Source of the DNA: Bacteroidota bacterium
Lineage (GTDB): Bacteria; Bacteroidota; Bacteroidia; Palsa-948
Assembly: GCA_003164895.1 (NCBI GenBank)
Contig: PLUL01000020.1
Coordinates: 1-64,000 of the forward strand
Direction of reading: 5' to 3'
Length of the DNA: 64,000 nt
Shown here: positions 1 through 64,000 of the stretch, one piece after another
Numbering within the stretch: the stretch's first letter is position 1
Layout: each line of letters starts with the position of its first letter
Translations under genes and position numbers: made by a program
The notes under the pieces: model-generated
Database searches by the model: none
What the model was told of the DNA's origin: nothing
What the model saw: only the letters and a program-made list of their open reading frames with translations

Positions 1-81
1 ATCATCTCTGATAGTGCCTGTACCAACCTGTCCGAGGCGGTATTGCTTGCTTAGGTTCTCTACTTTAATTACGGTGCTCAT
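1..81 (-). CDS. ABC transporter ATP-binding protein, polysaccharide-export type (5' end only)
   Basis: Only the first 27 codons are in the window; the gene runs off the left edge. The ATG is at 79-81 on the minus strand. The visible peptide begins MSTVIKVENLSKQYRLG and continues with a GTGT segment. This is the usual opening of the nucleotide-binding subunit of polysaccharide or O-antigen ABC exporters (Wzt/TagH type), whose Walker A motif would follow outside the window. Inference: it energises export of a surface polysaccharide with a membrane partner encoded beyond the edge. It is divergent from the stress operon at 414. The family call rests on few residues. Confidence 0.6.
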   Translation of the reverse strand, partial: MSTVIKVENLSKQYRLGQVGTGTIRDD

Positions 82-92
82 TTGAAAAGAAA

Positions 93-170
93 CAAAGTTA
101 TAAAATTACAGGGTAGAAAGTTGGAAAATTTAGCTGGCTCTACTGATATATCCTAACGATGACAAAGATA
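93..170 (-). promoter_or_regulatory. Candidate promoter region of the left-edge ABC transporter gene
   Basis: The 332-base gap between the divergent starts at 81 and 414 holds two perfect Bacteroidota -7 boxes on the minus strand: TATCTTTG (positions 163-170 reversed) and TAACTTTG (93-100 reversed). No good TTTG -33 box sits 19-21 bases upstream of either. The distal box gives a leader of about 75 bases and the proximal one almost none, so the distal box is more likely. Nothing else is visible in 171-310. Confidence 0.3.
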
Positions 171-310
171 GAATATAAAATTTTCGATTGCATGAGAAAA
201 ATCAAATAATAGTTTGCTTTACAACCTTTGCTACAATTACATCGACTATGTTTTCGTATTAAGATGTGAAATTTTATCCTGTCATTTAGTCTTCTCGCCA
301 GGCAGCATGA

Positions 311-376
311 GTGTGAATTATGTAACTCTTAAATGGATTTATGTAACACCTATAGCTATTTTGTAGCGCACCTTTG
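311..376 (+). promoter_or_regulatory. 66-bp repeated stress promoter element, copy 1
   Basis: GTGTGAAT (311-318), TGTAAC repeats at 321 and 342, 21 bases, then a -7-like box CACCTTTG (369-376). Transcription would start near 383 and reach the csbD ATG at 414. It drives the probable nine-gene operon ending at 7174. This is the first of eight copies with identical internal spacing. Confidence 0.75.
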
Positions 377-413
377 TATCAAGAAAATTAATCCACAATC
401 AATAATACTATTT

Positions 414-602
414 ATGAAAAACTTAACTGAACTAAAAGGAACCTGGAACGAACAAAAGGGACGGCTCAAGCAAAAATTTGCCATGCTAACTGATAGCGAT
501 GTATTGTTGGTGGAAGGCAAACAGGATGAAATGTTAGGTCGGCTTCAAACCAAGCTTGGAAAAACAAAAGAAGAAATATTCAAACTTATTTCTGAATTAT
601 AA
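414..602 (+). CDS. CsbD family general stress protein
   Basis: A 62-residue, soluble, highly charged protein. It opens MKNLTELKGTWNEQKGRLKQ and has the short helical layout of the CsbD family, whose Bacillus member is a sigma-B general stress protein of unknown biochemical role. An in-frame start at 333 exists, but it lies upstream of the -7 box at 369-376, so the ATG at 414, with a leader of about 30 bases, is chosen. It is the first gene of a tightly spaced run (gaps of 11-53 bases) through to 7174. It is expected to be induced with the neighbouring catalase and YceI genes. Confidence 0.85.
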   Translation: MKNLTELKGTWNEQKGRLKQKFAMLTDSDVLLVEGKQDEMLGRLQTKLGKTKEEIFKLISEL

Positions 603-655
603 ATCGTAATCACAAATCAAAAACAATAAATAAAAATCAATTAAAATAAATCAAA

Positions 656-1093
656 ATGAAAAAATCAATTTTAGCAATCGTAGCATCTCTTTTTGTAGCA
701 GGTGCAATTTTAACAAGCTGCAATACTTCTGCCGAAAAAGTAGAAAATGCACAAAACAATGTGAAAGAAGCAAACAAGGATTTAGACAAAGCCAATCAGG
801 AATATCTGGCGGATGTGGAAAATTACAGAAAAGAAACTGCAGGAAAGATCGCAGCTAACTACCAAAGCATTGTTGACTTTAATGCTAAGATAGAACATGA
901 AACAAAAAAGACTAAAGCGGGTTACAAAAAGAAAATTACTGAATTGGAACAAAAAAATACTGACATGAAAAAGAAAATGGATGATTACAAAGCAGACGGA
1001 AACGAAAAATGGCAATTGTTTAAAACCGAATTCAGCAAAGGAATGGATGAAATTGGAAAATCATTAAAAGATCTGACTTCTAAAAATGTTTAA
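656..1093 (+). CDS. Stress-associated coiled-coil lipoprotein (sll1863-like family)
   Basis: 145 residues. The signal sequence ends in a lipobox LTSC with the lipidated Cys at residue 22, so the mature protein is membrane-anchored. The rest is almost entirely Lys/Glu-rich helix (about residues 28-140) with heptad character. It resembles the group annotated in Bacteroidota as sll1863 family stress response proteins; this is recognition by sequence pattern, and no biochemical function is known to me. It sits 53 bases after csbD and 25 before the next gene, which supports co-transcription from the element at 311. Confidence 0.75.
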   Translation: MKKSILAIVASLFVAGAILTSCNTSAEKVENAQNNVKEANKDLDKANQEYLADVENYRKETAGKIAANYQSIVDFNAKIEHETKKTKAGYKKKITELEQKNTDMKKKMDDYKADGNEKWQLFKTEFSKGMDEIGKSLKDLTSKNV

Positions 1094-1118
1094 CACTCAT
1101 AGTATAAATAATTAAAAA

Positions 1119-1520
1119 ATGACAAACGCAAAAAACTTAGGCATCTGGATGGATCACGCAAGTGCACATTTAATGGAGTTTACAACTGATCCTATCGAAA
1201 CAAAAACCATTGCTTCCAAATTTACTCACGAAGCAAAAGAGCAAAGTATAGGAAAGAGCGAACGGCTGATGCATAACAAGGAACAGCACGAGCAATCGGA
1301 ATATTACAAAGAGTTGGGCAACGCAATTAGAAATTATGAAGATGTTGTCCTCTTTGGTCCTACCGATGCAAAGGTGGAACTGTTAAATGTTTTAAGAGCG
1401 GATCATCGTTTCGCAAAAACTAAAATTGAAATTAAACAAGCCGATAAGATGACGGAGAACCAGCAACACGCTTTTGTAAGAGATCACTTTGCAAAACCAC
1501 ATTTTCATATTCATAAATAA
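1119..1520 (+). CDS. eRF1 domain 2-like conserved stress-operon protein
   Basis: 133 residues, soluble, no signal peptide. The opening GIWMDHASAHLMEF, the central VVLFGPTDAKVELLNVL and the late KQADKMTENQQHAFV match a Bacteroidota family that resembles domain 2 of eukaryotic/archaeal release factor eRF1 and the bacterial host-attachment-like relatives. The catalytic GGQ motif of release factors is absent, so it should not be called a release factor. The His-rich tail (HFHIHK) is notable. It is the third gene of the csbD-catalase operon. Its role is unknown; ribosome- or RNA-linked stress function is only a guess. Confidence 0.6.
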   Translation: MTNAKNLGIWMDHASAHLMEFTTDPIETKTIASKFTHEAKEQSIGKSERLMHNKEQHEQSEYYKELGNAIRNYEDVVLFGPTDAKVELLNVLRADHRFAKTKIEIKQADKMTENQQHAFVRDHFAKPHFHIHK

Positions 1521-1540
1521 ACATTTTAAAAACTAAAACA

Positions 1541-2131
1541 ATGACAAACCAAACAAAATGGTCAATAGACCAAACGCATAGTGCGATTGATTTTAAAGTA
1601 AAGCACTTAATGATTTCAAATGTGAAAGGCGCTTTCAAATTATTTGATGCAAGCATCTACACCACTCTAAAGGATTTCACAACTGCTGAAATTGATTTAT
1701 GGATTGATGTTGCTTCGGTAACAACAGGCGATGCAAAACGCGATGAGCATTTAAGAGGTGCAGATTTTTTTGATGTACAAAAACACAAACAAATCACATT
1801 TACTTCAAGCACTATTGGAAAATCGGATAAAGATGGCAATCGTGAATTGTGGGGGGAATTAACAATGAAAGGAATTACAAAAAACATAAAACTAAATGTA
1901 CAGTTCGGAGGAATAGTAAATGATCCTTGGGGAAATGAAAAAGCAGGATTCACAATTACCGGATATATCAACCGAAGTGATTGGGGACTTAGCTGGAACA
2001 ACGCAATGGAAACCGGAGGATTCATGCTGAGCGATGAAGTGGCAATTTCTTGTGAAGTTGAACTTACCAATTCAGGTCAAAAAGATTTGAAAATGGAATT
2101 GGAACCAAAAGTTGAAAAAAGTATTGCGTAA
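1541..2131 (+). CDS. YceI family protein
   Basis: 196 residues with the YceI fold signature: WSIDQTHSAIDFKVKHL at the start, RDEHLRGADFFDVQ near residue 70, TFTSS, GELTMKGITK, and the closing GYINRSDWGL segment. Family members form a lipocalin-like barrel that binds a long isoprenoid or fatty amide and are often induced by acid or osmotic stress. Most YceI proteins are periplasmic, but this one has no signal peptide and appears cytoplasmic. The last 20 residues (Lys/Glu-rich) extend past the usual domain. It lies 20 bases after the eRF1-like gene. Confidence 0.88.
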   Translation: MTNQTKWSIDQTHSAIDFKVKHLMISNVKGAFKLFDASIYTTLKDFTTAEIDLWIDVASVTTGDAKRDEHLRGADFFDVQKHKQITFTSSTIGKSDKDGNRELWGELTMKGITKNIKLNVQFGGIVNDPWGNEKAGFTITGYINRSDWGLSWNNAMETGGFMLSDEVAISCEVELTNSGQKDLKMELEPKVEKSIA

Positions 2132-2156
2132 ATAAATTTTAATAAAAATAAAAATC

Positions 2157-2312
2157 ATGGGAAACTTACTTTATGCTCTGGCGGTAATATTAGTTGTCTG
2201 CTGGGCGATTGGATTCATCGGCTACAATGCCGGAGGAATAATTCATATTCTTTTAGTCATTGCGCTCATTTCAGTTTTGCTGAGAGTAATTCAAGGAAGA
2301 AAAGCATCTTAA
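2157..2312 (+). CDS. lmo0937 family small membrane protein
   Basis: A 51-residue gene between yceI and the catalase, with gaps of 25 and 11 bases. The peptide starts MGNLLYALAVILVVCWAIGF, continues GYNAGGIIHILLVIALISVLL and ends RVIQGRKAS. This gives two hydrophobic helices with a Gly-rich turn and a basic end. The pattern matches the lmo0937 family of short membrane proteins widespread in stress-inducible operons. Function unknown; the location argues for a membrane-stress role. Confidence 0.8.
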   Translation: MGNLLYALAVILVVCWAIGFIGYNAGGIIHILLVIALISVLLRVIQGRKAS

Positions 2313-2323
2313 TAAATTATTAT

Positions 2324-3808
2324 ATGGAAGAGAAAAAATTAACTACCGCAGGCGGCAGACCATATACCGAGTTTGAAAACTCAATGACTGTTGGAAATCG
2401 AGGACCAATTTTGTTGCAGGATTATTTTCTTCATGAAGACATGGCTCACTTTAATCGTGAACGAATTCCCGAAAGAGTAGTTCATGCAAAAGGAACCGGA
2501 GCATTCGGAACTTTCACCGTATCGAATGATATTACAAAATACACCAAGGCGAAAATCTTCTCGGATATAGGAAAGCAAACAAAAATGTTCGCACGTTTTT
2601 CACAAGTAGGAGGAGAAAAGGGAAGTGCTGACACCGAAAGAGACCCGCGCGGTTTTGCTCTGAAGTTTTATACCGAAGATGGCAATTGGGATTTGGTGGG
2701 AAACAATACGCCTGTGTTCTTTATTAAAGACGCAAAAAAGTTTTCGCATTTCATTCATACACAAAAGCGGGACCCGAAAACAAATTGCAAAAGTCCAACA
2801 ATGATGTGGGATTTTTATAGTTTGAATCCTGAAAGTTTACATCAGGTAATGATTCTGATGAGCGACCGCGGAACTCCATTTTCTCATCGTTACATGCATG
2901 GCTTTGGAAGTCATACTTTTTCTCTCATCAATAAAAACAATGAAAAAGTTTGGGTGAAATTTCATCTCAAAACAAATCAGGGAATAAAAAATTTCACCAA
3001 CAAAGAAGCGAATGAAATGCGCGGCATTGACCCAGATCATTCACAGCGTGATTTGGTGGAAGCGATTGCGAAAAAAGATTTTCCAAGATGGACTTTACAA
3101 ATCCAGATAATGACGCAGGAGCAAGCCAAAACTTTCAAGTTCAATCCATTTGATTTGACGAAAGTTTGGAGTCACAAAGATTTTCCGTTGATTGAAGTTG
3201 GCATAATGGAGCTAAATAACATTCCTGAAAATTATTTTCGAGATGTTGAACAAGCTGCATTCGCTCCGGCAAGTGTTGTTGACGGCATTGGTTATTCGCC
3301 AGATAAAGTATTACAAGCTCGTATACTTTCTTATCCCGATGCGCACCGTTATCGTCTCGGTGTGAACTACGAACAAATTCCGGTAAACAAATGTCCTTAC
3401 ATGGTTTCAAATTATCAGCGTGATGGTTTGATGCAGACAGGAGAAAACGGAGGAGCAGAACCAAATTACCGCCCGAATAGTTTTGATGATATTGTTGTTG
3501 ACGAAAATTATAAAGAACCTGCAATGAAATTAGAATCAAACACTGCCGATTGGTTTGACAGAAACAAAAATGATGACGACCATTTCACTCAGCCGGGCGA
3601 TTTATATCGCAAAGCAATGAATGAGCAAGACAGAAAAAATTTGGTGAGCAATATTGTAAGTTCTATGAATGGAATTTGCGGAGAGAAGAAAAGTGAAATC
3701 GTTAATCGCCAGTTATGTCATTTTTTTCGTGCCGATATTCAATTAGGAATGGAAATAGCAAAAGGATTGGGAGTTACGATTGACGATAAAGCAATGGCAC
3801 ATGCATAA
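2324..3808 (+). CDS. katA: Monofunctional haem catalase
   Basis: 494 residues, the length of a small-subunit clade 3 catalase. It converts hydrogen peroxide to water and oxygen in the cytoplasm. Visible landmarks are the distal His54 in RVVHAKGTGAFG, the distal Asn in LVGNNTPVFF (127/128), RDPRGFALKFYT, and the proximal haem-ligand Tyr337 in RILSYPDAHRYRLG. No signal peptide. It lies 11 bases after the lmo0937 gene and 14 before the histidine kinase, so peroxide defence shares a transcript with the signalling genes. The symbol katA is by family; the number of paralogues in the genome is unknown. Confidence 0.95.
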   Translation: MEEKKLTTAGGRPYTEFENSMTVGNRGPILLQDYFLHEDMAHFNRERIPERVVHAKGTGAFGTFTVSNDITKYTKAKIFSDIGKQTKMFARFSQVGGEKGSADTERDPRGFALKFYTEDGNWDLVGNNTPVFFIKDAKKFSHFIHTQKRDPKTNCKSPTMMWDFYSLNPESLHQVMILMSDRGTPFSHRYMHGFGSHTFSLINKNNEKVWVKFHLKTNQGIKNFTNKEANEMRGIDPDHSQRDLVEAIAKKDFPRWTLQIQIMTQEQAKTFKFNPFDLTKVWSHKDFPLIEVGIMELNNIPENYFRDVEQAAFAPASVVDGIGYSPDKVLQARILSYPDAHRYRLGVNYEQIPVNKCPYMVSNYQRDGLMQTGENGGAEPNYRPNSFDDIVVDENYKEPAMKLESNTADWFDRNKNDDDHFTQPGDLYRKAMNEQDRKNLVSNIVSSMNGICGEKKSEIVNRQLCHFFRADIQLGMEIAKGLGVTIDDKAMAHA

Positions 3809-3822
3809 TTGCAAACCGACCA

Positions 3823-5550
3823 ATGAAATTCAGTTCAGATAAAAAAAACTTATTCTTCTTTTCTATTGCGGGAATTGCGCTTGTATCGGTGTTGGTGATT
3901 TTTTATTTTAAAATTCAAAAAGTAAAATCAACAAACGATTGGGTGGAACATACGCAGGAAGTTCTTCGCAAAAGCGATAATGTTCTTTTGGATGTTCTGA
4001 ATATTGAAACCGGTTCCAGAGGATTTATGTTGACCGGAAACGAAGTTTTTTTAACTCCATTTTACGAAGCCGTCATTAAAATTGGAAATGACATAACTGA
4101 TTTGACAATTCTTACGAAAGATAATCCGAGTCAGCAATCGCGAATAGATTCATTGAAAAAAGCCGGAGAAGATGGATTGGTTTTCATGAAACAATCCATT
4201 GAAGTGCGGAAGAAGAATGGATTGATGGATACAGAAAAAATAATTGCAAGCGGTAATGGAAAAAATCTTGTGGACAAAATAAGAAGTATCATTACCGATA
4301 TTGATTCGGAAGAATTTCGTTTGCTTAAACTAAGAAAATCGGAAAATGAAAAAAGTGTTACTTCTTCGGAACTGATATTTGTATTACTTCTTGTTTTTAT
4401 TGTTGTCGTTCTTGCTTTTGTAATTGTTGTTATCAATAATCAGAATACAAAAAACAAATTAGCTGAGAAAGAAAAGCAAACTTCTCAATACTCGCGCAGC
4501 TTGATTGAAGCCAGTTTAGACCCTTTGGTTACTATCAATTCCGATGGAAAAATTACAGACGTTAACAGCGCATCAGAAAAAATAACGGGAATCTTGCGCA
4601 AGGATTTGATAGGTACTGATTTCTCAAATTATTTTACTGAGCCGGAAAAAGCACAGGCAGGTTATCGTCAGGTTTTTGAAAAAAGTTTTGTTTCGGATTA
4701 TCCGCTTACCCTAAAACATAAAAGCGGGCAATTAACAGATGTGTTGTATAATGCTTCGGTTTATAAAGACAATAACGGAAATGTGCTTGGCGTATTTGCT
4801 GCTGCACGAGATGTTACCGAGCAGAAACTGGCAGATAAAATAATTATCGAGCGCACTACACAGTTGCAATCTGTGAACAAAGAATTAGAAGCATTTACTT
4901 ATTCTGTTTCTCACGATTTGCGAGCACCTCTGCGAGCAATTAATGGTTATGCAAAAATTTTACAGGAAGATTATACTGAGAAGTTAGATGCAGATGGCAT
5001 CAAATCACTTTATGCAATTCAGAATAATTCAAAAAAGATGGGCACTCTCATTGACGATTTGCTGGCATTCTCAAGATTAGGAAGAAAGGTAGTCCCTTCT
5101 TCTGAAATAAATATGGCGGTTCTTGTTAAATCGGTACGCGAAGAAGAATTATTGAATAATCCGAAAGAAATTGAATTTGAAATAAAGGAACTTCTTCCGG
5201 CAAAAGGTCAACAGGCATTAATCAAACAAGTTTGGGTTAATTTAATTTCAAATGCAATAAAATATTCTCAACATAAACCAAAAACTAAAATTGAAATTGG
5301 TTCTTACCAAAAAAATAATCAGGTTGTTTATTATATAAAAGATAACGGTGTGGGATTTGACATGCAATATTATAGTAAACTTTTTGGAGTTTTTCAGCGC
5401 TTACATTCTCAGGAAGAATTTGAAGGAACCGGAATCGGATTGGCAATTGTTCAAAAAATAATTCAGCGCCACAATGGAACAGTTTGGGCTGAATCAAAAT
5501 TAAATGAAGGAGCTTGCTTTTATTTCAGTTTACCAACTATTAACTCTTAA
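3823..5550 (+). CDS. Membrane sensor histidine kinase (CHASE3-PAS-HisKA-HATPase)
   Basis: 575 residues. Two membrane segments (about 10-29 and 184-204) flank a periplasmic CHASE3-like sensor with the typical IETGSRGFMLTGNE stretch (61-74). A PAS domain follows (about 222-332), then HisKA with phospho-acceptor His364 in SVSHDLRAPL, an N box around 473-477, a G1 box DNGVGFD near 507 and GTGIGL at 535-540. All catalytic features look intact. It is followed 11 bases later by a receiver protein and then a receiver-phosphatase, its likely phosphotransfer partners. The signal sensed is unknown. Co-transcription with catalase and CsbD points to stress sensing. Confidence 0.9.
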   Translation: MKFSSDKKNLFFFSIAGIALVSVLVIFYFKIQKVKSTNDWVEHTQEVLRKSDNVLLDVLNIETGSRGFMLTGNEVFLTPFYEAVIKIGNDITDLTILTKDNPSQQSRIDSLKKAGEDGLVFMKQSIEVRKKNGLMDTEKIIASGNGKNLVDKIRSIITDIDSEEFRLLKLRKSENEKSVTSSELIFVLLLVFIVVVLAFVIVVINNQNTKNKLAEKEKQTSQYSRSLIEASLDPLVTINSDGKITDVNSASEKITGILRKDLIGTDFSNYFTEPEKAQAGYRQVFEKSFVSDYPLTLKHKSGQLTDVLYNASVYKDNNGNVLGVFAAARDVTEQKLADKIIIERTTQLQSVNKELEAFTYSVSHDLRAPLRAINGYAKILQEDYTEKLDADGIKSLYAIQNNSKKMGTLIDDLLAFSRLGRKVVPSSEINMAVLVKSVREEELLNNPKEIEFEIKELLPAKGQQALIKQVWVNLISNAIKYSQHKPKTKIEIGSYQKNNQVVYYIKDNGVGFDMQYYSKLFGVFQRLHSQEEFEGTGIGLAIVQKIIQRHNGTVWAESKLNEGACFYFSLPTINS

Positions 5551-5561
5551 ATCAAAATAAT

Positions 5562-6002
5562 ATGAACTACAATGACGTTGAAATTTTATTTGCTGAAGAC
5601 AGTGCGGATGATGCCGCGCTCACAATTCGCGCACTAAAAAAAGGTGGACTATCCAATACCATTTTCCATGTGAAAGATGGTGCTGAAGCATTGGATTTTA
5701 TGTATTGCAGAGGTGAATATGCAACACGAAATATTCAAAATCATCTCAAGCTGATATTGCTTGATTTGAAAATGCCAAAAGTATCAGGCACAGAAGTGCT
5801 TGAAAAATTAAAATCCGACCCGGCATTTAAAATAATTCCGGTGGTGATACTTACTTCTTCAAAAGAAGACCCGGATATTACCCGCTGTTATGAACTTGGA
5901 GCAAACAGTTATATCGTTAAACCGGTAGAGAGCGATAATTTTTTTCAAACAATTAAAGACCTCAGCATGTACTGGATGATTTCAAATCAACCGCCACACT
6001 AA
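5562..6002 (+). CDS. Single-domain response regulator (Rcp1-like receiver)
   Basis: 146 residues, one CheY-like receiver and no output domain. Acidic pocket E12/D13, phosphorylation site D68 in LILLDLKMP, T98 in VILTSS and K120 in YIVKP are all present. The extended loop before the phospho-Asp resembles Rcp1-type regulators that pair with PAS/phytochrome-like kinases. Its stop codon overlaps the next gene's start by one base (position 6002), so the two are almost certainly co-translated. Likely a phosphate shuttle or sink between the kinase and the downstream receiver-phosphatase. Confidence 0.88.
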   Translation: MNYNDVEILFAEDSADDAALTIRALKKGGLSNTIFHVKDGAEALDFMYCRGEYATRNIQNHLKLILLDLKMPKVSGTEVLEKLKSDPAFKIIPVVILTSSKEDPDITRCYELGANSYIVKPVESDNFFQTIKDLSMYWMISNQPPH

Positions 6003-7174
6003 TGAACAGCGCGCTGAAAATATTGCTGGTAGAAGATTCTGAAACGGATGCGGATTTGCTTGTACGATTTCTGCATAAGGAGAAAATTGATTTTAACCAT
6101 TCGCGGGTTTGGAACAGAGACGCCTTTGTAAATGCGTTAAAACAAAACAATCATGATTTAATAATTGCCGACCACTCGCTTCCTCAGTTTAGCGGAATGG
6201 AAGCTTTTCATCTTGCTAAAAGTGAAAATAAAAATATCCCTTTTATTTTGGTTACAGGAACAGTAACCGAAAATATTTTAGCCGAATATGCAAAGGAAGG
6301 AATTGACGATTATATTCTGAAAGAAAACCTTTTGCGTCTGCCATCAGCCATTGAACATGTACTCGGAAAGAAAAAGATAGAACTGTTGCACGCGAAATTA
6401 GAACTTGCACATAAGGATATTAAGGACAGCATTAATTACGCGAAAAAAATTCAGAATGCAATGCTTCCAGATACAACCTTGTTGCGCGATACTTTTCCAC
6501 AATCTTTTATTTTATTTAAACCAAAAGATATTTTGAGCGGAGATTTTTACTGGTTCAGAAAAGAAGAAAATAAATTTTTTATTGCGGCTGTTGATTGCAC
6601 CGGACATGGAATTCCTGGAGCATTAATGAGTATGATTGGCATAGAAAAATTAAACAATGTAATTCTCAAAACTAAAGAACCTGCGGAAATATTACAACAA
6701 CTTAATAAAAGTATTGAAGTTGCTTTGTGTCAATCCACGCTCTACGAACACAGTCAGGATGGAATGGACATGGGCATTTGTTCAATTGAAAAAGAAACTG
6801 GAATTCTAAAATATTCAGGGGCAAACAGACCTCTTTGGATTATTCGTCATGGGAAAAATGCAGTAGAAGAAATAAAGGGAACTAAAAAAGCAATCGGGGG
6901 ATTAACTCAGAAATTCAGCCCAAACTTTGAAAGCCATGAAATAAAATTACAACAAGGTGATACGTTTTATGTTTTTTCCGATGGTTATGCTGATCAATTT
7001 GGAGGCGATAAAAAACGAAAATTATTTACAAAAAGATTTAAGCAGATACTGCTCAGTATTCAGGACAAAACAATGCAGCAGCAAGAAAAATATTTAAACA
7101 ACTTTATTGAAGAATGGAAAGCAGGAGATGAGCAAATTGACGACATTTTAATAATCGGAGTGCGACAAGAATAG
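6002..7174 (+). CDS. Response regulator fused to SpoIIE/RsbU-type PP2C phosphatase
   Basis: 390 residues. An N-terminal receiver (about 5-120) has D57 in LIIADHSLP. A short coiled linker leads to a PP2C-type phosphatase domain (about 160-388) with the metal-binding motifs SGDFYWF, VDCTGHGIPGALMS, DGMDMGICSI, FSDGYADQFGG and the final DDILIIG. Such proteins dephosphorylate STAS-domain anti-anti-sigma factors in partner-switching stress systems. No STAS or RsbW-type kinase is encoded in this window, so the substrate is elsewhere or different. It ends the operon that starts at csbD, suggesting feedback on the regulon it controls. Confidence 0.88.
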   Translation: MNSALKILLVEDSETDADLLVRFLHKEKIDFNHSRVWNRDAFVNALKQNNHDLIIADHSLPQFSGMEAFHLAKSENKNIPFILVTGTVTENILAEYAKEGIDDYILKENLLRLPSAIEHVLGKKKIELLHAKLELAHKDIKDSINYAKKIQNAMLPDTTLLRDTFPQSFILFKPKDILSGDFYWFRKEENKFFIAAVDCTGHGIPGALMSMIGIEKLNNVILKTKEPAEILQQLNKSIEVALCQSTLYEHSQDGMDMGICSIEKETGILKYSGANRPLWIIRHGKNAVEEIKGTKKAIGGLTQKFSPNFESHEIKLQQGDTFYVFSDGYADQFGGDKKRKLFTKRFKQILLSIQDKTMQQQEKYLNNFIEEWKAGDEQIDDILIIGVRQE

Positions 7175-7265
7175 TGCATGACCCATGCACAAAAACTGAT
7201 TTATTCTTCCCTTTTAAATTCCATTAATAATTAAAAGTTACAATTCTTCTACATCTAAGCAGAAT

Positions 7266-7331
7266 GTGTGAATCATGTAACTTATTTCAAAAGTTATGTA
7301 GCAACTGCATGTTTAAAGCTGCGCACTTTTG
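7266..7331 (+). promoter_or_regulatory. 66-bp repeated stress promoter element, copy 2
   Basis: GTGTGAAT at 7266, TGTAAC at 7276, the second repeat as TGTAGC at 7297, and a CACTTTTG box at 7324-7331. The centre forms an inverted repeat (AACTT/AAGTT). The following ATG is at 7370, a leader of about 30 bases. It drives the T9SS type B protein and probably the collagen-like gene. Confidence 0.72.
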
Positions 7332-7369
7332 AAGTATAAATTTTAATTCCAAAATAAGGAAAACATAAA

Positions 7370-7906
7370 ATGAAAAAGCAAATTCTTATTGCTGTAACAA
7401 TCTTTCTTTTTTTATTCTGGAAGACCGGAACGGAGCGGTTGTGTGCTCAATCATTTTCACAAGAAGTAATTGGTTCGGCAGGAATGTTCACTACTTCAGC
7501 AAACGGTTCAATGACGTGGACTGTTGGCGAAGTGATGATAGAAACATATTCCTCCGCAGATAATTTTTTTACGCAAGGATTTCATCAGCCGGATACGAAA
7601 GCAGAGATACTACCACTGGCAACCATCTTTTTTATTCCTGAAGGATTTTCTCCAAATGGTGATGGAATAAATGATTTGTTCGTTATAAAAGGACTTGACA
7701 TGTATCCACATAATTCAATTGTAATTTTTAATCGTTGGGGAGATAAAGTTTTTGAAGCAAGTCCTTACCAAAATACTTGGGATGGCAAATCAATGGAAGG
7801 ATTACGAATAGGAGGAGATATATTACCGATAAGCACTTACTTCTATCTGTTTGATTTGGGTAATGGCTCAAATATTATTAAAGGAAGTATCTATCTGAAC
7901 AGGTAA
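7370..7906 (+). CDS. Small secreted protein with T9SS type B sorting domain
   Basis: 178 residues. An N-terminal signal peptide ends near LCAQ (about residue 27). A short region of about 50 residues follows, then a gliding-motility-type C-terminal domain (type B T9SS signal, about 85-178) with FSPNGDGINDLFVI, IVIFNRWGDKVFE, TWDGK and the closing IKGSIYLNR. The protein is nearly all sorting domain, so the mature passenger is tiny; it may be an anchor or adaptor on the cell surface. It is preceded by element copy 2 and followed 51 bases later by the collagen-like gene. Confidence 0.82.
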   Translation: MKKQILIAVTIFLFLFWKTGTERLCAQSFSQEVIGSAGMFTTSANGSMTWTVGEVMIETYSSADNFFTQGFHQPDTKAEILPLATIFFIPEGFSPNGDGINDLFVIKGLDMYPHNSIVIFNRWGDKVFEASPYQNTWDGKSMEGLRIGGDILPISTYFYLFDLGNGSNIIKGSIYLNR

Positions 7907-7957
7907 AATAAAAAATGATTTACAATTTGAACAACTAAAATAAGAATAACAAACACC

Positions 7958-9526
7958 ATGAAAAAACAAATATTAATATCAGCAAAATTTTTGCTGACTA
8001 TAGCAAGTCTTCTGCCGATATTTTCTTTCGCGCAAACACCGCAAGCATTCAGGTATCAATCCATTGTGCGTAATGCCACAGGCAGCCCGATGGCAAACTC
8101 AGCTATCAGCGTGAGAGCTACTGTTCTCGATGGTTCGGCAACAGGAACTTCGGTGTATCAGGAAATACATTCAATTACTACTAACCAATTTGGTTTGATA
8201 AATCTTGAAATAGGAAATGGAACAGCCGTGAGCGGAGCATTTCCAACTATTATTTGGGGAACAGGAACAAAGTGGATAGAAATAGAAGCCGACTTTGGAA
8301 ACGGTTATATCCCTATGGGAACTTCGCAACTAATAAGTGTTCCGTATGCACTTAATTGTGGCAATAGTATTCCGGGTCCAACCGGATTGACAGGCGCAAC
8401 TGGAGCTAATGGAAATAACGGAACAAACGGAACAAATGGTGCTGTTGGTGCAACTGGCTCGCAAGGAGTTGTAGGAGCAACTGGAGCTGTTGGTGCAACC
8501 GGAGCAACGGGTTTAATCGGTGCAACAGGTTTAGCTGGAACAAATGGTACAAACGGAACAAATGGTTCTATTGGTCTTACAGGATTGACAGGTACAACAG
8601 GTTCAGCAGGAACAAATGGTACGAATGGAATAAATGGAATTGATGGAACAAATGGTGCAGTTGGTGCAACTGGTGCTGCTGGTTCAGCAGGAACTAATGG
8701 TACGAATGGAACAAATGGAGCAGTTGGTGCAACGGGTGCAGCAGGTTCAGCAGGAACAAATGGTGCAGTTGGTGCAACTGGTTCAGCAGGAACAAATGGT
8801 ACAAATGGAATTGATGGAACAAATGGTGCTGTTGGTGCAACAGGCGCAACTGGTTCAGCAGGAACTAATGGTACAAATGGAATTGACGGAACGAATGGTG
8901 CGGTTGGCGCAACTGGTTCAGCAGGAACAAATGGAACTAATGGTATTGATGGAACAAACGGTATTGACGGAACAAATGGCGCAGTTGGTGCAACTGGTGC
9001 AACTGGTTCAGCAGGAATAAATGGTATTGATGGAACAAACGGAATTGACGGAACAAACGGCGCAACTGGTGCAACCGGTTTAGCAGGTAATTCAATAAAT
9101 AATTTTTCTGAATTCTTTGCATTGATGCCCGGCGATAATGCAGCGACCATTGCGCCAGGTACTGCGGTTCTCTTTCCGCAAAATGGATCAACAGATGGTG
9201 TGATGGTGCGGATAGATGCATCCACTTTCACATTACCTGCTATCGGAACATATCAAGTATTTTTTCAAGTTAGTGTATCTGAACCCGGGCAGTTAATGTT
9301 AGGTCTTGATTCAGGTTCGGGAGTTGTTGAAATTGCTAAATCGGTTGTGGGACGTACTGCAGCCACTACTCAAATTGTTGGAATGTCATTGATAACAACC
9401 ACGGTTGTGAATTCTATTCTCTCCGTGCGTAATCCATCTGGCAATAGCACGGCTTTAACAATTACACCTATCGCCGGAGGCACACATGCCGTTTCTGCAA
9501 ATCTTGTCATCACGAGAATAGGATAA
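7958..9526 (+). CDS. Secreted collagen-like repeat protein with BclA-like C-terminal domain
   Basis: 522 residues. The signal peptide ends at FSFA (about 25). An N-terminal beta-type domain (26-135) precedes a long Gly-X-Y tract (about 139-376) built of GTNGTNG, GAVGATG, GSAGTNG and GIDGTNG blocks. The C-terminal globular domain (about 385-522) resembles the trimerising TNF-like domain of exosporium BclA proteins. Thr in the Y position is typical of bacterial collagen-like filaments that are glycosylated, but proline is nearly absent. No T9SS domain is visible, so its route to the surface is unclear. It is likely co-transcribed from element copy 2. Repeat copy number may vary between strains. 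Confidence 0.85.
   Translation: MKKQILISAKFLLTIASLLPIFSFAQTPQAFRYQSIVRNATGSPMANSAISVRATVLDGSATGTSVYQEIHSITTNQFGLINLEIGNGTAVSGAFPTIIWGTGTKWIEIEADFGNGYIPMGTSQLISVPYALNCGNSIPGPTGLTGATGANGNNGTNGTNGAVGATGSQGVVGATGAVGATGATGLIGATGLAGTNGTNGTNGSIGLTGLTGTTGSAGTNGTNGINGIDGTNGAVGATGAAGSAGTNGTNGTNGAVGATGAAGSAGTNGAVGATGSAGTNGTNGIDGTNGAVGATGATGSAGTNGTNGIDGTNGAVGATGSAGTNGTNGIDGTNGIDGTNGAVGATGATGSAGINGIDGTNGIDGTNGATGATGLAGNSINNFSEFFALMPGDNAATIAPGTAVLFPQNGSTDGVMVRIDASTFTLPAIGTYQVFFQVSVSEPGQLMLGLDSGSGVVEIAKSVVGRTAATTQIVGMSLITTTVVNSILSVRNPSGNSTALTITPIAGGTHAVSANLVITRIG
8373..9088 (+). repeat. Collagen-type Gly-X-Y coding repeats
   Basis: About 716 bases of nearly repetitive DNA in 9-base triplet units, many reading GGAACAAATGGT, GCAGTTGGTGCAACTGGT or GGTTCAGCA. 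Larger blocks of 30-60 bases recur, so unequal recombination could change length without breaking the reading frame. Confidence 0.9.
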
Positions 9527-9568
9527 TTTATTTTTCAAATTAAAATTTATTTCGCATCCAAGAAGAAG

Positions 9569-9634
9569 GTGTGAATCATACAACTTATTTCTAAAGTTAT
9601 GTAGCAATTGCGTGTTCGGGAGTACGCAACTTTG
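9569..9634 (+). promoter_or_regulatory. 66-bp repeated stress promoter element, copy 3
   Basis: GTGTGAAT at 9569, the first repeat degenerate (TACAAC), the second TGTAGC, and a CAACTTTG box at 9627-9634. Internal spacings are identical to the other copies. The first in-frame ATG of the next gene is only 5 bases after the box. Confidence 0.7.
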
Positions 9635-9638
9635 CTGT

Positions 9639-11096
9639 ATGAATATTCATGCACAAATAAATGCAATTAAACTAAAAAATAATTTTCAGTTTATTATAAT
9701 TGTTATTGCTTTACTGTTTTTTCCAAAGAATAATTTCGGACAGATTCCAAATTTGGGTACCGCTTCAAGTTTTGCATTGTTTACAGTAACCGGAGCTTTT
9801 GGAAATACCGGAACAACAAATATTACCGGAGATATTGGAACTAATGTTGGTGCCATAACCGGAAGCCCGATTGTATCAGGACAAATTCACGAGGAGGATT
9901 CTGTTACAGCCCAAGCCGCAGCAGATGTTGATAGTGCATATATTCAATTGAAGAGAATGAGTTGTGGCACTGTTTTGGGAAATATTTTAGGTAACAACGA
10001 TACGCTCATTCCAAATGTTTATTGTCTTGGAGGCGCTTCAACACTAAATGGAAATTTAATTTTAGACGGACAAGGAAATCTAAACGCAACATTTGTTTTT
10101 CAAATCGATGGCGCGTTTTCTGTAAACGCATTATCAAATATTATTCTGATTAATTCAGCAACCTTGTGCCACGTGTATTGGCAAATAAACGGAGCATTTA
10201 GTTTGGGAGATAGTGCCGTTTTCCAAGGAACTATTGTTGCTAATGGTGCAATCAGTTTGTTGGATAGTTCAAATCTTTTTGGCAGAGGACTTTCAATTGC
10301 CGGAGCTATTTCTCTTAATAATAATATTGTTGCCGTTGGTTCGCAACCCATTGCATCAATAATTTCTGCCGGTGGAGCAACCACATTTGATGAAGGTGAT
10401 AGTGTATTGCTTTCAGGAAACGATGGAGGAATTTGGTGTACCACAGCCATAACAGCTACCGTAAACATAAAGACAAGCGGCAATTATTGCGTAACAAATT
10501 CATGCGCTTGCGGAAGCGTAATTTCAAATTATATTTTAGTAACTGTTAATTCGGTTATTCTGCCGATAACACTTGTTTCTTTTATTGCAGAAAAGTGTAG
10601 CGCAAATTCATGTGTAAATCTAAATTGGCAAACTGCTTCTGAATCCAACAGTGCATATTTTCGTATTGAAAAATCAACAAACGGAATTAATTTTAATTCC
10701 ATTGGAGAGCGCAATGCAGCAGGAAACAGTTCCCAGTTGCTTTCTTATTTTTTTACGGATGAAGAACCTGTGCAAGGAATAAATTATTATCGCTTAAATC
10801 AAATTGACCTTAATGAAAATCAGAAATATTCTCAAGTAAAGTCAGTGAGTTTTTCCGATACAAACTTATCAGTGAGTATTTATCCTAATCCATTCAAAGG
10901 ACAGTTTAGTGTTTATAGTTTACAATCTAATATTCAATTGCAGATTTACAATTCAACAGGAAAAATGGTTTTTGAAACAAGTGTAAACAGAGAACAAGAA
11001 ACCATAAACTTAGGCGGTGCGAGTGGAATGTATTTTTACAAAGTGATTGGCGATAATAAAACTATTCAGTCGGGCAAATTGATTTCACAACAATAA
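9639..11096 (+). CDS. Ice-binding-like (DUF3494) secreted protein with T9SS type A sorting domain
   Basis: 485 residues from the ATG at 9639. The reading frame opens upstream at 9612, but that start lies before the -7 box. A signal segment (IIIVIALLFF) ends near NNFGQ. Residues about 36-235 match the DUF3494 ice-binding/adhesion fold: PNLGTASSFALFTVTGAFGN, GDIGTNVG, YCLGGASTLNGNLILDGQGN, repeated beta-helix turns. A C-terminal T9SS type A signal follows (VSIYPNPFKGQFSVYSL to the end). Known members bind ice or act as surface adhesins; which applies here is not shown. The ATG at 9639 implies an almost leaderless mRNA; an ATT codon at 9666 would be the alternative. Confidence 0.82.
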   Translation: MNIHAQINAIKLKNNFQFIIIVIALLFFPKNNFGQIPNLGTASSFALFTVTGAFGNTGTTNITGDIGTNVGAITGSPIVSGQIHEEDSVTAQAAADVDSAYIQLKRMSCGTVLGNILGNNDTLIPNVYCLGGASTLNGNLILDGQGNLNATFVFQIDGAFSVNALSNIILINSATLCHVYWQINGAFSLGDSAVFQGTIVANGAISLLDSSNLFGRGLSIAGAISLNNNIVAVGSQPIASIISAGGATTFDEGDSVLLSGNDGGIWCTTAITATVNIKTSGNYCVTNSCACGSVISNYILVTVNSVILPITLVSFIAEKCSANSCVNLNWQTASESNSAYFRIEKSTNGINFNSIGERNAAGNSSQLLSYFFTDEEPVQGINYYRLNQIDLNENQKYSQVKSVSFSDTNLSVSIYPNPFKGQFSVYSLQSNIQLQIYNSTGKMVFETSVNREQETINLGGASGMYFYKVIGDNKTIQSGKLISQQ

Positions 11097-11104
11097 ATAA
11101 TAAA

Positions 11105-11170
11105 GTGTGAATTATGTAACTCTTTAATAAAGTTGTGTAACATGTATAGGTCAGTAGTTACTCATCTTTG
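11105..11170 (+). promoter_or_regulatory. 66-bp repeated stress promoter element, copy 4
   Basis: GTGTGAAT at 11105, TGTAAC at 11115 and 11136, and a CATCTTTG box at 11163-11170. It begins 8 bases after the stop of the DUF3494 gene. The next start is at 11267, giving a leader of about 90 bases, the longest in the set. Confidence 0.75.
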
Positions 11171-11266
11171 CTGAGTTGCAATAATGACCAAAGTCGTTTT
11201 CTGTTATGACAGAAATCATTCACAAAAGAAGTTGAGTATAATAAATTTGATAAAAATATTTAAACC

Positions 11267-11668
11267 ATGAAAACAAATTTTACCGTATCAGTGCTGATTA
11301 TCATAGCGACAATATCTTTTTACGCACTACAAACAGTTCAAACAACCCAAGGTCCGCATGGAGGGTCATTACAAAAAGTTAAAAATTATCATGTTGAAAT
11401 GAAGGCACTCAATACCAATGTTTACACATATCTGTTTGACGAAAAATTAAAAGCCATCAGTAACAAAGATATATCCTGCACCATACAATTCTTTTTCAAT
11501 GACAGCGTAGCTACAGATGCAAGAATGAAACCCATAGGTGATGATGGATTTGTTTTGGAATCAAACGCAATTGCATATAGATATTGCAAGATTGTTTTTA
11601 AGATGCCGGCGAATACGATATCTACAAGATTTGAAAATGAAAACATTATAGTTAACATAAATAAGTAA
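11267..11668 (+). CDS. Exported protein with GPHGG motif, function unknown
   Basis: 133 residues. An N-terminal hydrophobic segment (about 6-22) is a signal peptide or anchor. The mature part starts with TTQGPHGGSLQKVKNYHVEMK. This resembles the short His/Gly segment next to metal-efflux adaptor proteins in Bacteroidota (GPHGG...YHxE). The rest is a small beta-rich domain with GDDGFVLESN. A metal-related periplasmic role is possible but not shown. First gene behind element copy 4; 31 bases separate it from the next gene. Confidence 0.5.
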   Translation: MKTNFTVSVLIIIATISFYALQTVQTTQGPHGGSLQKVKNYHVEMKALNTNVYTYLFDEKLKAISNKDISCTIQFFFNDSVATDARMKPIGDDGFVLESNAIAYRYCKIVFKMPANTISTRFENENIIVNINK

Positions 11669-11699
11669 CCTGAAAACCAACCTAAATAATCAATACACC

Positions 11700-12071
11700 A
11701 TGAAAAATAAAACAGAACGTAAAGCACTTCAAGTAAAATTAAATCACGTTATCAATTTGTATGTTAAATCGGTAACAACTGCCGATTCAAAAAAGATTAG
11801 CAAGTCAATAAAAAAAGCAAGCAAAATGGTTGCAAAAGCAATTGCAAAAGAAAATAACACACGCAAGGTACCCATTCATATTAAAGAAAAAATTGTTGCT
11901 CCAAAAGCAACGGTTAAAAAACAAACACAACCTAATGCAATTAAACGCTTGTCGTTGCCACGTGTTACGAATAAAATTAATAAGACCGTTCCTGTTAAGA
12001 GCAGTCAAAAAAAACAAGAGACTTCTTTTGTAAGTCATGACGGAGTTGATAAAGCGGGAAAGGAATTATAA
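11700..12071 (+). CDS. Lysine-rich basic protein, function unknown
   Basis: 123 residues, strongly basic, with KKISKSIKKASKMVAKAIAK (about 32-51) and further Lys/Pro/Val stretches similar to histone H1-like tails. The first 50 residues could be helical; the rest looks disordered. No signal peptide. Nucleic-acid or polyphosphate binding would fit the charge, but no family is recognised. Placed between two other unknown genes behind element copy 4. Confidence 0.6.
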   Translation: MKNKTERKALQVKLNHVINLYVKSVTTADSKKISKSIKKASKMVAKAIAKENNTRKVPIHIKEKIVAPKATVKKQTQPNAIKRLSLPRVTNKINKTVPVKSSQKKQETSFVSHDGVDKAGKEL

Positions 12072-12152
12072 TTTATGACTCAGCGCAAGAATTAATTTAT
12101 CAAATAATAACGCAACAAAATAATTCATCAAATAAAAAAAAATAAAAAAATT

Positions 12153-12794
12153 ATGGAAACGTTAATAAAAAAAGCAACTGCGAAAGAAAAAAAGTATTCT
12201 TTCTCTGAACAAATCGCAGCATTTAAAACAGAATTGGATGGCACAACCAAAAATGCCAAAGAAACAATCCGTTCCATCATCGCATCATGCAACGGCAGTT
12301 ATGAAAAAGCAATCGAGGCAAATAAGAAATATGTAAATGAGTTGCGCGAGCAGTTAAAAGAGCAGCACGTAAATACTTCTTTCTTTGATGAGATTACCAA
12401 TGCGTTTGTTAGTTCAGTGGAAGTATCGGACGAAGTTCTGGATGCCATTATTGATTCGCACATGCGCAGGACAAGTCGTATATCTGATTATCACAAGAAA
12501 AACATGGAAGTTCTCAGCAAAGCGTATGCTACTGATAAAATGAACTACGAAGATTTTCTGAAACTATTTCAAAAGAACTTTGAAGAGAGTATAGAACATT
12601 CCACGCAGGATATGAAAAAAGTGGTGGATGTGTATAACAAGCACTTGAACCTATCCGTGAACTTTGACAAGAACTTTTCCAAGAATATCAATTCGCAAGT
12701 GGATACAATGGTAAAACTTCAGAACAAAGGAATGCAGGGATATACCGATTGGACATTTGATTGGTGGAATAAGAGTTTGGAAAGCAAAAAATAG
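12153..12794 (+). CDS. Helical phasin-like protein, function unknown
   Basis: 213 residues, almost all alpha-helix with coiled-coil character. It has no signal peptide or membrane segment and ends YTDWTFDWWNKSLESKK. The layout resembles phasins and other granule-associated helical proteins, but no diagnostic motif is visible. It is the last gene of the copy 4 run; a good terminator follows at 12876. A link with the basic protein before it (granule or nucleoid binding) is only inference. Confidence 0.55.
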   Translation: METLIKKATAKEKKYSFSEQIAAFKTELDGTTKNAKETIRSIIASCNGSYEKAIEANKKYVNELREQLKEQHVNTSFFDEITNAFVSSVEVSDEVLDAIIDSHMRRTSRISDYHKKNMEVLSKAYATDKMNYEDFLKLFQKNFEESIEHSTQDMKKVVDVYNKHLNLSVNFDKNFSKNINSQVDTMVKLQNKGMQGYTDWTFDWWNKSLESKK

Positions 12795-12875
12795 AATTAA
12801 ATAATTTTTTACTAAGAAAGTATTATAAGAAGAAAGGAAAAGGCAAACATTCATATCATATTTGCAGGTAACAAT

Positions 12876-12911
12876 AAAAACTCTCCAAAAAATCGGGGAG
12901 TTTTTCATTTT
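12876..12911 (+). terminator. Rho-independent terminator after the phasin-like gene
   Basis: Inverted repeat AAAAACTCTCC (12876-12886) / GGGGAGTTTTT (12895-12905), 8-base loop, one G-T wobble, then a T-rich run on the plus strand. It closes the transcript from element copy 4. Confidence 0.8.
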
Positions 12912-12952
12912 TAATGACCCTTAGTATTTATTCTTTTTGTCCCCATTCTCAA

Positions 12953-13018
12953 GTGTGAATTATATAACTCTTAAATAAAGTTGTGTAACACCTGCCGCAA
13001 TAAATGCACTCATCTTTG
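12953..13018 (+). promoter_or_regulatory. 66-bp repeated stress promoter element, copy 5
   Basis: GTGTGAAT at 12953, repeats ATAAC and GTAAC with 21-bp period, and a CATCTTTG box at 13011-13018. The downstream ATG is at 13060. It lies behind the terminator at 12876, so it is an independent promoter. Confidence 0.75.
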
Positions 13019-13059
13019 TCTTGTTGTGAAAATCCATTCGCAATGTAAAATCAAAACCA

Positions 13060-13734
13060 ATGAAAAATACAATAAAGATATTTTCTGCTATCATATATAT
13101 GGCAGCCATACTTATTTCCAGTCTCTCTTTCGGACAAATGAAACAGGAAAGTAAAAAAACAAATTCAGCAGTAAGTGCTTCTACGCTCAAAACGAATATG
13201 CGCAAACTTTGGGAAGACCATGTAATATGGACACGCAATGTTATTCTTTGTCTTGTAGATGAACTTCCAGGAACCGATCAGTCCGTAAAACGCTTGCTTC
13301 AAAACCAAGTTGATATTGGCAATGCATTCAAACCATATTACGGAGAAGAAATGGGAAAAAAACTTACGGAACTTTTGTATGTGCATATAAATACTTCGGC
13401 AGAAGTAGTGAAAGCAGCAAAAGCCGGTAACACCGCAGCATTTGATGAGGCAAATAAAAGATGGTACGCAAACTCTGATGAGATGTCTGAATTTCTTTGC
13501 AAGGCAAATTCTAATTGGGTATTGGCTGATATGAAAATGATGATGGAAGATCACCTGAAAATAACTACGGATGAAGCAAACCAGCGCATTAAAAAAGATT
13601 ACGATGCCGATATTCTTGCTTTTGATAAAATCAACAATGAGATACTTGTTATGGCAGATGTATTTTCTGAAGGTATCGTTAAACAATTTCCAGAAAAATT
13701 TAAAACAGGCGGAACCAAGTTAGCATCAAAATAA
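13060..13734 (+). CDS. Secreted helical protein of a conserved uncharacterised family
   Basis: 224 residues. The signal peptide ends at SFGQ (about 26). The mature part has MRKLWEDHVIWTRNVIL, LLQNQVDIGNAFKPYYGEE, AAKAGNTAAFDEANKRWYAN and MMMEDHLKITTDEA, a repeated helical-hairpin pattern found in many bacteria. Database entries of this type are sometimes labelled glycosyltransferase, but no glycosyltransferase motif is present. The His/Asp/Glu pattern in four helices could bind metal. It is a monocistronic unit between element copies 5 and 6. Confidence 0.65.
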   Translation: MKNTIKIFSAIIYMAAILISSLSFGQMKQESKKTNSAVSASTLKTNMRKLWEDHVIWTRNVILCLVDELPGTDQSVKRLLQNQVDIGNAFKPYYGEEMGKKLTELLYVHINTSAEVVKAAKAGNTAAFDEANKRWYANSDEMSEFLCKANSNWVLADMKMMMEDHLKITTDEANQRIKKDYDADILAFDKINNEILVMADVFSEGIVKQFPEKFKTGGTKLASK

Positions 13735-13737
13735 AAA

Positions 13738-13803
13738 GTGTGAATAATGTAACTTATTTTAAAAGTTATGTAATACTTTCCGAAATGAAGATGCTCATAT
13801 TTG
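13738..13803 (+). promoter_or_regulatory. 66-bp repeated stress promoter element, copy 6
   Basis: GTGTGAAT at 13738 (4 bases after the previous stop), TGTAAC at 13748, TGTAAT at 13769, and a CATATTTG box at 13796-13803. The centre TAACTT...AAGTTA is a near-perfect inverted repeat. It drives bacterioferritin (ATG 13848). Confidence 0.75.
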
Positions 13804-13847
13804 TTTTCTGAAAATTTATAAACGCAAATCAATTAAAAACAAAAACA

Positions 13848-14327
13848 ATGAAAGGAAATAAAAAATTACTCACCGTTTTGAATTCGCTTTTGGCGGACGA
13901 ACTAACCGCCATTAACCAATACATGGTGCATTCTGAAATGTGCAACAATTGGGGTTATAAAAAACTTCGTCTGGATATAAGAAAACAAGCGATGGATGAA
14001 ATGCATCATGCCGAGTGGCTTATTGAGCGAATTATTTTTTTGGACGACTCGCCAACCGTATCCAAACTGAATACGATAAGAATCGGAAAAAATGTATTGG
14101 ATATGATCAATAACGATAGCAACGATGAACTTGAAGCTGTGCGCACCTATAATGAAGCGATCAAACTGGCTCATGAAGTTGGTGATGAAGGTAGCGTTGC
14201 TCTGCTGACCAAGATACTGAAAATGGAAGAAGGACATGTGGAATGGGCAGAAATACAACGTGCGCAGATCGCGCAAATGGGTATGGAGAATTATTTGGTT
14301 AATCAAACAGAAATTTCTGCAACCTGA
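13848..14327 (+). CDS. bfr: Bacterioferritin
   Basis: 159 residues, the normal length. It stores iron as a ferric mineral in a 24-mer and uses peroxide or oxygen at its di-iron site, which lowers Fenton chemistry. The ferroxidase ligands fall at E. coli Bfr numbering: E18, E51, H54, E94, E127 and H130, plus Y25. The haem-ligand position M52 is present. So this looks like a true haem-binding, ferroxidase-active bacterioferritin. It is controlled by element copy 6, in line with the catalase under copy 1. Confidence 0.95.
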   Translation: MKGNKKLLTVLNSLLADELTAINQYMVHSEMCNNWGYKKLRLDIRKQAMDEMHHAEWLIERIIFLDDSPTVSKLNTIRIGKNVLDMINNDSNDELEAVRTYNEAIKLAHEVGDEGSVALLTKILKMEEGHVEWAEIQRAQIAQMGMENYLVNQTEISAT

Positions 14328-14382
14328 ACTAAAAAAAGATTCTAATTGCTCAGTATTAAATAATAATTACAATTTATTTTAT

Positions 14383-14712
14383 ATGGAAAATAATTTAAAA
14401 GTAAATGCAGCGCTAGATCAAAAGATCGGGAAAATAGAAAAGGAGATTCAACCTGCTCTCTATGAACAAAGTTTTGATACGACAAGCATTAATGGAGAAA
14501 CCGAGAAGGAATTGAATGCAAAGATCCTGAAGATAACCATGACGATAAAAGATAAATATCCGGAGCTGTCTAAATATATTGAAGAAATGCCTGTAACCAT
14601 TCCAGATGTAAAGCATCCGGAAGTAACCCCGAATAATTTAAAAGCATATTATGATTCGCTGAATTCAACTTTGAGTAAATACATTTTGGAACATCCGATT
14701 AAGGCAAAATAA
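14383..14712 (+). CDS. Small acidic/helical protein, function unknown
   Basis: 109 residues from the ATG at 14383. A longer frame from 14236 overlaps bfr and is unlikely. The sequence has KIGKIEKEIQPALYEQSF, then LSKYIEEMPVTIPDVKHPEV and a helical end. No signal peptide. It begins 55 bases after bfr, so it is probably read from the same promoter. Not recognised. Confidence 0.6.
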   Translation: MENNLKVNAALDQKIGKIEKEIQPALYEQSFDTTSINGETEKELNAKILKITMTIKDKYPELSKYIEEMPVTIPDVKHPEVTPNNLKAYYDSLNSTLSKYILEHPIKAK

Positions 14713-14786
14713 AAATCTGCTGTTTATCTTAAATTTATTTCCAAATCAAAAACATTTATATCATATCGTGGTTTGATAAAAACACG

Positions 14787-15650
14787 GTGAAGCACCTTCG
14801 GTTACCTTTTTCGTTTTTTTTAATGCCGGTCTTTTTATTTGCTTTAAGTCAGGCAAATACCATTAATTGGCAGACAGCAATTCTTGCATTTGTAATTTTA
14901 CATCTGCTTGTTTTTCCTTCCAGCAACGGGTATAACAGTTATCAGGATCGGGATGAAACCAGCATTGGAGGATTAAAGCATCCTCCGAAAGTTTCTGAAA
15001 ATTTATTTTATGCTACACTTATGCTGGATGTGGTTGGCATCTTGAGTGCTCTGATTATTTCTGTTTACTTTTCTTTTTTTGTTTTGATCTTCGTGGGTAT
15101 GTCACGGGCTTACAGTTACCGAAATGTGCGATTAAAGAAATATCCTGTCATTGGATTTCTAACGGTATTTATTTTTCAGGGAGCGTTTGTTTATCTGATG
15201 GCTTCTTCTGCAATTACTGATTTTTCAATGGATACATTTTTTACGCTCAATAATACCATTTGCATGAGCGTGGCAAGTTTTTTTATTGGCAGTATTTATC
15301 CACTCACTCAAATTTATCAGCACGATGCAGATAAAAAAGACGGAGTGATCAGCATCAGCTACAAGCTTGGATATATTGGCACTTTTATTTTTTCCGCACT
15401 GCTATTTGCAATAGCAACCATTTTCTTATTCTACTTTTTCCATTTAAAACATCAGCACATTGCTTTGGTATTGTTTTCATTAATAATGATTCCTGTTGTC
15501 ATTAAATTGTCCCTTTGGTTTAACAAAGTTCGCAGGGATACAGTGCATGCAGATTTTGAAAACACAATGACAATGAACTTGCTGACATCAACCTGCATGA
15601 ATTTGTATTTTTTGTTGCTGATACTAAATAATCATTTCATCTGGTTTTAG
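14787..15650 (+). CDS. UbiA-family prenyltransferase
   Basis: 287 residues, GTG start, about eight membrane helices. The first Asp-rich motif is NGYNSYQDRDETSIGG (about 47-62), with the D-x-D pair that binds prenyl diphosphate via Mg2+; the second loop has QIYQHDADKKDG (about 176-187). UbiA enzymes attach an isoprenoid chain to an aromatic or quinoid ring in the membrane. The stop is one base before the polyketide synthase start, and an isopentenyl-diphosphate isomerase closes the cluster, so the acceptor is probably the polyketide product. No element copy lies directly upstream; transcription may come through bfr. Confidence 0.85.
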   Translation: MKHLRLPFSFFLMPVFLFALSQANTINWQTAILAFVILHLLVFPSSNGYNSYQDRDETSIGGLKHPPKVSENLFYATLMLDVVGILSALIISVYFSFFVLIFVGMSRAYSYRNVRLKKYPVIGFLTVFIFQGAFVYLMASSAITDFSMDTFFTLNNTICMSVASFFIGSIYPLTQIYQHDADKKDGVISISYKLGYIGTFIFSALLFAIATIFLFYFFHLKHQHIALVLFSLIMIPVVIKLSLWFNKVRRDTVHADFENTMTMNLLTSTCMNLYFLLLILNNHFIWF

Positions 15651-15651
15651 C

Positions 15652-16752
15652 TTGAGTAAAATTATTTCCATAGGAACAGCAGTGCCTAAATACGGTACAA
15701 AACAAATTGCACTATTGGATTTTATGCATACAGCATATAAAGATGATTCTGCCTCACGTAAGCTAAAAATACTATTTCACCATAGCGGGATAAATACCCG
15801 TTATTCAGTAATTCCTGATTTTGATACCAGTAATACAGAACACTATCTTTTTAATGGAAATCCCGAGCCTCCAACTGTTGAAAAAAGGTTAGGACAATAT
15901 AAAGAACATGCGGTTTCACTTGCTATAGACGCAATTCAGAATTCATTAGAAAAGATCAATACAACTGTATCGGAGTTTGGTATCACGCATTTAATTACGG
16001 TTTCCTGTACCGGGATATATGCGCCCGGTATTGATACAGAGATCATGGAGCAATTGGATTTGCCGAATGATATTTTTCACACCTCCATCAATTTCATGGG
16101 TTGTAATGCGGCATTTCCTGCATTAAAAATTGCAGATATGATTGCCAAAACAGATGAACAGGCAAAAGTGCTGATCATATGTGTGGAATTGTGTACCATC
16201 CATTTTCAGCCAAAGGATGATCATGATAATTTATTATCGAACACCATTTTTGGTGATGGAGCTGCGGCTGTTATTGTTGTGTCGGATACAGCGGCTAAAC
16301 AAAATCATCAAGCCGGGTTGACTATAAATGGATTCTACTCCTTGCTTCTTAACAAAGGAAAAGATCTGATGGGCTGGAATATTACACCTATTAATTTTGA
16401 AATGATCCTGGATGCGAAGATTCCTGAATTCATTGGCGAGGAAGTAAATGAAATTGTTTTGAAAGCAGGAAAAAAATTAAATATAAAACCTTCAGCAATT
16501 AATAAATGGGCAATACATCCGGGCGGAAAAAAAATATTAGACACGATAAAAAAACAATTGCAATTGAATGATGCAGATATGCAGTATTCGTACAACGTAT
16601 TGAATGAATATGGAAATATGTCGTCACCAACCATTTTGTTCGTCTTGAATGAAATCATGCAAACCGAGCACGAACCAAATGAAACGATTTTCTCCATTGG
16701 TTTTGCACCGGGATTAAGTATTGAAACCGCCTTGTTTACTTATGTCGAATAA
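15652..16752 (+). CDS. Type III polyketide synthase
   Basis: 366 residues, TTG start one base after the UbiA stop. Chalcone/alkylresorcinol synthase-like thiolase fold with the catalytic triad visible: Cys151 in NFMGCNAAFPALK, His289 in WAIHPGGKKIL and Asn322 in EYGNMSSPTILF. It condenses malonyl-CoA onto an acyl-CoA starter to give a resorcinol, pyrone or related phenolic product. Starter preference cannot be read from sequence. The neighbours (prenyl-, methyl-transferase, flavin hydroxylase) suggest a decorated phenolic lipid or meroterpenoid. It overlaps the methyltransferase gene by 11 bases. Confidence 0.93.
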   Translation: MSKIISIGTAVPKYGTKQIALLDFMHTAYKDDSASRKLKILFHHSGINTRYSVIPDFDTSNTEHYLFNGNPEPPTVEKRLGQYKEHAVSLAIDAIQNSLEKINTTVSEFGITHLITVSCTGIYAPGIDTEIMEQLDLPNDIFHTSINFMGCNAAFPALKIADMIAKTDEQAKVLIICVELCTIHFQPKDDHDNLLSNTIFGDGAAAVIVVSDTAAKQNHQAGLTINGFYSLLLNKGKDLMGWNITPINFEMILDAKIPEFIGEEVNEIVLKAGKKLNIKPSAINKWAIHPGGKKILDTIKKQLQLNDADMQYSYNVLNEYGNMSSPTILFVLNEIMQTEHEPNETIFSIGFAPGLSIETALFTYVE

Positions 16753-17470
16753 ATTTACATATCGGTCCGATGAAAAGGAATTGCTCGATAAACCAAATAT
16801 CAATCGTGGTTTACTAAACAAAAACCTTAGAGAACTTGATATTCTTAACAGGACAACCGGAGGGCACGCTATTTCGTTAAAAGGAATAAAACAATTAATT
16901 ACTGATCATGATAAGATATATCATGTTGTTGATTTAGGATGTGGCAGTGGCGATGCGTTAAAAGTCATTGCTGATTGGACACGGTTAAATAATTACAGTG
17001 TAAGGTTAACCGGTGTGGATATGAATGTCAATGCAATTGATTATTTGAAAATCCATTGTGTAAATTATCCGGAGATCAGCGGCATTACCACAGATTACCA
17101 GGATTACCTTAATAAAAATGAGGTAATTGATATTGTACATTGTTCTTTGTTTTGTCACCATTTAAATGACGATGAACTGTTACGTTTATTTATTTATTTC
17201 AGGCAACATGTTAAAACCGGTTTTATTATCAACGATCTGCAGCGGCACTGGCTGGCATATTATAGCGCATGGGTTTTTACACGGTTATTGAATGGTACGG
17301 AACTGGCAAAAAATGATGGACCTATCTCTGTTTTACGCGGGTTCAAATCCGGTGAACTTATTTATTTGCTTAACCAAACAAACATCGTAGACTATTCAAT
17401 TCAAAAAGAATTGCTGTTTCGATTTTTGATTGTTGGAAAAACAGAAAAGCATGAATCAATTGCAAGATAA
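16742..17470 (+). CDS. Class I SAM-dependent methyltransferase (polyketide tailoring)
   Basis: 242 residues from the ATG at 16742; an upstream TTG at 16721 is less likely. It has the Rossmann motif I HVVDLGCGSGDALKVIADW (about 61-79) and an acidic strand end at GVDMN. The pattern FCHHLNDDEL after motif III is shared with methyltransferases beside bacterial type III PKS genes. It overlaps the PKS gene upstream by 11 bases and the monooxygenase downstream by 20, which argues for tight co-translation. Likely O- or C-methylates the PKS product. Confidence 0.82.
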   Translation: MSNKFTYRSDEKELLDKPNINRGLLNKNLRELDILNRTTGGHAISLKGIKQLITDHDKIYHVVDLGCGSGDALKVIADWTRLNNYSVRLTGVDMNVNAIDYLKIHCVNYPEISGITTDYQDYLNKNEVIDIVHCSLFCHHLNDDELLRLFIYFRQHVKTGFIINDLQRHWLAYYSAWVFTRLLNGTELAKNDGPISVLRGFKSGELIYLLNQTNIVDYSIQKELLFRFLIVGKTEKHESIAR

Positions 17471-19055
17471 AACAACCGAAGTTCTTATTGTTGGTGCCGG
17501 ACCTTCAGGACTGATGATGGCGTGTCAGCTGGCGATTCATGGTATTCATTTTCGTATCATTGATAAGAAAGAACATGCTGTCACTTATTCCGGTGCATTA
17601 ATCGTTCATGCAAGAACTGTAGAAATTTTTAACCAGATGGGAATTTCTGAAAAAGTAGTGGAGGAAGCAATTATTGCCAATGTTCTGAGTATCTTTTTCA
17701 ACGGAAAAAAAACAATTCAGATTTCTTTAAAAGATATTGGGCAAGGGCTTACAAAATTCCCAAATTTGTATCTGATAGAGCAATCAAAAACGGAACAACT
17801 ATTAATTGACTTTGTTTCTGCTCAGGGTTTTTCTGTTGAAAGAAGAACAGAATTGAAAAGTTTTACTCAGGATGAAACAGGTGTTACTTCTGTTCTAAAA
17901 CTCGCTGATGGAAAAGAAGAAACTATAAAAACAAACTATTTAATTGCTGCTGATGGCGGACACAGCATTGTTCGTGAACAATTAAAAATTCATTTCGTCG
18001 GTAAAATGCACCCTGTATCTTTATTTATTATTGATTGCAAAGCAGAACTTGATTTACCCTCTGATGAAATGTGTTTTTCATTTTCAGATGCTTCCACCTC
18101 AGGATTTTTCCCAATGAAAAATGGAAGAAAGCGCATAGATGGAGTGATACCTAAGGAATTGGAAGGTAACGAACATATTACATTTGATGACATAGAAAAA
18201 AAATTTGCAGAAAGACTTCGCATGAAAATCAAGTTATACAATCCTGAATGGTTTTCTGTTTCTCATTCGAATCAGCAATATGCTTTATCCTATCAAAAAA
18301 ATCGTTGTTTCTTAGTGGGAGATGCGGCACATACTTTCACTCCGGTTGGCGCACAAGGTATGAATACAGGATTACAGGATGCTTATAATTTGGCTTGGAA
18401 ACTCGCGTTTGTAATTAAGGGAAAAGCAAAGAGTACACTTTTTGATACTTATTCTGCCGAAAGGCAAAACATCGCGAAAAAGTTGGTGCGCTCTACCAGC
18501 AGAATATATAATCTGGTAACAAGTCAAAATAGTTTTACTAAAACATTTCGCCTGCATGTGCTTACACACCTGATGAAATGGATATTACCTCTTATAGAAA
18601 AACAAAAATCTTTTCGCCAGTTTTGTTTTAACGCCATATCCGAAATTGGAATTAATTACAGGAAAAGTCCATTATCGCAGGGTGCATCCACAGGCAATTT
18701 TCCGGATTGTGCACCGCACCCGGGCGACAGGTTACCTTATCTGGTATTTAATGATAATGATAAAGAAATAAATATCCAGGAAAAAATAAAAGGGACTGAC
18801 TTTACACTTTTCCTTTTTGCTAAGGATTCTCCTCCACTTGAAATTATAAAAGTTGCAGAAAAATATAAAAATGTGTTATCCTTTGAAACTATTCCATTTA
18901 CATCAGAAACAAAATTACTGTATGACCATTTTGGTATGGAGAATGGCGGTTGTTATCTTATCCGGCCAGATATGTACGTTGCTTTTCGGTCAGCTACGTT
19001 GAATCCCCATTATTTGAATAATTATTTACAACAGTTCCTGGTGCTTCACCAATAA
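17451..19055 (+). CDS. FAD-dependent aromatic monooxygenase (group A)
   Basis: 534 residues from the ATG at 17451. The FAD-binding start VLIVGAGPSGLMMACQLA (about 12-29) and the second FAD motif CFLVGDAAHTFTPVGAQGMN (about 286-305) with GLQDAYNLAWKL define a phenol hydroxylase/PHBH-type flavoenzyme. A C-terminal thioredoxin-like region (about 430-530) as in PheA/TfdB relatives is plausible. It would hydroxylate the aromatic ring made by the PKS, perhaps leading to a quinone. Co-translated with the methyltransferase. Confidence 0.88.
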   Translation: MNQLQDKTTEVLIVGAGPSGLMMACQLAIHGIHFRIIDKKEHAVTYSGALIVHARTVEIFNQMGISEKVVEEAIIANVLSIFFNGKKTIQISLKDIGQGLTKFPNLYLIEQSKTEQLLIDFVSAQGFSVERRTELKSFTQDETGVTSVLKLADGKEETIKTNYLIAADGGHSIVREQLKIHFVGKMHPVSLFIIDCKAELDLPSDEMCFSFSDASTSGFFPMKNGRKRIDGVIPKELEGNEHITFDDIEKKFAERLRMKIKLYNPEWFSVSHSNQQYALSYQKNRCFLVGDAAHTFTPVGAQGMNTGLQDAYNLAWKLAFVIKGKAKSTLFDTYSAERQNIAKKLVRSTSRIYNLVTSQNSFTKTFRLHVLTHLMKWILPLIEKQKSFRQFCFNAISEIGINYRKSPLSQGASTGNFPDCAPHPGDRLPYLVFNDNDKEINIQEKIKGTDFTLFLFAKDSPPLEIIKVAEKYKNVLSFETIPFTSETKLLYDHFGMENGGCYLIRPDMYVAFRSATLNPHYLNNYLQQFLVLHQ

Positions 19056-19079
19056 TTTTTAATCTTAAATTCATAAACG

Positions 19080-19511
19080 ATGAGATCATTTATCTTCTGG
19101 CAACGATGGTTATTTTTCAGCAGCATTTTATTTGCCGTGTTCGGGATTGTTTTTGCCGTATATGGAAATAATCCTTTTTTTATGCCTTATAATAAAGCGC
19201 TTGCCCACGTTTTTTGGTCAAGCGCAAATATACCCGCTGAGACAGAAACGTTCAGAGCTTTTATATGGGGACCGTTAGGTGGCACCATTGCCTGTTGTTA
19301 TATTTTACTGGCATTTATAGCATGGTTCCCATTCCAGAGAAAAGAGCGTTGGGCACGAAATGCAATTATGGTTGCATTCGGAGTGTGGGTACTATTGGAT
19401 TCGGCTGCTTGCCTCTATTATAGTGTATATTTTCAGATTTATATCATTAATGCATTTTCCATACTGGTAAAAGCACTTCCGATAATTTTCACATGGAAGG
19501 AATTTAAATAA
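19080..19511 (+). CDS. Four-helix membrane protein of the PKS cluster, function unknown
   Basis: 143 residues with four predicted membrane segments (about 9-30, 63-84, 92-112, 118-138). No recognised motif. It lies 24 bases after the monooxygenase and 55 before idi, in the same direction, so it is probably part of the cluster. It may help handle a hydrophobic product. Confidence 0.55.
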   Translation: MRSFIFWQRWLFFSSILFAVFGIVFAVYGNNPFFMPYNKALAHVFWSSANIPAETETFRAFIWGPLGGTIACCYILLAFIAWFPFQRKERWARNAIMVAFGVWVLLDSAACLYYSVYFQIYIINAFSILVKALPIIFTWKEFK

Positions 19512-19566
19512 TGGAGATGGAAAGTTCATATAATTTTTACTATCAGATCAATTAGAAAATTTTAAA

Positions 19567-20124
19567 ATGGAAAATAAAAAAGTTATTCTGGTAGATGAAA
19601 ATGATATTCCAGTAGGAGCTATGGAAAAAATGGAAGCTCATAGGAAAGGAGAGCTACATCGTGCCTTTTCCATTTTTATTTTCAACTCTAAAGGAGAATT
19701 ATTGCTTCAAAGAAGGGCTGTGGATAAGTATCATTCAGGTGGACTCTGGACAAATACCTGCTGCAGTCATCCTCAGCCGGGAGAAAACCTACAGGAATCG
19801 GTACATATACGTTTGTATGAAGAAATGGGTTTTTCATGTGATCTTGAAAATATTTTTCATTTTATCTACAAATCCAAATTGGATCATGGACTAATTGAGC
19901 ATGAATTGGATCATGTTTTTATAGGATATTATGATGAAAATCCAAAAATAAATATTCATGAAGTTGTCGAATGGAAATATATGCCAGTTGATCACATAGA
20001 ACAAAATATGAAATTAAATCCTACCCATTACACCGCTTGGTTTAAAATATGTTTTACTAAAGTTTTAAAATACATTCAACAGGAGAATAGCACAGCGCTT
20101 TCTGAACAAATATTGAATGTGTGA
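19567..20124 (+). CDS. idi: Isopentenyl-diphosphate delta-isomerase, type 1
   Basis: 185 residues, Nudix-fold type 1 enzyme that interconverts IPP and DMAPP. Visible: HRAFSIFIFN, LLLQRRAVDKYHSGGLW, catalytic Cys66 in NTCCSHPQPGE, the Nudix-like helix ESVHIRLYEEMGF and the metal/catalytic Glu in EHELDHVF (about 111-113). It would supply DMAPP-derived prenyl donors for the UbiA enzyme in the cluster. Its stop codon (20122-20124) is inside element copy 7. Confidence 0.95.
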   Translation: MENKKVILVDENDIPVGAMEKMEAHRKGELHRAFSIFIFNSKGELLLQRRAVDKYHSGGLWTNTCCSHPQPGENLQESVHIRLYEEMGFSCDLENIFHFIYKSKLDHGLIEHELDHVFIGYYDENPKINIHEVVEWKYMPVDHIEQNMKLNPTHYTAWFKICFTKVLKYIQQENSTALSEQILNV

Positions 20125-20184
20125 ATGATGTAACCTAATTCTATAATGATATAACACTCATTGAAGCAAAATGGTTGTCCTTTG
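20119..20184 (+). promoter_or_regulatory. 66-bp repeated stress promoter element, copy 7
   Basis: GTGTGAAT at 20119 overlaps the idi stop codon. TGTAAC lies at 20129, ATAAC in the second repeat, and a GTCCTTTG box at 20177-20184. This is the most divergent -7 box of the set, but spacing is unchanged. The downstream ATG is at 20207. Confidence 0.65.
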
Positions 20185-20206
20185 TTATAGTCTAAAAATA
20201 AAAATT

Positions 20207-20407
20207 ATGAAAAAAATATTAGTAGTCTTTAGTTTGTCAATAATATTCTTTTCCTCTTGTGAAGTGGAGTTGAGAGACGGACGTAGCTATCATCACTACA
20301 GAGGGTATGAACATTCTCATTATCCGAATCATCATGAGATATATAACCACGGTTATCATCATGATGCACATGGTGGAGAGATTCTGTTACAGCCGTTACA
20401 TAATTAG
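20207..20407 (+). CDS. Small His-rich lipoprotein
   Basis: 66 residues. The signal sequence ends in FSSC with the lipidated Cys at 18. The mature 49 residues carry 11 His and several Tyr (HHYRGYEHSHYPNHHEIY, HGYHHDAHGG). A metal-binding (Zn, Cu, Ni) surface peptide is the obvious guess; none is proven. A start at 20171 is rejected because it lies upstream of the -7 box. Confidence 0.65.
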   Translation: MKKILVVFSLSIIFFSSCEVELRDGRSYHHYRGYEHSHYPNHHEIYNHGYHHDAHGGEILLQPLHN

Positions 20408-20442
20408 GGCATTTATTTAATATCAATTAGTAGTTGAAAAAT

Positions 20443-20934
20443 ATGAAAGCAGTAAAAAATAATTCGCAATCAGCGAAAACGCCCCTGAAACAATTAAAAA
20501 ACATTTCTGTTTTTTTAGTAGATGATAACAAATCGTATTTAACCATATTGGTTCACTACCTACACAAACATTTTAAATCTAAAATACAGATTGATTCTTT
20601 TATCAACGGAGAAGATTGTTTGAAAGAAATTGAGAAAAAACCAACCATAGAAATTGTAATACTCGATTATTATTTAAACGCTAAATCGAAAAACGCAATG
20701 AATGGATTGGAAGTTCTGAAAAAAATAAAGGTAATTAATTCTGAAATAATTGTCATTATGTTATCTGCTGAGGATAAATTGCAAATAGCGACAGACTGTA
20801 TTGCGTTCGGTTCGTATGAATATGTTGTAAAAAGCGAAACTTCATTTATTCGAATACAAAATATTCTTAAAAATCTTATCTATAATGTCGGGCTACAGTC
20901 CTACTATTCGCAAGATATTGGCGGTGAGTCATAA
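20443..20934 (+). CDS. Single-domain response regulator
   Basis: 163 residues from the ATG at 20443 (a TTG at 20434 is possible). Receiver fold with D27/D28 in VFLVDDNKSYL, phospho-acceptor D75 in IVILDYYLN and K in YVVKS. A 20-residue basic N-terminal extension precedes the domain. No output domain, and no kinase adjacent; the kinase at 3823 in the same regulon is a candidate partner. Confidence 0.82.
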   Translation: MKAVKNNSQSAKTPLKQLKNISVFLVDDNKSYLTILVHYLHKHFKSKIQIDSFINGEDCLKEIEKKPTIEIVILDYYLNAKSKNAMNGLEVLKKIKVINSEIIVIMLSAEDKLQIATDCIAFGSYEYVVKSETSFIRIQNILKNLIYNVGLQSYYSQDIGGES

Positions 20935-20990
20935 CAGCAAGAAATAAATTATCTCAACCACAAGTAAGTAAACAACATAAAAAATTTATC

Positions 20991-21194
20991 ATGGCATACA
21001 CAACATCAGATTTCACAGCAGGAGAAAAAGTAACATTCGTCCCTGATTACGCTGGAGGCGACTTGCTTCATGGTGATTGTATAGACGGAACGGTGTACAG
21101 TTGTAATAAAGATAAAGTGTTCGTCAGGCACATGAAAAGCGGACTGCCTGCTCAAGCGCACGATCCGAATTGCCTGGTAAAGAATGATTGGTGA
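20991..21194 (+). CDS. Small conserved protein, function unknown
   Basis: 67 residues: KVTFVPDYAGGDLLHGDCIDG, VYSCNKDKVFVRH and QAHDPNCLVKNDW. It looks like a compact beta-barrel of about 60 residues, similar in feel to KOW/SH3-type folds. Three Cys are conserved-looking. No known family is assigned. It is part of the copy 7 run between the receiver and a universal stress protein. Confidence 0.55.
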   Translation: MAYTTSDFTAGEKVTFVPDYAGGDLLHGDCIDGTVYSCNKDKVFVRHMKSGLPAQAHDPNCLVKNDW

Positions 21195-21247
21195 ACACTT
21201 TTACGACAGTTGAAACCGGATATAGTTTACTATCTAAAATAAAAACA

Positions 21248-22072
21248 ATGAAAACAATTCTTGTACCTACAGATTATTCAGATGTTGCAAATAATGCTTT
21301 GCAATATGCTGTTGAACTTGCCAAGTTCAGTAATGCAAAAATAATTTTACTTCACGCTTATCAAATCCCCATTCCCAGCGGAGAAGCTCTTACGCTTATG
21401 GTTCCCATGCAAGAATTTGAAAAAGAAAATTCGAAAAGGATAAAAAAACTTGAGAAAAAAATAATAGCTGAAACTTCAGGGAAAATAAAGATTGAATCTT
21501 TTATACGAACAGGATTTGTATCAGATGAAATCCTGGATGTAGCAAAAGAAAAAAGTGTTGACTTAATTGTAATGGGTGTAACAGGCGGAAACAAACTGAC
21601 TGAGACTTTATTGGGTAGCAATACTACATCTGTAATAAAGCAAACACACACTCCGGTTTTGGTAATTCCTAAAGATGCGCGATATAAAGAAGTAAAAAAA
21701 ATAGTATTAACTTGCAATTACAATGAACCTCTTAATGAAAGTGCAATAAAAAGATTCACACAGTTTGCTAAACTATTCAAGGCAAAAATTTTAGTGCTTG
21801 ATGTGGAGAAACCTATTGCAATTCCTATGTATGAAAACAATGTTGCAGGTGAAGTGCTGGAAAAATCTCTAAAGAATGTTGAGCATGTCATGTTCTATTC
21901 TTCATCAGATGACATGACGGAAGAAATAAATTCATTTGCTGATACTCATAAATGCGATTGGATAGCTATGATTCCTCATAAACACAATATACTAAATCGG
22001 CTTTTTCATGAAAGTAATACAAAGAAAATGGCGTTTCACACACATACCCCTTTATTGTCAATTCACGATTAA
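21248..22072 (+). CDS. Tandem universal stress protein (two USP domains)
   Basis: 274 residues from the ATG at 21248; the frame opens at 21188 but begins with unrelated residues. The first USP domain (about 1-140) has ILVPTDYSDVANNALQYAVELA and the nucleotide-binding-type stretch MGVTGGNKLTETLLGSNT. The second domain (about 145-274) starts KKIVLTCNYNEPLN and lacks a clear G-rich loop. Such tandem USPs are cytosolic stress proteins. Last gene before element copy 8. Confidence 0.88.
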   Translation: MKTILVPTDYSDVANNALQYAVELAKFSNAKIILLHAYQIPIPSGEALTLMVPMQEFEKENSKRIKKLEKKIIAETSGKIKIESFIRTGFVSDEILDVAKEKSVDLIVMGVTGGNKLTETLLGSNTTSVIKQTHTPVLVIPKDARYKEVKKIVLTCNYNEPLNESAIKRFTQFAKLFKAKILVLDVEKPIAIPMYENNVAGEVLEKSLKNVEHVMFYSSSDDMTEEINSFADTHKCDWIAMIPHKHNILNRLFHESNTKKMAFHTHTPLLSIHD

Positions 22073-22130
22073 GAATTCAGCTCCACCGTTTGCGTTCTCT
22101 GCTAATACCATTTTTCTCCTCTTTTCAAAT

Positions 22131-22196
22131 ATGTGAATCATGTAACTCTTATATAGAGTTGTGTAACACTTTTCGCAGCGAATTCACTCATCTTTA
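22131..22196 (+). promoter_or_regulatory. 66-bp repeated stress promoter element, copy 8
   Basis: ATGTGAAT at 22131 (one mismatch to GTGTGAAT), TGTAAC at 22141 and 22162, and a CATCTTTA box at 22189-22196. It controls the SHOCT-PPK2-USP-DUF2061 run starting at 22238. Confidence 0.7.
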
Positions 22197-22237
22197 TACT
22201 GTTGTGAAAATTCATTCGCAACATAAAATTAAAAACT

Positions 22238-22468
22238 ATGTTATACGATGGCTATCACTTCTGGGGAATGCACCTTTTATGGTGGTTCATTTGGTTAGGT
22301 TTTATGTTTTGGGTATTTGTAATTCCTTATAATATTCCGGGTCAGCGAATGAAGAAAGATTCTCCGCTTGACATTCTGAAAAAACGATTTGCTTCAGGAC
22401 AAATAAAGACCGAAGAATATCAGGAAAAGAAAAAGATACTTGAAAGCGATATTGCGAAACAAAGTTAG
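22238..22468 (+). CDS. Small membrane protein with SHOCT domain
   Basis: 76 residues: one Trp/Phe-rich membrane helix (about 12-30, LLWWFIWLGFMFWVFVI), then a C-terminal SHOCT motif (SPLDILKKRFASGQIKTEEY, about 42-61). SHOCT segments are short oligomerisation helices found on many membrane proteins. The promoter-to-ATG distance is 42 bases. First gene of the PPK2 operon. Confidence 0.82.
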   Translation: MLYDGYHFWGMHLLWWFIWLGFMFWVFVIPYNIPGQRMKKDSPLDILKKRFASGQIKTEEYQEKKKILESDIAKQS

Positions 22469-22515
22469 ATCACATCAGTTGATATTTTCGCCTTTAATTC
22501 TTTAAAAACAGTGCT

Positions 22516-23397
22516 ATGAATTGGAAACAGTGCAAAGTAAAATCTACTAATGATTTTAAACTATCAGAAATTGATACGCACTCCAGCATAAAGCAGCTTC
22601 ATAAAAAAGAGTTAAAGGCGAAACTGTTCAATGATGTTATAGAAATATCAAAACTTCAGAATAAATTATTTGCAGAGAACCGTCAGTCTTTGTTGATCAT
22701 CCTGCAAGGAATGGACAGTGCCGGCAAGGACGGAACCATTAAACATATTATGCGCGGAGTAAATCCACAAGGTGTTCATGTTAGCAGTTTCAAACATCCT
22801 TCTGTTTTAGAATTAGAACATGATTACTTATGGCGACACGCTCAGAAATTACCCGAGCACGGACAGATAACTATTTTCAACCGCTCGCATTATGAGAATG
22901 TGCTTATTTCAAAAGTACATCCCGAACTAGTATTAGCTGAACGACTTCCCAAAATCAACAGCATTGATAAGATTGATAAAAATTTCTGGCAGACACGATA
23001 TAAACAGATCAATTATTTCGAAAAGAATACCGTGACAAACGGAACACATATTTTGAAGTTCTTTCTCCATATATCCAAACGAGAACAACGCAATCGGTTC
23101 TTAGAAAGAATTGAGAACAAAGAAAAGCACTGGAAGTTTTCCTCTAATGATATTACCGAGCGTAAATTCTGGGACGATTATCACCATGCGTATGAACATG
23201 CGTTGAAAAACACCAGTACAAAAATTGCTCCCTGGTATATTATTCCGGCTGATGAAAAACTATACGCTCATCTGCTGATAGGAAAAATAATTTTAGAGAA
23301 ACTAAAGAAAATGAATCCTTCTTTTCCTCCGATAGATAAAAAGGAAAGAAAATTATTGAAGCAGGCAAAACAAAAATTAAAAAAAGAAAATAAATAA
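22516..23397 (+). CDS. Polyphosphate kinase 2 family protein
   Basis: 293 residues. Transfers phosphate between polyphosphate and nucleotides. Walker A GMDSAGKDGT (65-74), Walker B-like FNRSHYENV (121-129), and the lid region FLHISKREQRNRFLERI (about 188-204) are intact. The FNRSHYENV form and length match the class that phosphorylates nucleoside mono- or diphosphates with polyP. It has a Lys-rich C-terminal tail. Its presence in a stress operon fits energy rescue from polyphosphate. Confidence 0.9.
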   Translation: MNWKQCKVKSTNDFKLSEIDTHSSIKQLHKKELKAKLFNDVIEISKLQNKLFAENRQSLLIILQGMDSAGKDGTIKHIMRGVNPQGVHVSSFKHPSVLELEHDYLWRHAQKLPEHGQITIFNRSHYENVLISKVHPELVLAERLPKINSIDKIDKNFWQTRYKQINYFEKNTVTNGTHILKFFLHISKREQRNRFLERIENKEKHWKFSSNDITERKFWDDYHHAYEHALKNTSTKIAPWYIIPADEKLYAHLLIGKIILEKLKKMNPSFPPIDKKERKLLKQAKQKLKKENK

Positions 23398-23398
23398 T

Positions 23399-23830
23399 AT
23401 GAACTACCGTAAAATATTAATAGCCGTTGACGATGGACCCACTGCCGAAACAGTGGCATCGAACGGCTTGCAACTTGCACAGCAACTCAATGCAGAAATA
23501 GCATTGATAAGCGTTGTTGACACCGAATTTTTAATGACCGATGGAGGACTGACGCCACGAGAAATGGCAGACATTATTAAAATAGATTTCAAGAAAAGTC
23601 AAAAAATAATTATGTATAAAGTGTTTAAGGACATTCAGGTAAGTGCATTTGTTGAAGAAGGAAAACCTTTTGAAATGATCTTGAAAGTTGCCGGAGAATG
23701 GCAGGCAGATTTAATTGTAGTAGGAACGCATGGCAGAACCGGACTCGCTCATTTGCTGATGGGCAGCGTGGCTGAATCGGTGATAAGGCACTCAACAAAA
23801 CCAATAGTTGTTGTTCCAACCAAACCATGA
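23399..23830 (+). CDS. Universal stress protein, ATP-binding type
   Basis: 143 residues. KILIAVDDGPTAE at the N-terminus, and the complete nucleotide motif VVGTHGRTGLAHLLMGSVAE (about 112-131) matching G-2x-G-9x-G(S). One base after the PPK2 stop, and overlapping the next gene by 4 bases (ATGA). Likely binds ATP in the cytosol. Confidence 0.92.
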   Translation: MNYRKILIAVDDGPTAETVASNGLQLAQQLNAEIALISVVDTEFLMTDGGLTPREMADIIKIDFKKSQKIIMYKVFKDIQVSAFVEEGKPFEMILKVAGEWQADLIVVGTHGRTGLAHLLMGSVAESVIRHSTKPIVVVPTKP

Positions 23831-24090
23831 TAGAAAAACTTCCTCCCGAGATACATCACGCAGTGGAAACGCTGGGCAGATCGGTTGTAAAAACACTGAG
23901 CTACAGGATTACAATTTTAATTCTCGACTTTGTATGCATTTATATTTTTACCGGACAGGTAAGGATAGCATTGGGGTTTATGATTGCGAGTAATATTTAT
24001 GCAACGCTGGGTTATTTCCTGCACGAACGCATTTGGGGAAAAATAAAGTGGGGCAAGATAATTTATAAGAGGGTGGATGAGGTAAAATAA
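23827..24090 (+). CDS. DUF2061 membrane protein
   Basis: 87 residues with two membrane helices (about 27-43 and 46-65) and the family end YFLHERIWGKIKWGK. DUF2061 proteins are small inner-membrane proteins of unknown role. Translationally coupled to the universal stress protein by an ATGA overlap. Confidence 0.85.
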   Translation: MIEKLPPEIHHAVETLGRSVVKTLSYRITILILDFVCIYIFTGQVRIALGFMIASNIYATLGYFLHERIWGKIKWGKIIYKRVDEVK

Positions 24091-24185
24091 TTCCTTCCTC
24101 TGCCGAAATTCTAAGTACGTTAAGGATATAAAAACTTCTGCTGTATGCTAATATGCCTATACAGTAAATACAGTCGTATAAAAAT

Positions 24186-24220
24186 AAAAGCCCTTCAGAA
24201 ATTAATCTGAAAGGCTTTTT
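24186..24220. terminator. Bidirectional terminator between convergent genes
   Basis: Stem AAAAGCCCTTCAGA (24186-24199) / TCTGAAAGGCTTTT (24206-24219), one mismatch, with T runs on both sides. It sits between the DUF2061 stop (24090) and the stop of the minus-strand T9SS protein (24240). Confidence 0.85.
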
Positions 24221-24239
24221 GATTTACTTAGTTATTAAA

Positions 24240-25676
24240 TTACTGAATGATAATCTTTTTTACCGTTCTGGATTGTGCGTTGCCAATACCGAGAAAGTAA
24301 ACTCCTTTTTCAATGCCATTCATATTGAATTGCAAAGAACTTTTTCCTGAATGAATATCAATTTGATCTTTATAAATTAATCTGCCTGTTATATCCGTTA
24401 ATTCAATTTCCGATCTGTTTTCATCTGCAATAGCATTTACAGTTACAGAAAACACGCCCGAACTAGGGTTAGGATAAATATTCATATCGGCAAAATTATT
24501 TGGGTAGTTCCAAACACCTGCACCGGTAACATGTATTGAATCAATATCATTGATATTTCGCGGCTCAATCCAATTTGCATATTCAAAATGCACCACACCG
24601 GTGATATCATATTTTTTATTTTGTGTGTAGGTATATGTATAAATTATATTATCAACGGTATCTTCGCTATTGACAAGATTAGTGATGGTAGAATCTGAAA
24701 ACACATACCAAGCTGAAGTTGCATTATATCGAACATCGGTAACATCTTTTACTTTTATCAACATTCCTTCGTATTGTTCATTTTGAATTGTATTAAGTCC
24801 TACAAGAGTGGGAGGAGTTAATGCCTGATTGCCCGATGATACTTTTGTGAAATTAGTTATCTGTTGTATTTCTGTTTCATTATAATATTCTATTACCATT
24901 CCAGAAAAAGTAATACTATCACCTACGGAAACCAGATGGCTGTAATCATATACATTCAGAGCCGCCCATGCATTGGCATTTCTGGTTTGAACATAATATC
25001 CTGATTGAGAAATAGGAGGTGTAGTGCCATTATAAACCGCAGTAACAATTCCGCCTGTGGTTACAAACTTATTCTGGTATAGTGAATTTGCTGGATTCGC
25101 AGTAGTATATTGCACATTATATAAAGACACATTTGGTATAATTCCCACATTCGTGATTGTAACACTGTCAAGTGCTAAACTTCCACTTGCGGCAACAGTG
25201 CTTTTTACATAAAATAAAAATTGGGCATTCGCATTAGTTGAATCAGCTGTTACCTGCTGATTATAAACCGACCATGTTGTTGAATTTACAGCTATATAGG
25301 AAGGATTGGATTCATACCCGCCTCCGGTTGCATATTTCACTCCGTATAGTCCTGCTTTAATACTGCCTGCACCTTTCACCCAAAACCGAACATTATATAT
25401 TGTTCCCGCAGTTACAGCGATGGACTGAGTTGAAAAACGTTTCCCAGAAGTAGTTGCGTTTACTAATTTTACGCAGTAGGTGCCGTGGTATGGTCCTACG
25501 CTGTCTTTTTTTGCACTATCGGGTGTTGCAATGATATTAGTTTTTGAACCATCCCAGCCATTTACTGCTTGAATGCCTGTCCATGTTTCAAAGTCGCTTT
25601 GTAAAACAACTTGAGCCGAAAGAGTATTCACAAATACTCCAGCAATGAACATTAAAAAGAATAAAGTTTTTTTCAT
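24240..25676 (-). CDS. Secreted protein with carbohydrate-binding-like and OB-like regions, T9SS type A domain
   Basis: 478 residues. The signal peptide ends at LSAQ (about 22). Residues about 25-185 resemble a CBM4/9-type jelly roll (DFETWTGIQAVNGWDGS, GTYCVKLVNATTSG, YNVRFWVKG). Residues about 195-385 look like an OB-fold domain found in secreted nucleases (GGIVTAVYNG, GYYVQTRNANAW, VGDSITFSG, GMLIKVKDV). The end is a T9SS type A signal (MNIYPNPSSGVFSVTV to KKIIIQ). No catalytic domain is visible, so it may be a binding or adhesion protein. A TATTTTTG box lies upstream (25725-25732 reversed). Confidence 0.75.
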   Translation of the reverse strand: MKKTLFFLMFIAGVFVNTLSAQVVLQSDFETWTGIQAVNGWDGSKTNIIATPDSAKKDSVGPYHGTYCVKLVNATTSGKRFSTQSIAVTAGTIYNVRFWVKGAGSIKAGLYGVKYATGGGYESNPSYIAVNSTTWSVYNQQVTADSTNANAQFLFYVKSTVAASGSLALDSVTITNVGIIPNVSLYNVQYTTANPANSLYQNKFVTTGGIVTAVYNGTTPPISQSGYYVQTRNANAWAALNVYDYSHLVSVGDSITFSGMVIEYYNETEIQQITNFTKVSSGNQALTPPTLVGLNTIQNEQYEGMLIKVKDVTDVRYNATSAWYVFSDSTITNLVNSEDTVDNIIYTYTYTQNKKYDITGVVHFEYANWIEPRNINDIDSIHVTGAGVWNYPNNFADMNIYPNPSSGVFSVTVNAIADENRSEIELTDITGRLIYKDQIDIHSGKSSLQFNMNGIEKGVYFLGIGNAQSRTVKKIIIQ

Positions 25677-25886
25677 TTTGTATTTATATTAATTGGTTTT
25701 TATGTTTACAATTTACAAGTGTAGCAAAAATATAAATTAAAATCATTTAACACCTCAATCCATTTATCCGTTTTGTTTTGCTAACATAATATGTCCATAC
25801 ACAAAAGAAAGAAAATAATACGATTCTGATATTAAATAACTGATGTTACGCAGAAAAGCAATTAACCGCAGAGAACCGTGAGTTAT

Positions 25887-26807
25887 TTACATCACCGAAA
25901 CAATCTGAGAGTGGCTCACTGCATTTTCTTCGGACGAGTGAGCTAAAAAGGATGAGTGAACATTCACTTTTCTATACTCTTCTAAATTAAATTCGCGGTT
26001 TATTTCTTCGGTAACTGGAATATTATTTTTCGCATACAATTCTCTGTAATTGTAAATTCTCATTCTATTTTGCGGCTGCAAGCGGTTATCAATGCATTTC
26101 CATTCAGCAGAAGAAAACTTGAGGAAATTATAAATGGTAATGCTTTTATCCATGTGCGCAAAGTGATCGCTCAGATCAATGGCATGACTCATAACTCCCC
26201 CGCTCTTTCCAAGCCGTCTGAATTCTTTCAGTATCTCGTCCAATATTTCAGGATAGATATGCTCAAACGTATTATTGGAAGTTATGAGATCAATGCTCGC
26301 ATCAGGCAAATGAAGTTTGCGCGCATCCATCACCATATAAACAATGTTGTGCTTTTCGAGGAGATCAAAAAAATCAGGCGAAGGATGTTCTGCTTCATTC
26401 AAAACTATTTTCAATCGTTCCTCAGAAATGTCAGGAAGAAATTTATTGAGTTTACCGCTCCTGTGATATTCCAGAAATTTCAGCAGAGTAGTTTGTGTCA
26501 ATTCAGGATTGCTGAGGCGATTCAGGTCAACGGTGGTGATACTTCCGGCACCATACAAAAACATTCCAACCGGAACTACCGGATACCAACCTGTTCCGAT
26601 TTCGAGATGCGAAAAATCCTTTACCGAAGAATATTTTCTAAACTGTTTGTAATGTTCGCGGCAATGGATCAAGCGGTCTTCAAAATATTCATCCGACAGA
26701 TAAACACCGTGCGTAACATATTTCTGGAAGAAATAATTAATCTTCTGACTGAAAGGAAGAAAAGAAATTCCCTTCTGAACAATTGCTTTTAAAATCCACT
26801 TACTCAT
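25887..26807 (-). CDS. Class I SAM-dependent methyltransferase
   Basis: 306 residues. Rossmann motif I HLEIGTGWYPVVPVGMFLYG (about 68-87), then TTVDLN and a late Methyltransf_11 motif ASIDLITSNNTFEHIYPE. A 60-residue N-terminal helical extension precedes the domain. Substrate unknown; similar proteins occur near glycan or lipid biosynthesis genes. Monocistronic; 210 bases upstream of the T9SS gene hold nothing clear. Confidence 0.75.
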   Translation of the reverse strand: MSKWILKAIVQKGISFLPFSQKINYFFQKYVTHGVYLSDEYFEDRLIHCREHYKQFRKYSSVKDFSHLEIGTGWYPVVPVGMFLYGAGSITTVDLNRLSNPELTQTTLLKFLEYHRSGKLNKFLPDISEERLKIVLNEAEHPSPDFFDLLEKHNIVYMVMDARKLHLPDASIDLITSNNTFEHIYPEILDEILKEFRRLGKSGGVMSHAIDLSDHFAHMDKSITIYNFLKFSSAEWKCIDNRLQPQNRMRIYNYRELYAKNNIPVTEEINREFNLEEYRKVNVHSSFLAHSSEENAVSHSQIVSVM

Positions 26808-26898
26808 GAAAGCGCGAAGATACTATACTAAAACATTGGTGTAAATACTTATTTTCACAAAAATAATGCAAGTCACTTTTAATATTCAGCAAATAATA

Positions 26899-26906
26899 TA
26901 TATTTG
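26899..26906 (+). promoter_or_regulatory. Bacteroidota -7 box TATATTTG for the copper cluster
   Basis: TATATTTG at 26899-26906 with a T-rich -33 region about 20 bases earlier. Transcription would begin near 26913, 9 bases before the ATG at 26922. Confidence 0.5.
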
Positions 26907-26921
26907 CCTCACTTGAAAGAA

Positions 26922-27287
26922 ATGAAACGGCTTTTCTCCATATCAATGCTTACCGTTATCATGATGCAGACCTTCAGCACGCTCATTATTATTGCCGATT
27001 ACCAGCTGAATAAAAACTACATTGCTCAAAATCTCTGCGAAAATAAAAACAAGCCCCAATTACATTGCAACGGAAAATGTCAGTTGAGCAAACAATTGCA
27101 AAAACAGGAGAAAAACGAAAATGCTCCTTTCAATCCTATCAAAGAAAAAAATCAAATTCAATTATTCTGTCAATTGCATGATTTTGGTTTTACTAATTCT
27201 CAATCAATAAAAAATAATTACTTACCCTATCTGGAAAAGAAAATTACTTCTCCGATTTCTTCTACTTTCCATCCTCCTACCTGCTGA
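26922..27287 (+). CDS. Small HCNGKC-motif protein of metal-handling loci
   Basis: 121 residues from the ATG at 26922; the longer frame from 26904 starts inside the -7 box. One N-terminal hydrophobic segment (about 5-30), then NLCENKNKPQLHCNGKCQLS (about 42-61) with three Cys and one His, then a Lys/Glu-rich linker. This short Cys motif is typical of small Bacteroidota proteins next to copper or iron uptake genes. A metal relay at the membrane is plausible. It starts a run of same-strand genes up to 30424. Confidence 0.65.
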   Translation: MKRLFSISMLTVIMMQTFSTLIIIADYQLNKNYIAQNLCENKNKPQLHCNGKCQLSKQLQKQEKNENAPFNPIKEKNQIQLFCQLHDFGFTNSQSIKNNYLPYLEKKITSPISSTFHPPTC

Positions 27288-27387
27288 TTTCCTATTCCGA
27301 ATCTCATGGAGAAAATCTCTGTGAGTTATAATGCTTTTTATTCGCATTGAACAGCATTCAGAATTAAATCATTATTAAATTATTTTT

Positions 27388-28467
27388 ATGAAAATTCTTT
27401 TATATCGGATAGTGATATTCATCGCTACATTTATATTTCCCATCTTTATTTATGCACAAAGTGCTGATACTGCTGCCTGTTGTGCATCTAATTGCGACTG
27501 CACACGTCCGGATGGACATGCACCCGTTGGTGTTCAAACTGCCGACATTCACGAAAAAGGAGAATGGATGATTTCTTACTCATTCATGGATATGATGATG
27601 TCAGGCAACAGAAGTGGCACATCAAAAATAACCGATGATGGTGTTTTTCAAAATTATTATGCTTCGCCTGAAACGATGGGCATGCAGATGAATATGTTTA
27701 TGGTTATGTATGGAATCAGCAATAAGTTCAACGTAATGGCAATGTTAAATTTTATAAATAATTCCATGTCAATGAATATGGATCCTACTATGCAGATGCA
27801 CATGGGTGGAACAACAATGCCTATGGCAAGTATGGTTTCAAGCGCTGGTGGATTAGGAGACTCAAAAATTTATGCATTATATAAACTGACAGATAAAAGA
27901 AATGCTCATTTAGTTTTGGGATTAGGATTTAATATCCCAAACGGAAGTATTGAAAAAAAGAGTCTGAATATAGATTCGGTTATATCAAAAACTTCCTATT
28001 GCATGCAAACTGGTACAGGATCATTCGGAATTTTACCTTCCGTCGCATTTACCGGACAATCGTATTCTTTTTCTTGGGGAATTTCAGCAAAAGCAAATAT
28101 TCAAACGGGAGCTAATTCTGAAGGATACCAATTTGGCAACCAATATTCCGGAACAAGTTGGATCGCATATAAACTTTGTAAATTTTTAAGTGCATCGGTT
28201 CGGGCTGAAATTGAAAATACCGGAAGTATAAAAGGTTATGATCAGGACATTGCAATATTTTCGGCTAACGATCCTACTGCTAATCCTGCCAACTACGGCG
28301 GCACTTGCGCAACAGGATTTTTAGGTGTTAATTTTTATGTTCCCAAAGGAATATATAAAAATTTACGCATAGCTCTTGAATACGGTATTCCGTTTTATGA
28401 AAATCTGAATGGAGTACAAATGTCTGTGCAATCAAAACTCAATGCCGGAATAAGTTTTACATTTTAA
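27388..28467 (+). CDS. Outer-membrane beta-barrel protein, Met/His-rich, copper-associated
   Basis: 359 residues. The signal peptide ends near IYAQ (about 23). The mature N-terminus carries AACCASNCDCTRPDGHAPVG (Cys-rich), then the characteristic KGEWMISYSFMDMMMSGNRS and a Met-rich loop MSMNMDPTMQMHMGGTTMPM. The remainder is alternating beta-strand typical of a transporter-like barrel ending in TF. This family is found beside MbnP-like proteins. Inference: surface capture or passage of copper. Confidence 0.72.
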   Translation: MKILLYRIVIFIATFIFPIFIYAQSADTAACCASNCDCTRPDGHAPVGVQTADIHEKGEWMISYSFMDMMMSGNRSGTSKITDDGVFQNYYASPETMGMQMNMFMVMYGISNKFNVMAMLNFINNSMSMNMDPTMQMHMGGTTMPMASMVSSAGGLGDSKIYALYKLTDKRNAHLVLGLGFNIPNGSIEKKSLNIDSVISKTSYCMQTGTGSFGILPSVAFTGQSYSFSWGISAKANIQTGANSEGYQFGNQYSGTSWIAYKLCKFLSASVRAEIENTGSIKGYDQDIAIFSANDPTANPANYGGTCATGFLGVNFYVPKGIYKNLRIALEYGIPFYENLNGVQMSVQSKLNAGISFTF

Positions 28468-28494
28468 TAAAAAACATTTTTAAAAATTCCAACT

Positions 28495-29298
28495 ATGAAA
28501 ATCTCAATATATATTTTAATACTTATTTCTGCGATAGCGATCGCATTTACTTTCAATTCATGTAAAAAAACTGATACTTCACCAGCTCCTGTAGGAATGG
28601 GACATTTGTATTTTCACTTGCATACCGATATTCAGTCAACTGAAGTTGACTCAGGCAATCCTTATCCTGACGCAACCGGACGGATATTTGAATTAACGTA
28701 TGCGCAGTTTTTTATTTCAAGCATAACTATTTATAATTATAGTACAAATACGCCTTATAATTTGCCCGTAAATACAGGAATGCTAAAGTATATTGACAAT
28801 GAAGATTATTATATAGTTGATGTGCCGGCAGGAAATTACGGATCGGTATCTTTTAATATTGGATTATCACCTGTAGAAAACAGTACGCCACCAGCTACTT
28901 TGTATCCTATGTTCAATTCTGCTGTTAACGGTTTGCCTCCGACATCCATGTTTTGGAATTCTACATGGAATGCGAATCAGGGTTATGTTTTTTTAAACAT
29001 TCAAGGATTTGCCGATACAACTGCAGCCCACACAGGTAATTGTAATTTCTCGTTTAGTTACCAGATTGGCACCAATTCCATGTTAGAGCATGTGCAATTA
29101 CCTAAACAGCAGTTCACTATTTTACCGGGGCAAATAACATTTGTACATCAAATATGCGATTACGGAAATTTATTGCAAGGCATTCCATTTGTTCATAATG
29201 CCACACCATTCAATGCGGATTCCACAACAGCGCGAATGATTGCAAACAGAATTGCAAATAATTTTTTAAGATATGAAATGGCAACCATACAGCCTTAA
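28495..29298 (+). CDS. MbnP-like copper-binding lipoprotein
   Basis: 267 residues. The lipobox FNSC puts the lipidated Cys at 23. The mature domain matches the MbnP family: GHLYFHLHTDIQSTEVD, ELTYAQFFISSITIYN, YYIVDVPAGNYGSVSFNIGL, MFWNSTWNANQGYVFLNIQG. MbnP proteins bind copper and are linked to copper acquisition in methanotrophs and others. It overlaps the following haem lipoprotein gene by 26 bases. Confidence 0.82.
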   Translation: MKISIYILILISAIAIAFTFNSCKKTDTSPAPVGMGHLYFHLHTDIQSTEVDSGNPYPDATGRIFELTYAQFFISSITIYNYSTNTPYNLPVNTGMLKYIDNEDYYIVDVPAGNYGSVSFNIGLSPVENSTPPATLYPMFNSAVNGLPPTSMFWNSTWNANQGYVFLNIQGFADTTAAHTGNCNFSFSYQIGTNSMLEHVQLPKQQFTILPGQITFVHQICDYGNLLQGIPFVHNATPFNADSTTARMIANRIANNFLRYEMATIQP

Positions 29299-29659
29299 AC
29301 TACTATTCGCATTTGTGGTAATTATTGTAATGTCCAAATGCGAAAAAGAAAAAGGTTCTCCTTCAACAAAACCTTTACCTGCGGTTGTATCTTTTACCAG
29401 GGATATACAACCATTTTTTAGTTCTACCTGCGCAAATCCGGGTTGTCATTCAGGTTCAAGCCCAAAGTCGGGCTTGGACCTAAGTGACTCTCTTGTATCT
29501 TACAATAATCTTTTTACGAAACACGAAATAAATACACTTAATCCAACCGCAAGTAATTTGTACATATTTATGAATTCCAACATGCCTCCTTCAGGAAAAG
29601 TCCCATACGATTTGGCACTCGTTTTAAAGTGGATAGATCAGGGAGCAAAAAATAATTAA
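29273..29659 (+). CDS. c-type haem lipoprotein with CX4CH motif
   Basis: 128 residues. The lipobox VMSKC has Cys at 23. The haem-attachment site is C53-ANPG-C58-H59, a CX4CH spacing instead of the usual CX2CH. M104 in NSNMPPSG is a likely axial ligand. It resembles the short cytochrome c-like domains next to MbnP in many Bacteroidota. It could be a redox partner that reduces Cu2+ for uptake. The start overlaps the mbnP-like gene by 26 bases. Confidence 0.75.
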   Translation: MKWQPYSLKLLFAFVVIIVMSKCEKEKGSPSTKPLPAVVSFTRDIQPFFSSTCANPGCHSGSSPKSGLDLSDSLVSYNNLFTKHEINTLNPTASNLYIFMNSNMPPSGKVPYDLALVLKWIDQGAKNN

Positions 29660-29728
29660 TTTGATTAATGATCAACCGCTTTCTGAAATATTAGTTCAAT
29701 ATTATTTTCATCTTTGCAAACTTTATTT

Positions 29729-30424
29729 ATGGAAAGTTCAAAAGAATACAAACCAAGCATTAGTAACGACCGCTTCTTCATCGGAGTTCTCACATTCGTT
29801 GCCCTTTTTATTTTGACAATATTCATTTGGGATCCAATGAAAATAAAACCAGTGCAGCAGTTGCCTTTTTTAGGTCAGTGCCGATATGATACTGTAAGAA
29901 TAAACGGAAAATATAAATTAGATACCATTCATCACAAGGTACAAAATTTTTCTTTTACAGATCAAACCGGAAAAACAATTACGGCAGATGATTTTAAAGG
30001 CAAAATATATGTTGCCGATTTTTTCTTCACCACCTGCAAAAACATTTGCCCCATAATGACCAACCAGATGAAACGGGTGGTGGAAACATACAAGAACACT
30101 CCTTCGGTTTTATTTTTATCGCACACCGTTTTCCCCGAACACGATTCGGTGAATGTATTAGCTGAGTATGCCAAAATCCACAATGCAGATCCTAACCGAT
30201 GGCATTTTGTTACCGGAAAGAAAAAAGATTTGTATGACATGGCACGCAAAAGTTATTTACTTTCTACCGACAGCGGCGATGGAGGCAAAGAGGATTTTGT
30301 GCATACACAAATGTTTGCTCTTGTGGATGTGAACCGCCATGTGCGTGGATTTTACAACGGCACCGATTCATTGGATGTAAATAAACTCATAGTGGATATT
30401 GACCGCCTGTTGAAAACAAAATAG
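29729..30424 (+). CDS. SCO1/SenC family protein
   Basis: 231 residues from the ATG at 29729 (the frame opens at 29714, inside a CATCTTTG box at 29709-29716). One N-terminal membrane helix (17-35) and a periplasmic thioredoxin fold (about 72-230). The copper ligands are C103 and C107 in TTCKNICP, plus H192 in FVHTQMF. SCO proteins deliver copper to the CuA site of cytochrome c oxidase. It ends the copper cluster, with its own probable promoter. Confidence 0.92.
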   Translation: MESSKEYKPSISNDRFFIGVLTFVALFILTIFIWDPMKIKPVQQLPFLGQCRYDTVRINGKYKLDTIHHKVQNFSFTDQTGKTITADDFKGKIYVADFFFTTCKNICPIMTNQMKRVVETYKNTPSVLFLSHTVFPEHDSVNVLAEYAKIHNADPNRWHFVTGKKKDLYDMARKSYLLSTDSGDGGKEDFVHTQMFALVDVNRHVRGFYNGTDSLDVNKLIVDIDRLLKTK

Positions 30425-30470
30425 TTATTTTTTTATCAGAATACATATTCAACAACTTGACATAAAATAA

Positions 30471-30502
30471 TTTGTACATTGTTTTTTATTATAGTACCTT
30501 TA
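30471..30502 (+). promoter_or_regulatory. Bacteroidota -33/-7 promoter of the M1 peptidase gene
   Basis: TTTG at 30471-30474, 20 bases, then TACCTTTA at 30495-30502, one base off the TAnnTTTG consensus. Transcription should start near 30509; the TTG start codon is at 30522. Confidence 0.6.
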
Positions 30503-30521
30503 CTTACTAAAATTCACCCCA

Positions 30522-32453
30522 TTGAAACGAATTTTATTTTTTTCTTTTGCTTTTTGCTTTCTGCTTGTCAAAGCACAACAAGCTCCTACCAATGAGCAAT
30601 TTCTAAAACTTGTTGAATCGGAAAAACAAGCGCATGTTTCAATAACAACTCCAACGCCTTTAACGACAATTTCCGATTACGATGTCATCTATCACAGATG
30701 CGAGTGGCAGGTTGATCCTGCGGTAAGATCTATCACAGGAAAAGTAACCACTTACTTTAAACCTCTTACTACAAATTTTGATTCTATAAAATTTAATCTT
30801 ACCGATTCGCTTACGGTTGATTCAGTAAAATACCACAACAGTCCGCTGTTGATTTCACATTCAGGAAATATTATTAATGCTCTTTTGCCATCGGTAATTC
30901 CAATGAATACACTTGATTCGGTTTCGATATATTATCATGGAGTTCCGGCAAATTCAGGTTTTGGTTCGTTCGTTCAATCAACACATAGCGCAACAAATAA
31001 CACCCCTGTGATATGGACACTTTCGGAACCTAACGGTGCAAGCGACTGGTGGCCCTGCAAGAATAGTTTGACCGACAAAGCAGATTCCATTGATGTAATT
31101 ATTACTTCTCCATCGGCATACCGCGCAGCAAGCAACGGGCTTTTGGTTTCAGAAACAATTATTGGATCAAATAGAATTTGCCATTGGCGACATCGCTATC
31201 CTATTGCAACATATTTAATTTGCCTTGCAGTTACAAATTATGTTCAATATACAAGTTATGTTCCTTTCAATTTAACCAATTTATTAGAATTGAGTTATGT
31301 GTATCCAGAAGACTCTGCAAATGTAGTTACTCAAACTCCGGCGGATATTCCCATCATGCAATTGTATGATTCGCTTTTCGGGATTTATCCTTTTATGAAA
31401 GAAAAATACGGACATGTGGAAGCAGGAATGACGGAGGAACATCAGACGATGACTTTTTTCGGCATTACATCTTTTGGTTTTGAAACGCTGGCGCATGAAC
31501 TTGCGCATCATTGGTTTGGCGATAAAATCACTTGTGCAAGCTGGCATGATGTATGGCTCAACGAAGGTTTTGCAACTTATCTGTCAGGTTTATGCTATGA
31601 ACATATGCAAAATGGTTATTGGTGGATGCCATTTAAAGTGATGCGAATGAACTGGGCTACAAGTGTTCCAAACGGGTCGGTGTGGTGCCCGGATACATTG
31701 GACTACAATAGAATTTTCGACAGCAATTTGAGTTATGGAAAAGGTGCCATGATACTTCATCAGTTAAGATGGATATTGGGCGATGCTACCTTTTTTGCTG
31801 CGATAAATAATTATTTAAATGATCCGCTTCTCGCTTATGGATTTGCTCATACTTACGATCTGCAGCATCATTTTGAAATTGCTTCCGGACAAAATCTTAC
31901 ATGGTATTTTAACGATTGGTTTACAGGAAAGGGATTTCCATCTTATCAGATAAACTGGAATCAGGTTACAGATACTGTTCATCTCACCGTAAACCAAACT
32001 CAATCCGATCCTTCAGTTACATTCTTTGCACTGCCTTTGCCGATTGAATTTAAGAACGCCACAAAGGATACCATTATCCGCCTTCAGAATAATTTCTCGG
32101 GACAAAATTTCAGCGTGCATATTCCTTTCAATGTTGATTCGGTAAAACTCGATCCACAACTTTGGATCATTACGGCAAATAATCTTGTGTCATCGGTAAA
32201 TGAAAATGAGATATTAAAATACGTTTCTGTTTTTCCTAATCCTGTTCATGATCACTTGCAAATTATATTTTCAAAACCTTTCGATAATATGACCATGAAA
32301 TTATTAGATGTAACCGGAAGAGAAATTAAAAATATTTTTGCGAACAATAAAAGCAACGTAACGATCGATTGCAAAGAAACAGCTTCGGGATTTTATTTGC
32401 TTCAGTTTAATTCAGCAGGGCAAACCGCCAGTAAGAAAATAATTATCCATTAG
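30522..32453 (+). CDS. Secreted M1-family metallopeptidase with T9SS type A domain
   Basis: 643 residues, TTG start. The signal peptide ends around VKAQ (about 18). The N-terminal beta domain of M1 peptidases is followed by the zinc site HELAHHWFGD (H325, E326, H329) and the third ligand Glu in WLNEGFATYLSG. The exopeptidase loop reads GMTEEHQTM where classic enzymes have GAMEN. The C-terminus is a T9SS type A signal (VSVFPNPVHDHLQIIF to KKIIIH). It cleaves N-terminal residues from peptides outside the cell. Confidence 0.92.
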   Translation: MKRILFFSFAFCFLLVKAQQAPTNEQFLKLVESEKQAHVSITTPTPLTTISDYDVIYHRCEWQVDPAVRSITGKVTTYFKPLTTNFDSIKFNLTDSLTVDSVKYHNSPLLISHSGNIINALLPSVIPMNTLDSVSIYYHGVPANSGFGSFVQSTHSATNNTPVIWTLSEPNGASDWWPCKNSLTDKADSIDVIITSPSAYRAASNGLLVSETIIGSNRICHWRHRYPIATYLICLAVTNYVQYTSYVPFNLTNLLELSYVYPEDSANVVTQTPADIPIMQLYDSLFGIYPFMKEKYGHVEAGMTEEHQTMTFFGITSFGFETLAHELAHHWFGDKITCASWHDVWLNEGFATYLSGLCYEHMQNGYWWMPFKVMRMNWATSVPNGSVWCPDTLDYNRIFDSNLSYGKGAMILHQLRWILGDATFFAAINNYLNDPLLAYGFAHTYDLQHHFEIASGQNLTWYFNDWFTGKGFPSYQINWNQVTDTVHLTVNQTQSDPSVTFFALPLPIEFKNATKDTIIRLQNNFSGQNFSVHIPFNVDSVKLDPQLWIITANNLVSSVNENEILKYVSVFPNPVHDHLQIIFSKPFDNMTMKLLDVTGREIKNIFANNKSNVTIDCKETASGFYLLQFNSAGQTASKKIIIH

Positions 32454-32522
32454 TCTAAAATAAAACCTGTACCGCTCCAAAATAAATAACCCCTGTAACT
32501 TCTTTGATTATATTTGTTCTCT

Positions 32523-34952
32523 ATGGCGAAAAAAGAAAATACTGAACGAACAAAGACTGAAATTTCTTTCGAGGAATTCAAAATAATTATTCTAAACGAC
32601 TATCGGATAGCCAACGAAAGCCGTGAAACAAGTTTGCTTGGCAGAAAAGAAGTTCTCACCGGAAAAGCCAAGTTTGGAATTTTTGGAGATGGAAAAGAAG
32701 TGGCGCAAATTGCCATGTCAAAAGTTTTTCGTGATGGAGACTGGCGTTCGGGTTATTACCGCGATCAAACGTTCATGCTTGCCACAAATAATATTACACT
32801 CGAACAATGGTTCGCAGGATTGTATGCGCATGCCGATGTGGATGCCGATCCGATGAGTGCCGGCAGACAAATGGGCGGACACTACTCTACCCGCTCGCTG
32901 AATTCTGACGGCACATGGAAAGATTTAACCAAGATTAAAAATTCTTCTTCCGATATTTCTCCTACAGGAAGCCAGATGCCGCGCTTGCTGGGGCTTGCTC
33001 TTTCTTCTAAAATCTTTCGCAACAGTCCTCAGCTTCAAACCGAAGAGTTCAAAAAGTTTTCTTTGTCAGGAAACGAAGTTGCTTTCGGTACGATTGGCGA
33101 TGCAAGCACTTCCGAAGGAATGTTTTGGGAAGCGATCAATGGCGGTGGTGTGCTGCAAGTGCCGATGTTAATTTCCGTTTGGGATGATGGTCACGGAATT
33201 TCTGTTCCGAAAAAATATCAAACCACCAAAGAAGATATTTCTGAAGTACTCAAAGGATTTCAACTCGATGAAAATAAAAACGGCTATGAAATTTTAAAAA
33301 CACGAGGATGGGATTATCCGCACTTGATAGAAACATATGAGAAGGCAGAAAAAATTGCGCGCGAAAACCATATTCCTGTTCTTGTTCATGTGGATGAAAT
33401 GACTCAGCCTCAGGGTCACTCCACTTCCGGCTCTCACGAAAGATATAAGACGAAGGAAAGACTTCAATGGGAAATTGATTTTGATCCGATAAAGAAAATG
33501 CGCGAGTGGATATTAACTTCTGCCATTGCTAATGAGGAAGAGTTGAACAAGATAGAAGCCGAAGCAAAACAACGAGCTCGCGATGCAAAAAACAATGCAT
33601 GGAAAGCATTCAACAGCCCAATTCAGAATGAACGCACAATGATGCTGGATTTGTTCGATGAACTTGCCAACTCTTCTCCTCACAGGGAAAATATTCTTAC
33701 TGTAAAAAAAGAACTGAAAGAATTCATTGACCCAACCCGAAAAGAAATTATTTCTGCTGCTAAAAATGTTTTATGGATATCTCAGGGTGAAAAAATTGAT
33801 GCAAGAAAAAAAATATCCGAATGGTTAACGGAACAGCAACCTGTTAATGCAGAGCGATACAATTCTTATCTGTACAGCGAATCACAATGCGCTGCTATAA
33901 AAATCGAAGCCGTTGCTGCGCAACCTTCACCTGATGGAAAAATGATTGACGGCAGAGAAGTTCTTCGCGAAAACTTTGATGCAATACTTGCAAAATATCC
34001 TGCAGTCCATATTTTCGGTGAAGATTCAGGAATGATCGGCGGAGTAAATCAAGGTCTCGAAGGCTTACAAAAAAAATACGGAGAGCATCGCGTGTGGGAT
34101 ACCGGAATTCGCGAGTGCACCATCATGGGACAAGCGATCGGAATGGCGCTGCGCGGATTGCGACCGATTGCAGAAATTCAATACCTCGATTATCTTCTTT
34201 ATGGATTGCAAATTCTAAGCGATGATCTGGCAACCATTCAATACAGAACCAAAGGCGGACAAAAAGCTCCGGCAATTATTCGCACACGCGGACATCGGTT
34301 GGAAGGAATCTGGCACAGTGGTTCTCCTATGGGAATGATCATTAATGCCCTGCGCGGAATGTATGTTTGCGTTCCACGGAATCTTACGCAGGCAGCAGGA
34401 TTTTATAACACGCTTCTTGCTTCGGATGATCCGGCTCTTATTATTGAACCGCTGAATTCGTATCGTTTAAAAGAAAAAGCGCTTTCCAATTATGGCGAGT
34501 TTAGAATTCCCCTCGGAGTTCCTGAAATTCTAAAAGAAGGAAACGATGTTACACTTGTCACCTACGGACCTAATTGCAGAATTGCGATGGAAGCAATTTC
34601 CAATCTTTCAAAGAAAAATATTTCAGTTGAGTTAATTGATGTACAAACGCTTTTACCATTCGACATTCACCACTCCATTGTTGAATCGCTGAAGAAAACC
34701 AACCGCATCGTTTTCATGGATGAAGATGTGCCGGGTGGTTCAACTGGATTCATGATGCAAAAAGTTTTGGAAGAACAAGGCGGCTACAATTATCTTGATT
34801 CCACTCCAAAAACCATCACGGCAAAAGCGCACCGACCTGCTTATGGATCAGACGGAGATTATTTTTCAAAACCAAATGCTGAAGATGTTTTTGAAACGGT
34901 TTATGAATTGATGCACGAAGCCAATCCTCAGAAATATCCAACTTTATATTGA
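32523..34952 (+). CDS. 2-oxoacid dehydrogenase E1, fused alpha and beta subunits
   Basis: 809 residues from the ATG at 32523. The N-terminal half is E1-alpha-like with the ThDP motif GDASTSEGMFWEAINGG. The C-terminal half is E1-beta-like (FGEDSGMIGGVNQGLEGL, DTGIRECTIMGQAIGMALRG, EIQYLDYLLYG, PNLTQAAGF-type motif). Fused E1 of this kind oxidatively decarboxylates branched-chain or other 2-oxoacids. No E2 or E3 is nearby. A perfect TATATTTG box ends 7 bases before the ATG, so the mRNA would be leaderless or nearly so. Confidence 0.9.
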   Translation: MAKKENTERTKTEISFEEFKIIILNDYRIANESRETSLLGRKEVLTGKAKFGIFGDGKEVAQIAMSKVFRDGDWRSGYYRDQTFMLATNNITLEQWFAGLYAHADVDADPMSAGRQMGGHYSTRSLNSDGTWKDLTKIKNSSSDISPTGSQMPRLLGLALSSKIFRNSPQLQTEEFKKFSLSGNEVAFGTIGDASTSEGMFWEAINGGGVLQVPMLISVWDDGHGISVPKKYQTTKEDISEVLKGFQLDENKNGYEILKTRGWDYPHLIETYEKAEKIARENHIPVLVHVDEMTQPQGHSTSGSHERYKTKERLQWEIDFDPIKKMREWILTSAIANEEELNKIEAEAKQRARDAKNNAWKAFNSPIQNERTMMLDLFDELANSSPHRENILTVKKELKEFIDPTRKEIISAAKNVLWISQGEKIDARKKISEWLTEQQPVNAERYNSYLYSESQCAAIKIEAVAAQPSPDGKMIDGREVLRENFDAILAKYPAVHIFGEDSGMIGGVNQGLEGLQKKYGEHRVWDTGIRECTIMGQAIGMALRGLRPIAEIQYLDYLLYGLQILSDDLATIQYRTKGGQKAPAIIRTRGHRLEGIWHSGSPMGMIINALRGMYVCVPRNLTQAAGFYNTLLASDDPALIIEPLNSYRLKEKALSNYGEFRIPLGVPEILKEGNDVTLVTYGPNCRIAMEAISNLSKKNISVELIDVQTLLPFDIHHSIVESLKKTNRIVFMDEDVPGGSTGFMMQKVLEEQGGYNYLDSTPKTITAKAHRPAYGSDGDYFSKPNAEDVFETVYELMHEANPQKYPTLY

Positions 34953-34953
34953 A

Positions 34954-35451
34954 GTGAGAATTTGTTTTCATAAAATTTTTTTTGTTGCGATTATTTTTTC
35001 ATTATTCATTTTTTCTGATTCTTTTTCTCAATCCATAAATGATTCTATCAGAATTATTTTTTCATCTCCTGTTTTTTCTCTTATGGAAGATTATTCGGGC
35101 GATTGGGGAAGTTATTCCCATACTTTTAATTTTACCAAACGCGATACTTGCGAGGAAGTGCTATGGTTGGACCCTGAATTTCCTGACGGAGAAAATGTTC
35201 GCCAGTTAAAAATATTTCTTTCTTCAAAAGATTTCATACAATTGGAAAAGTTTTTCATCGGCTGCTACAATAAAACTCACAATTCAAAAGAAAAAAGCAC
35301 GGAACACAGCAAATATATTTTCAAGAACAAAGAGTTGACCTTTACCATTGATGACAAATCCACCATGCTTTGTCTGGATGATTTCAAAGTGTGGAAAGAA
35401 AACCTTTTCCGAGAAGGAATAATGCAGGAAAAAAGAAATAAAAGGAAATGA
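34954..35451 (+). CDS. Exported protein, function unknown
   Basis: 165 residues, GTG start 2 bases after the E1 stop. Signal peptide to about residue 26 (SDSFSQ). Mature part has SGDWGSYSHTFNFTKRD and a C-terminal Lys/Arg-rich end. No family recognised. It overlaps murQ by 4 bases (ATGA), so the two are translationally coupled. Confidence 0.6.
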   Translation: MRICFHKIFFVAIIFSLFIFSDSFSQSINDSIRIIFSSPVFSLMEDYSGDWGSYSHTFNFTKRDTCEEVLWLDPEFPDGENVRQLKIFLSSKDFIQLEKFFIGCYNKTHNSKEKSTEHSKYIFKNKELTFTIDDKSTMLCLDDFKVWKENLFREGIMQEKRNKRK

Positions 35452-36251
35452 AAAAAATTACTGAATCCGATTCACGCTATGACCATTTAGAAAAAATGGA
35501 TGTGAAAAAACTTTTGATCAACATCAACAAGGAAGACAAAACCGTTGCCTTTGCTGTTCAAAAAGAAATCCCTAAAATCGAGAAGTTGGTGAATGTGATA
35601 GTTTCAAAAATGAAAACTGGTGGAAGATTATTTTATATCGGTGCAGGCACAAGCGGACGATTAGGAATTGTTGATGCATCGGAATGTCCGCCAACGTATG
35701 GAGTTCCGCAGGGAATGGTGATCGGTTTAATTGCAGGCGGTGACAAAGCCATTCGCAAAGCGGTGGAGTTTGCCGAAGACGATACAGAACAAGGTTGGAA
35801 AGATCTGAAAGCAAATAAGATTTCAAAAAAAGATGTTGTGATCGGCATTGCAGCATCCGGCACAACGCCTTATGTTGTGGGCGCGCTGGAAAAATGCAAC
35901 AAGAATGGAATCACAACTGCTTGCATCACTTGCAATCCGGGAAGTCCGGTTGCAAAAACAGCGAATCATCCAATAGTTGTTGTGGTTGGACCCGAATTTG
36001 TAACCGGAAGCACACGCATGAAATCAGGCACTGCACAAAAATTAGTATTGAACATGATCTCCTCTACCGTGATGATAAAACTCGGGCGCGTGCGCGGAAA
36101 TAAAATGGTAGATATGCAGCTCAGTAATAATAAATTGGTTGACCGCGGCACAAAAATGATAATGAGAGAACTGAAAATTCCCTATGAGAAAGCCAAGAAC
36201 CTTTTGCTGGAGTTTGGGAGTGTGAGAAAGGCTATTGGTGCAAACCACTAA
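35448..36251 (+). CDS. murQ: N-acetylmuramic acid 6-phosphate etherase
   Basis: 267 residues, SIS domain. It cleaves the D-lactyl ether of MurNAc-6-P to give GlcNAc-6-P in cell-wall recycling. IGAGTSGRLGIVDASECPPTYG contains the catalytic Glu79, and E110 in EFAEDD is spaced 31 residues later, the same spacing as E83/E114 in E. coli MurQ. GPEFVTGSTRMKSGTAQK is the second family signature. No anhMurNAc kinase or transporter is adjacent. Confidence 0.95.
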   Translation: MKKITESDSRYDHLEKMDVKKLLININKEDKTVAFAVQKEIPKIEKLVNVIVSKMKTGGRLFYIGAGTSGRLGIVDASECPPTYGVPQGMVIGLIAGGDKAIRKAVEFAEDDTEQGWKDLKANKISKKDVVIGIAASGTTPYVVGALEKCNKNGITTACITCNPGSPVAKTANHPIVVVVGPEFVTGSTRMKSGTAQKLVLNMISSTVMIKLGRVRGNKMVDMQLSNNKLVDRGTKMIMRELKIPYEKAKNLLLEFGSVRKAIGANH

Positions 36252-36450
36252 TGTACTGAGATTACTCCGATTTCCGAAAAAACAAATGCAGATTACACCG
36301 ATGTAATACTATAAAATAATTGGTAGTATCTCAACTTGAATTTTTCTTTGTGCTCTTTGCGTGTATTTCCTCTGTGTTCTTTGCACCAAGCAATCGGTGA
36401 AATCTTTTTAAAATCGGTGTAATCATTTTATAAGTGGCACAATTTTCAGA
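36252..36450. other. Intergenic accessory DNA
   Basis: Part of a 721-base gap. It contains low-complexity text such as CTCTTTGCGTGTATTTCCTC and two copies of ATCGGTG. No open frame with coding character; no promoter is obvious. Confidence 0.5.
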
Positions 36451-36852
36451 ATCAGTTGAATTTAAGTCAAACCCAACCGGATTTTTATCAAAGTCAGCAG
36501 GATTTTTTGCAAACCCAACCGGATTTATCATTTAGTCAACTGGATTTTGCCTAAAATATGGTGAATTGAACCTTGGCATATACGGATTTATGAAAAAGCC
36601 GACTGGAAAAACCATTTTTCCAACTGGATTGGGGTAAAGTCAACTGACTTTTACATTTTTCCTGTTGGGTTTTGCATTTTTCCAACTGACTTTGGCGCAA
36701 ATCCTGCTGACTTTACCATTTTTCCGTATGACTTTGCCCTCGATCCTATTTGCTTAGGTTTGGATGTGTATTTCTCTTGCATGGAAGTGTATTGCTTTGG
36801 GTTGGATTTAATTGGCTTTGACTTAAATCCTGCTGACAAAGGATTGGATTTG
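36450..36852. repeat. Rigid 21-bp periodic degenerate repeat array
   Basis: About 19 units. The core GGATTT or a one- to two-base variant recurs at 36479, 36500, 36521, 36542, 36584, 36605 and 36626, then, after a one-base slip, blocks start at 36654, 36675, 36696 and 36717. It resumes at 36762, 36783, 36804 and 36846. All steps are 21 or 42 except one of 20. Units diverge mainly in the bases around the core. 21 bp equals seven codons and two helical turns. No continuous reading frame survives on either strand. Confidence 0.8.
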
Positions 36853-36972
36853 GTTTGTTCTTATTATAAAGAATATGGATTGCCTAGATATGAATACTGA
36901 AAAGAAGATAAAAAGTATATTTGTTGAGTGGTTATTCACCATTTTTAGACAACAAAAAAGTATTCGATATAA

Positions 36973-37452
36973 ATGACTGAAATCTACCTTGACCAACAGA
37001 AAAAGAATTATTATTATTCAGACTTCAAAGAAAACGTATTGCCTGAGTCAGACAATTTTTGGAAGTTAAGTGAATTCATAAAGCCACACTTGATTGAATT
37101 AAATGAAAATAAGAAAATTCAACCTTTATATTCTAAATTCCCTGACAATAACCAATCAATGGAAAGAAATCAAAGTTACTTGGAAATTGCATACACCAAA
37201 GACATAGAATTGATTTTATTTAGGAAAACTTTACCTTACTTTGTCAACAAATATAATCATCAAGAAGAATCAAAATTTTATTACACCTTTTCTGCACCTA
37301 AAGACAACGAAATATCAGAATCTAAATTAGGTTGTTTGAGTAATCCTGACTATTATAGAATAAATCGCCTTTGCCTATATTTTGAGTGTTATGTCAAAAA
37401 CAAACACAAAGAATTTTGGCAAGACCTCAAAGATAGATTGAAAAGTTTTTAA
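36973..37452 (+). CDS. Orphan protein, function unknown
   Basis: 159 residues, soluble, rich in Lys, Asn, Tyr and Phe. No signal peptide, membrane helix or known motif. Its DNA is AT-rich, and it stands alone after the repeat array with another unknown gene 63 bases downstream. A horizontally acquired gene is possible. Not recognised. Confidence 0.5.
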   Translation: MTEIYLDQQKKNYYYSDFKENVLPESDNFWKLSEFIKPHLIELNENKKIQPLYSKFPDNNQSMERNQSYLEIAYTKDIELILFRKTLPYFVNKYNHQEESKFYYTFSAPKDNEISESKLGCLSNPDYYRINRLCLYFECYVKNKHKEFWQDLKDRLKSF

Positions 37453-37515
37453 ATAGCCCCTTAGCTATAGATGATGGCAAAAAATAATATATATAATCTT
37501 TAGAACTTACAAACG

Positions 37516-38013
37516 ATGAACTACTTTAAAAAACTTTTTCAAGGCAAAGATGAATTAAACTATTCCGATTTCAGTAAGTTTCCTATTATTCAAGGTGAGG
37601 GTTGGAGTAAGGTTCGTTTATTAGCTCTCAAAAAAAATGTAGATGCATTTCTTGGTGAAGAAGGAAATTTAACTAACAAATATAAGGAAGTATATTTTGT
37701 AGATTATATTAAATTTGGTCTTGAGGTTAGTTACAGGAACAAGAGTAATCAAGTTCAAGCTATTTTCTTTTACAATAATGACGATGACTCTGAACGTTTT
37801 AGCATATATCCTATAAAAACCGAAAAAAATATCGATTGGCATTCTTCAGAAACTGATGTTGAAAAATCCTACGGATTACCTTTAAAAAAATTTACAGGAA
37901 ATAATGCGGGAAAGGAAAAAAATATCGCTTGGATAAGAATGGTTTATAAAGGAATAGATTTTAGATTTATGGCAGGGAAAATGGTAAGAATAGGCATAAC
38001 TATTGGTTGTTAA
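37516..38013 (+). CDS. Orphan protein, function unknown
   Basis: 165 residues. The C-terminal part (VEKSYGLPLKKFTG, IAWIRMVYKGIDFRFMAGKM) looks like a compact alpha/beta domain seen in various Bacteroidota hypothetical proteins. No signal peptide. It ends 8 bases before the aminotransferase 3' remnant. Immunity-protein-like size and context, but no toxin gene is present. Confidence 0.5.
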   Translation: MNYFKKLFQGKDELNYSDFSKFPIIQGEGWSKVRLLALKKNVDAFLGEEGNLTNKYKEVYFVDYIKFGLEVSYRNKSNQVQAIFFYNNDDDSERFSIYPIKTEKNIDWHSSETDVEKSYGLPLKKFTGNNAGKEKNIAWIRMVYKGIDFRFMAGKMVRIGITIGC

Positions 38014-38020
38014 AAAGAGG

Positions 38021-38084
38021 GATTCTAAATCGCCTTTTCCTTCACTTGCTCCGTAATTTTTCTTCCCGGGTAAACTTTAAGTGC
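38021..38084 (-). pseudogene. Diverged remnant of the 3' end of the aminotransferase gene
   Basis: 64 bases match 38630-38693 with five differences. Read on the minus strand it gives ALKVYPGRKITEQVKEKAI and a stop, against ALKVYPGRKIMEQVKEKAI in the intact gene. Four of five changes are synonymous. Similarity stops exactly after the DUF2283 stop codon. It looks like a displaced original or related gene end. Confidence 0.85.
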
Positions 38085-38092
38085 AGCATATT

Positions 38093-38299
38093 CTAACTTG
38101 CTTTTTTAAATTCCACAGGAAGAAGTGAATCAAGTTCAATGTTTCTTGAAGCATCCATAATTTCAATGCCAATAATTTTTCCCTTCTCGTCAATATCGAG
38201 TACAACATCTTCGTTTACTCTGCGGTTAGTAAGAGTATGTTTTTGCTGGTCGAGGCGGATGTACAGCAAATCGGTTTTAGAATCGTAATTAATAGTCAT
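38093..38299 (-). CDS. DUF2283 protein, probable partner of the DUF4258 gene
   Basis: 68 residues: INYDSKTDLLYIRLDQQK, RVNEDVVLDIDEKGKIIGIE and ILDASRNI-type end, the DUF2283 pattern. It begins 3 bases after the DUF4258 stop. The pair resembles toxin-antitoxin-like two-gene modules in which DUF2283 is the second, antitoxin-like component; function is not established. Confidence 0.85.
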   Translation of the reverse strand: MTINYDSKTDLLYIRLDQQKHTLTNRRVNEDVVLDIDEKGKIIGIEIMDASRNIELDSLLPVEFKKAS

Positions 38300-38302
38300 T
38301 TT

Positions 38303-38572
38303 TCAGTTATTAAATTTACCGTAAAATACATAAACAGTTACGGTGATTATTGTTTTATTTTCTTCTATAAAATATACTTCTATTTTCTTTTGCTCATACT
38401 GTTTGCCGTTTCTTTCTTGCCTGAAATCTAAAATTAATACTTTAGCTTTTCTGCCTGCTTTCGCGTCAATCGGTAATCCAAATTGTATTGTCTGAATTAT
38501 TTCTTCCTTGCTTGCACCGCGTTCACCTGCTCTTTCAAGTGTATGCGGTTCAATACGGATTTCCATTTTCAA
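38303..38572 (-). CDS. DUF4258 protein (toxin-like)
   Basis: 89 residues (a start two codons later is possible). EPHTLERAGERGASKEEIIQ, GRKAKVLILDFRQER and the end VEVYFIEENKTIITVTVYVF-like strands match DUF4258, small RelE-sized proteins. Transcribed toward DUF2283 with a 3-base gap. The pair lies between the aminotransferase gene and a remnant copy of its 3' end. Confidence 0.85.
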   Translation of the reverse strand: MKMEIRIEPHTLERAGERGASKEEIIQTIQFGLPIDAKAGRKAKVLILDFRQERNGKQYEQKKIEVYFIEENKTIITVTVYVFYGKFNN

Positions 38573-38633
38573 ATGTACATAAAAAACAGGAAAGTATTTG
38601 GAGATTGCTTCGCTCCTCTATCAATAAAAGATT

Positions 38634-39860
38634 CTAAATCGCCTTTTCCTTCACCTGTTCCATAATTTTTCTTCCCGGATAAACTTTAAGCGCTTCTTCC
38701 AAACAAATCATTGCGTTTTTAAGGTCTTCAATCTTCAACACGTATGCAATGCGCACTTCGTCTTTTCCTGCTTCGGGACTAAAATAAAATCCGGTGGCGG
38801 GAGCAAGCATCACGGTTTGTCCTTTGTATTCAAATTTTTCGAGCAGCCACTGGCAAAATTCATCGGCATCGTTAATTGGTAAACGAGCAATGCAATAAAA
38901 TGCGCCTTGAGGATTCGGGCAAAAAACTCCATCCATTTTATTCAGCGCTTCCACCACAAAATTTCTTCGCGCAGTATATTCCTTTTTCACATTCTCAAAA
39001 TAAGATGCTGGCGTATCAATGGCAGCTTCCGCAGCAACTTGTCCAAAAGTTGGAGGACTTAATCTCGCCTGTGCAAATTTCATGGCACCAGCCATCACTT
39101 CTTTATTTCTGGTAATGAGAGCTCCAATCCTTGCACCGCAGGCACTATATCTTTTAGAAACAGAATCTAACAGCACCACATTATTATTAATTCCTGTGAG
39201 GTGCATCACCGAAGTATATTCCGCACCATCGTAACAAAACTCGCGGTACACTTCATCGGCGAATAAAAACAAATCGTGCTTCTGAACCAGTTCGCGTAAT
39301 GCTTCCAGTTCAGCTTTTGTATATAAATATCCGGTTGGGTTGCTCGGATTACAGATCATGATCGCTTTTGTCTTTCTCGTGATCATCTTCTCAAACTTGG
39401 TGATGGACGGCAAAGCAAATCCTGTTTCAATATAAGAACGCACCGGTTTTATCACCACTCCTGATTGCGTGGCAAAACCATTGTAGTTGGCATAAAAAGG
39501 TTCGGGAACAATTATTTCGTCACCTTCATTCAGACAGGTCATCATGGCAATCTCTATTGCTTCCGAACCGCCTGTGGTGATCATTATCTCCGAAAAGTCA
39601 ACATCAATATTATGTTTCTTGTAATAGCCCGCTAATTTCTTTCGATAACTTTCAATTCCTGCGCTGTGAGAATATTCCACCACTTTCATGGAGAAATTTC
39701 GGATGGCATTGAGCATCACTTCAGGGGTTTCAACATCCGGCTGACCGATATTAAGATGATAAACTTTTCTCCCTGCTTTCTTTGCTGCTTCTGAATACGG
39801 AACCAATTTACGGATTGGCGATGCCGGCATTGCATTGGCTTTGTGGGAAATTTTTGGCAT
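38634..39860 (-). CDS. Pyridoxal phosphate-dependent class I/II aminotransferase
   Basis: 408 residues. Motifs: YHLNIGQPDVETP near the N-terminus, ITTGGSEAIEIAM, MICNPSNPTGYLY, LFADEVYREFCYDG, and the PLP-binding Lys in SVSKRYSACGARIG. These match the aspartate/aromatic aminotransferase group. The 3' end (38634-38693) has a diverged duplicate at 38025-38084. The exact amino donor cannot be read. It is separate from the DUF1573 genes that follow on the same strand. Confidence 0.9.
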   Translation of the reverse strand: MPKISHKANAMPASPIRKLVPYSEAAKKAGRKVYHLNIGQPDVETPEVMLNAIRNFSMKVVEYSHSAGIESYRKKLAGYYKKHNIDVDFSEIMITTGGSEAIEIAMMTCLNEGDEIIVPEPFYANYNGFATQSGVVIKPVRSYIETGFALPSITKFEKMITRKTKAIMICNPSNPTGYLYTKAELEALRELVQKHDLFLFADEVYREFCYDGAEYTSVMHLTGINNNVVLLDSVSKRYSACGARIGALITRNKEVMAGAMKFAQARLSPPTFGQVAAEAAIDTPASYFENVKKEYTARRNFVVEALNKMDGVFCPNPQGAFYCIARLPINDADEFCQWLLEKFEYKGQTVMLAPATGFYFSPEAGKDEVRIAYVLKIEDLKNAMICLEEALKVYPGRKIMEQVKEKAI

Positions 39861-39932
39861 ACAAGAAATAATAAATTGTGAATGATAAATGCTGAATTAA
39901 AACAAGTACAAATTTACGAAAAAGAAATGAGT

Positions 39933-40349
39933 TTACTTATCGGATTTATCTTCCTCAATATGTCCGTAAAACCGAAGTTTAGTAGGAGAGTTTGAAGCAT
40001 TGGAAATAACTTTCACCGTACGATCTTGTTTGTCGTATTTATCCTTTGTGTTGAAGGTAATCATAATCATTCCCGAATCTCCCTGCCGGATAGGATAATG
40101 TGGAAAATCTGCCACGGTGCATCCGCAGGTAACTTCAATATCAGAAATAGTTAGAGGATTTTTTCCGGTATTCTCAAAAGTATATTCAATCTCTACCACT
40201 TTTCCCTGCGTAACTGTACCAAAATTAAATTTAGGGTCTTTAACTTTTAAATAAGGAAGTGAATCTTTGCTCTGAGCAATTGTAGATGTAAAAAAAAATA
40301 TCCCGTACAAAAATAAAATGTACGGGATAGATTTTCGAAATCGTTTCAA
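39933..40349 (-). CDS. DUF1573 exported protein, third in tandem
   Basis: 138 residues from a TTG (40347-40349); a GTG one codon earlier is equally possible. No ATG fits, because the frame from 40427 overlaps the upstream gene. The signal peptide is KSIPYILFLYGIFFF...TIAQ. DUF1573 core: FNFGTVTQGKVVEIEYTFEN, ISDIEVTCGCTVADFPHYPI, VKVISNASNSPTKLRF. These Ig-like domains are common in Bacteroidota envelopes; role unknown. A strong terminator hairpin lies inside its signal-peptide codons. Confidence 0.82.
   Translation of the reverse strand: MKRFRKSIPYILFLYGIFFFTSTIAQSKDSLPYLKVKDPKFNFGTVTQGKVVEIEYTFENTGKNPLTISDIEVTCGCTVADFPHYPIRQGDSGMIMITFNTKDKYDKQDRTVKVISNASNSPTKLRFYGHIEEDKSDK
40290..40329 (-). 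terminator. Perfect intrinsic terminator inside the start of the third DUF1573 gene
   Basis: Stem TATCCCGTACA / TGTACGGGATA (40319-40329 and 40299-40309), 11 perfect pairs, 9-base loop, followed on the minus strand by nine Ts (40290-40298 reversed). It lies 40 bases after the stop of the second DUF1573 gene and within codons 8-17 or so of the third gene. Confidence 0.85.
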
Positions 40350-40368
40350 CACTCTGTAATACTCTTTA

Positions 40369-40863
40369 TTAGTGAGGAGTAGGTGTAGCTGTAACTGTTC
40401 CGGCTGGTGCTGGAGGAGCAGCTTCAACTGTACCGTGTATTTTCAAAGTTTTGCTTGAAGTTTTTGCATTAGAAGAAACAGTAACTGTTTTTGTAAATTC
40501 TCCGGGACGCTTAGTGTCATAATGAACTTTGATAACTGCGCTTTCTCCTGGTTTGATTGGATCTTTAGGAGCAGTTGGAACTGTGCATCCGCATGAACCT
40601 GTTGCGCTGTAAATGATCAATGGTTCTTTGCCTGTATTTTTAAATTTGAATTCACGGTTGCCATCAGCATCATATTTTACTGTTCCATATTCAATAGTTT
40701 CATTGTCAAACACAATTTCAGGTGCGTTTGGATTTGGAGGAGCAGTTTGAGTAGTGCTTGCTCCCGGTGCTGGTGCTGGTGCTGGTGCTGCAGTCTGTGC
40801 CTGCGAATTAGAAACGAATGCAGTAAATGCTACTACTGCAAATGAGAGGATTGTTTTTTTCAT
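40369..40863 (-). CDS. DUF1573 exported protein, second in tandem
   Basis: 164 residues. The signal peptide ends near SQAQ (about 23). A Pro/Ala-rich linker (AAPAPAPAPGAS) precedes the domain: EYGTVKYDADGNREFKFKN, IIYSATGSCGCTVPTAPKDP, GEFTKTVTVSSNAKTSSKT. A Pro/Thr-rich tail follows. Paralogue of its two neighbours. Confidence 0.88.
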   Translation of the reverse strand: MKKTILSFAVVAFTAFVSNSQAQTAAPAPAPAPGASTTQTAPPNPNAPEIVFDNETIEYGTVKYDADGNREFKFKNTGKEPLIIYSATGSCGCTVPTAPKDPIKPGESAVIKVHYDTKRPGEFTKTVTVSSNAKTSSKTLKIHGTVEAAPPAPAGTVTATPTPH

Positions 40864-40892
40864 GGTAAAGGTTTAATTGTTTTTGTTTTTGT

Positions 40893-41354
40893 TTATTGTC
40901 CCATTCCTCCGTTGCTCTTGCCGGGAAAAGCTTCTTCTTGAGCTGGTCCTTCAATTTTTCCTTTGATTGACAAAACTACGGGGGAATTTTTTGCGTTTGA
41001 AGTTACAGTAACTGTTTTTGAGAAAACACCTACACGATTGCTGTCGTATTTTACTTTTATTACTCCGCTCATGCCAGGTGCAATTGGTTCTTTTGGACAA
41101 GAAGGAGTTGTACATCCGCAAGATGCTTGACAATTCGCAAGGATGAGCGGCTCTTTACCTGTGTTCTTGAATTTGAATTCATAAGAACATTCATCACCTT
41201 TTTGAAGCGTAGCAAAATCATGCGAAGTTTCTTCGAAAGTAACTTCAGGAGCATTTGGACTCGGAGGTGGAGTTGCTTGTTTGGGAGCTTCTTGTCCCAT
41301 TGCAAGTAAACCGAAGCAAGTGATAATACCAAGAGAAAAAAGTACCTTTTTCAT
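40893..41354 (-). CDS. DUF1573 exported protein, first in tandem
   Basis: 153 residues. The signal peptide ends at AMGQ (about 21). DUF1573 core: HDFATLQKGDECSYEFKFKN, CQASCGCTTPSCPKEPIAPG, GVFSKTVTVTSNAKNSPVVL. It has a Gly/Lys-rich tail. A TATCTTTG box at 41375-41382 reversed is the likely promoter for the trio. Confidence 0.88.
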   Translation of the reverse strand: MKKVLFSLGIITCFGLLAMGQEAPKQATPPPSPNAPEVTFEETSHDFATLQKGDECSYEFKFKNTGKEPLILANCQASCGCTTPSCPKEPIAPGMSGVIKVKYDSNRVGVFSKTVTVTSNAKNSPVVLSIKGKIEGPAQEEAFPGKSNGGMGQ

Positions 41355-41374
41355 GTAATTGTTTTTTAAGTTAG

Positions 41375-41382
41375 CAAAGATA
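41375..41382 (-). promoter_or_regulatory. -7 box TATCTTTG for the DUF1573 genes
   Basis: CAAAGATA on the plus strand (41375-41382), i.e. TATCTTTG read on the minus strand, 20 bases upstream of the ATG at 41354. No clear TTTG -33 box. Confidence 0.45.
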
Positions 41383-41585
41383 AACTTTGTTTTTAATTAT
41401 CGTAATGTTTGATTTTTATGGATATTAACTTCTATAAAAGCTGAAAACATCCTTTATCAGGTATCTAAAATTGTGCCAAGTATAATAAAATTTTCTTTTC
41501 CTTGTCAATACTTATTTTCTTGCATTATACTTCATCTAAGAATGAGAAGATTATATTTAATCTTATTTTCAGTTATCAGAATAAA

Positions 41586-42560
41586 ATGGACGCAGGAAAA
41601 CAATTAAATATTGATGGTTTTATATTTGATGAACAGTTGAAAAATATTCAACAGTTTGAATCAAATAAAAATCTTTCTGTCCATTGGGAACTTCGTACCA
41701 TTTTATATCTCGGAATACTTTTATTTATTTCCGGAATTGGAATATTTGTTTACCTGAACATTGATACAATCGGACATCAGGCAATACTTGCATCAATTGC
41801 TATCATTTGCTGTGGATGTTTGTATTATTCTCACAAAAATAAATTACCATTCAGCAATGAACAAACCAAACATTCTTCTCCATTTTTTGATTATATAATT
41901 TTGCTCGGTTGTTTATTATTCGGAATTTTTATCGGATACATTCAATATCAATATTCTATTTTCGGATTTCATTACGGACTTGCCACATTGACACCTACTC
42001 TATTATTTTTTTATTGTGCATATATCTTTGATCATAAAGGAATTTTATCATTGGGAATTACCGGACTTGCAGGATGGGCAGGACTAAGTGTAACTCCCAT
42101 GCAGTTATTGGAGAAAAATGATTTTTCAAGCACCTCCATTATCTTTACTGCTTTAACTTTAGGAGCAATTATTACATTATTCGCTCGTTATTGCGATACA
42201 AAGAATATCAAAAAGCATTTTAGTTTCAGTTATAATAATTTTTCTGCAAACATTTTATTTATTGCCGCACTTGGTGCATTGTTCACACAACCATTGAAAT
42301 TGATAAGCTTTATTTTACTTTCAGGAATCTGTTTTTATTATATAAAGTATGCCATCGCTCAAAAATCGTTTTTATTTCTTCTGCTTTCAATTATTTACGG
42401 ATATATCGGATTAACTTATTTGGTTTTTTCTCTTTTAACAGAAATCCGAGCATTAGAAGAAATACTTTTTCTTTTTGGCTCACTTTATACTGCTGCATCG
42501 TGTGCCGGTATTGTATTGTTCTTTATTTTTTATAAAAAAATATTGGGAATTAAAAAATGA
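41586..42560 (+). CDS. DUF2157-like multi-pass membrane protein
   Basis: 324 residues from the ATG at 41586; the frame open from 41502 has no coding-like N-terminus. A soluble start of about 35 residues leads to WELRTILYLGILLFISGIG and about nine further membrane helices. The opening fits DUF2157 membrane proteins, which are of unknown function. It overlaps the next gene by 4 bases (ATGA). Confidence 0.65.
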   Translation: MDAGKQLNIDGFIFDEQLKNIQQFESNKNLSVHWELRTILYLGILLFISGIGIFVYLNIDTIGHQAILASIAIICCGCLYYSHKNKLPFSNEQTKHSSPFFDYIILLGCLLFGIFIGYIQYQYSIFGFHYGLATLTPTLLFFYCAYIFDHKGILSLGITGLAGWAGLSVTPMQLLEKNDFSSTSIIFTALTLGAIITLFARYCDTKNIKKHFSFSYNNFSANILFIAALGALFTQPLKLISFILLSGICFYYIKYAIAQKSFLFLLLSIIYGYIGLTYLVFSLLTEIRALEEILFLFGSLYTAASCAGIVLFFIFYKKILGIKK

Positions 42561-43756
42561 TTGCATACAACCGTACATACCTAACCAACTTGGCAATAAT
42601 AAAAAAGGCAAAATACTGGTATGCAAAGAAATTACTTTCACGGGAACAGTTTACATCAATAGAAAATAAATACATAATCAATTTCTATTCTCCCGCTCTA
42701 TTTATAAGAATAGGATTATTTATTTTCACCTGCATATTAGTTAGTGCTGCCATATCATTATTCACTGCGTTCTTTTTTCTCTTCACAAATAATGCAAGTA
42801 CAGGTTTCGGAATTTTTATATGTTTATTATTTACAACAGGATGCTTTATTGCACTGGAAATATTGATAAAGAAAAAAAATATTTATTGCAGCGGAATTGA
42901 CGATGCTCTTTTATATTCCGGACTTGGTTTTCTATTTGGCGCTTTGTGTTTTATTTTCGAAGATCATTTCAATAACAGTAATACCATTTTATTCTATTCA
43001 ATTCTATTCTTGCCGATACTTGTTTGTGCCGTCATCCGATATTCAGATAAATTAATCTCTCTACTTCTCGGAATATGTGCATACACAGTTTTCTTTTTAA
43101 TGTTTTTGAAATTAGGAGAGATTGCAAAAATGATCATGCCATTTGCACTGATGATTTTATCCGTTTCTATTTATTTTGTGTCAAAAAAATATAGAACAAA
43201 ACAAAATTTATTCTTTTGGAAATCGTGCATGGTAGTTTTCGAATGCGTTACCCTGCTTGTATTTTATCTCGCCTGCAATTATTACGTCATTCGGGAATCA
43301 AGCATTTCATTTTTTGATATGCATTTGGCGCAAGGCGAAGACATACCGCTCGCTTTTCTGTTTTATATTTTAACTGCATTGGTTCCTGTGTTATATGTTT
43401 TCTACGGATTAAAAAGAAAAGATAAAGTCTTACTTTGGATAGGATTAGTATTGATTGCCGCAGCCGCTCTTACATTCAAATATTATTTCAGTTTAGGTCA
43501 CCCGGAAATCACATTAACGGTTGCAGGAATTATTATGATAGCCATTTCATATCTCTCTATAAAATATTTAAAAACACCCCGATACCGAATTACTTTTGAA
43601 GAAGAAAAAGACGAAGACAACTTTCTAAAAACAAATGCCGAAGCGTTGGTTATCGCGCAAAGTTTTTCGCAACAAGGACAAAGCAATCAGCAACAAAACA
43701 CTACAGAATTTGGCGGTGGAGATTTTGGCGGTGCAGGTGCAGGAAGTAAATTTTAA
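42557..43756 (+). CDS. Multi-pass membrane protein with Gly-rich tail, function unknown
   Basis: 399 residues with about ten membrane helices (between 50 and 345), a charged tail EEEKDEDN, and a low-complexity end FGGGDFGGAGAGSKF. The Gly/Phe tail resembles the ends of TPM-domain membrane proteins. Translationally coupled to the DUF2157-like gene, so they probably form a complex. Its stop overlaps the convergent DUF2797 gene by 4 bases. Confidence 0.6.
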   Translation: MIAYNRTYLTNLAIIKKAKYWYAKKLLSREQFTSIENKYIINFYSPALFIRIGLFIFTCILVSAAISLFTAFFFLFTNNASTGFGIFICLLFTTGCFIALEILIKKKNIYCSGIDDALLYSGLGFLFGALCFIFEDHFNNSNTILFYSILFLPILVCAVIRYSDKLISLLLGICAYTVFFLMFLKLGEIAKMIMPFALMILSVSIYFVSKKYRTKQNLFFWKSCMVVFECVTLLVFYLACNYYVIRESSISFFDMHLAQGEDIPLAFLFYILTALVPVLYVFYGLKRKDKVLLWIGLVLIAAAALTFKYYFSLGHPEITLTVAGIIMIAISYLSIKYLKTPRYRITFEEEKDEDNFLKTNAEALVIAQSFSQQGQSNQQQNTTEFGGGDFGGAGAGSKF

Positions 43757-44550
43757 TATTCAATACTCACCACATAACCGCTATGCTTGCGAATATTCAA
43801 CACGCTTCCATCTTCAAAAATTAAATATTGTCCTTTAATACCATTTAACTTTCCAGTGAGAATATTTTGTTTTTCAAAATCAATACTTTTTACCTTTTTC
43901 GGGAAAGAAATTACCGGATAATTTATTTCAGTCATTAAATCTTCTTTAATATAATATTGCTTCAGTTCCTCTGGAAGAAATTCCTTCACTTTCATTTTTG
44001 CTTCAGACAGATTCATGCCTTGTTTTACCTCGTTCTTTAACATCTTTTGCCAATTCGTTTTGTCTGTTAGATGTTTTTTAAGCGCGACTTCAATACATCC
44101 TGAAAGAAAACGATTGGGAGTTTTTGCCAGACATATTGCTGAAGAAGCTCCTTGGTCAATCCAGCGCGTTGGCACTTGCGTGGAACGAGTAACTCCTACT
44201 TTTAAATCGCTTGAAAGCGCGAGGTAAACAAAATGTTCCTGCAAATGATGCTTTTTTTCCCATTCCATATCTCGTCCTTTTCCTTCTTGCGCACGACAAA
44301 GTTCAGGGCGCAAAATACACTCTGAAGTTTCGGCAGAAGAAATAAAACATTTATAACAAAACCCCTGCGCGAAAGACCGTTTCGTAAGCGTTCCGCAGGA
44401 AATACAATAAATCTCATTCTCATATTTCAGAGAAATAGTTTTACCTATGAGCTCATTCATCGGAATCAATTTATCTTCCATCGGTAAATAATAAATCAAC
44501 TGCATCGCAAGTTGCGATTTCATTTTTAATATTCTTCCGGTAATTCTCAC
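43753..44550 (-). CDS. DUF2797 protein
   Basis: 265 residues. A zinc-ribbon-like start with CISCGTLTKRSFAQGFCYKC, then CILRPELCRAQEG, HLQEHFVYLALSSDLKVGV and TRSTQVPTRWIDQGAS. This is the DUF2797 signature; the function is unknown, with a GIY-YIG-like core suggested for relatives. Cytosolic. Other nearby genes give no hint. Confidence 0.85.
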   Translation of the reverse strand: MRITGRILKMKSQLAMQLIYYLPMEDKLIPMNELIGKTISLKYENEIYCISCGTLTKRSFAQGFCYKCFISSAETSECILRPELCRAQEGKGRDMEWEKKHHLQEHFVYLALSSDLKVGVTRSTQVPTRWIDQGASSAICLAKTPNRFLSGCIEVALKKHLTDKTNWQKMLKNEVKQGMNLSEAKMKVKEFLPEELKQYYIKEDLMTEINYPVISFPKKVKSIDFEKQNILTGKLNGIKGQYLIFEDGSVLNIRKHSGYVVSIEY

Positions 44551-44601
44551 AGCACAAAATTACTATTCTTACCATCAGTACAATTCGTAAATTCGTCATT
44601 C

Positions 44602-44609
44602 TATTTTTG
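44602..44609 (+). promoter_or_regulatory. -7 box TATTTTTG for the GH3-like gene
   Basis: TATTTTTG at 44602-44609, 11 bases before the ATG at 44621. A short leader, as with several genes here. Confidence 0.45.
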
Positions 44610-44620
44610 TCAAATAATTT

Positions 44621-46132
44621 ATGGCTCTCCTAAACTCGTTCGCTTCCTGGCTCATGACCAAACGCATGCACCAAATTGAACTATTCATGAAGTATCCTCA
44701 CGAAGTTCAAAACGAATGGTTCAGAAAATTAATTGAATCGGCAAAAAATACGGAATGGGGAAAAAAATTTAATTACACTTCGATTGAAACGCCCGAGCAA
44801 TTTGCTGAAAGAGTTCCTTTGCAGGATTACGATTCGATGAAACCCTATATTGAGCGCATTCGCAGAGGCGGGCAAAATATTCTCTGGCAAACAGAAATAA
44901 AATGGTTCGCTAAATCTTCTGGCACAACAAATGATAAAAGCAAATTCATTCCTGTCAGCGAAGAATCTCTTGAAGAATGTCATTACAAAGGCGGAAAGGA
45001 CATGGTGGCGATTTACTGCAACAATTATCCTGAAACAGAAATTTTCACTGGTAAAAATCTTGCGCTTGGCGGAAGTCATTTTATTGACACCTACGATAAT
45101 TATGAATCTTATCACGGCGATGTTTCTGCTATTCTTATGCAGCACCTTCCTCTTTGGGCTGAATTTTTCCGTGCTCCCGATTTGTCCATCGCACTCATGA
45201 GTAATTTTGAAGAGAAGCTTGATAAAATGGCAAAGGCAACTATGGCAGAAAACGTAACGAGCATTGCGGGCGTTCCATCATGGATGAATGTATTTCTGAA
45301 ACATATTTTGGAAATTTCAGGAAAGAAATCGATTAAAGATGTCTGGCCTAACCTCGAAGTATATTTTCATGGCGGAGTTAATTTTTCACCTTATAAAGAA
45401 AATTTTAAAGACCTTTTCGGCAAAGGAAATATTCATCATTTTGAGCTTTACAACGCTTCTGAAGGATTCTTTGGATTGCAAGACCAAAAGAAATCGAGCG
45501 AACTTTTGCTGATGCTTGATTACGGAATCTACTATGAATTTATTCCTCGTAACGATTTGAATAATAAAAATGAAAAAACAATTCAGCTTCACGAAGTAAA
45601 AACCGGACAGAATTATGCAATGGTAATTTCAACAAACGGCGGGCTTTGGCGTTACCAGCTTGGAGACACAATTAAATTCACTTCGTTGAATCCATATCGC
45701 TTCCGAATTACCGGCAGAACAAAACATTTTCTGAATAGTTTTGGCGAAGAAGTGATTATTGACAACACAGAAAAAGCATTGAAAATTGCCTGCGAGAAAT
45801 CAAATTCAAGTGTGAACGAATATACGGTGGCACCTGTTTTCATGGAAGGAAATAAAAGCGGTGCGCATGAATGGCTCATCGAATTTGAAAAATCTCCCGA
45901 AGACTTGAATTATTTTTCTGAAGTTCTTGATAACGCCTTAAAATCTTTGAATTCGGATTACGAAGCAAAACGTTTTAATAATTTCGTGCTTCGCGCTCCA
46001 ATCGTGCGCGAAATAAAAACAGGAACTTTTTATAATTGGCTCAGGCAAAAAAATAAACTTGGAGGGCAAAACAAAATTCCTCGTTTATCGAATGAAAGAA
46101 AATATGTGAAAGAAATATTAGCCATGAAATAA
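44621..46132 (+). CDS. GH3 auxin-responsive promoter family protein (adenylate-forming)
   Basis: 503 residues. GH3 proteins belong to the acyl-adenylate/ANL superfamily and conjugate amino acids to carboxylic acids in plants. The ATP motif KSSGTTNDKSKFIPVS (about 104-119) and the later YNASEGFFGLQ, LGDTIKFTS and RITGRTKHFLNSFGEE are in the expected order. Bacterial members are uncharacterised. tRNA-Thr follows 11 bases after the stop. Confidence 0.88.
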   Translation: MALLNSFASWLMTKRMHQIELFMKYPHEVQNEWFRKLIESAKNTEWGKKFNYTSIETPEQFAERVPLQDYDSMKPYIERIRRGGQNILWQTEIKWFAKSSGTTNDKSKFIPVSEESLEECHYKGGKDMVAIYCNNYPETEIFTGKNLALGGSHFIDTYDNYESYHGDVSAILMQHLPLWAEFFRAPDLSIALMSNFEEKLDKMAKATMAENVTSIAGVPSWMNVFLKHILEISGKKSIKDVWPNLEVYFHGGVNFSPYKENFKDLFGKGNIHHFELYNASEGFFGLQDQKKSSELLLMLDYGIYYEFIPRNDLNNKNEKTIQLHEVKTGQNYAMVISTNGGLWRYQLGDTIKFTSLNPYRFRITGRTKHFLNSFGEEVIIDNTEKALKIACEKSNSSVNEYTVAPVFMEGNKSGAHEWLIEFEKSPEDLNYFSEVLDNALKSLNSDYEAKRFNNFVLRAPIVREIKTGTFYNWLRQKNKLGGQNKIPRLSNERKYVKEILAMK

Positions 46133-46143
46133 CACCTAATTTT

Positions 46144-46215
46144 GCCAGGATAGCTCAGTGGTAGAGCAGCTGATTCGTAATCAGCAGGTCGTGGGTTCAA
46201 CTCCCATTCCTGGCT
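46144..46215 (+). tRNA. tRNA-Thr, anticodon CGU
   Basis: 72 bases. Acceptor stem GCCAGGA/TCCTGGC, D arm with TAGCTCAGTGGTAGAGCA, anticodon stem GCTGA/TCAGC around loop TTCGTAA (anticodon CGT), T arm GTGGGTTCAACTCCCA. Discriminator T, no encoded CCA. Reads ACG. Confidence 0.95.
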
Positions 46216-46257
46216 CAAGGAAATAATTTGAGAATTTGAAAATTAACTGATTTGAAG

Positions 46258-47076
46258 ATGAAACAACAAATGACAAAATACATTTTCAAATTTTCAAGTT
46301 ACATAATTGTCTTTTTAATTTTATATTCATTTCAGGATTCAAAATTTGTTCTTGTAAAATCTATTCCAAAAACTTCTTCTTCATTCACAACGGATAATCT
46401 CGGAAATGTTTATCTCGTTTCCGGAAATGTGGTAGAAAAATATAGTCCCGAAGGTGAATTCTTAAAATCATACAGCGATAATAATCTCGGCACAATTTCT
46501 CTCGTTGATGCAAACAACTCAATGAAAGTTCTTGTGTTTTACGAGCCATTTCAGCAAATGACAATTCTCGACAACATGCTTGCGCCATCAGCAGACCCCA
46601 TTCAGTTTGAACCGATGGGATACAATCAGATTTCGTTGATTTGCTCTTCACACAGCAATGGAACGTGGATTTATGACAAACAAAATTCTGAATTGATTCG
46701 CTTTGACCAAAGTTTTCAAATAACAAACCAAACAGGAAATATTACTCAACAGCTTCTCATGGAAATAAATCCCGATTTTCTCATGGAACAAAACAACAAA
46801 GTATTTCTTAATGATTCCACAAAAGGAATTTTTGTTTTTGATATTTACGGCACTTATAACAAAACTATTCCAATAAAAGGTCTTCGCCATTTTCAAATCA
46901 GCAATGATCTTATCATTTACTTTAAAGATGGCAAGCTCAATAGTTATAATATGAAAACGCTTGAAGAAGGAAAAATTTCTTTTCCAGAATCTCAGGCAAT
47001 TGATGCGCGTACAGAAAAAGAAAAACTATATTTGCTGAAACAAAAAAGTTTAGACATTTACAACGTAAAAAAATGA
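46258..47076 (+). CDS. Exported beta-propeller-like protein, function unknown
   Basis: 272 residues from the ATG at 46258 (46252 is a TTG alternative). An N-terminal signal or anchor (about 8-24). The rest is a repeated beta pattern: DNLGNVYLVSGNVVEKYSPE, YNQISLICSSHSNGTWIYDK, KGIFVFDIYGTYNKTIPI, with the feel of a six-bladed propeller. Overlaps the next gene by 4 bases. Not recognised beyond fold. Confidence 0.6.
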   Translation: MKQQMTKYIFKFSSYIIVFLILYSFQDSKFVLVKSIPKTSSSFTTDNLGNVYLVSGNVVEKYSPEGEFLKSYSDNNLGTISLVDANNSMKVLVFYEPFQQMTILDNMLAPSADPIQFEPMGYNQISLICSSHSNGTWIYDKQNSELIRFDQSFQITNQTGNITQQLLMEINPDFLMEQNNKVFLNDSTKGIFVFDIYGTYNKTIPIKGLRHFQISNDLIIYFKDGKLNSYNMKTLEEGKISFPESQAIDARTEKEKLYLLKQKSLDIYNVKK

Positions 47077-47723
47077 AACCCAACACAAACATGCACATTG
47101 CCGTTTCCGGAAACATCGGTTCAGGAAAAACCACGCTTACTTCGCTTCTTGCAAAACATTATAAATGGACTCCGCAATACGAAGATGCCGACAGTAATCC
47201 ATACTTAAATGATTTTTACGAAGACATGCAGCGATGGTCGTTCAATCTGCAGGTTTTTTTTCTCAACAGCCGATTTCAACAAGTGATTGAGATTCGCAAA
47301 AACAAAAAAACTATTATTCAGGATAGAACCATTTATGAAGATGCAAATATTTTTGCGCCCAATCTTCACTCGATGGGATTAATGACAACGCGCGATTTTG
47401 AAAATTATCTTGCTCTTTTCAATTTGATGCAAACATTTGTTCAAGCGCCAGATTTACTGATTTACCTCCGCGCCTCCATTCCAACTCTTGTCGAGCAAAT
47501 TCAAAAACGTGGGCGTGAATATGAAAAAGCGATTCGCTTAGATTATCTTCAGCGTTTGAACGAGCGCTACGAAGCATGGATTACAAAATACCAAGAGTCA
47601 AACAAAAACAGCCGCTTGCTGATTATTGATATTGACGACAATAAATTTTCTGAAAAGAAAGAAGACCTCGGAAAAATTATCCGCAAGATTGATGCTGAAA
47701 TACATGGTTTATTCAAAAAATAA
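47073..47723 (+). CDS. Deoxynucleoside kinase
   Basis: 216 residues. P-loop GNIGSGKTTL (about 12-21), the catalytic/substrate motif QDRTIYEDANIFA, and the lid RGREYEKAIRLDYLQRLNERY match deoxyadenosine/deoxyguanosine-type kinases of Bacteroidota. It phosphorylates deoxynucleosides for salvage. Start ATG at 47073 overlaps the propeller gene; the ATG at 47091 (MHIAVSGNIG) is a possible alternative. Confidence 0.88.
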   Translation: MKPNTNMHIAVSGNIGSGKTTLTSLLAKHYKWTPQYEDADSNPYLNDFYEDMQRWSFNLQVFFLNSRFQQVIEIRKNKKTIIQDRTIYEDANIFAPNLHSMGLMTTRDFENYLALFNLMQTFVQAPDLLIYLRASIPTLVEQIQKRGREYEKAIRLDYLQRLNERYEAWITKYQESNKNSRLLIIDIDDNKFSEKKEDLGKIIRKIDAEIHGLFKK

Positions 47724-47764
47724 TCCGTCTATCTTCTTTTTCTTATCCTTTAAATAAAATTTAT

Positions 47765-47792
47765 TATCTTTAAGTCCCGATGAACTTCGGGA
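47765..47792 (+). promoter_or_regulatory. -7 box and leader hairpin before the WecA/MraY-type gene
   Basis: TATCTTTA (47765-47772) followed by the hairpin TCCCGA TGAACT TCGGGA (47775-47792) just before the ATG at 47799. The hairpin would form in the 5' leader and could affect translation. It is also a sequence type scattered in Bacteroidota genomes. Confidence 0.4.
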
Positions 47793-47798
47793 AAGTTT

Positions 47799-48911
47799 AT
47801 GACATATTTCTACATTGCATTTTTCTTAATCGCTTTTGTTTTTTCTATACTGATAAACGGATTATTCCTCCGGTTTTCGAGAACGCTTGGAATCCGAGAT
47901 AAGAAAGAAACCGTCATTCGCTGGGCAAGCACCTCCAAACCCGCTTTAGGAGGAATCTCTTTTTTTATAATTTTTTTGATTTCACTTGCAAGCTACTCCA
48001 TGTTCTTTGAAGCACATGAAGAATTGCTGAACAAAAAAGTTCTTGGCTTGCTCTGCACCGCTACGCTCGCTTTCATGATGGGTTTAGCAGATGACGCATA
48101 TAACACTCGCCCATTTTTGAAACTATTTGTACAAATTATGTGTGGGCTAATTCTTTGCTATTCAGGAATAATTATAGGAATTTTTTCAAGTATGATACTC
48201 AATTATCTTCTCACAATTATTTGGGTGGTGGGAATTATGAATTCGGTAAATATGCTCGACAATATGGATGCCATTTCCTCCATCGTTTCCATTTCAATAT
48301 TCACCACCGCGCTAATACTTCTTTTAAGTGCAGGACATGAAAATAATATTCATTTTCTGATTCTTCTTGGAACAATCGCGTCGCTATCCGGTTTTCTTAT
48401 TTTCAATTGGCATCCTGCAAAACTTTTTATGGGCGATACCGGAAGCCAGATTCTCGGCTTGCTTCTCGCAGCAATCGGAATTATTTATTTCTGGAACGAT
48501 TCCGCTTCAATGAGCAACAGCATTTCGGTTTCACGTCAAGTAATTATTGTTGCAATCGCTTTTATTCTTCCTATTGCTGACACAACTATTGTAGTAATAA
48601 ATCGTTTGATGAACAAACGTTCGCCTTTCATCGGTGGAAAAGACCACACTACACATCATCTTTTTTACAGAGGAATTACTGAAAAAAGAATTGCAATTCT
48701 TTTTGCTGCAATCGGAATTGCCTCTGCTTTTCTGATATATTTTATTGAAATAAAAATTTCTATTTGGTCGTTTGATGATTTTTTGCTTATATCAATATTT
48801 CCTCTTGGAATTTTTATTTTTCTTTTCGTAATTACCAGAATGAAAAAAAACATTATTCCACAAGAACCTTCTGCTGAATTACCCGATGCAGAACCAGTTA
48901 AACATGTTTGA
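47799..48911 (+). CDS. MraY/WecA-family glycosyl-1-phosphate transferase
   Basis: 370 residues, about ten membrane helices. It transfers a sugar-1-phosphate to undecaprenyl phosphate. Motifs: GLADDAYNTRPFLKLF (Asp pair), NMLDNMDAISS, LFMGDTGSQILG and the loop HHLFYRGITEKR. These fit WecA-like initiators of O-antigen or other polymer synthesis better than MraY itself. It could act with the polysaccharide ABC exporter at the left edge, but that is distant. Confidence 0.88.
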   Translation: MTYFYIAFFLIAFVFSILINGLFLRFSRTLGIRDKKETVIRWASTSKPALGGISFFIIFLISLASYSMFFEAHEELLNKKVLGLLCTATLAFMMGLADDAYNTRPFLKLFVQIMCGLILCYSGIIIGIFSSMILNYLLTIIWVVGIMNSVNMLDNMDAISSIVSISIFTTALILLLSAGHENNIHFLILLGTIASLSGFLIFNWHPAKLFMGDTGSQILGLLLAAIGIIYFWNDSASMSNSISVSRQVIIVAIAFILPIADTTIVVINRLMNKRSPFIGGKDHTTHHLFYRGITEKRIAILFAAIGIASAFLIYFIEIKISIWSFDDFLLISIFPLGIFIFLFVITRMKKNIIPQEPSAELPDAEPVKHV

Positions 48912-49980
48912 ATTTTTCTCACATAAAATCCGCAGCTTTTTTACCGAAAGCAAAAAGTTTTGGGGAATAATTCTCTTACTTTTCCTATTGCTCATTCCAA
49001 TTGAGTTTTTTATTTTTTCTTCCAAGATGTCTTCCCAAGATGAACTTTACTGGAAAGCTTTTCTTGCCAATAACAAAACATACGGCGTGATTGTGCCGAG
49101 AGATTTGAAATTTGCTGATGAAAAAGTTCCGGTTTCCGATTTCACCGTTACGGAAAGCATGGAAAGAGAATTAATTTTAAATACTTATTTTCAATCGCAA
49201 ACAATTATGATGCACAAGCGTGCAAACCGTTGGCTGCCTTTTATTTCCTCTATCTTAAAAAAAAATGGAGTGCCTGATGATTTCAAATACATTGCTTTGA
49301 TTGAAAGTAATCTTACCAACAGCATATCTCCCAAAGGCGCTGCCGGATTTTGGCAATTCATAGAAAGTTCTGGCAAACAATATGGACTGGAAATGAGCGA
49401 TGAAATTGATGAACGATACAACCTTGAAAAATCTACCGAAGCTGCCTGCAAATATTTTAAAGATTCTTACAAAATTTTTGGGAGTTGGACACTTGCAGCT
49501 GCTTCTTACAATCTTGGAATGGACGGATTGAAAAATCAATTGGAAAAACAAAAAGCAAATTCGTACTATGATTTGGCGCTGAATGAAGAAACTGCGCGTT
49601 ACATTTTCAGAATTCTATCGGTAAAAGAAATTATTGTAAATCCGCAAAAATACGGTTACATGCTTCGAAAAAAAGATTTGTATCCGCCAATTCCCACGCA
49701 GAAAATTCAAATTGACAGCAGCATTTCTGACCTTGCGGATTTTGCTTCAAAAAATAATGTGAGTTACAAAATCTTAAAATACTTTAATCCCTGGCTCAAA
49801 AAAAATTATCTTTCAAATAAAAATAAAAAAACTTATTTCATAGAATTCCCAAAATCTGGATACAATGAAGAATACCTTGCTCATCTCGCATCTTCCGATA
49901 GTTTGGGAATGCGAATTGAAAACACTCCGCCTTCTGAAATAAATATTCCCTCTCCTGCTGATTCCTTACCGAAAAAATGA
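48904..49980 (+). CDS. Membrane-anchored lytic transglycosylase
   Basis: 358 residues from the ATG at 48904 (an upstream ATG at 48886 overlaps more). One N-terminal membrane helix (about 18-36). SLT-type domain with the catalytic Glu in YIALIESNLTNS, then GAAGFWQFIESSGKQYGL, STEAACKYFKDSYK and LAAASYNLGM, as in MltD-family enzymes. Cleaves peptidoglycan glycan strands. No LysM repeats are visible, although the C-terminal region could hold one degenerate copy. It overlaps the transferase gene by 8 bases and uvrA by 4. Confidence 0.88.
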   Translation: MFEFFSHKIRSFFTESKKFWGIILLLFLLLIPIEFFIFSSKMSSQDELYWKAFLANNKTYGVIVPRDLKFADEKVPVSDFTVTESMERELILNTYFQSQTIMMHKRANRWLPFISSILKKNGVPDDFKYIALIESNLTNSISPKGAAGFWQFIESSGKQYGLEMSDEIDERYNLEKSTEAACKYFKDSYKIFGSWTLAAASYNLGMDGLKNQLEKQKANSYYDLALNEETARYIFRILSVKEIIVNPQKYGYMLRKKDLYPPIPTQKIQIDSSISDLADFASKNNVSYKILKYFNPWLKKNYLSNKNKKTYFIEFPKSGYNEEYLAHLASSDSLGMRIENTPPSEINIPSPADSLPKK

Positions 49981-52862
49981 GTGAAGCCGAAATAATAATT
50001 CCTGAAGTTCAGTCAGAAACGGAATTCCTCGAAGTGATTGGCGCGCGCGTTCACAACCTGAAAAACATTGATGTTACCATTCCTCGAAATAAATTAGTTG
50101 TCATTACCGGATTGAGTGGAAGTGGAAAATCTTCTCTTGCATTCGATACAATTTATGCGGAAGGACAACGCAGATACATTGAAACTTTTTCCGCTTATGC
50201 TCGTCAGTTTCTTGGCGAAATGGAACGACCGGATGTGGATAAAATCACCGGACTTTCCCCTGTAATTTCTATTGAACAAAAAACGGTTAGCAAAAATCCT
50301 CGCTCAACTGTCGGCACAATTACAGAAGTTTATGATTTCATGCGTTTGCTTTTTGCGAGAACAGCCGATGCGTTTTCGTATGTGTCAGGAGAAAAAATGG
50401 TTCGTTATACTTCTGACCAGATTCTTAATTTAATTCAAACGAAATTCAATGGAGAAAAAATCACCATTCTCGCTCCGATTGTACGTGCTAGAAAAGGTCA
50501 TTACCGGGAACTTTTTGAATTGTCACGCAAACATGGCTTCACGAAAATGCGAATTGATGGTAACGTTCATCAGCTCAAACACGGAATGACTCTTGACCGT
50601 TATAAAATTCACGACATAGAACTTGTCATTGACCAGGTAGAAATAAAATTAGGAAATGAAAAACGCCTTATTGATTCCATCACTCTTGGAATGAAACAGG
50701 GGAAAGGAACAATAATGGTTTTAGAAGATGAAAAAGATAATGCAACTTACTTCAGCAAAAACTTAATGTGTCCTACTTCGGGAATTTCTTACGATGAACC
50801 ACAACCGAATACTTTTTCTTTCAATTCTCCCTATGGCGCATGCCAAAAGTGCAATGGACTGGGACATATCAGCGAGATTGACATTCACAAAATAATTCCT
50901 GACTTTCACAAAAGTATTTTCAAAGGTGGAATAATTCCCATAGGAGAATATAAACCAACTTGGATTTTCAAACAGATAGAAGCAATAGCTCATAAATATA
51001 ATTTCTCACTCAAAGATTCGATAAAAAAAATTCCCGAACACGCACTCAATATTATTCTTTACGGTGCCGATGAAATGTTCAAGGTAAAAACCAATGATGA
51101 TAGCAGTGCATATAGTTATTCTCTTTCTTTTGAAGGAATTGTAAATTTTCTTGCAAAACAAAATGACGATGCCGTTTCTCCATCTACAAGCCGATGGATT
51201 GAAGAATTTATGAATGAAAAAATTTGTCCTGAATGTAACGGTACACGTTTGAAAAGAGAAGCACAATATTTTAAAATCGGAGGTAAAAGTATTTCCGACC
51301 TTTCTTCTACTGATGTCATCGAATTAAATAAATGGTTTGACGGAATTGAAAATAATTTTGATTCCACCCAAAATATTATTGCAAAAGAAATTCTGAAGGA
51401 AATCAGAAAGCGAATTCAGTTTCTAGTAGATGTCGGACTTGATTACATCACGCTTGATAGAAGTGCACAAACACTTTCAGGAGGAGAAGCGCAACGAATT
51501 CGTCTTGCAACACAAATAGGGTCTCAACTTGTGAATGTGCTTTACATTTTAGATGAGCCGAGTATCGGACTTCATCAACGCGATAACACGCGGCTTATTC
51601 AGGCACTGCAAAATCTTCGCGACATTGGGAATTCCGTGATTGTTGTTGAACACGATAGGGAAATGATTCTTGCTGCTGACTATGTAATTGATGTTGGTCC
51701 CGCAGCCGGAGTTCACGGAGGAAAAATTGTTGGAGTGATGGAAAATGGAAAATGGAAAATGGAGAATGGAGAATCATCGTTGACAAGGGATTATCTTTCC
51801 GGAAAAAAAACTATTTCAATTCCATTAGTCAGACGAAAAGGAAACGGACAACATTTGATTTTAAAAGGAGCAAAGGGAAATAATCTTAAAAATGTAACAG
51901 CAAGTCTTCCTCTAGGAAAATTTATTTGCGTTACCGGAGTTTCGGGAAGCGGAAAATCAACTCTCATCAACGAAACGCTATATCTAATTCTTAGTCATCA
52001 CTTTTATCGCTCACATCAAAAACCTTTGGCGTATGATTCCATCGAAGGGCTTGGGCTTATTGACAAAGTGATTGAAGTGGACCAATCTCCTATAGGCAGA
52101 ACACCACGTTCTAATCCTGCAACATACACTGGAGTTTTTTCCGATATCAGAAATCTTTTCACGCTGCTTCCCGAAGCAAAAATCCGCGGATATAAACCCG
52201 GAAGATTTTCTTTCAATGTGAAAGGCGGGAGATGTGAAAGTTGTCAAGGTGCCGGAGTAAGAACTATCGAAATGAATTTTCTTCCCGATGTATATGTTCC
52301 TTGCGAAACCTGCGGAGGAAAAAGATACAATCGCGAAACGCTCGAAATCCGCTACAAAGGAAAATCCATCAGCGATGTGCTTAACATGAGCATTGAAGAA
52401 GCTGTAACTTTTTTCGAAAGCATTCCAAACATCGTGCAAAAAATTCGTTCACTGAAAAGCGTTGGATTAAATTACATCACGCTCGGGCAATCTTCCGTTA
52501 CACTTTCGGGCGGAGAAGCGCAGCGCGTGAAACTTGCCACAGAACTTGCAAAACGCGATACAGGAAAAACTCTTTACATTCTTGACGAACCAACCACCGG
52601 TCTGCACTTTGAGGACATTCGAATTCTTTTAGAAGTGTTGAACAAACTCACCGAGAGCGGAAATACAGTAATCGTGATTGAACACAACATGGATGTAATT
52701 AAAGTTGCCGATCATATTATTGATATGGGATTGGAAGGCGGTGCAAAAGGCGGAACAATTATCTGCGAAGGAACTCCTGAGGAAATTATCAAGAACAAAA
52801 ATTCCCACACGGCAAAATATCTGAAGAAAGAATTAGTTAATACTAAAATGGAACTGAATTAA
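49977..52862 (+). CDS. uvrA: Excinuclease ABC subunit A
   Basis: 961 residues, normal length. The UvrA dimer recognises DNA damage and loads UvrB. First Walker A GLSGSGKSSL (45-54), second GVSGSGKSTL, two ABC signature regions (TLSGGEAQRIRLA and TLSGGEAQRVKLA) and zinc Cys pairs (CPECNG, CESCQG, CETCGG). A 7-bp repeat tract lies between the two halves at about residues 588-599 (MENGKWKMENGE). It begins in the 4-base overlap with the transglycosylase gene. Confidence 0.97.
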   Translation: MSEAEIIIPEVQSETEFLEVIGARVHNLKNIDVTIPRNKLVVITGLSGSGKSSLAFDTIYAEGQRRYIETFSAYARQFLGEMERPDVDKITGLSPVISIEQKTVSKNPRSTVGTITEVYDFMRLLFARTADAFSYVSGEKMVRYTSDQILNLIQTKFNGEKITILAPIVRARKGHYRELFELSRKHGFTKMRIDGNVHQLKHGMTLDRYKIHDIELVIDQVEIKLGNEKRLIDSITLGMKQGKGTIMVLEDEKDNATYFSKNLMCPTSGISYDEPQPNTFSFNSPYGACQKCNGLGHISEIDIHKIIPDFHKSIFKGGIIPIGEYKPTWIFKQIEAIAHKYNFSLKDSIKKIPEHALNIILYGADEMFKVKTNDDSSAYSYSLSFEGIVNFLAKQNDDAVSPSTSRWIEEFMNEKICPECNGTRLKREAQYFKIGGKSISDLSSTDVIELNKWFDGIENNFDSTQNIIAKEILKEIRKRIQFLVDVGLDYITLDRSAQTLSGGEAQRIRLATQIGSQLVNVLYILDEPSIGLHQRDNTRLIQALQNLRDIGNSVIVVEHDREMILAADYVIDVGPAAGVHGGKIVGVMENGKWKMENGESSLTRDYLSGKKTISIPLVRRKGNGQHLILKGAKGNNLKNVTASLPLGKFICVTGVSGSGKSTLINETLYLILSHHFYRSHQKPLAYDSIEGLGLIDKVIEVDQSPIGRTPRSNPATYTGVFSDIRNLFTLLPEAKIRGYKPGRFSFNVKGGRCESCQGAGVRTIEMNFLPDVYVPCETCGGKRYNRETLEIRYKGKSISDVLNMSIEEAVTFFESIPNIVQKIRSLKSVGLNYITLGQSSVTLSGGEAQRVKLATELAKRDTGKTLYILDEPTTGLHFEDIRILLEVLNKLTESGNTVIVIEHNMDVIKVADHIIDMGLEGGAKGGTIICEGTPEEIIKNKNSHTAKYLKKELVNTKMELN
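51740..51774 (+). repeat. Heptanucleotide tandem repeat inside uvrA
   Basis: Five units of 7 bp: GGAAAAT three times, then GGAGAAT twice. A slip of one unit would shift the frame. It lies in a non-conserved linker before the second ATPase half. Confidence 0.85.
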
Positions 52863-52881
52863 TTTCATTCCTTTAAAATCT

Positions 52882-52889
52882 TATTTTTG
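52882..52889 (+). promoter_or_regulatory. -7 box TATTTTTG for the LOG-family gene
   Basis: TATTTTTG at 52882-52889, 17 bases before the ATG at 52907. Confidence 0.4.
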
Positions 52890-52906
52890 TTTTAATAAAA
52901 TTTACT

Positions 52907-53620
52907 ATGGACAATCACAACGATGAAGCACGCATTCGCAAAGCGCTTGCAACAAAAGATTGGAACGAAATAAAAGCTACCGACTCCTGGCAGATTTTTA
53001 AAATCATGTCCGAATTTGTGGAAGGATTTGAAAAGATGGCGCGCATTGGTCCCTGCGTTTCTGTTTTTGGTTCTGCACGCACAAAACCTGATACAAGATA
53101 TTATATACTCGCTGAGGAAATAGCATTCAAATTAACAAAGTCCGGTTACGGAGTAATCTCAGGTGGAGGTCCTGGAATCATGGAAGCAGCAAACAAAGGT
53201 GCGCAAGCGGGAGGAGGAAAATCTGTGGGACTTAACATTGAACTTCCATTTGAACAAAAACCAAATCCATTCATTGATACAGATAAAAATATCAACTTCA
53301 AATATTTTTTTGTACGCAAAGTTATGTTCCTGAAATACTCTCAGGGATTTGTTGCACTACCTGGCGGATTCGGCACCATGGATGAATTGAGCGAAGCTCT
53401 AACTCTGATTCAGACAAATAAAGTTGCGCACTTTCCAATCATTCTTGCTGGCAGCGACTACTGGAGCGGCTTTGTTGATTGGCTAAAGAAAAGTGTTGTT
53501 ATGGAAAAAAATATCAACCCCGAGGATATGAATCTTTTTCATGTGGTTGATACTGCCGATGAAGTGACAAAAATAATTGATGATTTCTATTCCAAGTACA
53601 CACTGAAGCCGAACTTTTAA
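52907..53620 (+). CDS. LOG family protein (TIGR00730)
   Basis: 237 residues. Rossmann-like fold with GYGVISGGGPGIMEAANKGA and the family motif ALPGGFGTMDELSEALTL. LOG proteins hydrolyse nucleoside monophosphates such as cytokinin riboside phosphate to base and ribose phosphate. It has an N-terminal extension of about 45 residues compared with the minimal family. Cytosolic. Confidence 0.92.
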   Translation: MDNHNDEARIRKALATKDWNEIKATDSWQIFKIMSEFVEGFEKMARIGPCVSVFGSARTKPDTRYYILAEEIAFKLTKSGYGVISGGGPGIMEAANKGAQAGGGKSVGLNIELPFEQKPNPFIDTDKNINFKYFFVRKVMFLKYSQGFVALPGGFGTMDELSEALTLIQTNKVAHFPIILAGSDYWSGFVDWLKKSVVMEKNINPEDMNLFHVVDTADEVTKIIDDFYSKYTLKPNF

Positions 53621-53636
53621 ATCATCGAAAAGAGAA

Positions 53637-54338
53637 ATGTTACGAAAAATACGAAATAGGAATATTATTGTTTTGTATTTACTCTTGCCTTTTGCCTTTT
53701 TACTTTTCACTTCCCTCCTCGCTCCATCCTTTCAACTCGCCCGTTTAAAATATAATGGAGGTGGTGATTGGTATGTGAGTCCGACTTCGCTTCCAAATTT
53801 AATTCGTTTCTGCAATAAAAATCTCGGCACTAATATTAACGAGGAAGAATCTGTGGTGGAAGTCGGCAGCAAGGATATCTTCAATTACCCGTTCATTCAC
53901 ATGACGGGTCATGGCAACGTGGTGTTCAGTCAGTCGGAAGCTGAAAACCTACGGAACTATCTCATCTCAGGAGGTTTTCTCAACATCAACGATAGTTATG
54001 GAATGAACATTTTCATCCGCAGGGAAATGAAAAAAGTTTTTCCTGAAACTGATTTTGTAGAACTTCCTCCATCGCATCCTATCTTTCACCAGAAATATGA
54101 TTTTCCGAATGGTATTCCAAAAATTCACGAACACGATGCAAAACCTGCACAGGCATTTGGTATTATTTACAATGGAAGATTAGTTTGTCTTTTCAATTTC
54201 GAGTGCGACATTGGTGACGGCTGGGAAGACCCCGAAGTACATCACGACTCGGAAGAAATACGCCAGAAAGCATTGAAGATGGGTGCTAATATTATTCAGT
54301 ATGTTCTAATGGGAGAAGAAAGTAAAAGCAAGAAATAA
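53637..54338 (+). CDS. DUF4159 protein
   Basis: 233 residues. One N-terminal hydrophobic segment (about 9-26), then FQLARLKYNGGGDWYVSPTS, FIHMTGHGNVVFSQ, GGFLNINDSYGMN, and VELPPSHPIFHQKYDF. This is a DUF4159 domain, related to the glutamine amidotransferase-like fold in the gliding/BatA operon neighbourhood of Bacteroidota. Function unknown. It lies 16 bases after the LOG gene. Confidence 0.88.
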   Translation: MLRKIRNRNIIVLYLLLPFAFLLFTSLLAPSFQLARLKYNGGGDWYVSPTSLPNLIRFCNKNLGTNINEEESVVEVGSKDIFNYPFIHMTGHGNVVFSQSEAENLRNYLISGGFLNINDSYGMNIFIRREMKKVFPETDFVELPPSHPIFHQKYDFPNGIPKIHEHDAKPAQAFGIIYNGRLVCLFNFECDIGDGWEDPEVHHDSEEIRQKALKMGANIIQYVLMGEESKSKK

Positions 54339-54341
54339 AAA

Positions 54342-54989
54342 CTACTTCTTTAGTTCTCTCACTATTATTTTCTCTACTTCTTTTGCGCTGTGATACGGCA
54401 TAAAATGCGTTCCGTCTTGAATCACCACAGGATTTTTAATTTTATATATCGGAAAAAATCGATCTTTTCCGCCATGAATATGAATTAAATTTTTCGGGTA
54501 AGTAGTATTTCGCCATTCTAAAATCATCTGCATCGCACCTTGCAAATATCCTTTCGGGCAAGCCAAAAGCATATCAGAAAATAATTTACCGTCTTCTTTA
54601 TTCTTTATGCCAAATTGCTTTTCATTAAATACCGCTGCCGATTGAAGCATGGATTCAGGCAAATAATTATATAACGGAAAATACCTGAACGGATGAATGG
54701 AAGCCGGAAGTTCCTTGTTTGTTTTAGCACTTGCAATCAGAATAACTTTTTTTAGCTTCAAAAACTTGCTCATCTCCACAGCAAGCATGCCTCCGAATGA
54801 AACTCCAATCAAAGAGAACGGTTTTGATGTATCTATCTGAGACGATAAGCGCTTGGCATATTGAGGAAGAGATTCATCTCGCTTAGGAACAACCCATTTG
54901 ATATACTTTTTTTTATATCCTGTTAACGTTAGTTTGGAAAACAAACGCTCATCGGCACCAAGACCGGGAATAAAATATAAAGTGTGCAT
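54342..54989 (-). CDS. Alpha/beta hydrolase
   Basis: 215 residues. Nucleophile elbow GVSFGG (Ser about 64), an acid in HGGKDRFFP, and His in DGTHFMPYHS complete a triad. No signal peptide. Substrate unknown. The stop faces the DUF4159 stop with 3 bases between. 3 bases separate it from hutH upstream. Confidence 0.82.
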   Translation of the reverse strand: MHTLYFIPGLGADERLFSKLTLTGYKKKYIKWVVPKRDESLPQYAKRLSSQIDTSKPFSLIGVSFGGMLAVEMSKFLKLKKVILIASAKTNKELPASIHPFRYFPLYNYLPESMLQSAAVFNEKQFGIKNKEDGKLFSDMLLACPKGYLQGAMQMILEWRNTTYPKNLIHIHGGKDRFFPIYKIKNPVVIQDGTHFMPYHSAKEVEKIIVRELKK

Positions 54990-54992
54990 ACA

Positions 54993-56489
54993 TTAAGCTG
55001 AATAAATGGAAAGTTTGCTTTGCAAAAATTTAATAGTCGTCTCGATCTTATCGTACATCACAACATCTTCTGTGATATATTTTACTTCTTTTCTGTAATC
55101 AGAAACTATTTTCTCAATTGCAGGCGAAGATTTTGCAGGTCTGCGGAATTCAAGCGCTTGAGCTGAAGTAAACAGTTCGATGGCAAAAATTCTTTCAAGA
55201 TTTTCAATAACTCTAAAATTTTTTGTTGCAGCATTCGCACCCATACTCACATGATCTTCTTGTCCGTTTGAAGAAACAATGGAATCCACCGAAGCAGGAG
55301 TGCAGAGTTGTTTATTCTGCGAAACAATACTCGCAGCAGTATATTGTGGAATCATAAAGCCTGAATTTAATCCCGGATTTGAAACAAGGAACGGAGGCAA
55401 TCCTCTTTGCCCTGAAATCAGCTGATATGTTCTTCGCTCCGAAATATTTCCAAGTTCTGACAAAGCAATAGCAAGAAGATCAAAAGCAATCGCTAATGGC
55501 TGCCCGTGAAAATTTCCCGCAGAAATAATTTCATTCTCATCAGGAAACAAAGTAGGGTTATCGGTAACAGAATTTATTTCTGTAAGAAAAACTTTTTCAC
55601 AATAAGCAATCGCATCACGCGAAGCACCATGAACCTGTGGAATGCATCGGAAAGAATATGGATCCTGAATGTGTTCTTTCTTTCTTTTGATTAGTTGGCT
55701 TCCGTTTAAAAGTTTATTAAAATTCTTTGCAACTTTCATTTGACCTGCATGAGCACGAATCTTGTGAACGATTTCTTTGAACGGTTCCGAACGACCATCA
55801 AAAGCATCTAAAGAAATTGCGCCAATCACATCGGCACAATCAGCAAGATGATTTGATTTCAAAATACTCCAAACTCCGTAAGCGCTCATAAATTGAGTTC
55901 CGTTGAGCAACGCAAGTGCTTCTTTGGATTTGAATTTAATCGGTGCAAGTTTCAGTTTTTTTAGAACAATATCTGATGCTTGTTTCTTGCCTTCAAAATA
56001 AACTTCTCCCTTTCCAATCAACGGAAGTGAAAGATGCGCAAGCGGAGAAAGATCGCCAGAAGCTCCAAGTGAACCTTGAGTATATATAACAGGTGTAATA
56101 TCCTGATTATAAAATAGTAATATTTGATCTACAAGTTCAATAGAAACACCTGAATAGCCCAAAGAAAGTGCTTGAATTTTCAGCAACAACATCAACTTTA
56201 CAATTTCATGCGGTACCTCCTCGCCTACTCCGCAGGCATGAGACATCACCAGGTTTTCTTGAAGTTTTCCTAAATCTTTTTCTGAAATAGATTTATTGTA
56301 AAGCGCACCAAAACCAGTATTGATTCCGTAAATAGATTCCTTACTTGATTTTATTTTTTTGTCGAGATATGCGCGGCATTTAATAATTTTCTTTCTCGAT
56401 TCATCAGACAGTGCAATCTTTTGCTTTTCAGAAATAATTTTCTGAATAGTTGCAAAATCTATTTTGGAAGTTATTTTATAAATGCTCAT
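54993..56489 (-). CDS. hutH: Histidine ammonia-lyase
   Basis: 498 residues. It deaminates histidine to urocanate. The MIO prosthetic group forms from A143-S144-G145 in GSLGASGDLSPLAHLSL, and Y54 is in YGINTGFG. SVTDNPTLF and the late FHGQPLAIA are in place. No other hut genes are nearby. It overlaps hisS by 4 bases, so histidine breakdown and histidyl-tRNA formation are in one transcript. Confidence 0.95.
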   Translation of the reverse strand: MSIYKITSKIDFATIQKIISEKQKIALSDESRKKIIKCRAYLDKKIKSSKESIYGINTGFGALYNKSISEKDLGKLQENLVMSHACGVGEEVPHEIVKLMLLLKIQALSLGYSGVSIELVDQILLFYNQDITPVIYTQGSLGASGDLSPLAHLSLPLIGKGEVYFEGKKQASDIVLKKLKLAPIKFKSKEALALLNGTQFMSAYGVWSILKSNHLADCADVIGAISLDAFDGRSEPFKEIVHKIRAHAGQMKVAKNFNKLLNGSQLIKRKKEHIQDPYSFRCIPQVHGASRDAIAYCEKVFLTEINSVTDNPTLFPDENEIISAGNFHGQPLAIAFDLLAIALSELGNISERRTYQLISGQRGLPPFLVSNPGLNSGFMIPQYTAASIVSQNKQLCTPASVDSIVSSNGQEDHVSMGANAATKNFRVIENLERIFAIELFTSAQALEFRRPAKSSPAIEKIVSDYRKEVKYITEDVVMYDKIETTIKFLQSKLSIYSA

Positions 56490-57877
56490 TTTAATTTCAA
56501 AATAATTTCATCAACCTTCATTTTTGTTTGTTCACCAGAAGTCATGTTTTTTAAAGTCAATTCACCCGTTTTAATTTCATCGCCGCCAATTACAATCACA
56601 AACGGAATTTGTTTTTTGTTTGCGTAATCAAACTGCTTGCTTATTTTTTTTGTGATATCAGGATAAATTTCGGTATTGATTCCGACAGAACGAAGCTGAG
56701 AAGCAATGCCGATGCAATAATTTCTTTCTTCTTCTCCAAAATGCGCAAGCATTACTTTTGTTGTGGAAGCTGTCAATCCGATGCTGTCAAACAAATTCAA
56801 TTCGTTCATTACATCAAAGATTCTATCTATGCCAAAAGAAATTCCAACTCCTGAAACATTAGACAGACCAAATATCCCCGTAAGATCATCGTAACGACCA
56901 CCACCGCAGATGCTTCCCATTTGAACATCGTTTGCTTTCACTTCAAAAATTGCACCTGTATAATAATTTAAGCCGCGAGCAAGTGTTAAATCGAATTCTA
57001 ATATTGAAGATTCATGTCTTATATTTTTTACTGTGTTAAATATATATTCAACTTCTTCGATGCCTTTTAATCCAATTCCAGAATCTTGAAGGTGGTTTTT
57101 TAGCAAACTTAATTTATGTTCTGGAAACTTTTCATTTTTTATTGATAATGCTATTTCATGCAATGAAATTATTGAATCTGAGGACAAATTCTTTGTTTTC
57201 AATTCTTGTTCAACTAATTCCCATCCTATTTTATCTAACTTATCAAGAGCAATTGTAATATCTATCATTTTATCTGAAGCACCAATTATCTCTGCAATAC
57301 CTTGAAGTATTTTTCTATTATTAATTTTAACAATTGTCCGTAACTTTAACTGTCGAAACACTTCATCAATTATCTGAACAATCTCCACTTCATTCAGCAA
57401 CGAATTGCTTCCAATTACATCGGCATCGCACTGATAAAATTCGCGATAGCGACCTTTCTGAGGTTTGTCTGCACGCCAAACAGGTTGTATCTGGTAGCGT
57501 TTGAAAGGAAAAGTAATTTCGTTTTGGTGCTGGACAACGTAGCGAGCAAATGGAACGGTTAAATCATAGCGCAATGCTTCATCTAAGTATTCTGTAGTTT
57601 TAGTAAAAAGATCAGCAAAAGAAACTTTTGTATTTAGTAATCCCCCTATTTTAGTTAACTTTTCTCCCCTTGGAAGAATTTTAAAAATCAATTTATCTCC
57701 TTCATCTCCATATTTCCCTGTAAGAGTTTCCAAATTCTCCATCGCAGGAGTTTCAATGGGCTGGTAGCCATACTTCTCAAAAACTTCACGAATGGTTTTG
57801 AAAATAAAATTGCGCCTCACCATTTCGGTAGGAGAAAAATCGCGCGTGCCTTTGGGGATACTTGGTTTCACAAACAA
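56486..57877 (-). CDS. hisS: Histidine--tRNA ligase
   Basis: 463 residues, class II synthetase. RGTRDFSP opens the catalytic core, motif 2 is IQPVWRADKPQKGRYREF, and the histidine-binding signature is LARGLNYYTGAIFEV (about 303-317). The C-terminal anticodon domain includes FVIVIGGDEIKTGELTLKNM. Translationally coupled to hutH. Confidence 0.97.
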   Translation of the reverse strand: MFVKPSIPKGTRDFSPTEMVRRNFIFKTIREVFEKYGYQPIETPAMENLETLTGKYGDEGDKLIFKILPRGEKLTKIGGLLNTKVSFADLFTKTTEYLDEALRYDLTVPFARYVVQHQNEITFPFKRYQIQPVWRADKPQKGRYREFYQCDADVIGSNSLLNEVEIVQIIDEVFRQLKLRTIVKINNRKILQGIAEIIGASDKMIDITIALDKLDKIGWELVEQELKTKNLSSDSIISLHEIALSIKNEKFPEHKLSLLKNHLQDSGIGLKGIEEVEYIFNTVKNIRHESSILEFDLTLARGLNYYTGAIFEVKANDVQMGSICGGGRYDDLTGIFGLSNVSGVGISFGIDRIFDVMNELNLFDSIGLTASTTKVMLAHFGEEERNYCIGIASQLRSVGINTEIYPDITKKISKQFDYANKKQIPFVIVIGGDEIKTGELTLKNMTSGEQTKMKVDEIILKLK

Positions 57878-57945
57878 TGAATGAGCGCGAAGTTAAAAAG
57901 AAATTCCTCTTGGATTTGTGGTATATCAGACCTTATATAAAAGAA

Positions 57946-57967
57946 AAAGGGGGCAAAAGCCCCCTTT
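57946..57967 (-). terminator. Terminator after the Lys-rich secreted protein gene
   Basis: Perfect stem AAAGGGGGC / GCCCCCTTT with a 4-base loop, followed on the minus strand by TTCTTTT. Just below the stop at 57990. Confidence 0.88.
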
Positions 57968-57989
57968 AGTTCTTGTAGAATCAGATTCC

Positions 57990-58190
57990 TTATTTAGGAG
58001 CGTCTGTTTTCTTTACTTCTTTAGTGTCTGCTTTCTTGTCGTCTTTCTTAGCAGCTTTCTTGTCGTCTTTCTTTGTTGCTTCTTTTTTAGGAGCATCTTT
58101 CTTTTCTTGAGCTGGTTTCGCAGCGTCTTGTGCGAATGAAAGTGCTGACATTAATACTGCTGCAGCTACAGTTAACATTACTTTTTTCAT
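57990..58190 (-). CDS. Small secreted Lys/Ala-rich protein
   Basis: 66 residues from the ATG at 58188-58190. The signal peptide ends at SFAQ (21). The mature 45 residues are low-complexity (KKEATKKDDKKAAKKDDKK, ending KKTDAPK). Likely an extended charged periplasmic or surface peptide. The longer frame to 58277 has no coding character upstream. Own terminator at 57946. Confidence 0.8.
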   Translation of the reverse strand: MKKVMLTVAAAVLMSALSFAQDAAKPAQEKKDAPKKEATKKDDKKAAKKDDKKADTKEVKKTDAPK

Positions 58191-58314
58191 TTTGTTGGTT
58201 TTTTGTTTGTTTAACTTAGTGTTTATTACCGCGCGAATATAAAACAAAAACAATGCCAAGATATTGGTTACCCTCAATTATTTATTAAAATGTTTTCAAA
58301 AGGGTTTGAAAAAC

Positions 58315-58734
58315 TTAAAATAATCGCATAATCTTCTTCCCATAATCTATTACGGCTTTGTGTTGTTTCAGAATATCGGAGCCAAGAACTCCATCAATTG
58401 GTTTCTGTTTCATTTCGGAATATGCAACATTCACATGAGAAAGATCAATCACAACCGATTTATAATTTTTGATTTCAAGTTTGCCGATATTTATTTTTTT
58501 AATCACAACCAGATGGCTTTTCATATTGCTTGTGCCAAGTCCGGTAGAAAGTTTATCGTGCGTTTCAAATTTCTCTTCTTTTAAAAAATTACCAATTCGT
58601 GTTTTATCAAAAACAGTTTTTGATGCTCCGGTATCGATCAGCATTCTTGCTGGCTTACCATTGATACTTATATTAATAAGAAGATGAAACCCATCATCGA
58701 GTTTTAAAATCTTTATTGGATTTTTTGTTTTCAT
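58315..58734 (-). CDS. Retropepsin-like aspartyl protease
   Basis: 139 residues from the ATG at 58732-58734 (the frame to 58779 runs through a terminator). The active-site motif is RMLIDTGASKTVFD (Asp about 37), and the flap/second motif is PIDGVLGSDILKQH. One aspartic half-domain, so it would act as a homodimer. No signal peptide, so probably cytosolic. Substrate unknown. Confidence 0.85.
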   Translation of the reverse strand: MKTKNPIKILKLDDGFHLLINISINGKPARMLIDTGASKTVFDKTRIGNFLKEEKFETHDKLSTGLGTSNMKSHLVVIKKINIGKLEIKNYKSVVIDLSHVNVAYSEMKQKPIDGVLGSDILKQHKAVIDYGKKIMRLF

Positions 58735-58745
58735 TGGAAAATAAA

Positions 58746-58773
58746 AATCCCCTCCCAAATAAGGGAAGGGATT
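58746..58773 (-). terminator. Terminator after mdh
   Basis: Stem AATCCCCTCCC (58746-58756) / GGGAAGGGATT (58763-58773), one mismatch, with a T-rich run on the minus strand just below. It separates mdh from the aspartyl protease gene. Confidence 0.82.
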
Positions 58774-58787
58774 ATACATATTTTAGC

Positions 58788-59726
58788 TTACGCAACTACT
58801 TGCATCTTATCCAGCACGCTCATCACTTCCTTCACTGCTTTTGCCGAAGCTTCCAAAGATTTTTTCTCTTCAGCGTTCAGTTTAAGTTCGATGATTTGCT
58901 CAATTCCGTTTTTGCCAAGCTTGACCGGAACTCCAAGATAAATATCTTTCATTCCGTATTCTCCGTTCAGCAATGCGCAGACAGGGAAAATTCTTTTCTG
59001 GTCAAGAGCAATTGCTTCTACCATTTGTGCAGCAGCAGCACCGGGTGCATACCATGCAGAAGTTCCAAGCAGGTTCACAATTTCTCCGCCTCCGGCTTTT
59101 GTTCGCGCAATAATAGCATCTAATTTATCTTTCGTAATAAGTTCGGTTACAGGAATTCCAGCAACCGTTGTGTAACGCGGAAGTGGAACCATTGTATCGC
59201 CATGTCCACCCATCAGCACCGCCTGAATATCTTTTGGAGAACAATTTAATTCTTCGGCAAGGAAAGCGCGGTAACGTGCAGTATCCAAAATTCCCGCCAT
59301 TCCAAAAACTTTTGAAGAAGATTTTTTTGCAGTGAGATATGCGCAATAAGTCATCACATCCAAAGGATTTGAAACAATAATGATAATTGCATTCGGAGAA
59401 TGTTTGAGAATATTTTCTGTAACGCCTTTTACAATTCCTGCATTTGTAGAAATTAAATCATCGCGGCTCATTCCTGGTTTGCGCGGAAGTCCGGAAGTAA
59501 TAACAACGATGTCTGAATTAGCGGTTTTGGAATAATCGTTTGTACTTCCTTTCACTCTTGAATCATAAAGATGAATGGGAGCAGCTTGCCAGATGTCGAG
59601 GGCTTTGCCTTCGGCAAAATTTGGCTTGATGTCTAAGAGCCAAACTTCGTTGGCATAATCTCTTTGTGCGATTACATCAGCGCAAGTTGCACCTACGTTT
59701 CCTGCGCCTACAACTGTTACTTTCAT
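58788..59726 (-). CDS. mdh: Malate dehydrogenase (LDH-like type)
   Basis: 312 residues from the ATG at 59724-59726. It oxidises malate to oxaloacetate with NAD+. GAGNVG (7-12) begins the nucleotide fold, D32 ends strand 2 (NAD preference), R82 and R88 in GLPRKPGMSRDD bind substrate, and the catalytic His175 is in GGHGDTMVPL. The longer frame to 59792 has no coding-like N-terminus. Confidence 0.95.
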   Translation of the reverse strand: MKVTVVGAGNVGATCADVIAQRDYANEVWLLDIKPNFAEGKALDIWQAAPIHLYDSRVKGSTNDYSKTANSDIVVITSGLPRKPGMSRDDLISTNAGIVKGVTENILKHSPNAIIIIVSNPLDVMTYCAYLTAKKSSSKVFGMAGILDTARYRAFLAEELNCSPKDIQAVLMGGHGDTMVPLPRYTTVAGIPVTELITKDKLDAIIARTKAGGGEIVNLLGTSAWYAPGAAAAQMVEAIALDQKRIFPVCALLNGEYGMKDIYLGVPVKLGKNGIEQIIELKLNAEEKKSLEASAKAVKEVMSVLDKMQVVA

Positions 59727-59953
59727 ATTGAATATTTTTTTTAGTGGATGTTTCAAAATCACGAAACGAAAGTATAAATTTATCCGAAACAAAATTAATT
59801 TCTGCTAATAGATTTTAATACCCTTTTGCCATGATGAATGTCATGAAATCTATCCTTATAATTGTTTACTTACATCATTCGATATAACACAACAAACGTG
59901 TCAAATGATATTTATTGCGGCTCTGCTTACAACTATTTAAATACATCTAATCA

Positions 59954-59977
59954 TTTATTTAGATATATCTAAATAAA
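59954..59977. promoter_or_regulatory. 24-bp perfect palindrome, candidate operator
   Basis: TTTATTTAGATA followed by its exact complement TATCTAAATAAA, 24 bases with no loop. It overlaps the -33 region and ends 3 bases before a perfect -7 box TATATTTG (59981-59988). Best read as a dimeric repressor site controlling the porin gene at 60058. The form (TTTAGATATATCTAAA core) resembles DtxR/MntR-like operators. The rest of the 331-base gap shows no gene. Confidence 0.6.
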
Positions 59978-59980
59978 AAC

Positions 59981-59988
59981 TATATTTG
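59981..59988 (+). promoter_or_regulatory. -7 box TATATTTG for the porin operon
   Basis: Perfect TAnnTTTG match, 69 bases before the ATG at 60058, with the palindrome just upstream. Confidence 0.55.
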
Positions 59989-60057
59989 TTTTTCAATAAA
60001 TTACAATAATCAATCGTCAAAGAAGAAAAAGTAAATGTATTTTAATTTAAAATTTTC

Positions 60058-61371
60058 ATGAAAAGAATCCTCATCCCCATGATTCTTCTCGTTACATCCA
60101 ATTTATTCGGACAATCGGATTCCGCAAAGGATGAACGGTTTTCGGTTCACATGCAAACTACAGTCATCACTCAATATAAACCATCCTTTTACGCGAAATA
60201 TTCCGGAGTTAACAGTTTAACTTCTCAGGAAGAAACTGAAACTTCGCTTACTTCAACTTTATTTTTAGGTGTACGTTTATGGAAGGGAGCAAGCGCGTAT
60301 TTGAATCCTGAGCTTGCGGGAGGTTCCGGATTGAGCGGTGCGCTGGGTGTTGCTGCATCCACCAACGGAGAAACCTATCGCATTGGCGACCCAAAACCAA
60401 CAACAATACTTGCACGACTTTTCTTCAGACAACAATTTTCATTCGGTACTGAAAAAGAAAGAATAGCTGAGGAGAAAAATCAACTTGGAGAAATGCGTTC
60501 CACACATTTTTTTGCATTTACAGTTGGCAAAGTAAGTGTTTCAGATTATTTTGATAATAATTCTTTCAGCCACGATGCACGAACTCAATTTATGAGTTGG
60601 GGACTAATGAATAACGGGGCTTGGGATTATGCAGCGAATCAAAAAGGATATACGCCTAGTGTTGTGCTTGAATTTGTTACTCCGCAATTTGAACTTCGTT
60701 ATCATGCTTCGCTTGTTCCGAAAAGCGCAAATGCCAATGATATGAACTGGAATATTTCTGAGGCAAGCGGGCAATCGCTTGAGTACACTTGCAAAACTCA
60801 TCTTAAAAAAGGAAAACTTATATTCCGTGTGATGGGATTTCTGAACATTGCAAACATGGGAAATTATAAACAAAGTATTACACTTGCAGCAGACAAAGAT
60901 ACTTTACCAAACATTATTCAAACTCGTCAATACGGAAGAAATAAATATGGCTTTACGCTGAATTCAGAATATGAAAGAAAATTTTTTGGCGCATTCCTTC
61001 GTGCCGGATGGAATGACGGCAACAACGAAACATGGATGTTTACTGAAATCGACCAAACAGTTAGCGCAGGATTAGTATTAAAAGGAAAATTTTGGAAAAG
61101 AAAAGATGATGCGCTCGGAATTGCTACTGTTGCATCAGGATTGTCTGCTCCTCACAGAGAATATTTAAAAGATGGCGGAAAAGGTTTCATGCTCGGAGAC
61201 GGCAACCTGAATTACGAGTGGGAAAAACTTATTGAAACCTATTATTCTTTTGCTCTGATGAAAAATAATATTGCTCTTTCGGTCGCCTACCAATATGTAA
61301 TAAATCCGGGATATAATAAGGATAGAGGTTCGGTTAATGTTTTTTCCGTGAGAGTTCATGCTGAAATATAA
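60058..61371 (+). CDS. Carbohydrate-porin-like outer-membrane protein
   Basis: 437 residues. The signal peptide ends at LFGQ (about 19). FSVHMQTTVITQYKPSFYAK, SLTSTLFLGVRLWKGASAYL, GLSGALGVAASTNGE and SFSHDARTQFMSWGLMNNGA match the OprB-like group in Bacteroidota. The end VNVFSVRVHAEI is a barrel closing strand. The substrate is unknown; neighbours and the operator suggest metal- rather than sugar-related use. Confidence 0.8.
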   Translation: MKRILIPMILLVTSNLFGQSDSAKDERFSVHMQTTVITQYKPSFYAKYSGVNSLTSQEETETSLTSTLFLGVRLWKGASAYLNPELAGGSGLSGALGVAASTNGETYRIGDPKPTTILARLFFRQQFSFGTEKERIAEEKNQLGEMRSTHFFAFTVGKVSVSDYFDNNSFSHDARTQFMSWGLMNNGAWDYAANQKGYTPSVVLEFVTPQFELRYHASLVPKSANANDMNWNISEASGQSLEYTCKTHLKKGKLIFRVMGFLNIANMGNYKQSITLAADKDTLPNIIQTRQYGRNKYGFTLNSEYERKFFGAFLRAGWNDGNNETWMFTEIDQTVSAGLVLKGKFWKRKDDALGIATVASGLSAPHREYLKDGGKGFMLGDGNLNYEWEKLIETYYSFALMKNNIALSVAYQYVINPGYNKDRGSVNVFSVRVHAEI

Positions 61372-61409
61372 GAAAACTTAATTTTAGATTTTCAACAACT
61401 TATGCAAAG

Positions 61410-62183
61410 ATGAATCACTACTTCCTTAAAATCATTTTTTGTTTCTTATTGCTTTTTTCTGCATTCAATTTATCCGCTCAGGACAATTACGAAATACAAA
61501 TATATGGAGCTCCTACCATAGAGAAAAATAAAACCATGTTTGAATTACATAGCAACTATACATTTGACGGAAGAAAAGATACTGTCAATGATGTATTGCC
61601 AACCAACCATGTATTTCACGAAACACTTGAAATCACTCATGGTTTTACAGATTATTTTGAAATAGGATTTTATTTATTTAACAGCATAGGAAACAACGGG
61701 CGCACGGCATTCGTAGGAAGTCATATCCGTCCTCGAATTTGCGTACCAAAAAAATGGAATTTGCCAATTGGGTTAAGTTTATCTGCCGAATATGGATTGC
61801 AGAAAAGAGAATTCAGCGAAGACGACCAAACACTGGAAATCAGACCAATCATAGATAAAGAATTCAAGAAACTATATTTATCATTTAATCCTGCTTTTGA
61901 TAAATCATTACACGGACTAAATCAAAAAACAGGATTTGAATTTTCTCCTGCTTTTAAAATCAACTACAAAGTATCCAAAAAAATTTCTCCCGGATTTGAA
62001 TATTTTGCAGGCATTGGTCCGCTCAATAATTTATTTCCAACCGATCAGCAGCAACATCAACTATTCATCACACTCGATGTTAATTTTTCTGATGCTTGGG
62101 AATTTAATTGCGGATATGGAATGGGTTTTACACCAAGCACCGACAAATCAATATTCAAAATAATTCTTGGAAGAAGAATATAA
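61410..62183 (+). CDS. Outer-membrane beta-barrel protein, function unknown
   Basis: 257 residues. The signal peptide ends at LSAQ (about 24). The sequence alternates beta-strands (YEIQIYGAPTIEKNKTMFEL, VFHETLEITHGFTDYFEIGF) and ends in IFKIILGRRI. Similar to transporter-like barrels with unknown ligands. 38 bases after the porin gene, probably co-transcribed. Confidence 0.68.
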   Translation: MNHYFLKIIFCFLLLFSAFNLSAQDNYEIQIYGAPTIEKNKTMFELHSNYTFDGRKDTVNDVLPTNHVFHETLEITHGFTDYFEIGFYLFNSIGNNGRTAFVGSHIRPRICVPKKWNLPIGLSLSAEYGLQKREFSEDDQTLEIRPIIDKEFKKLYLSFNPAFDKSLHGLNQKTGFEFSPAFKINYKVSKKISPGFEYFAGIGPLNNLFPTDQQQHQLFITLDVNFSDAWEFNCGYGMGFTPSTDKSIFKIILGRRI

Positions 62184-62190
62184 TTTAAAA

Positions 62191-62904
62191 TCATTCACTT
62201 TTCATCAATTCACAAAACCAAAAACCTTTTGTTTGTGATACTGGCAAATTGCAGTCGTCCGTTGTTTTTACTTCAAGCGGTTTGTATATCTTTTCTCCTA
62301 TATAAATCTTAATAGGATTCTTAAAAATTGGTCCGTCAAAACAAAATGTATGATACTCACCATTCTCACCGCAAGCATCAACGTTTTGAGGAAGCGAAGA
62401 AAGGAAATCATTATCTACGATTCTTCCTGCCCAATCTTTTCCGAGGTAAGCATCATTTGTGCAGCAAAGAACTGTTTTGAATTTTAAAGAAATGAATTCT
62501 TCCAGCAACTTTTGTGTATCTTGTTTCCATAAAGGAAATACTGCTTTCATTCCTACCTGTGCCAGATTATCCTCTCGGTATTTCCGAAGATCTTCCAGAA
62601 AAATATCTCCAAAGATCACCTGATCGACTCCTTGGGATTTTAAACGCAGCAGAATTTCTTCCATCTTTTTTTCATATTCAGCGTTTGTTCCTTCGTTCAC
62701 ATAAATTTTCACCAATGGAATTCCAATTTGTTTTGCTTGTTCATCCAGAAGTTCTTCTCTTACACCATGCATGGAAATCCTGCGAAATTTTTCGTTGACA
62801 GTAGTGAGAAGAAATTTAACATCATATTTCTTCTCCTGCAAAACCTTATAAAGACAAAGCGAGGAATCCTTTCCTCCGCTCCAGCAAAAAACAGCAGGTA
62901 TCAT
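62191..62904 (-). CDS. Dph6-related ATP pyrophosphatase (diphthine ammonia-ligase-like)
   Basis: 237 residues. N-type ATP pyrophosphatase P-loop CWSGGKDSSL (about 7-16), VREELLDEQAKQIGIPLV, VIFGDIFLEDLR, and GEYHTFCFDGP. In eukaryotes and archaea this fold makes diphthamide; bacteria lack diphthamide, so the bacterial role is unknown. Convergent with the barrel gene. Confidence 0.88.
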   Translation of the reverse strand: MIPAVFCWSGGKDSSLCLYKVLQEKKYDVKFLLTTVNEKFRRISMHGVREELLDEQAKQIGIPLVKIYVNEGTNAEYEKKMEEILLRLKSQGVDQVIFGDIFLEDLRKYREDNLAQVGMKAVFPLWKQDTQKLLEEFISLKFKTVLCCTNDAYLGKDWAGRIVDNDFLSSLPQNVDACGENGEYHTFCFDGPIFKNPIKIYIGEKIYKPLEVKTTDDCNLPVSQTKGFWFCELMKSE

Positions 62905-62995
62905 GATGTAAAGATATTAGGTTATGGAAGACGGAAGATGGATAATGATATAAAGAGCTCTAATAATTGTTTAATTTTGTCAAAAAAAAACTGCC

Positions 62996-63373
62996 ATGAA
63001 AATCCTTCGCAAAATATTAATGTACATTATTCTTCTCTTCGTTTTGTTTTGCATAGGGTATTATGCGTTTGCAAATTATACCTACAGCGAAGGAAGCCGA
63101 AGCGGAATGCTTTTAAAGTTTTCAAACAAAGGTTATCTGTTTAAAACATGGGAAGGCGAATTAAACCTTGGCGGCATGACGCAGGCAGAAGGCACCATGC
63201 TGAATAACATCTGGACATTTTCTGTTCGCGATGGGGAAACAGAAACAATAACCGATTTGCAGAAATACGAAGGCAAACGCATTCGCTTATCCTATAAAGA
63301 AAAAATGCGTCATTTCCCCTGGCAAGGAGAAACCAATTATTTTGTTTACAAGGTAGAGACAATTCAACAATAA
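62996..63373 (+). CDS. Membrane-anchored small protein, function unknown
   Basis: 125 residues. One N-terminal membrane helix (about 8-27), then a small periplasmic beta domain with GSRSGMLLKFSNKGYLFKTW and MRHFPWQGETNYFVYKVE. Such proteins are often mislabelled 6-phosphogluconate dehydrogenase in databases; no NAD-binding motif is present. Confidence 0.7.
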   Translation: MKILRKILMYIILLFVLFCIGYYAFANYTYSEGSRSGMLLKFSNKGYLFKTWEGELNLGGMTQAEGTMLNNIWTFSVRDGETETITDLQKYEGKRIRLSYKEKMRHFPWQGETNYFVYKVETIQQ

Positions 63374-63410
63374 AAATATTTTACAATTTTTTCTTTCTGT
63401 CAAACTGACG

Positions 63411-63431
63411 CCTGCCTACCGGACAGGCAGG
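63411..63431. repeat. Short GC-rich hairpin, REP-like
   Basis: CCTGCCT / AGGCAGG with a 7-base loop between two AT-rich genes. GC content contrasts with the surroundings. Typical of scattered intergenic palindromes; also a possible weak terminator for the gene ending at 63373. Confidence 0.55.
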
Positions 63432-63514
63432 TTAAAAAATGTTAACTGATGGTTGGTATGTAATTTGACAAACAGATAATTGTAATTTTACTTTAATAAT
63501 TAAACTTATAAATT

Positions 63515-64000
63515 ATGATGATGTTCGATCCGATATTATTAGGAATCACAATTGTGTTCATGGGCATTGGAATGTTCGTGAGCTCACGCCTGAAAAAGAA
63601 ATTTGCTGAATATTCTGAAACTCCTCTCAGTTCAGGATTAAGCGGAAAAGATGTTGCCGAAAAAATGCTTCGCGATAACGGAATTACGGATGTGAAAGTT
63701 ACTTCCGTAGAAGGACAACTCACCGATCATTACAACCCTCTCGAAAAAACGGTAAACCTTAGCGCAGAAGTTTTTGAAGGAAGAAGCATTGCATCTGCTG
63801 CTGTGGCAGCGCATGAATGCGGACATGCAGTTCAGCACGCACATGCGTACGCTTGGCTTTCTCTTCGCTCCGCAATTGTTCCGATAGTTAATCTAAGTTC
63901 AAAAATGATGAACCTAATTTTCTTTGCTGCGTTTTTCTTTGGAGCAATGTATCACATGTATAACCAAATGCTTGTTTTAATAATTATCTGCGAAGGAGTT
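63515..64000 (+). CDS. Zinc metallopeptidase, YugP-like (5' part)
   Basis: 162 codons are visible and the gene continues past the right edge. ATG at 63515 (two more ATGs follow directly). An N-terminal membrane helix (about 4-24), VAEKMLRDNGITDVKV, NLSAEVFEGRSIASAAVAAH and the zinc motif HECGH, then a further membrane segment. Matches the PF04298-type membrane zinc peptidases of unknown substrate. The third metal ligand is outside the window or near the edge. Confidence 0.85.
   Translation, partial: MMMFDPILLGITIVFMGIGMFVSSRLKKKFAEYSETPLSSGLSGKDVAEKMLRDNGITDVKVTSVEGQLTDHYNPLEKTVNLSAEVFEGRSIASAAVAAHECGHAVQHAHAYAWLSLRSAIVPIVNLSSKMMNLIFFAAFFFGAMYHMYNQMLVLIIICEGV

Follow-up and report, generated by a model that had tools for sequence, protein, structure and literature searches.

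The window, a 64,000-nucleotide stretch of DNA from a Bacteroidota bacterium, contains a stress island in which a row of genes, all on the same strand, encodes a UbiA-superfamily membrane protein, a type III polyketide synthase (PKS), a class I SAM methyltransferase (MT), an FAD-dependent aromatic-ring monooxygenase (FMO), a small membrane protein (g143), and a type I IPP isomerase (idi; Table 1). The original prediction placed a UbiA-PKS-MT-FMO-idi cluster here, and profile scores assign each of these genes to its family; g143, between FMO and idi, had however been overlooked. The first four genes do, as predicted, overlap or nearly touch: the UbiA stop (15650) nearly abuts the PKS start (15652), the MT start codon (ATG 16742) lies before the PKS stop (16752), and the FMO start codon (ATG 17451) before the MT stop (17470). 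Intergenic gaps are short across the whole row from bacterioferritin to idi, including the single 109-residue open reading frame that separates bacterioferritin from UbiA, for which no match was found in Pfam or NCBIfam. The GC content of the island (35.6%, versus 36.4% in the rest of the window) carries no foreign signature.

Table 1. Genes and regulon element copies of the inferred operon and its borders in the window.
Feature	Coordinates	Strand	Remarks
Regulon element copy	13738..13803	+	Upstream of bacterioferritin; 58 bits
Bacterioferritin	13848..14327	+	TIGR00754, 143 bits (cut-off 125.6); first gene of the inferred operon
109-aa ORF	14383..14712	+	Open frame only
UbiA-superfamily membrane protein	14787..15650	+	Pfam UbiA; atypical PKS-linked subfamily
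Type III PKS	15652..16752	+	Chal_sti_synt domains; C151/H289/N322 and W242
Class I SAM methyltransferase (MT)	16742..17470	+	Methyltransf_25; PRK06202-like
FAD aromatic-ring monooxygenase (FMO)	17451..19055	+	FAD_binding_3; PRK06184-like
g143, 143-aa small membrane protein	19080..19511	+	Conserved
Type I idi	19567..20124	+	TIGR02150
Next regulon element copy	20119..20184	+	Overlaps the idi stop codon

Both Chal_sti_synt domains of the PKS score above their cut-offs (N-terminal, 93 bits; C-terminal, 77 bits). The catalytic triad is intact, its predicted numbering is exact, and it is invariant in all 94 aligned PKS sequences and aligns with PKS18. PKS18 is among the closest solved structures to the window PKS, and its Mycobacterium marinum orthologue group has been described as alkyl-pyrone forming (PMC5916927), so that the enzyme could form an alkylpyrone instead of an alkylresorcinol. 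We consider this improbable: W242 is retained in 81 of the 94 PKS relatives but is a valine at that place in PKS18, a tryptophan in ArsB has been linked to resorcinol formation (PMC9927152), and aromatic hydroxylation by the FMO would be most sensible on a phenol ring. W242 is a putative match to W281 of the resorcinol- rather than pyrone-forming ArsB.

Downstream of the PKS, the MT matches Methyltransf_25 (40 bits) and the FMO matches FAD_binding_3 (282 bits) and, weakly, Rng_hyd_C. With the motifs GAGPSG, DGGHSIVR, and GDAAHTFTPVGAQG, the FMO has the GxGxxG, DG, and GD signatures of group A flavin aromatic hydroxylases.

The UbiA-like protein scores 52 bits against the Pfam UbiA profile, above the curated cut-off of 34.2. 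Instead of the canonical NDxxDxxxD and DxxxD motifs it carries NSxxDxD and YQHxxD, which are fixed in all 67 members of its subfamily, as are D54, D56, and D182, with H179 present in 66 of them. Its start is uncertain, as homology to three related loci (L010, L041, and L045) reaches upstream of the GTG at 14787. None of the solved UbiA structures was matched by sequence, and no plasmid-borne relatives were found; structure predictions from two-row alignments were too poor for a fold search (mean pLDDT 40 for UbiA and 53 for g143). The product had been predicted to be a prenylated, methylated, and hydroxylated phenolic or quinone, perhaps a membrane antioxidant. The evidence supports an operon for a methylated, hydroxylated polyketide phenol, but prenylation is not established, because the motifs of the UbiA subfamily are non-canonical throughout. 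The probable role of the UbiA-like protein is to add an isoprenoid unit.

The idi product scores above both profile cut-offs (NCBIfam PRK03759, 166 bits; TIGR02150, 123 bits, cut-off 105.8) and has the TNxCCSHP motif of type I IPP isomerases. It is the sole type I idi of the genome, and idi also lies next to the cluster in loci L147, L148, and L150 and downstream of the FMO in L071; an idi adjoining the cluster is seen in two other families. This adjacency, together with the single type I idi, supports a tie between the gene set and isoprenoid supply. Relatives of g143 (at least 60% identity) occur in 6 of 395 genomes, each of which contains the PKS, and g143 is adjacent to the cluster in L011, L051, L072, L080, and L151.

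A product without a prenyl group, an alkyl-methoxyhydroquinone or quinone made while the UbiA-like protein uses another acceptor or an acyl or lipid substrate, or acts as a cyclase, is nevertheless a serious alternative, if not the one we would choose. It would fit the altered motifs, the lack of a sequence match to any solved UbiA structure, and the Psychrobacter and Deinococcus cassettes, which have no adjacent UbiA. Against it stand the three invariant aspartates, the repeated presence of idi beside the cluster, and the Actinoplanes cluster, which yields a prenylated product (Awakawa 2011, cited in PMC7587189 and PMC10896814).

The gene set is widespread in Bacteroidia. A relative of the PKS was found in 28% of the 395 genomes of the class that we surveyed, and examination of gene order in other Bacteroidota gave a positive result: the order recurs in dozens of genomes, and the cluster is therefore not a chance assembly. 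The commonest arrangement is UbiA-PKS-MT followed by a GGR-like flavoprotein (L010, L041-L045, and many others). These clusters share homologous UbiA, PKS, and MT genes and their order with the window, and the nearest relatives have PKS identities of 65-76%; in them, however, the GGR-like flavoprotein, joined by an SDR in the closest clade, occupies the position taken by FMO-g143-idi in the window. The FMO is accordingly rejected as the usual fourth gene of the cluster; it is rare and replaces the GGR-like flavoprotein. Close FMO relatives were found in only 3 of the 395 genomes, each with UbiA-PKS-MT, and FMO homologues are confined to genomes with both UbiA-PKS-MT and the regulon elements described below. 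The PKS is absent from the other six genomes sampled in the genus, whose seven genomes were all that the family- and order-level searches covered. The literature searched yielded no paper on a Bacteroidetes type III PKS with UbiA.

The link to the stress island depends on a 66-nt promoter-like element that ends in the Bacteroidota -7 box, for which no published description was found. The idi stop codon (TGA 20122-20124) does, as predicted, lie inside a copy of the element (within its part 20119-20134). Between the copies at 13738 and 20119 there is no further copy, and scoring ruled out a copy immediately ahead of the window UbiA (best score there, -4.5). In five other loci, however (L010, L041, L071, L072, and L150), UbiA is immediately preceded by an element, scoring 28-36 bits where the background reaches at most 15.5. 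The predicted connection of the cluster with the stress island is hence sustained by the gene set elsewhere, although the window UbiA lacks a copy of its own, and the five loci support a true tie between the gene set and the stress regulon. In L162 and L164 the element likewise precedes a distinct gene pair, PKS-ICMT. Across the class, most of the clusters lack the element, and a link to stress is therefore not a general feature.

Because the nearest element copy precedes bacterioferritin and not UbiA, co-transcription of the window cluster with bacterioferritin from the copy at 13738 is an inference. This copy is most likely the promoter of the whole operon; no terminator-like site was found on the + strand from 13738 to 19038, and the element at 20119 would mark the operon's end. 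The cluster might instead be a chance neighbor of the island, transcribed independently of the regulon, as the missing element before UbiA, the missing PKS in the other genus members, and the different nearest relatives of the FMO and of PKS/UbiA could suggest. We think this unlikely, given the elements right before UbiA in five other loci, the presence of PKS-MT beside all four FMO-bearing relatives or stress-type loci seen, and the next element starting at the idi stop. As to a regulator, a Crp/Fnr-type gene in a second island (L061:18542-19336) also has the element in front of it; it is just a lead, because its relatives are widespread (286 of 395 genomes), even in genus members nearly without elements.

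Among known systems, agq of Actinoplanes missouriensis is closest to the window cluster in overall logic. It also holds a methyltransferase and a UbiA-like prenyltransferase; to our knowledge, it lacks idi, g143, and the stress-regulon element. The window contains the agq-type set of PKS, MT, flavin hydroxylase, and UbiA family member, a likeness at family level to this actinobacterial cluster as described. The agq products are alkyl-O-dihydrogeranyl-methoxyhydroquinones (Awakawa et al. 2011), formed by prenylation and hydroxylation of a type III PKS product (PMC10896814). The polyketide quinone operons pkqABC (Mycobacterium smegmatis) and srsABC (Streptomyces griseus) likewise combine PKS, MT, and a flavin hydroxylase or oxidoreductase, which in the window are adjacent on one strand, but they are described as three-gene operons without UbiA or idi, from another phylum and under other regulation. 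The window MT belongs to class I; SrsB is of the ICMT type. The cyanobacterial hidABC and planctomycetal MT-FAD oxidoreductase-PKS operons share PKS, MT, and FAD oxidoreductase with the window in a different gene order; the available portions of PMC10896814 and PMC8086630 describe alkylresorcinol products, a prenyltransferase in only one of the cyanobacterial clusters, and no link to a stress regulon. We read the window cluster as a new variation on the known alkylresorcinol/alkylquinone clusters.

On balance, we favor the view that bacterioferritin-109 aa-UbiA-PKS-MT-FMO-g143-idi is a stress-linked operon for a redox-active membrane phenolic lipid. In the chemistry and order of steps that we propose, the PKS would form an alkylresorcinol by extending a fatty acyl starter with malonyl-CoA, the MT would methylate it, and the FMO would hydroxylate the ring to give a methoxyhydroquinone oxidizable to a quinone; the UbiA-like protein would probably add an isoprenoid unit, with Idi raising the supply of DMAPP and g143 acting as an accessory membrane protein. 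Transcription would run from the regulon promoter at 13738 to the element at 20119, and the lipid would be made alongside catalase, bacterioferritin, universal stress proteins, and PPK2. The likely product is an alkylresorcinol-derived methoxyhydroquinone/quinone lipid, perhaps isoprenoid-tailed; alkylresorcinols, methoxyhydroquinones, and quinones are known products of PKS-MT-flavoprotein cassettes (PMC9927152; PMC10896814). It could serve as an antioxidant, electron carrier, or membrane modifier. That it is mainly an alternative respiratory carrier, a polyketide quinone serving cells that are dormant or short of oxygen and not a protective lipid, seems rather doubtful. The PKS-MT-flavoprotein logic is that of pkqABC of M. 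smegmatis; pkqABC and srsABC have been linked to dormancy or oxygen limitation, and PkQ has been described as an alternate carrier in hypoxic biofilms and spores (PMC9927152). The scanned neighbors, however, are general and oxidative-stress genes (catalase, bacterioferritin, CsbD, YceI, universal stress proteins, and PPK2); a respiratory enzyme was not identified in that set, and the FMO requires O2.

The shared promoter element ties a widespread, uncharacterized UbiA-PKS-MT-flavoprotein set of the Bacteroidia to stress defense, which makes its function directly testable. We know of no lipid in Bacteroidota that, like mycobacterial PkQ, is redox-active and made under stress. Speculatively, the stress regulon of the Bacteroidia may have recruited lipid pathways based on a type III PKS on several occasions, represented by the PKS-ICMT pair and by two UbiA-PKS-MT clades distant from each other, with the window pathway making, through an atypical UbiA and a swapped-in FMO-g143-idi segment, a prenylated polyketide quinone as a PkQ-like redox lipid. 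Should the UbiA subfamily prove to prenylate in spite of its motif changes, it would be a new enzyme type in phenolic-lipid chemistry, and a redox quinone as the product would carry the range of stress-made polyketide quinones beyond the Actinobacteria.

The cluster described in the original prediction was recovered as a whole and, with g143 added, counts six genes on one strand (table below). Its genes had been said to overlap or nearly touch, which the coordinates bear out for the first four, encoding the UbiA-type protein, the type III PKS, the methyltransferase (MT) and the FAD aromatic monooxygenase (FMO). The PKS triad C151-H289-N322 is exactly as claimed, aligns with PKS18 and is invariant in 94 PKSs, and the idi stop codon (20122-20124) does lie within a copy of the promoter-like 66-nt element. 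The FMO and Idi motifs are intact. The UbiA start is uncertain, since the frame upstream of GTG 14787 is still homologous to L010, L041 and L045, loci of other genomes. In this homologous stretch ahead of the GTG, the DNA at 14745-14790 is nearly identical to L045 (ATCATATCGTGGTTTGATAAAA), whose ATG has no counterpart in the window's frame; a rare ATT or ATC codon may be the true start.

Features of the window and element-preceded PKS-ICMT pairs in two other loci
Feature	Position	Strand	Remark
Element copies	311, 7266, 9569, 11105, 12953, 13738, 20119, 22131	+	
Bacterioferritin	13848-14327		upstream of cluster
109-aa ORF	14383-14712		upstream of cluster
UbiA-type protein	14787-15650	+	uncertain start
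Type III PKS	15652-16752	+	
Class I MT	16742-17470	+	
FMO	17451-19055	+	
g143, 143-aa membrane protein	19080-19511	+	
Type I IPP isomerase, idi	19567-20124	+	
PKS-ICMT pair	L162:7582-9145	-	PKS 28-30% identical
PKS-ICMT pair	L164:544-2105	+	PKS 28-30% identical

PKS relatives (E<=1e-15) are present in 111 of the 395 Bacteroidia genomes. Gene order is conserved in other Bacteroidota: the commonest arrangement among the fetched neighbourhoods is UbiA, PKS, MT and a flavoprotein of the geranylgeranyl-reductase superfamily (GGR). In the window, whose genome holds nothing related to the L010 GGR at E<=0.001, the FMO occupies the GGR slot. In both the PKS and UbiA trees the window groups with L010 and L041-L045 (support 100/100), which carry GGR and SDR. 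Its FMO shares 80-83% identity with the L071 and L072 enzymes; the PKSs of these two loci (37-41% identity to that of the window) and their UbiA proteins belong to a distant clade. Only 3 of 395 genomes have FMO homologues as close as these, each time with UbiA, PKS and MT nearby. L011, from another collection, has the order PKS-MT-FMO (45%)-g143. All six genomes with g143 at 60% identity or above also have the PKS. Counting the five genomes other than that of the window, the probability of this co-occurrence by chance is about 0.0016, uncorrected for kinship. The idi gene directly follows GGR in L147, L148 and L150 (gaps of 9-18 bp) and follows FMO in L071. These distributions suggest that different cores of UbiA, PKS and MT have been combined with FMO, g143 and idi, and that the cluster is functionally tied to isoprenoid supply. 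In L072, a related stress-type cluster, DJ-1/PfpI and di-haem cytochrome c peroxidase domains share one frame (7016-8659) between MT and FMO.

PKS-MT-flavoprotein cassettes make alkylresorcinols and, by methylation and ring oxidation, turn them into methoxy-alkylquinones, which in mycobacteria and Streptomyces serve as alternative electron carriers (PMC9927152). PMC10896814 describes alkylresorcinols from planctomycetal PKS cassettes and, like PMC7587189, cites Awakawa 2011 for prenylated alkylresorcinols in Actinoplanes. On plasmids of Psychrobacter urativorans (plasmid 5) and Deinococcus radiodurans, a type III PKS likewise adjoins an MT and an FAD enzyme, without UbiA. The Deinococcus flavoprotein is closer to the window's FMO (24%) than to Bacteroidia GGR. 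By analogy with the known cassettes, the window's cluster would make a methylated, hydroxylated alkylresorcinol. PKS residue W242, kept in 81 of 94 aligned PKSs, may correspond to ArsB Trp281, which is linked to resorcinol formation. The original prediction of a prenylated, methylated and hydroxylated phenolic or quinone tied to stress is partly supported: the analogy favours the methylated, hydroxylated phenolic and other loci the stress-regulon link, but the UbiA motifs speak against taking prenylation as given. In the PKS-linked UbiA subfamily, NSxxDxD and YQHxxD replace the canonical motifs; since the whole subfamily shares this change, it is a feature rather than decay. Prenylation is the least secure of the proposed steps.

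The element reads GTGTGAATNATGTAAC, 15 nt, TGTAAC, 25 nt, TTTG, where the closing TTTG forms the last part of the -7 box of Bacteroidota promoters (TAnnTTTG). A second island of the window's genome (L061, contig C54) holds ten copies, all on one strand, and a few lie elsewhere. Matches at up to 3 mismatches occur in 134 of 395 genomes, some with 10-33 versus 0-1 for the reversed control; pattern matches number 26 in the window's genome, 33 in G103 and 23 each in G219 and G088 (reversed control 0). The other six genomes sampled from the genus have 0-2 and lack the PKS, which makes both the cluster and most of the regulon accessory at genus level. When PKS loci totalling 1.28 Mb were scanned with a weight matrix built from own-genome copies only, 16 matches scored 17 bits or more (reversed-control maximum 14.4). 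Upstream of the clusters, with small spacing changes tolerated, L162, L071, L072, L041, L010 and L150 score 28-37 bits and the rest at most 6.8 (background maximum 15.5, 2741 pieces). The element starts 80-151 bp ahead of UbiA in L010, L041, L071, L072 and L150; in L162 and L164 the gene behind it encodes another, different type III PKS and is followed by one for an ICMT-family protein. This pair recalls bpsAB/srsAB and would be a case of phenolic-lipid genes recruited to the element regulon independently. The PKS is present in 24 of 42 genomes with at least five elements versus 87 of 353 others (Fisher p 2.7e-5, tallied by hand, kinship not corrected). Apparently the element, with matches across the class, marks a broad stress regulon of Bacteroidia, of which we found no description.

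In the window, no copy stands directly upstream of UbiA (-4.5 bits); the nearest upstream copy (13738, 58 bits) precedes bacterioferritin, and the next downstream begins at the idi stop. No terminator-like site was predicted on the plus strand from 13738 to 19038, and the one weak hairpin, where the FMO gene ends, is no more than expected by chance. The simplest reading would be co-transcription from bacterioferritin to idi. In the second island, a Crp/Fnr-type protein without the FNR-like cysteine cluster (L061:18542-19336, minus strand) has its own element at L061:19394 and is a possible autoregulated master regulator; its relatives in other genomes lie in longer frames of some 350-370 aa and may carry an additional, fused domain.

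Two secreted proteins of the island (9612-11096 and 7958-9526) each follow an element: one is Ice_binding-like (PF11999) and ends in a secretion tail, the other has long collagen-like G-x-y repeats. The product could conceivably act as an electron carrier, as methoxy-alkylquinones do. The neighbours are stress functions, both in the window (catalase, CsbD, YceI, bacterioferritin, universal stress proteins, PPK2) and in L071/L072 (OsmC, DJ-1, LEA, di-haem peroxidase, PPK2), which favours a protective membrane lipid. Besides caution over UbiA prenyl function, the analysis adds g143 as a cluster partner, the swapping of FMO and GGR in the flavoprotein slot, and a regulatory link, through the element, kept across distant PKS clades.
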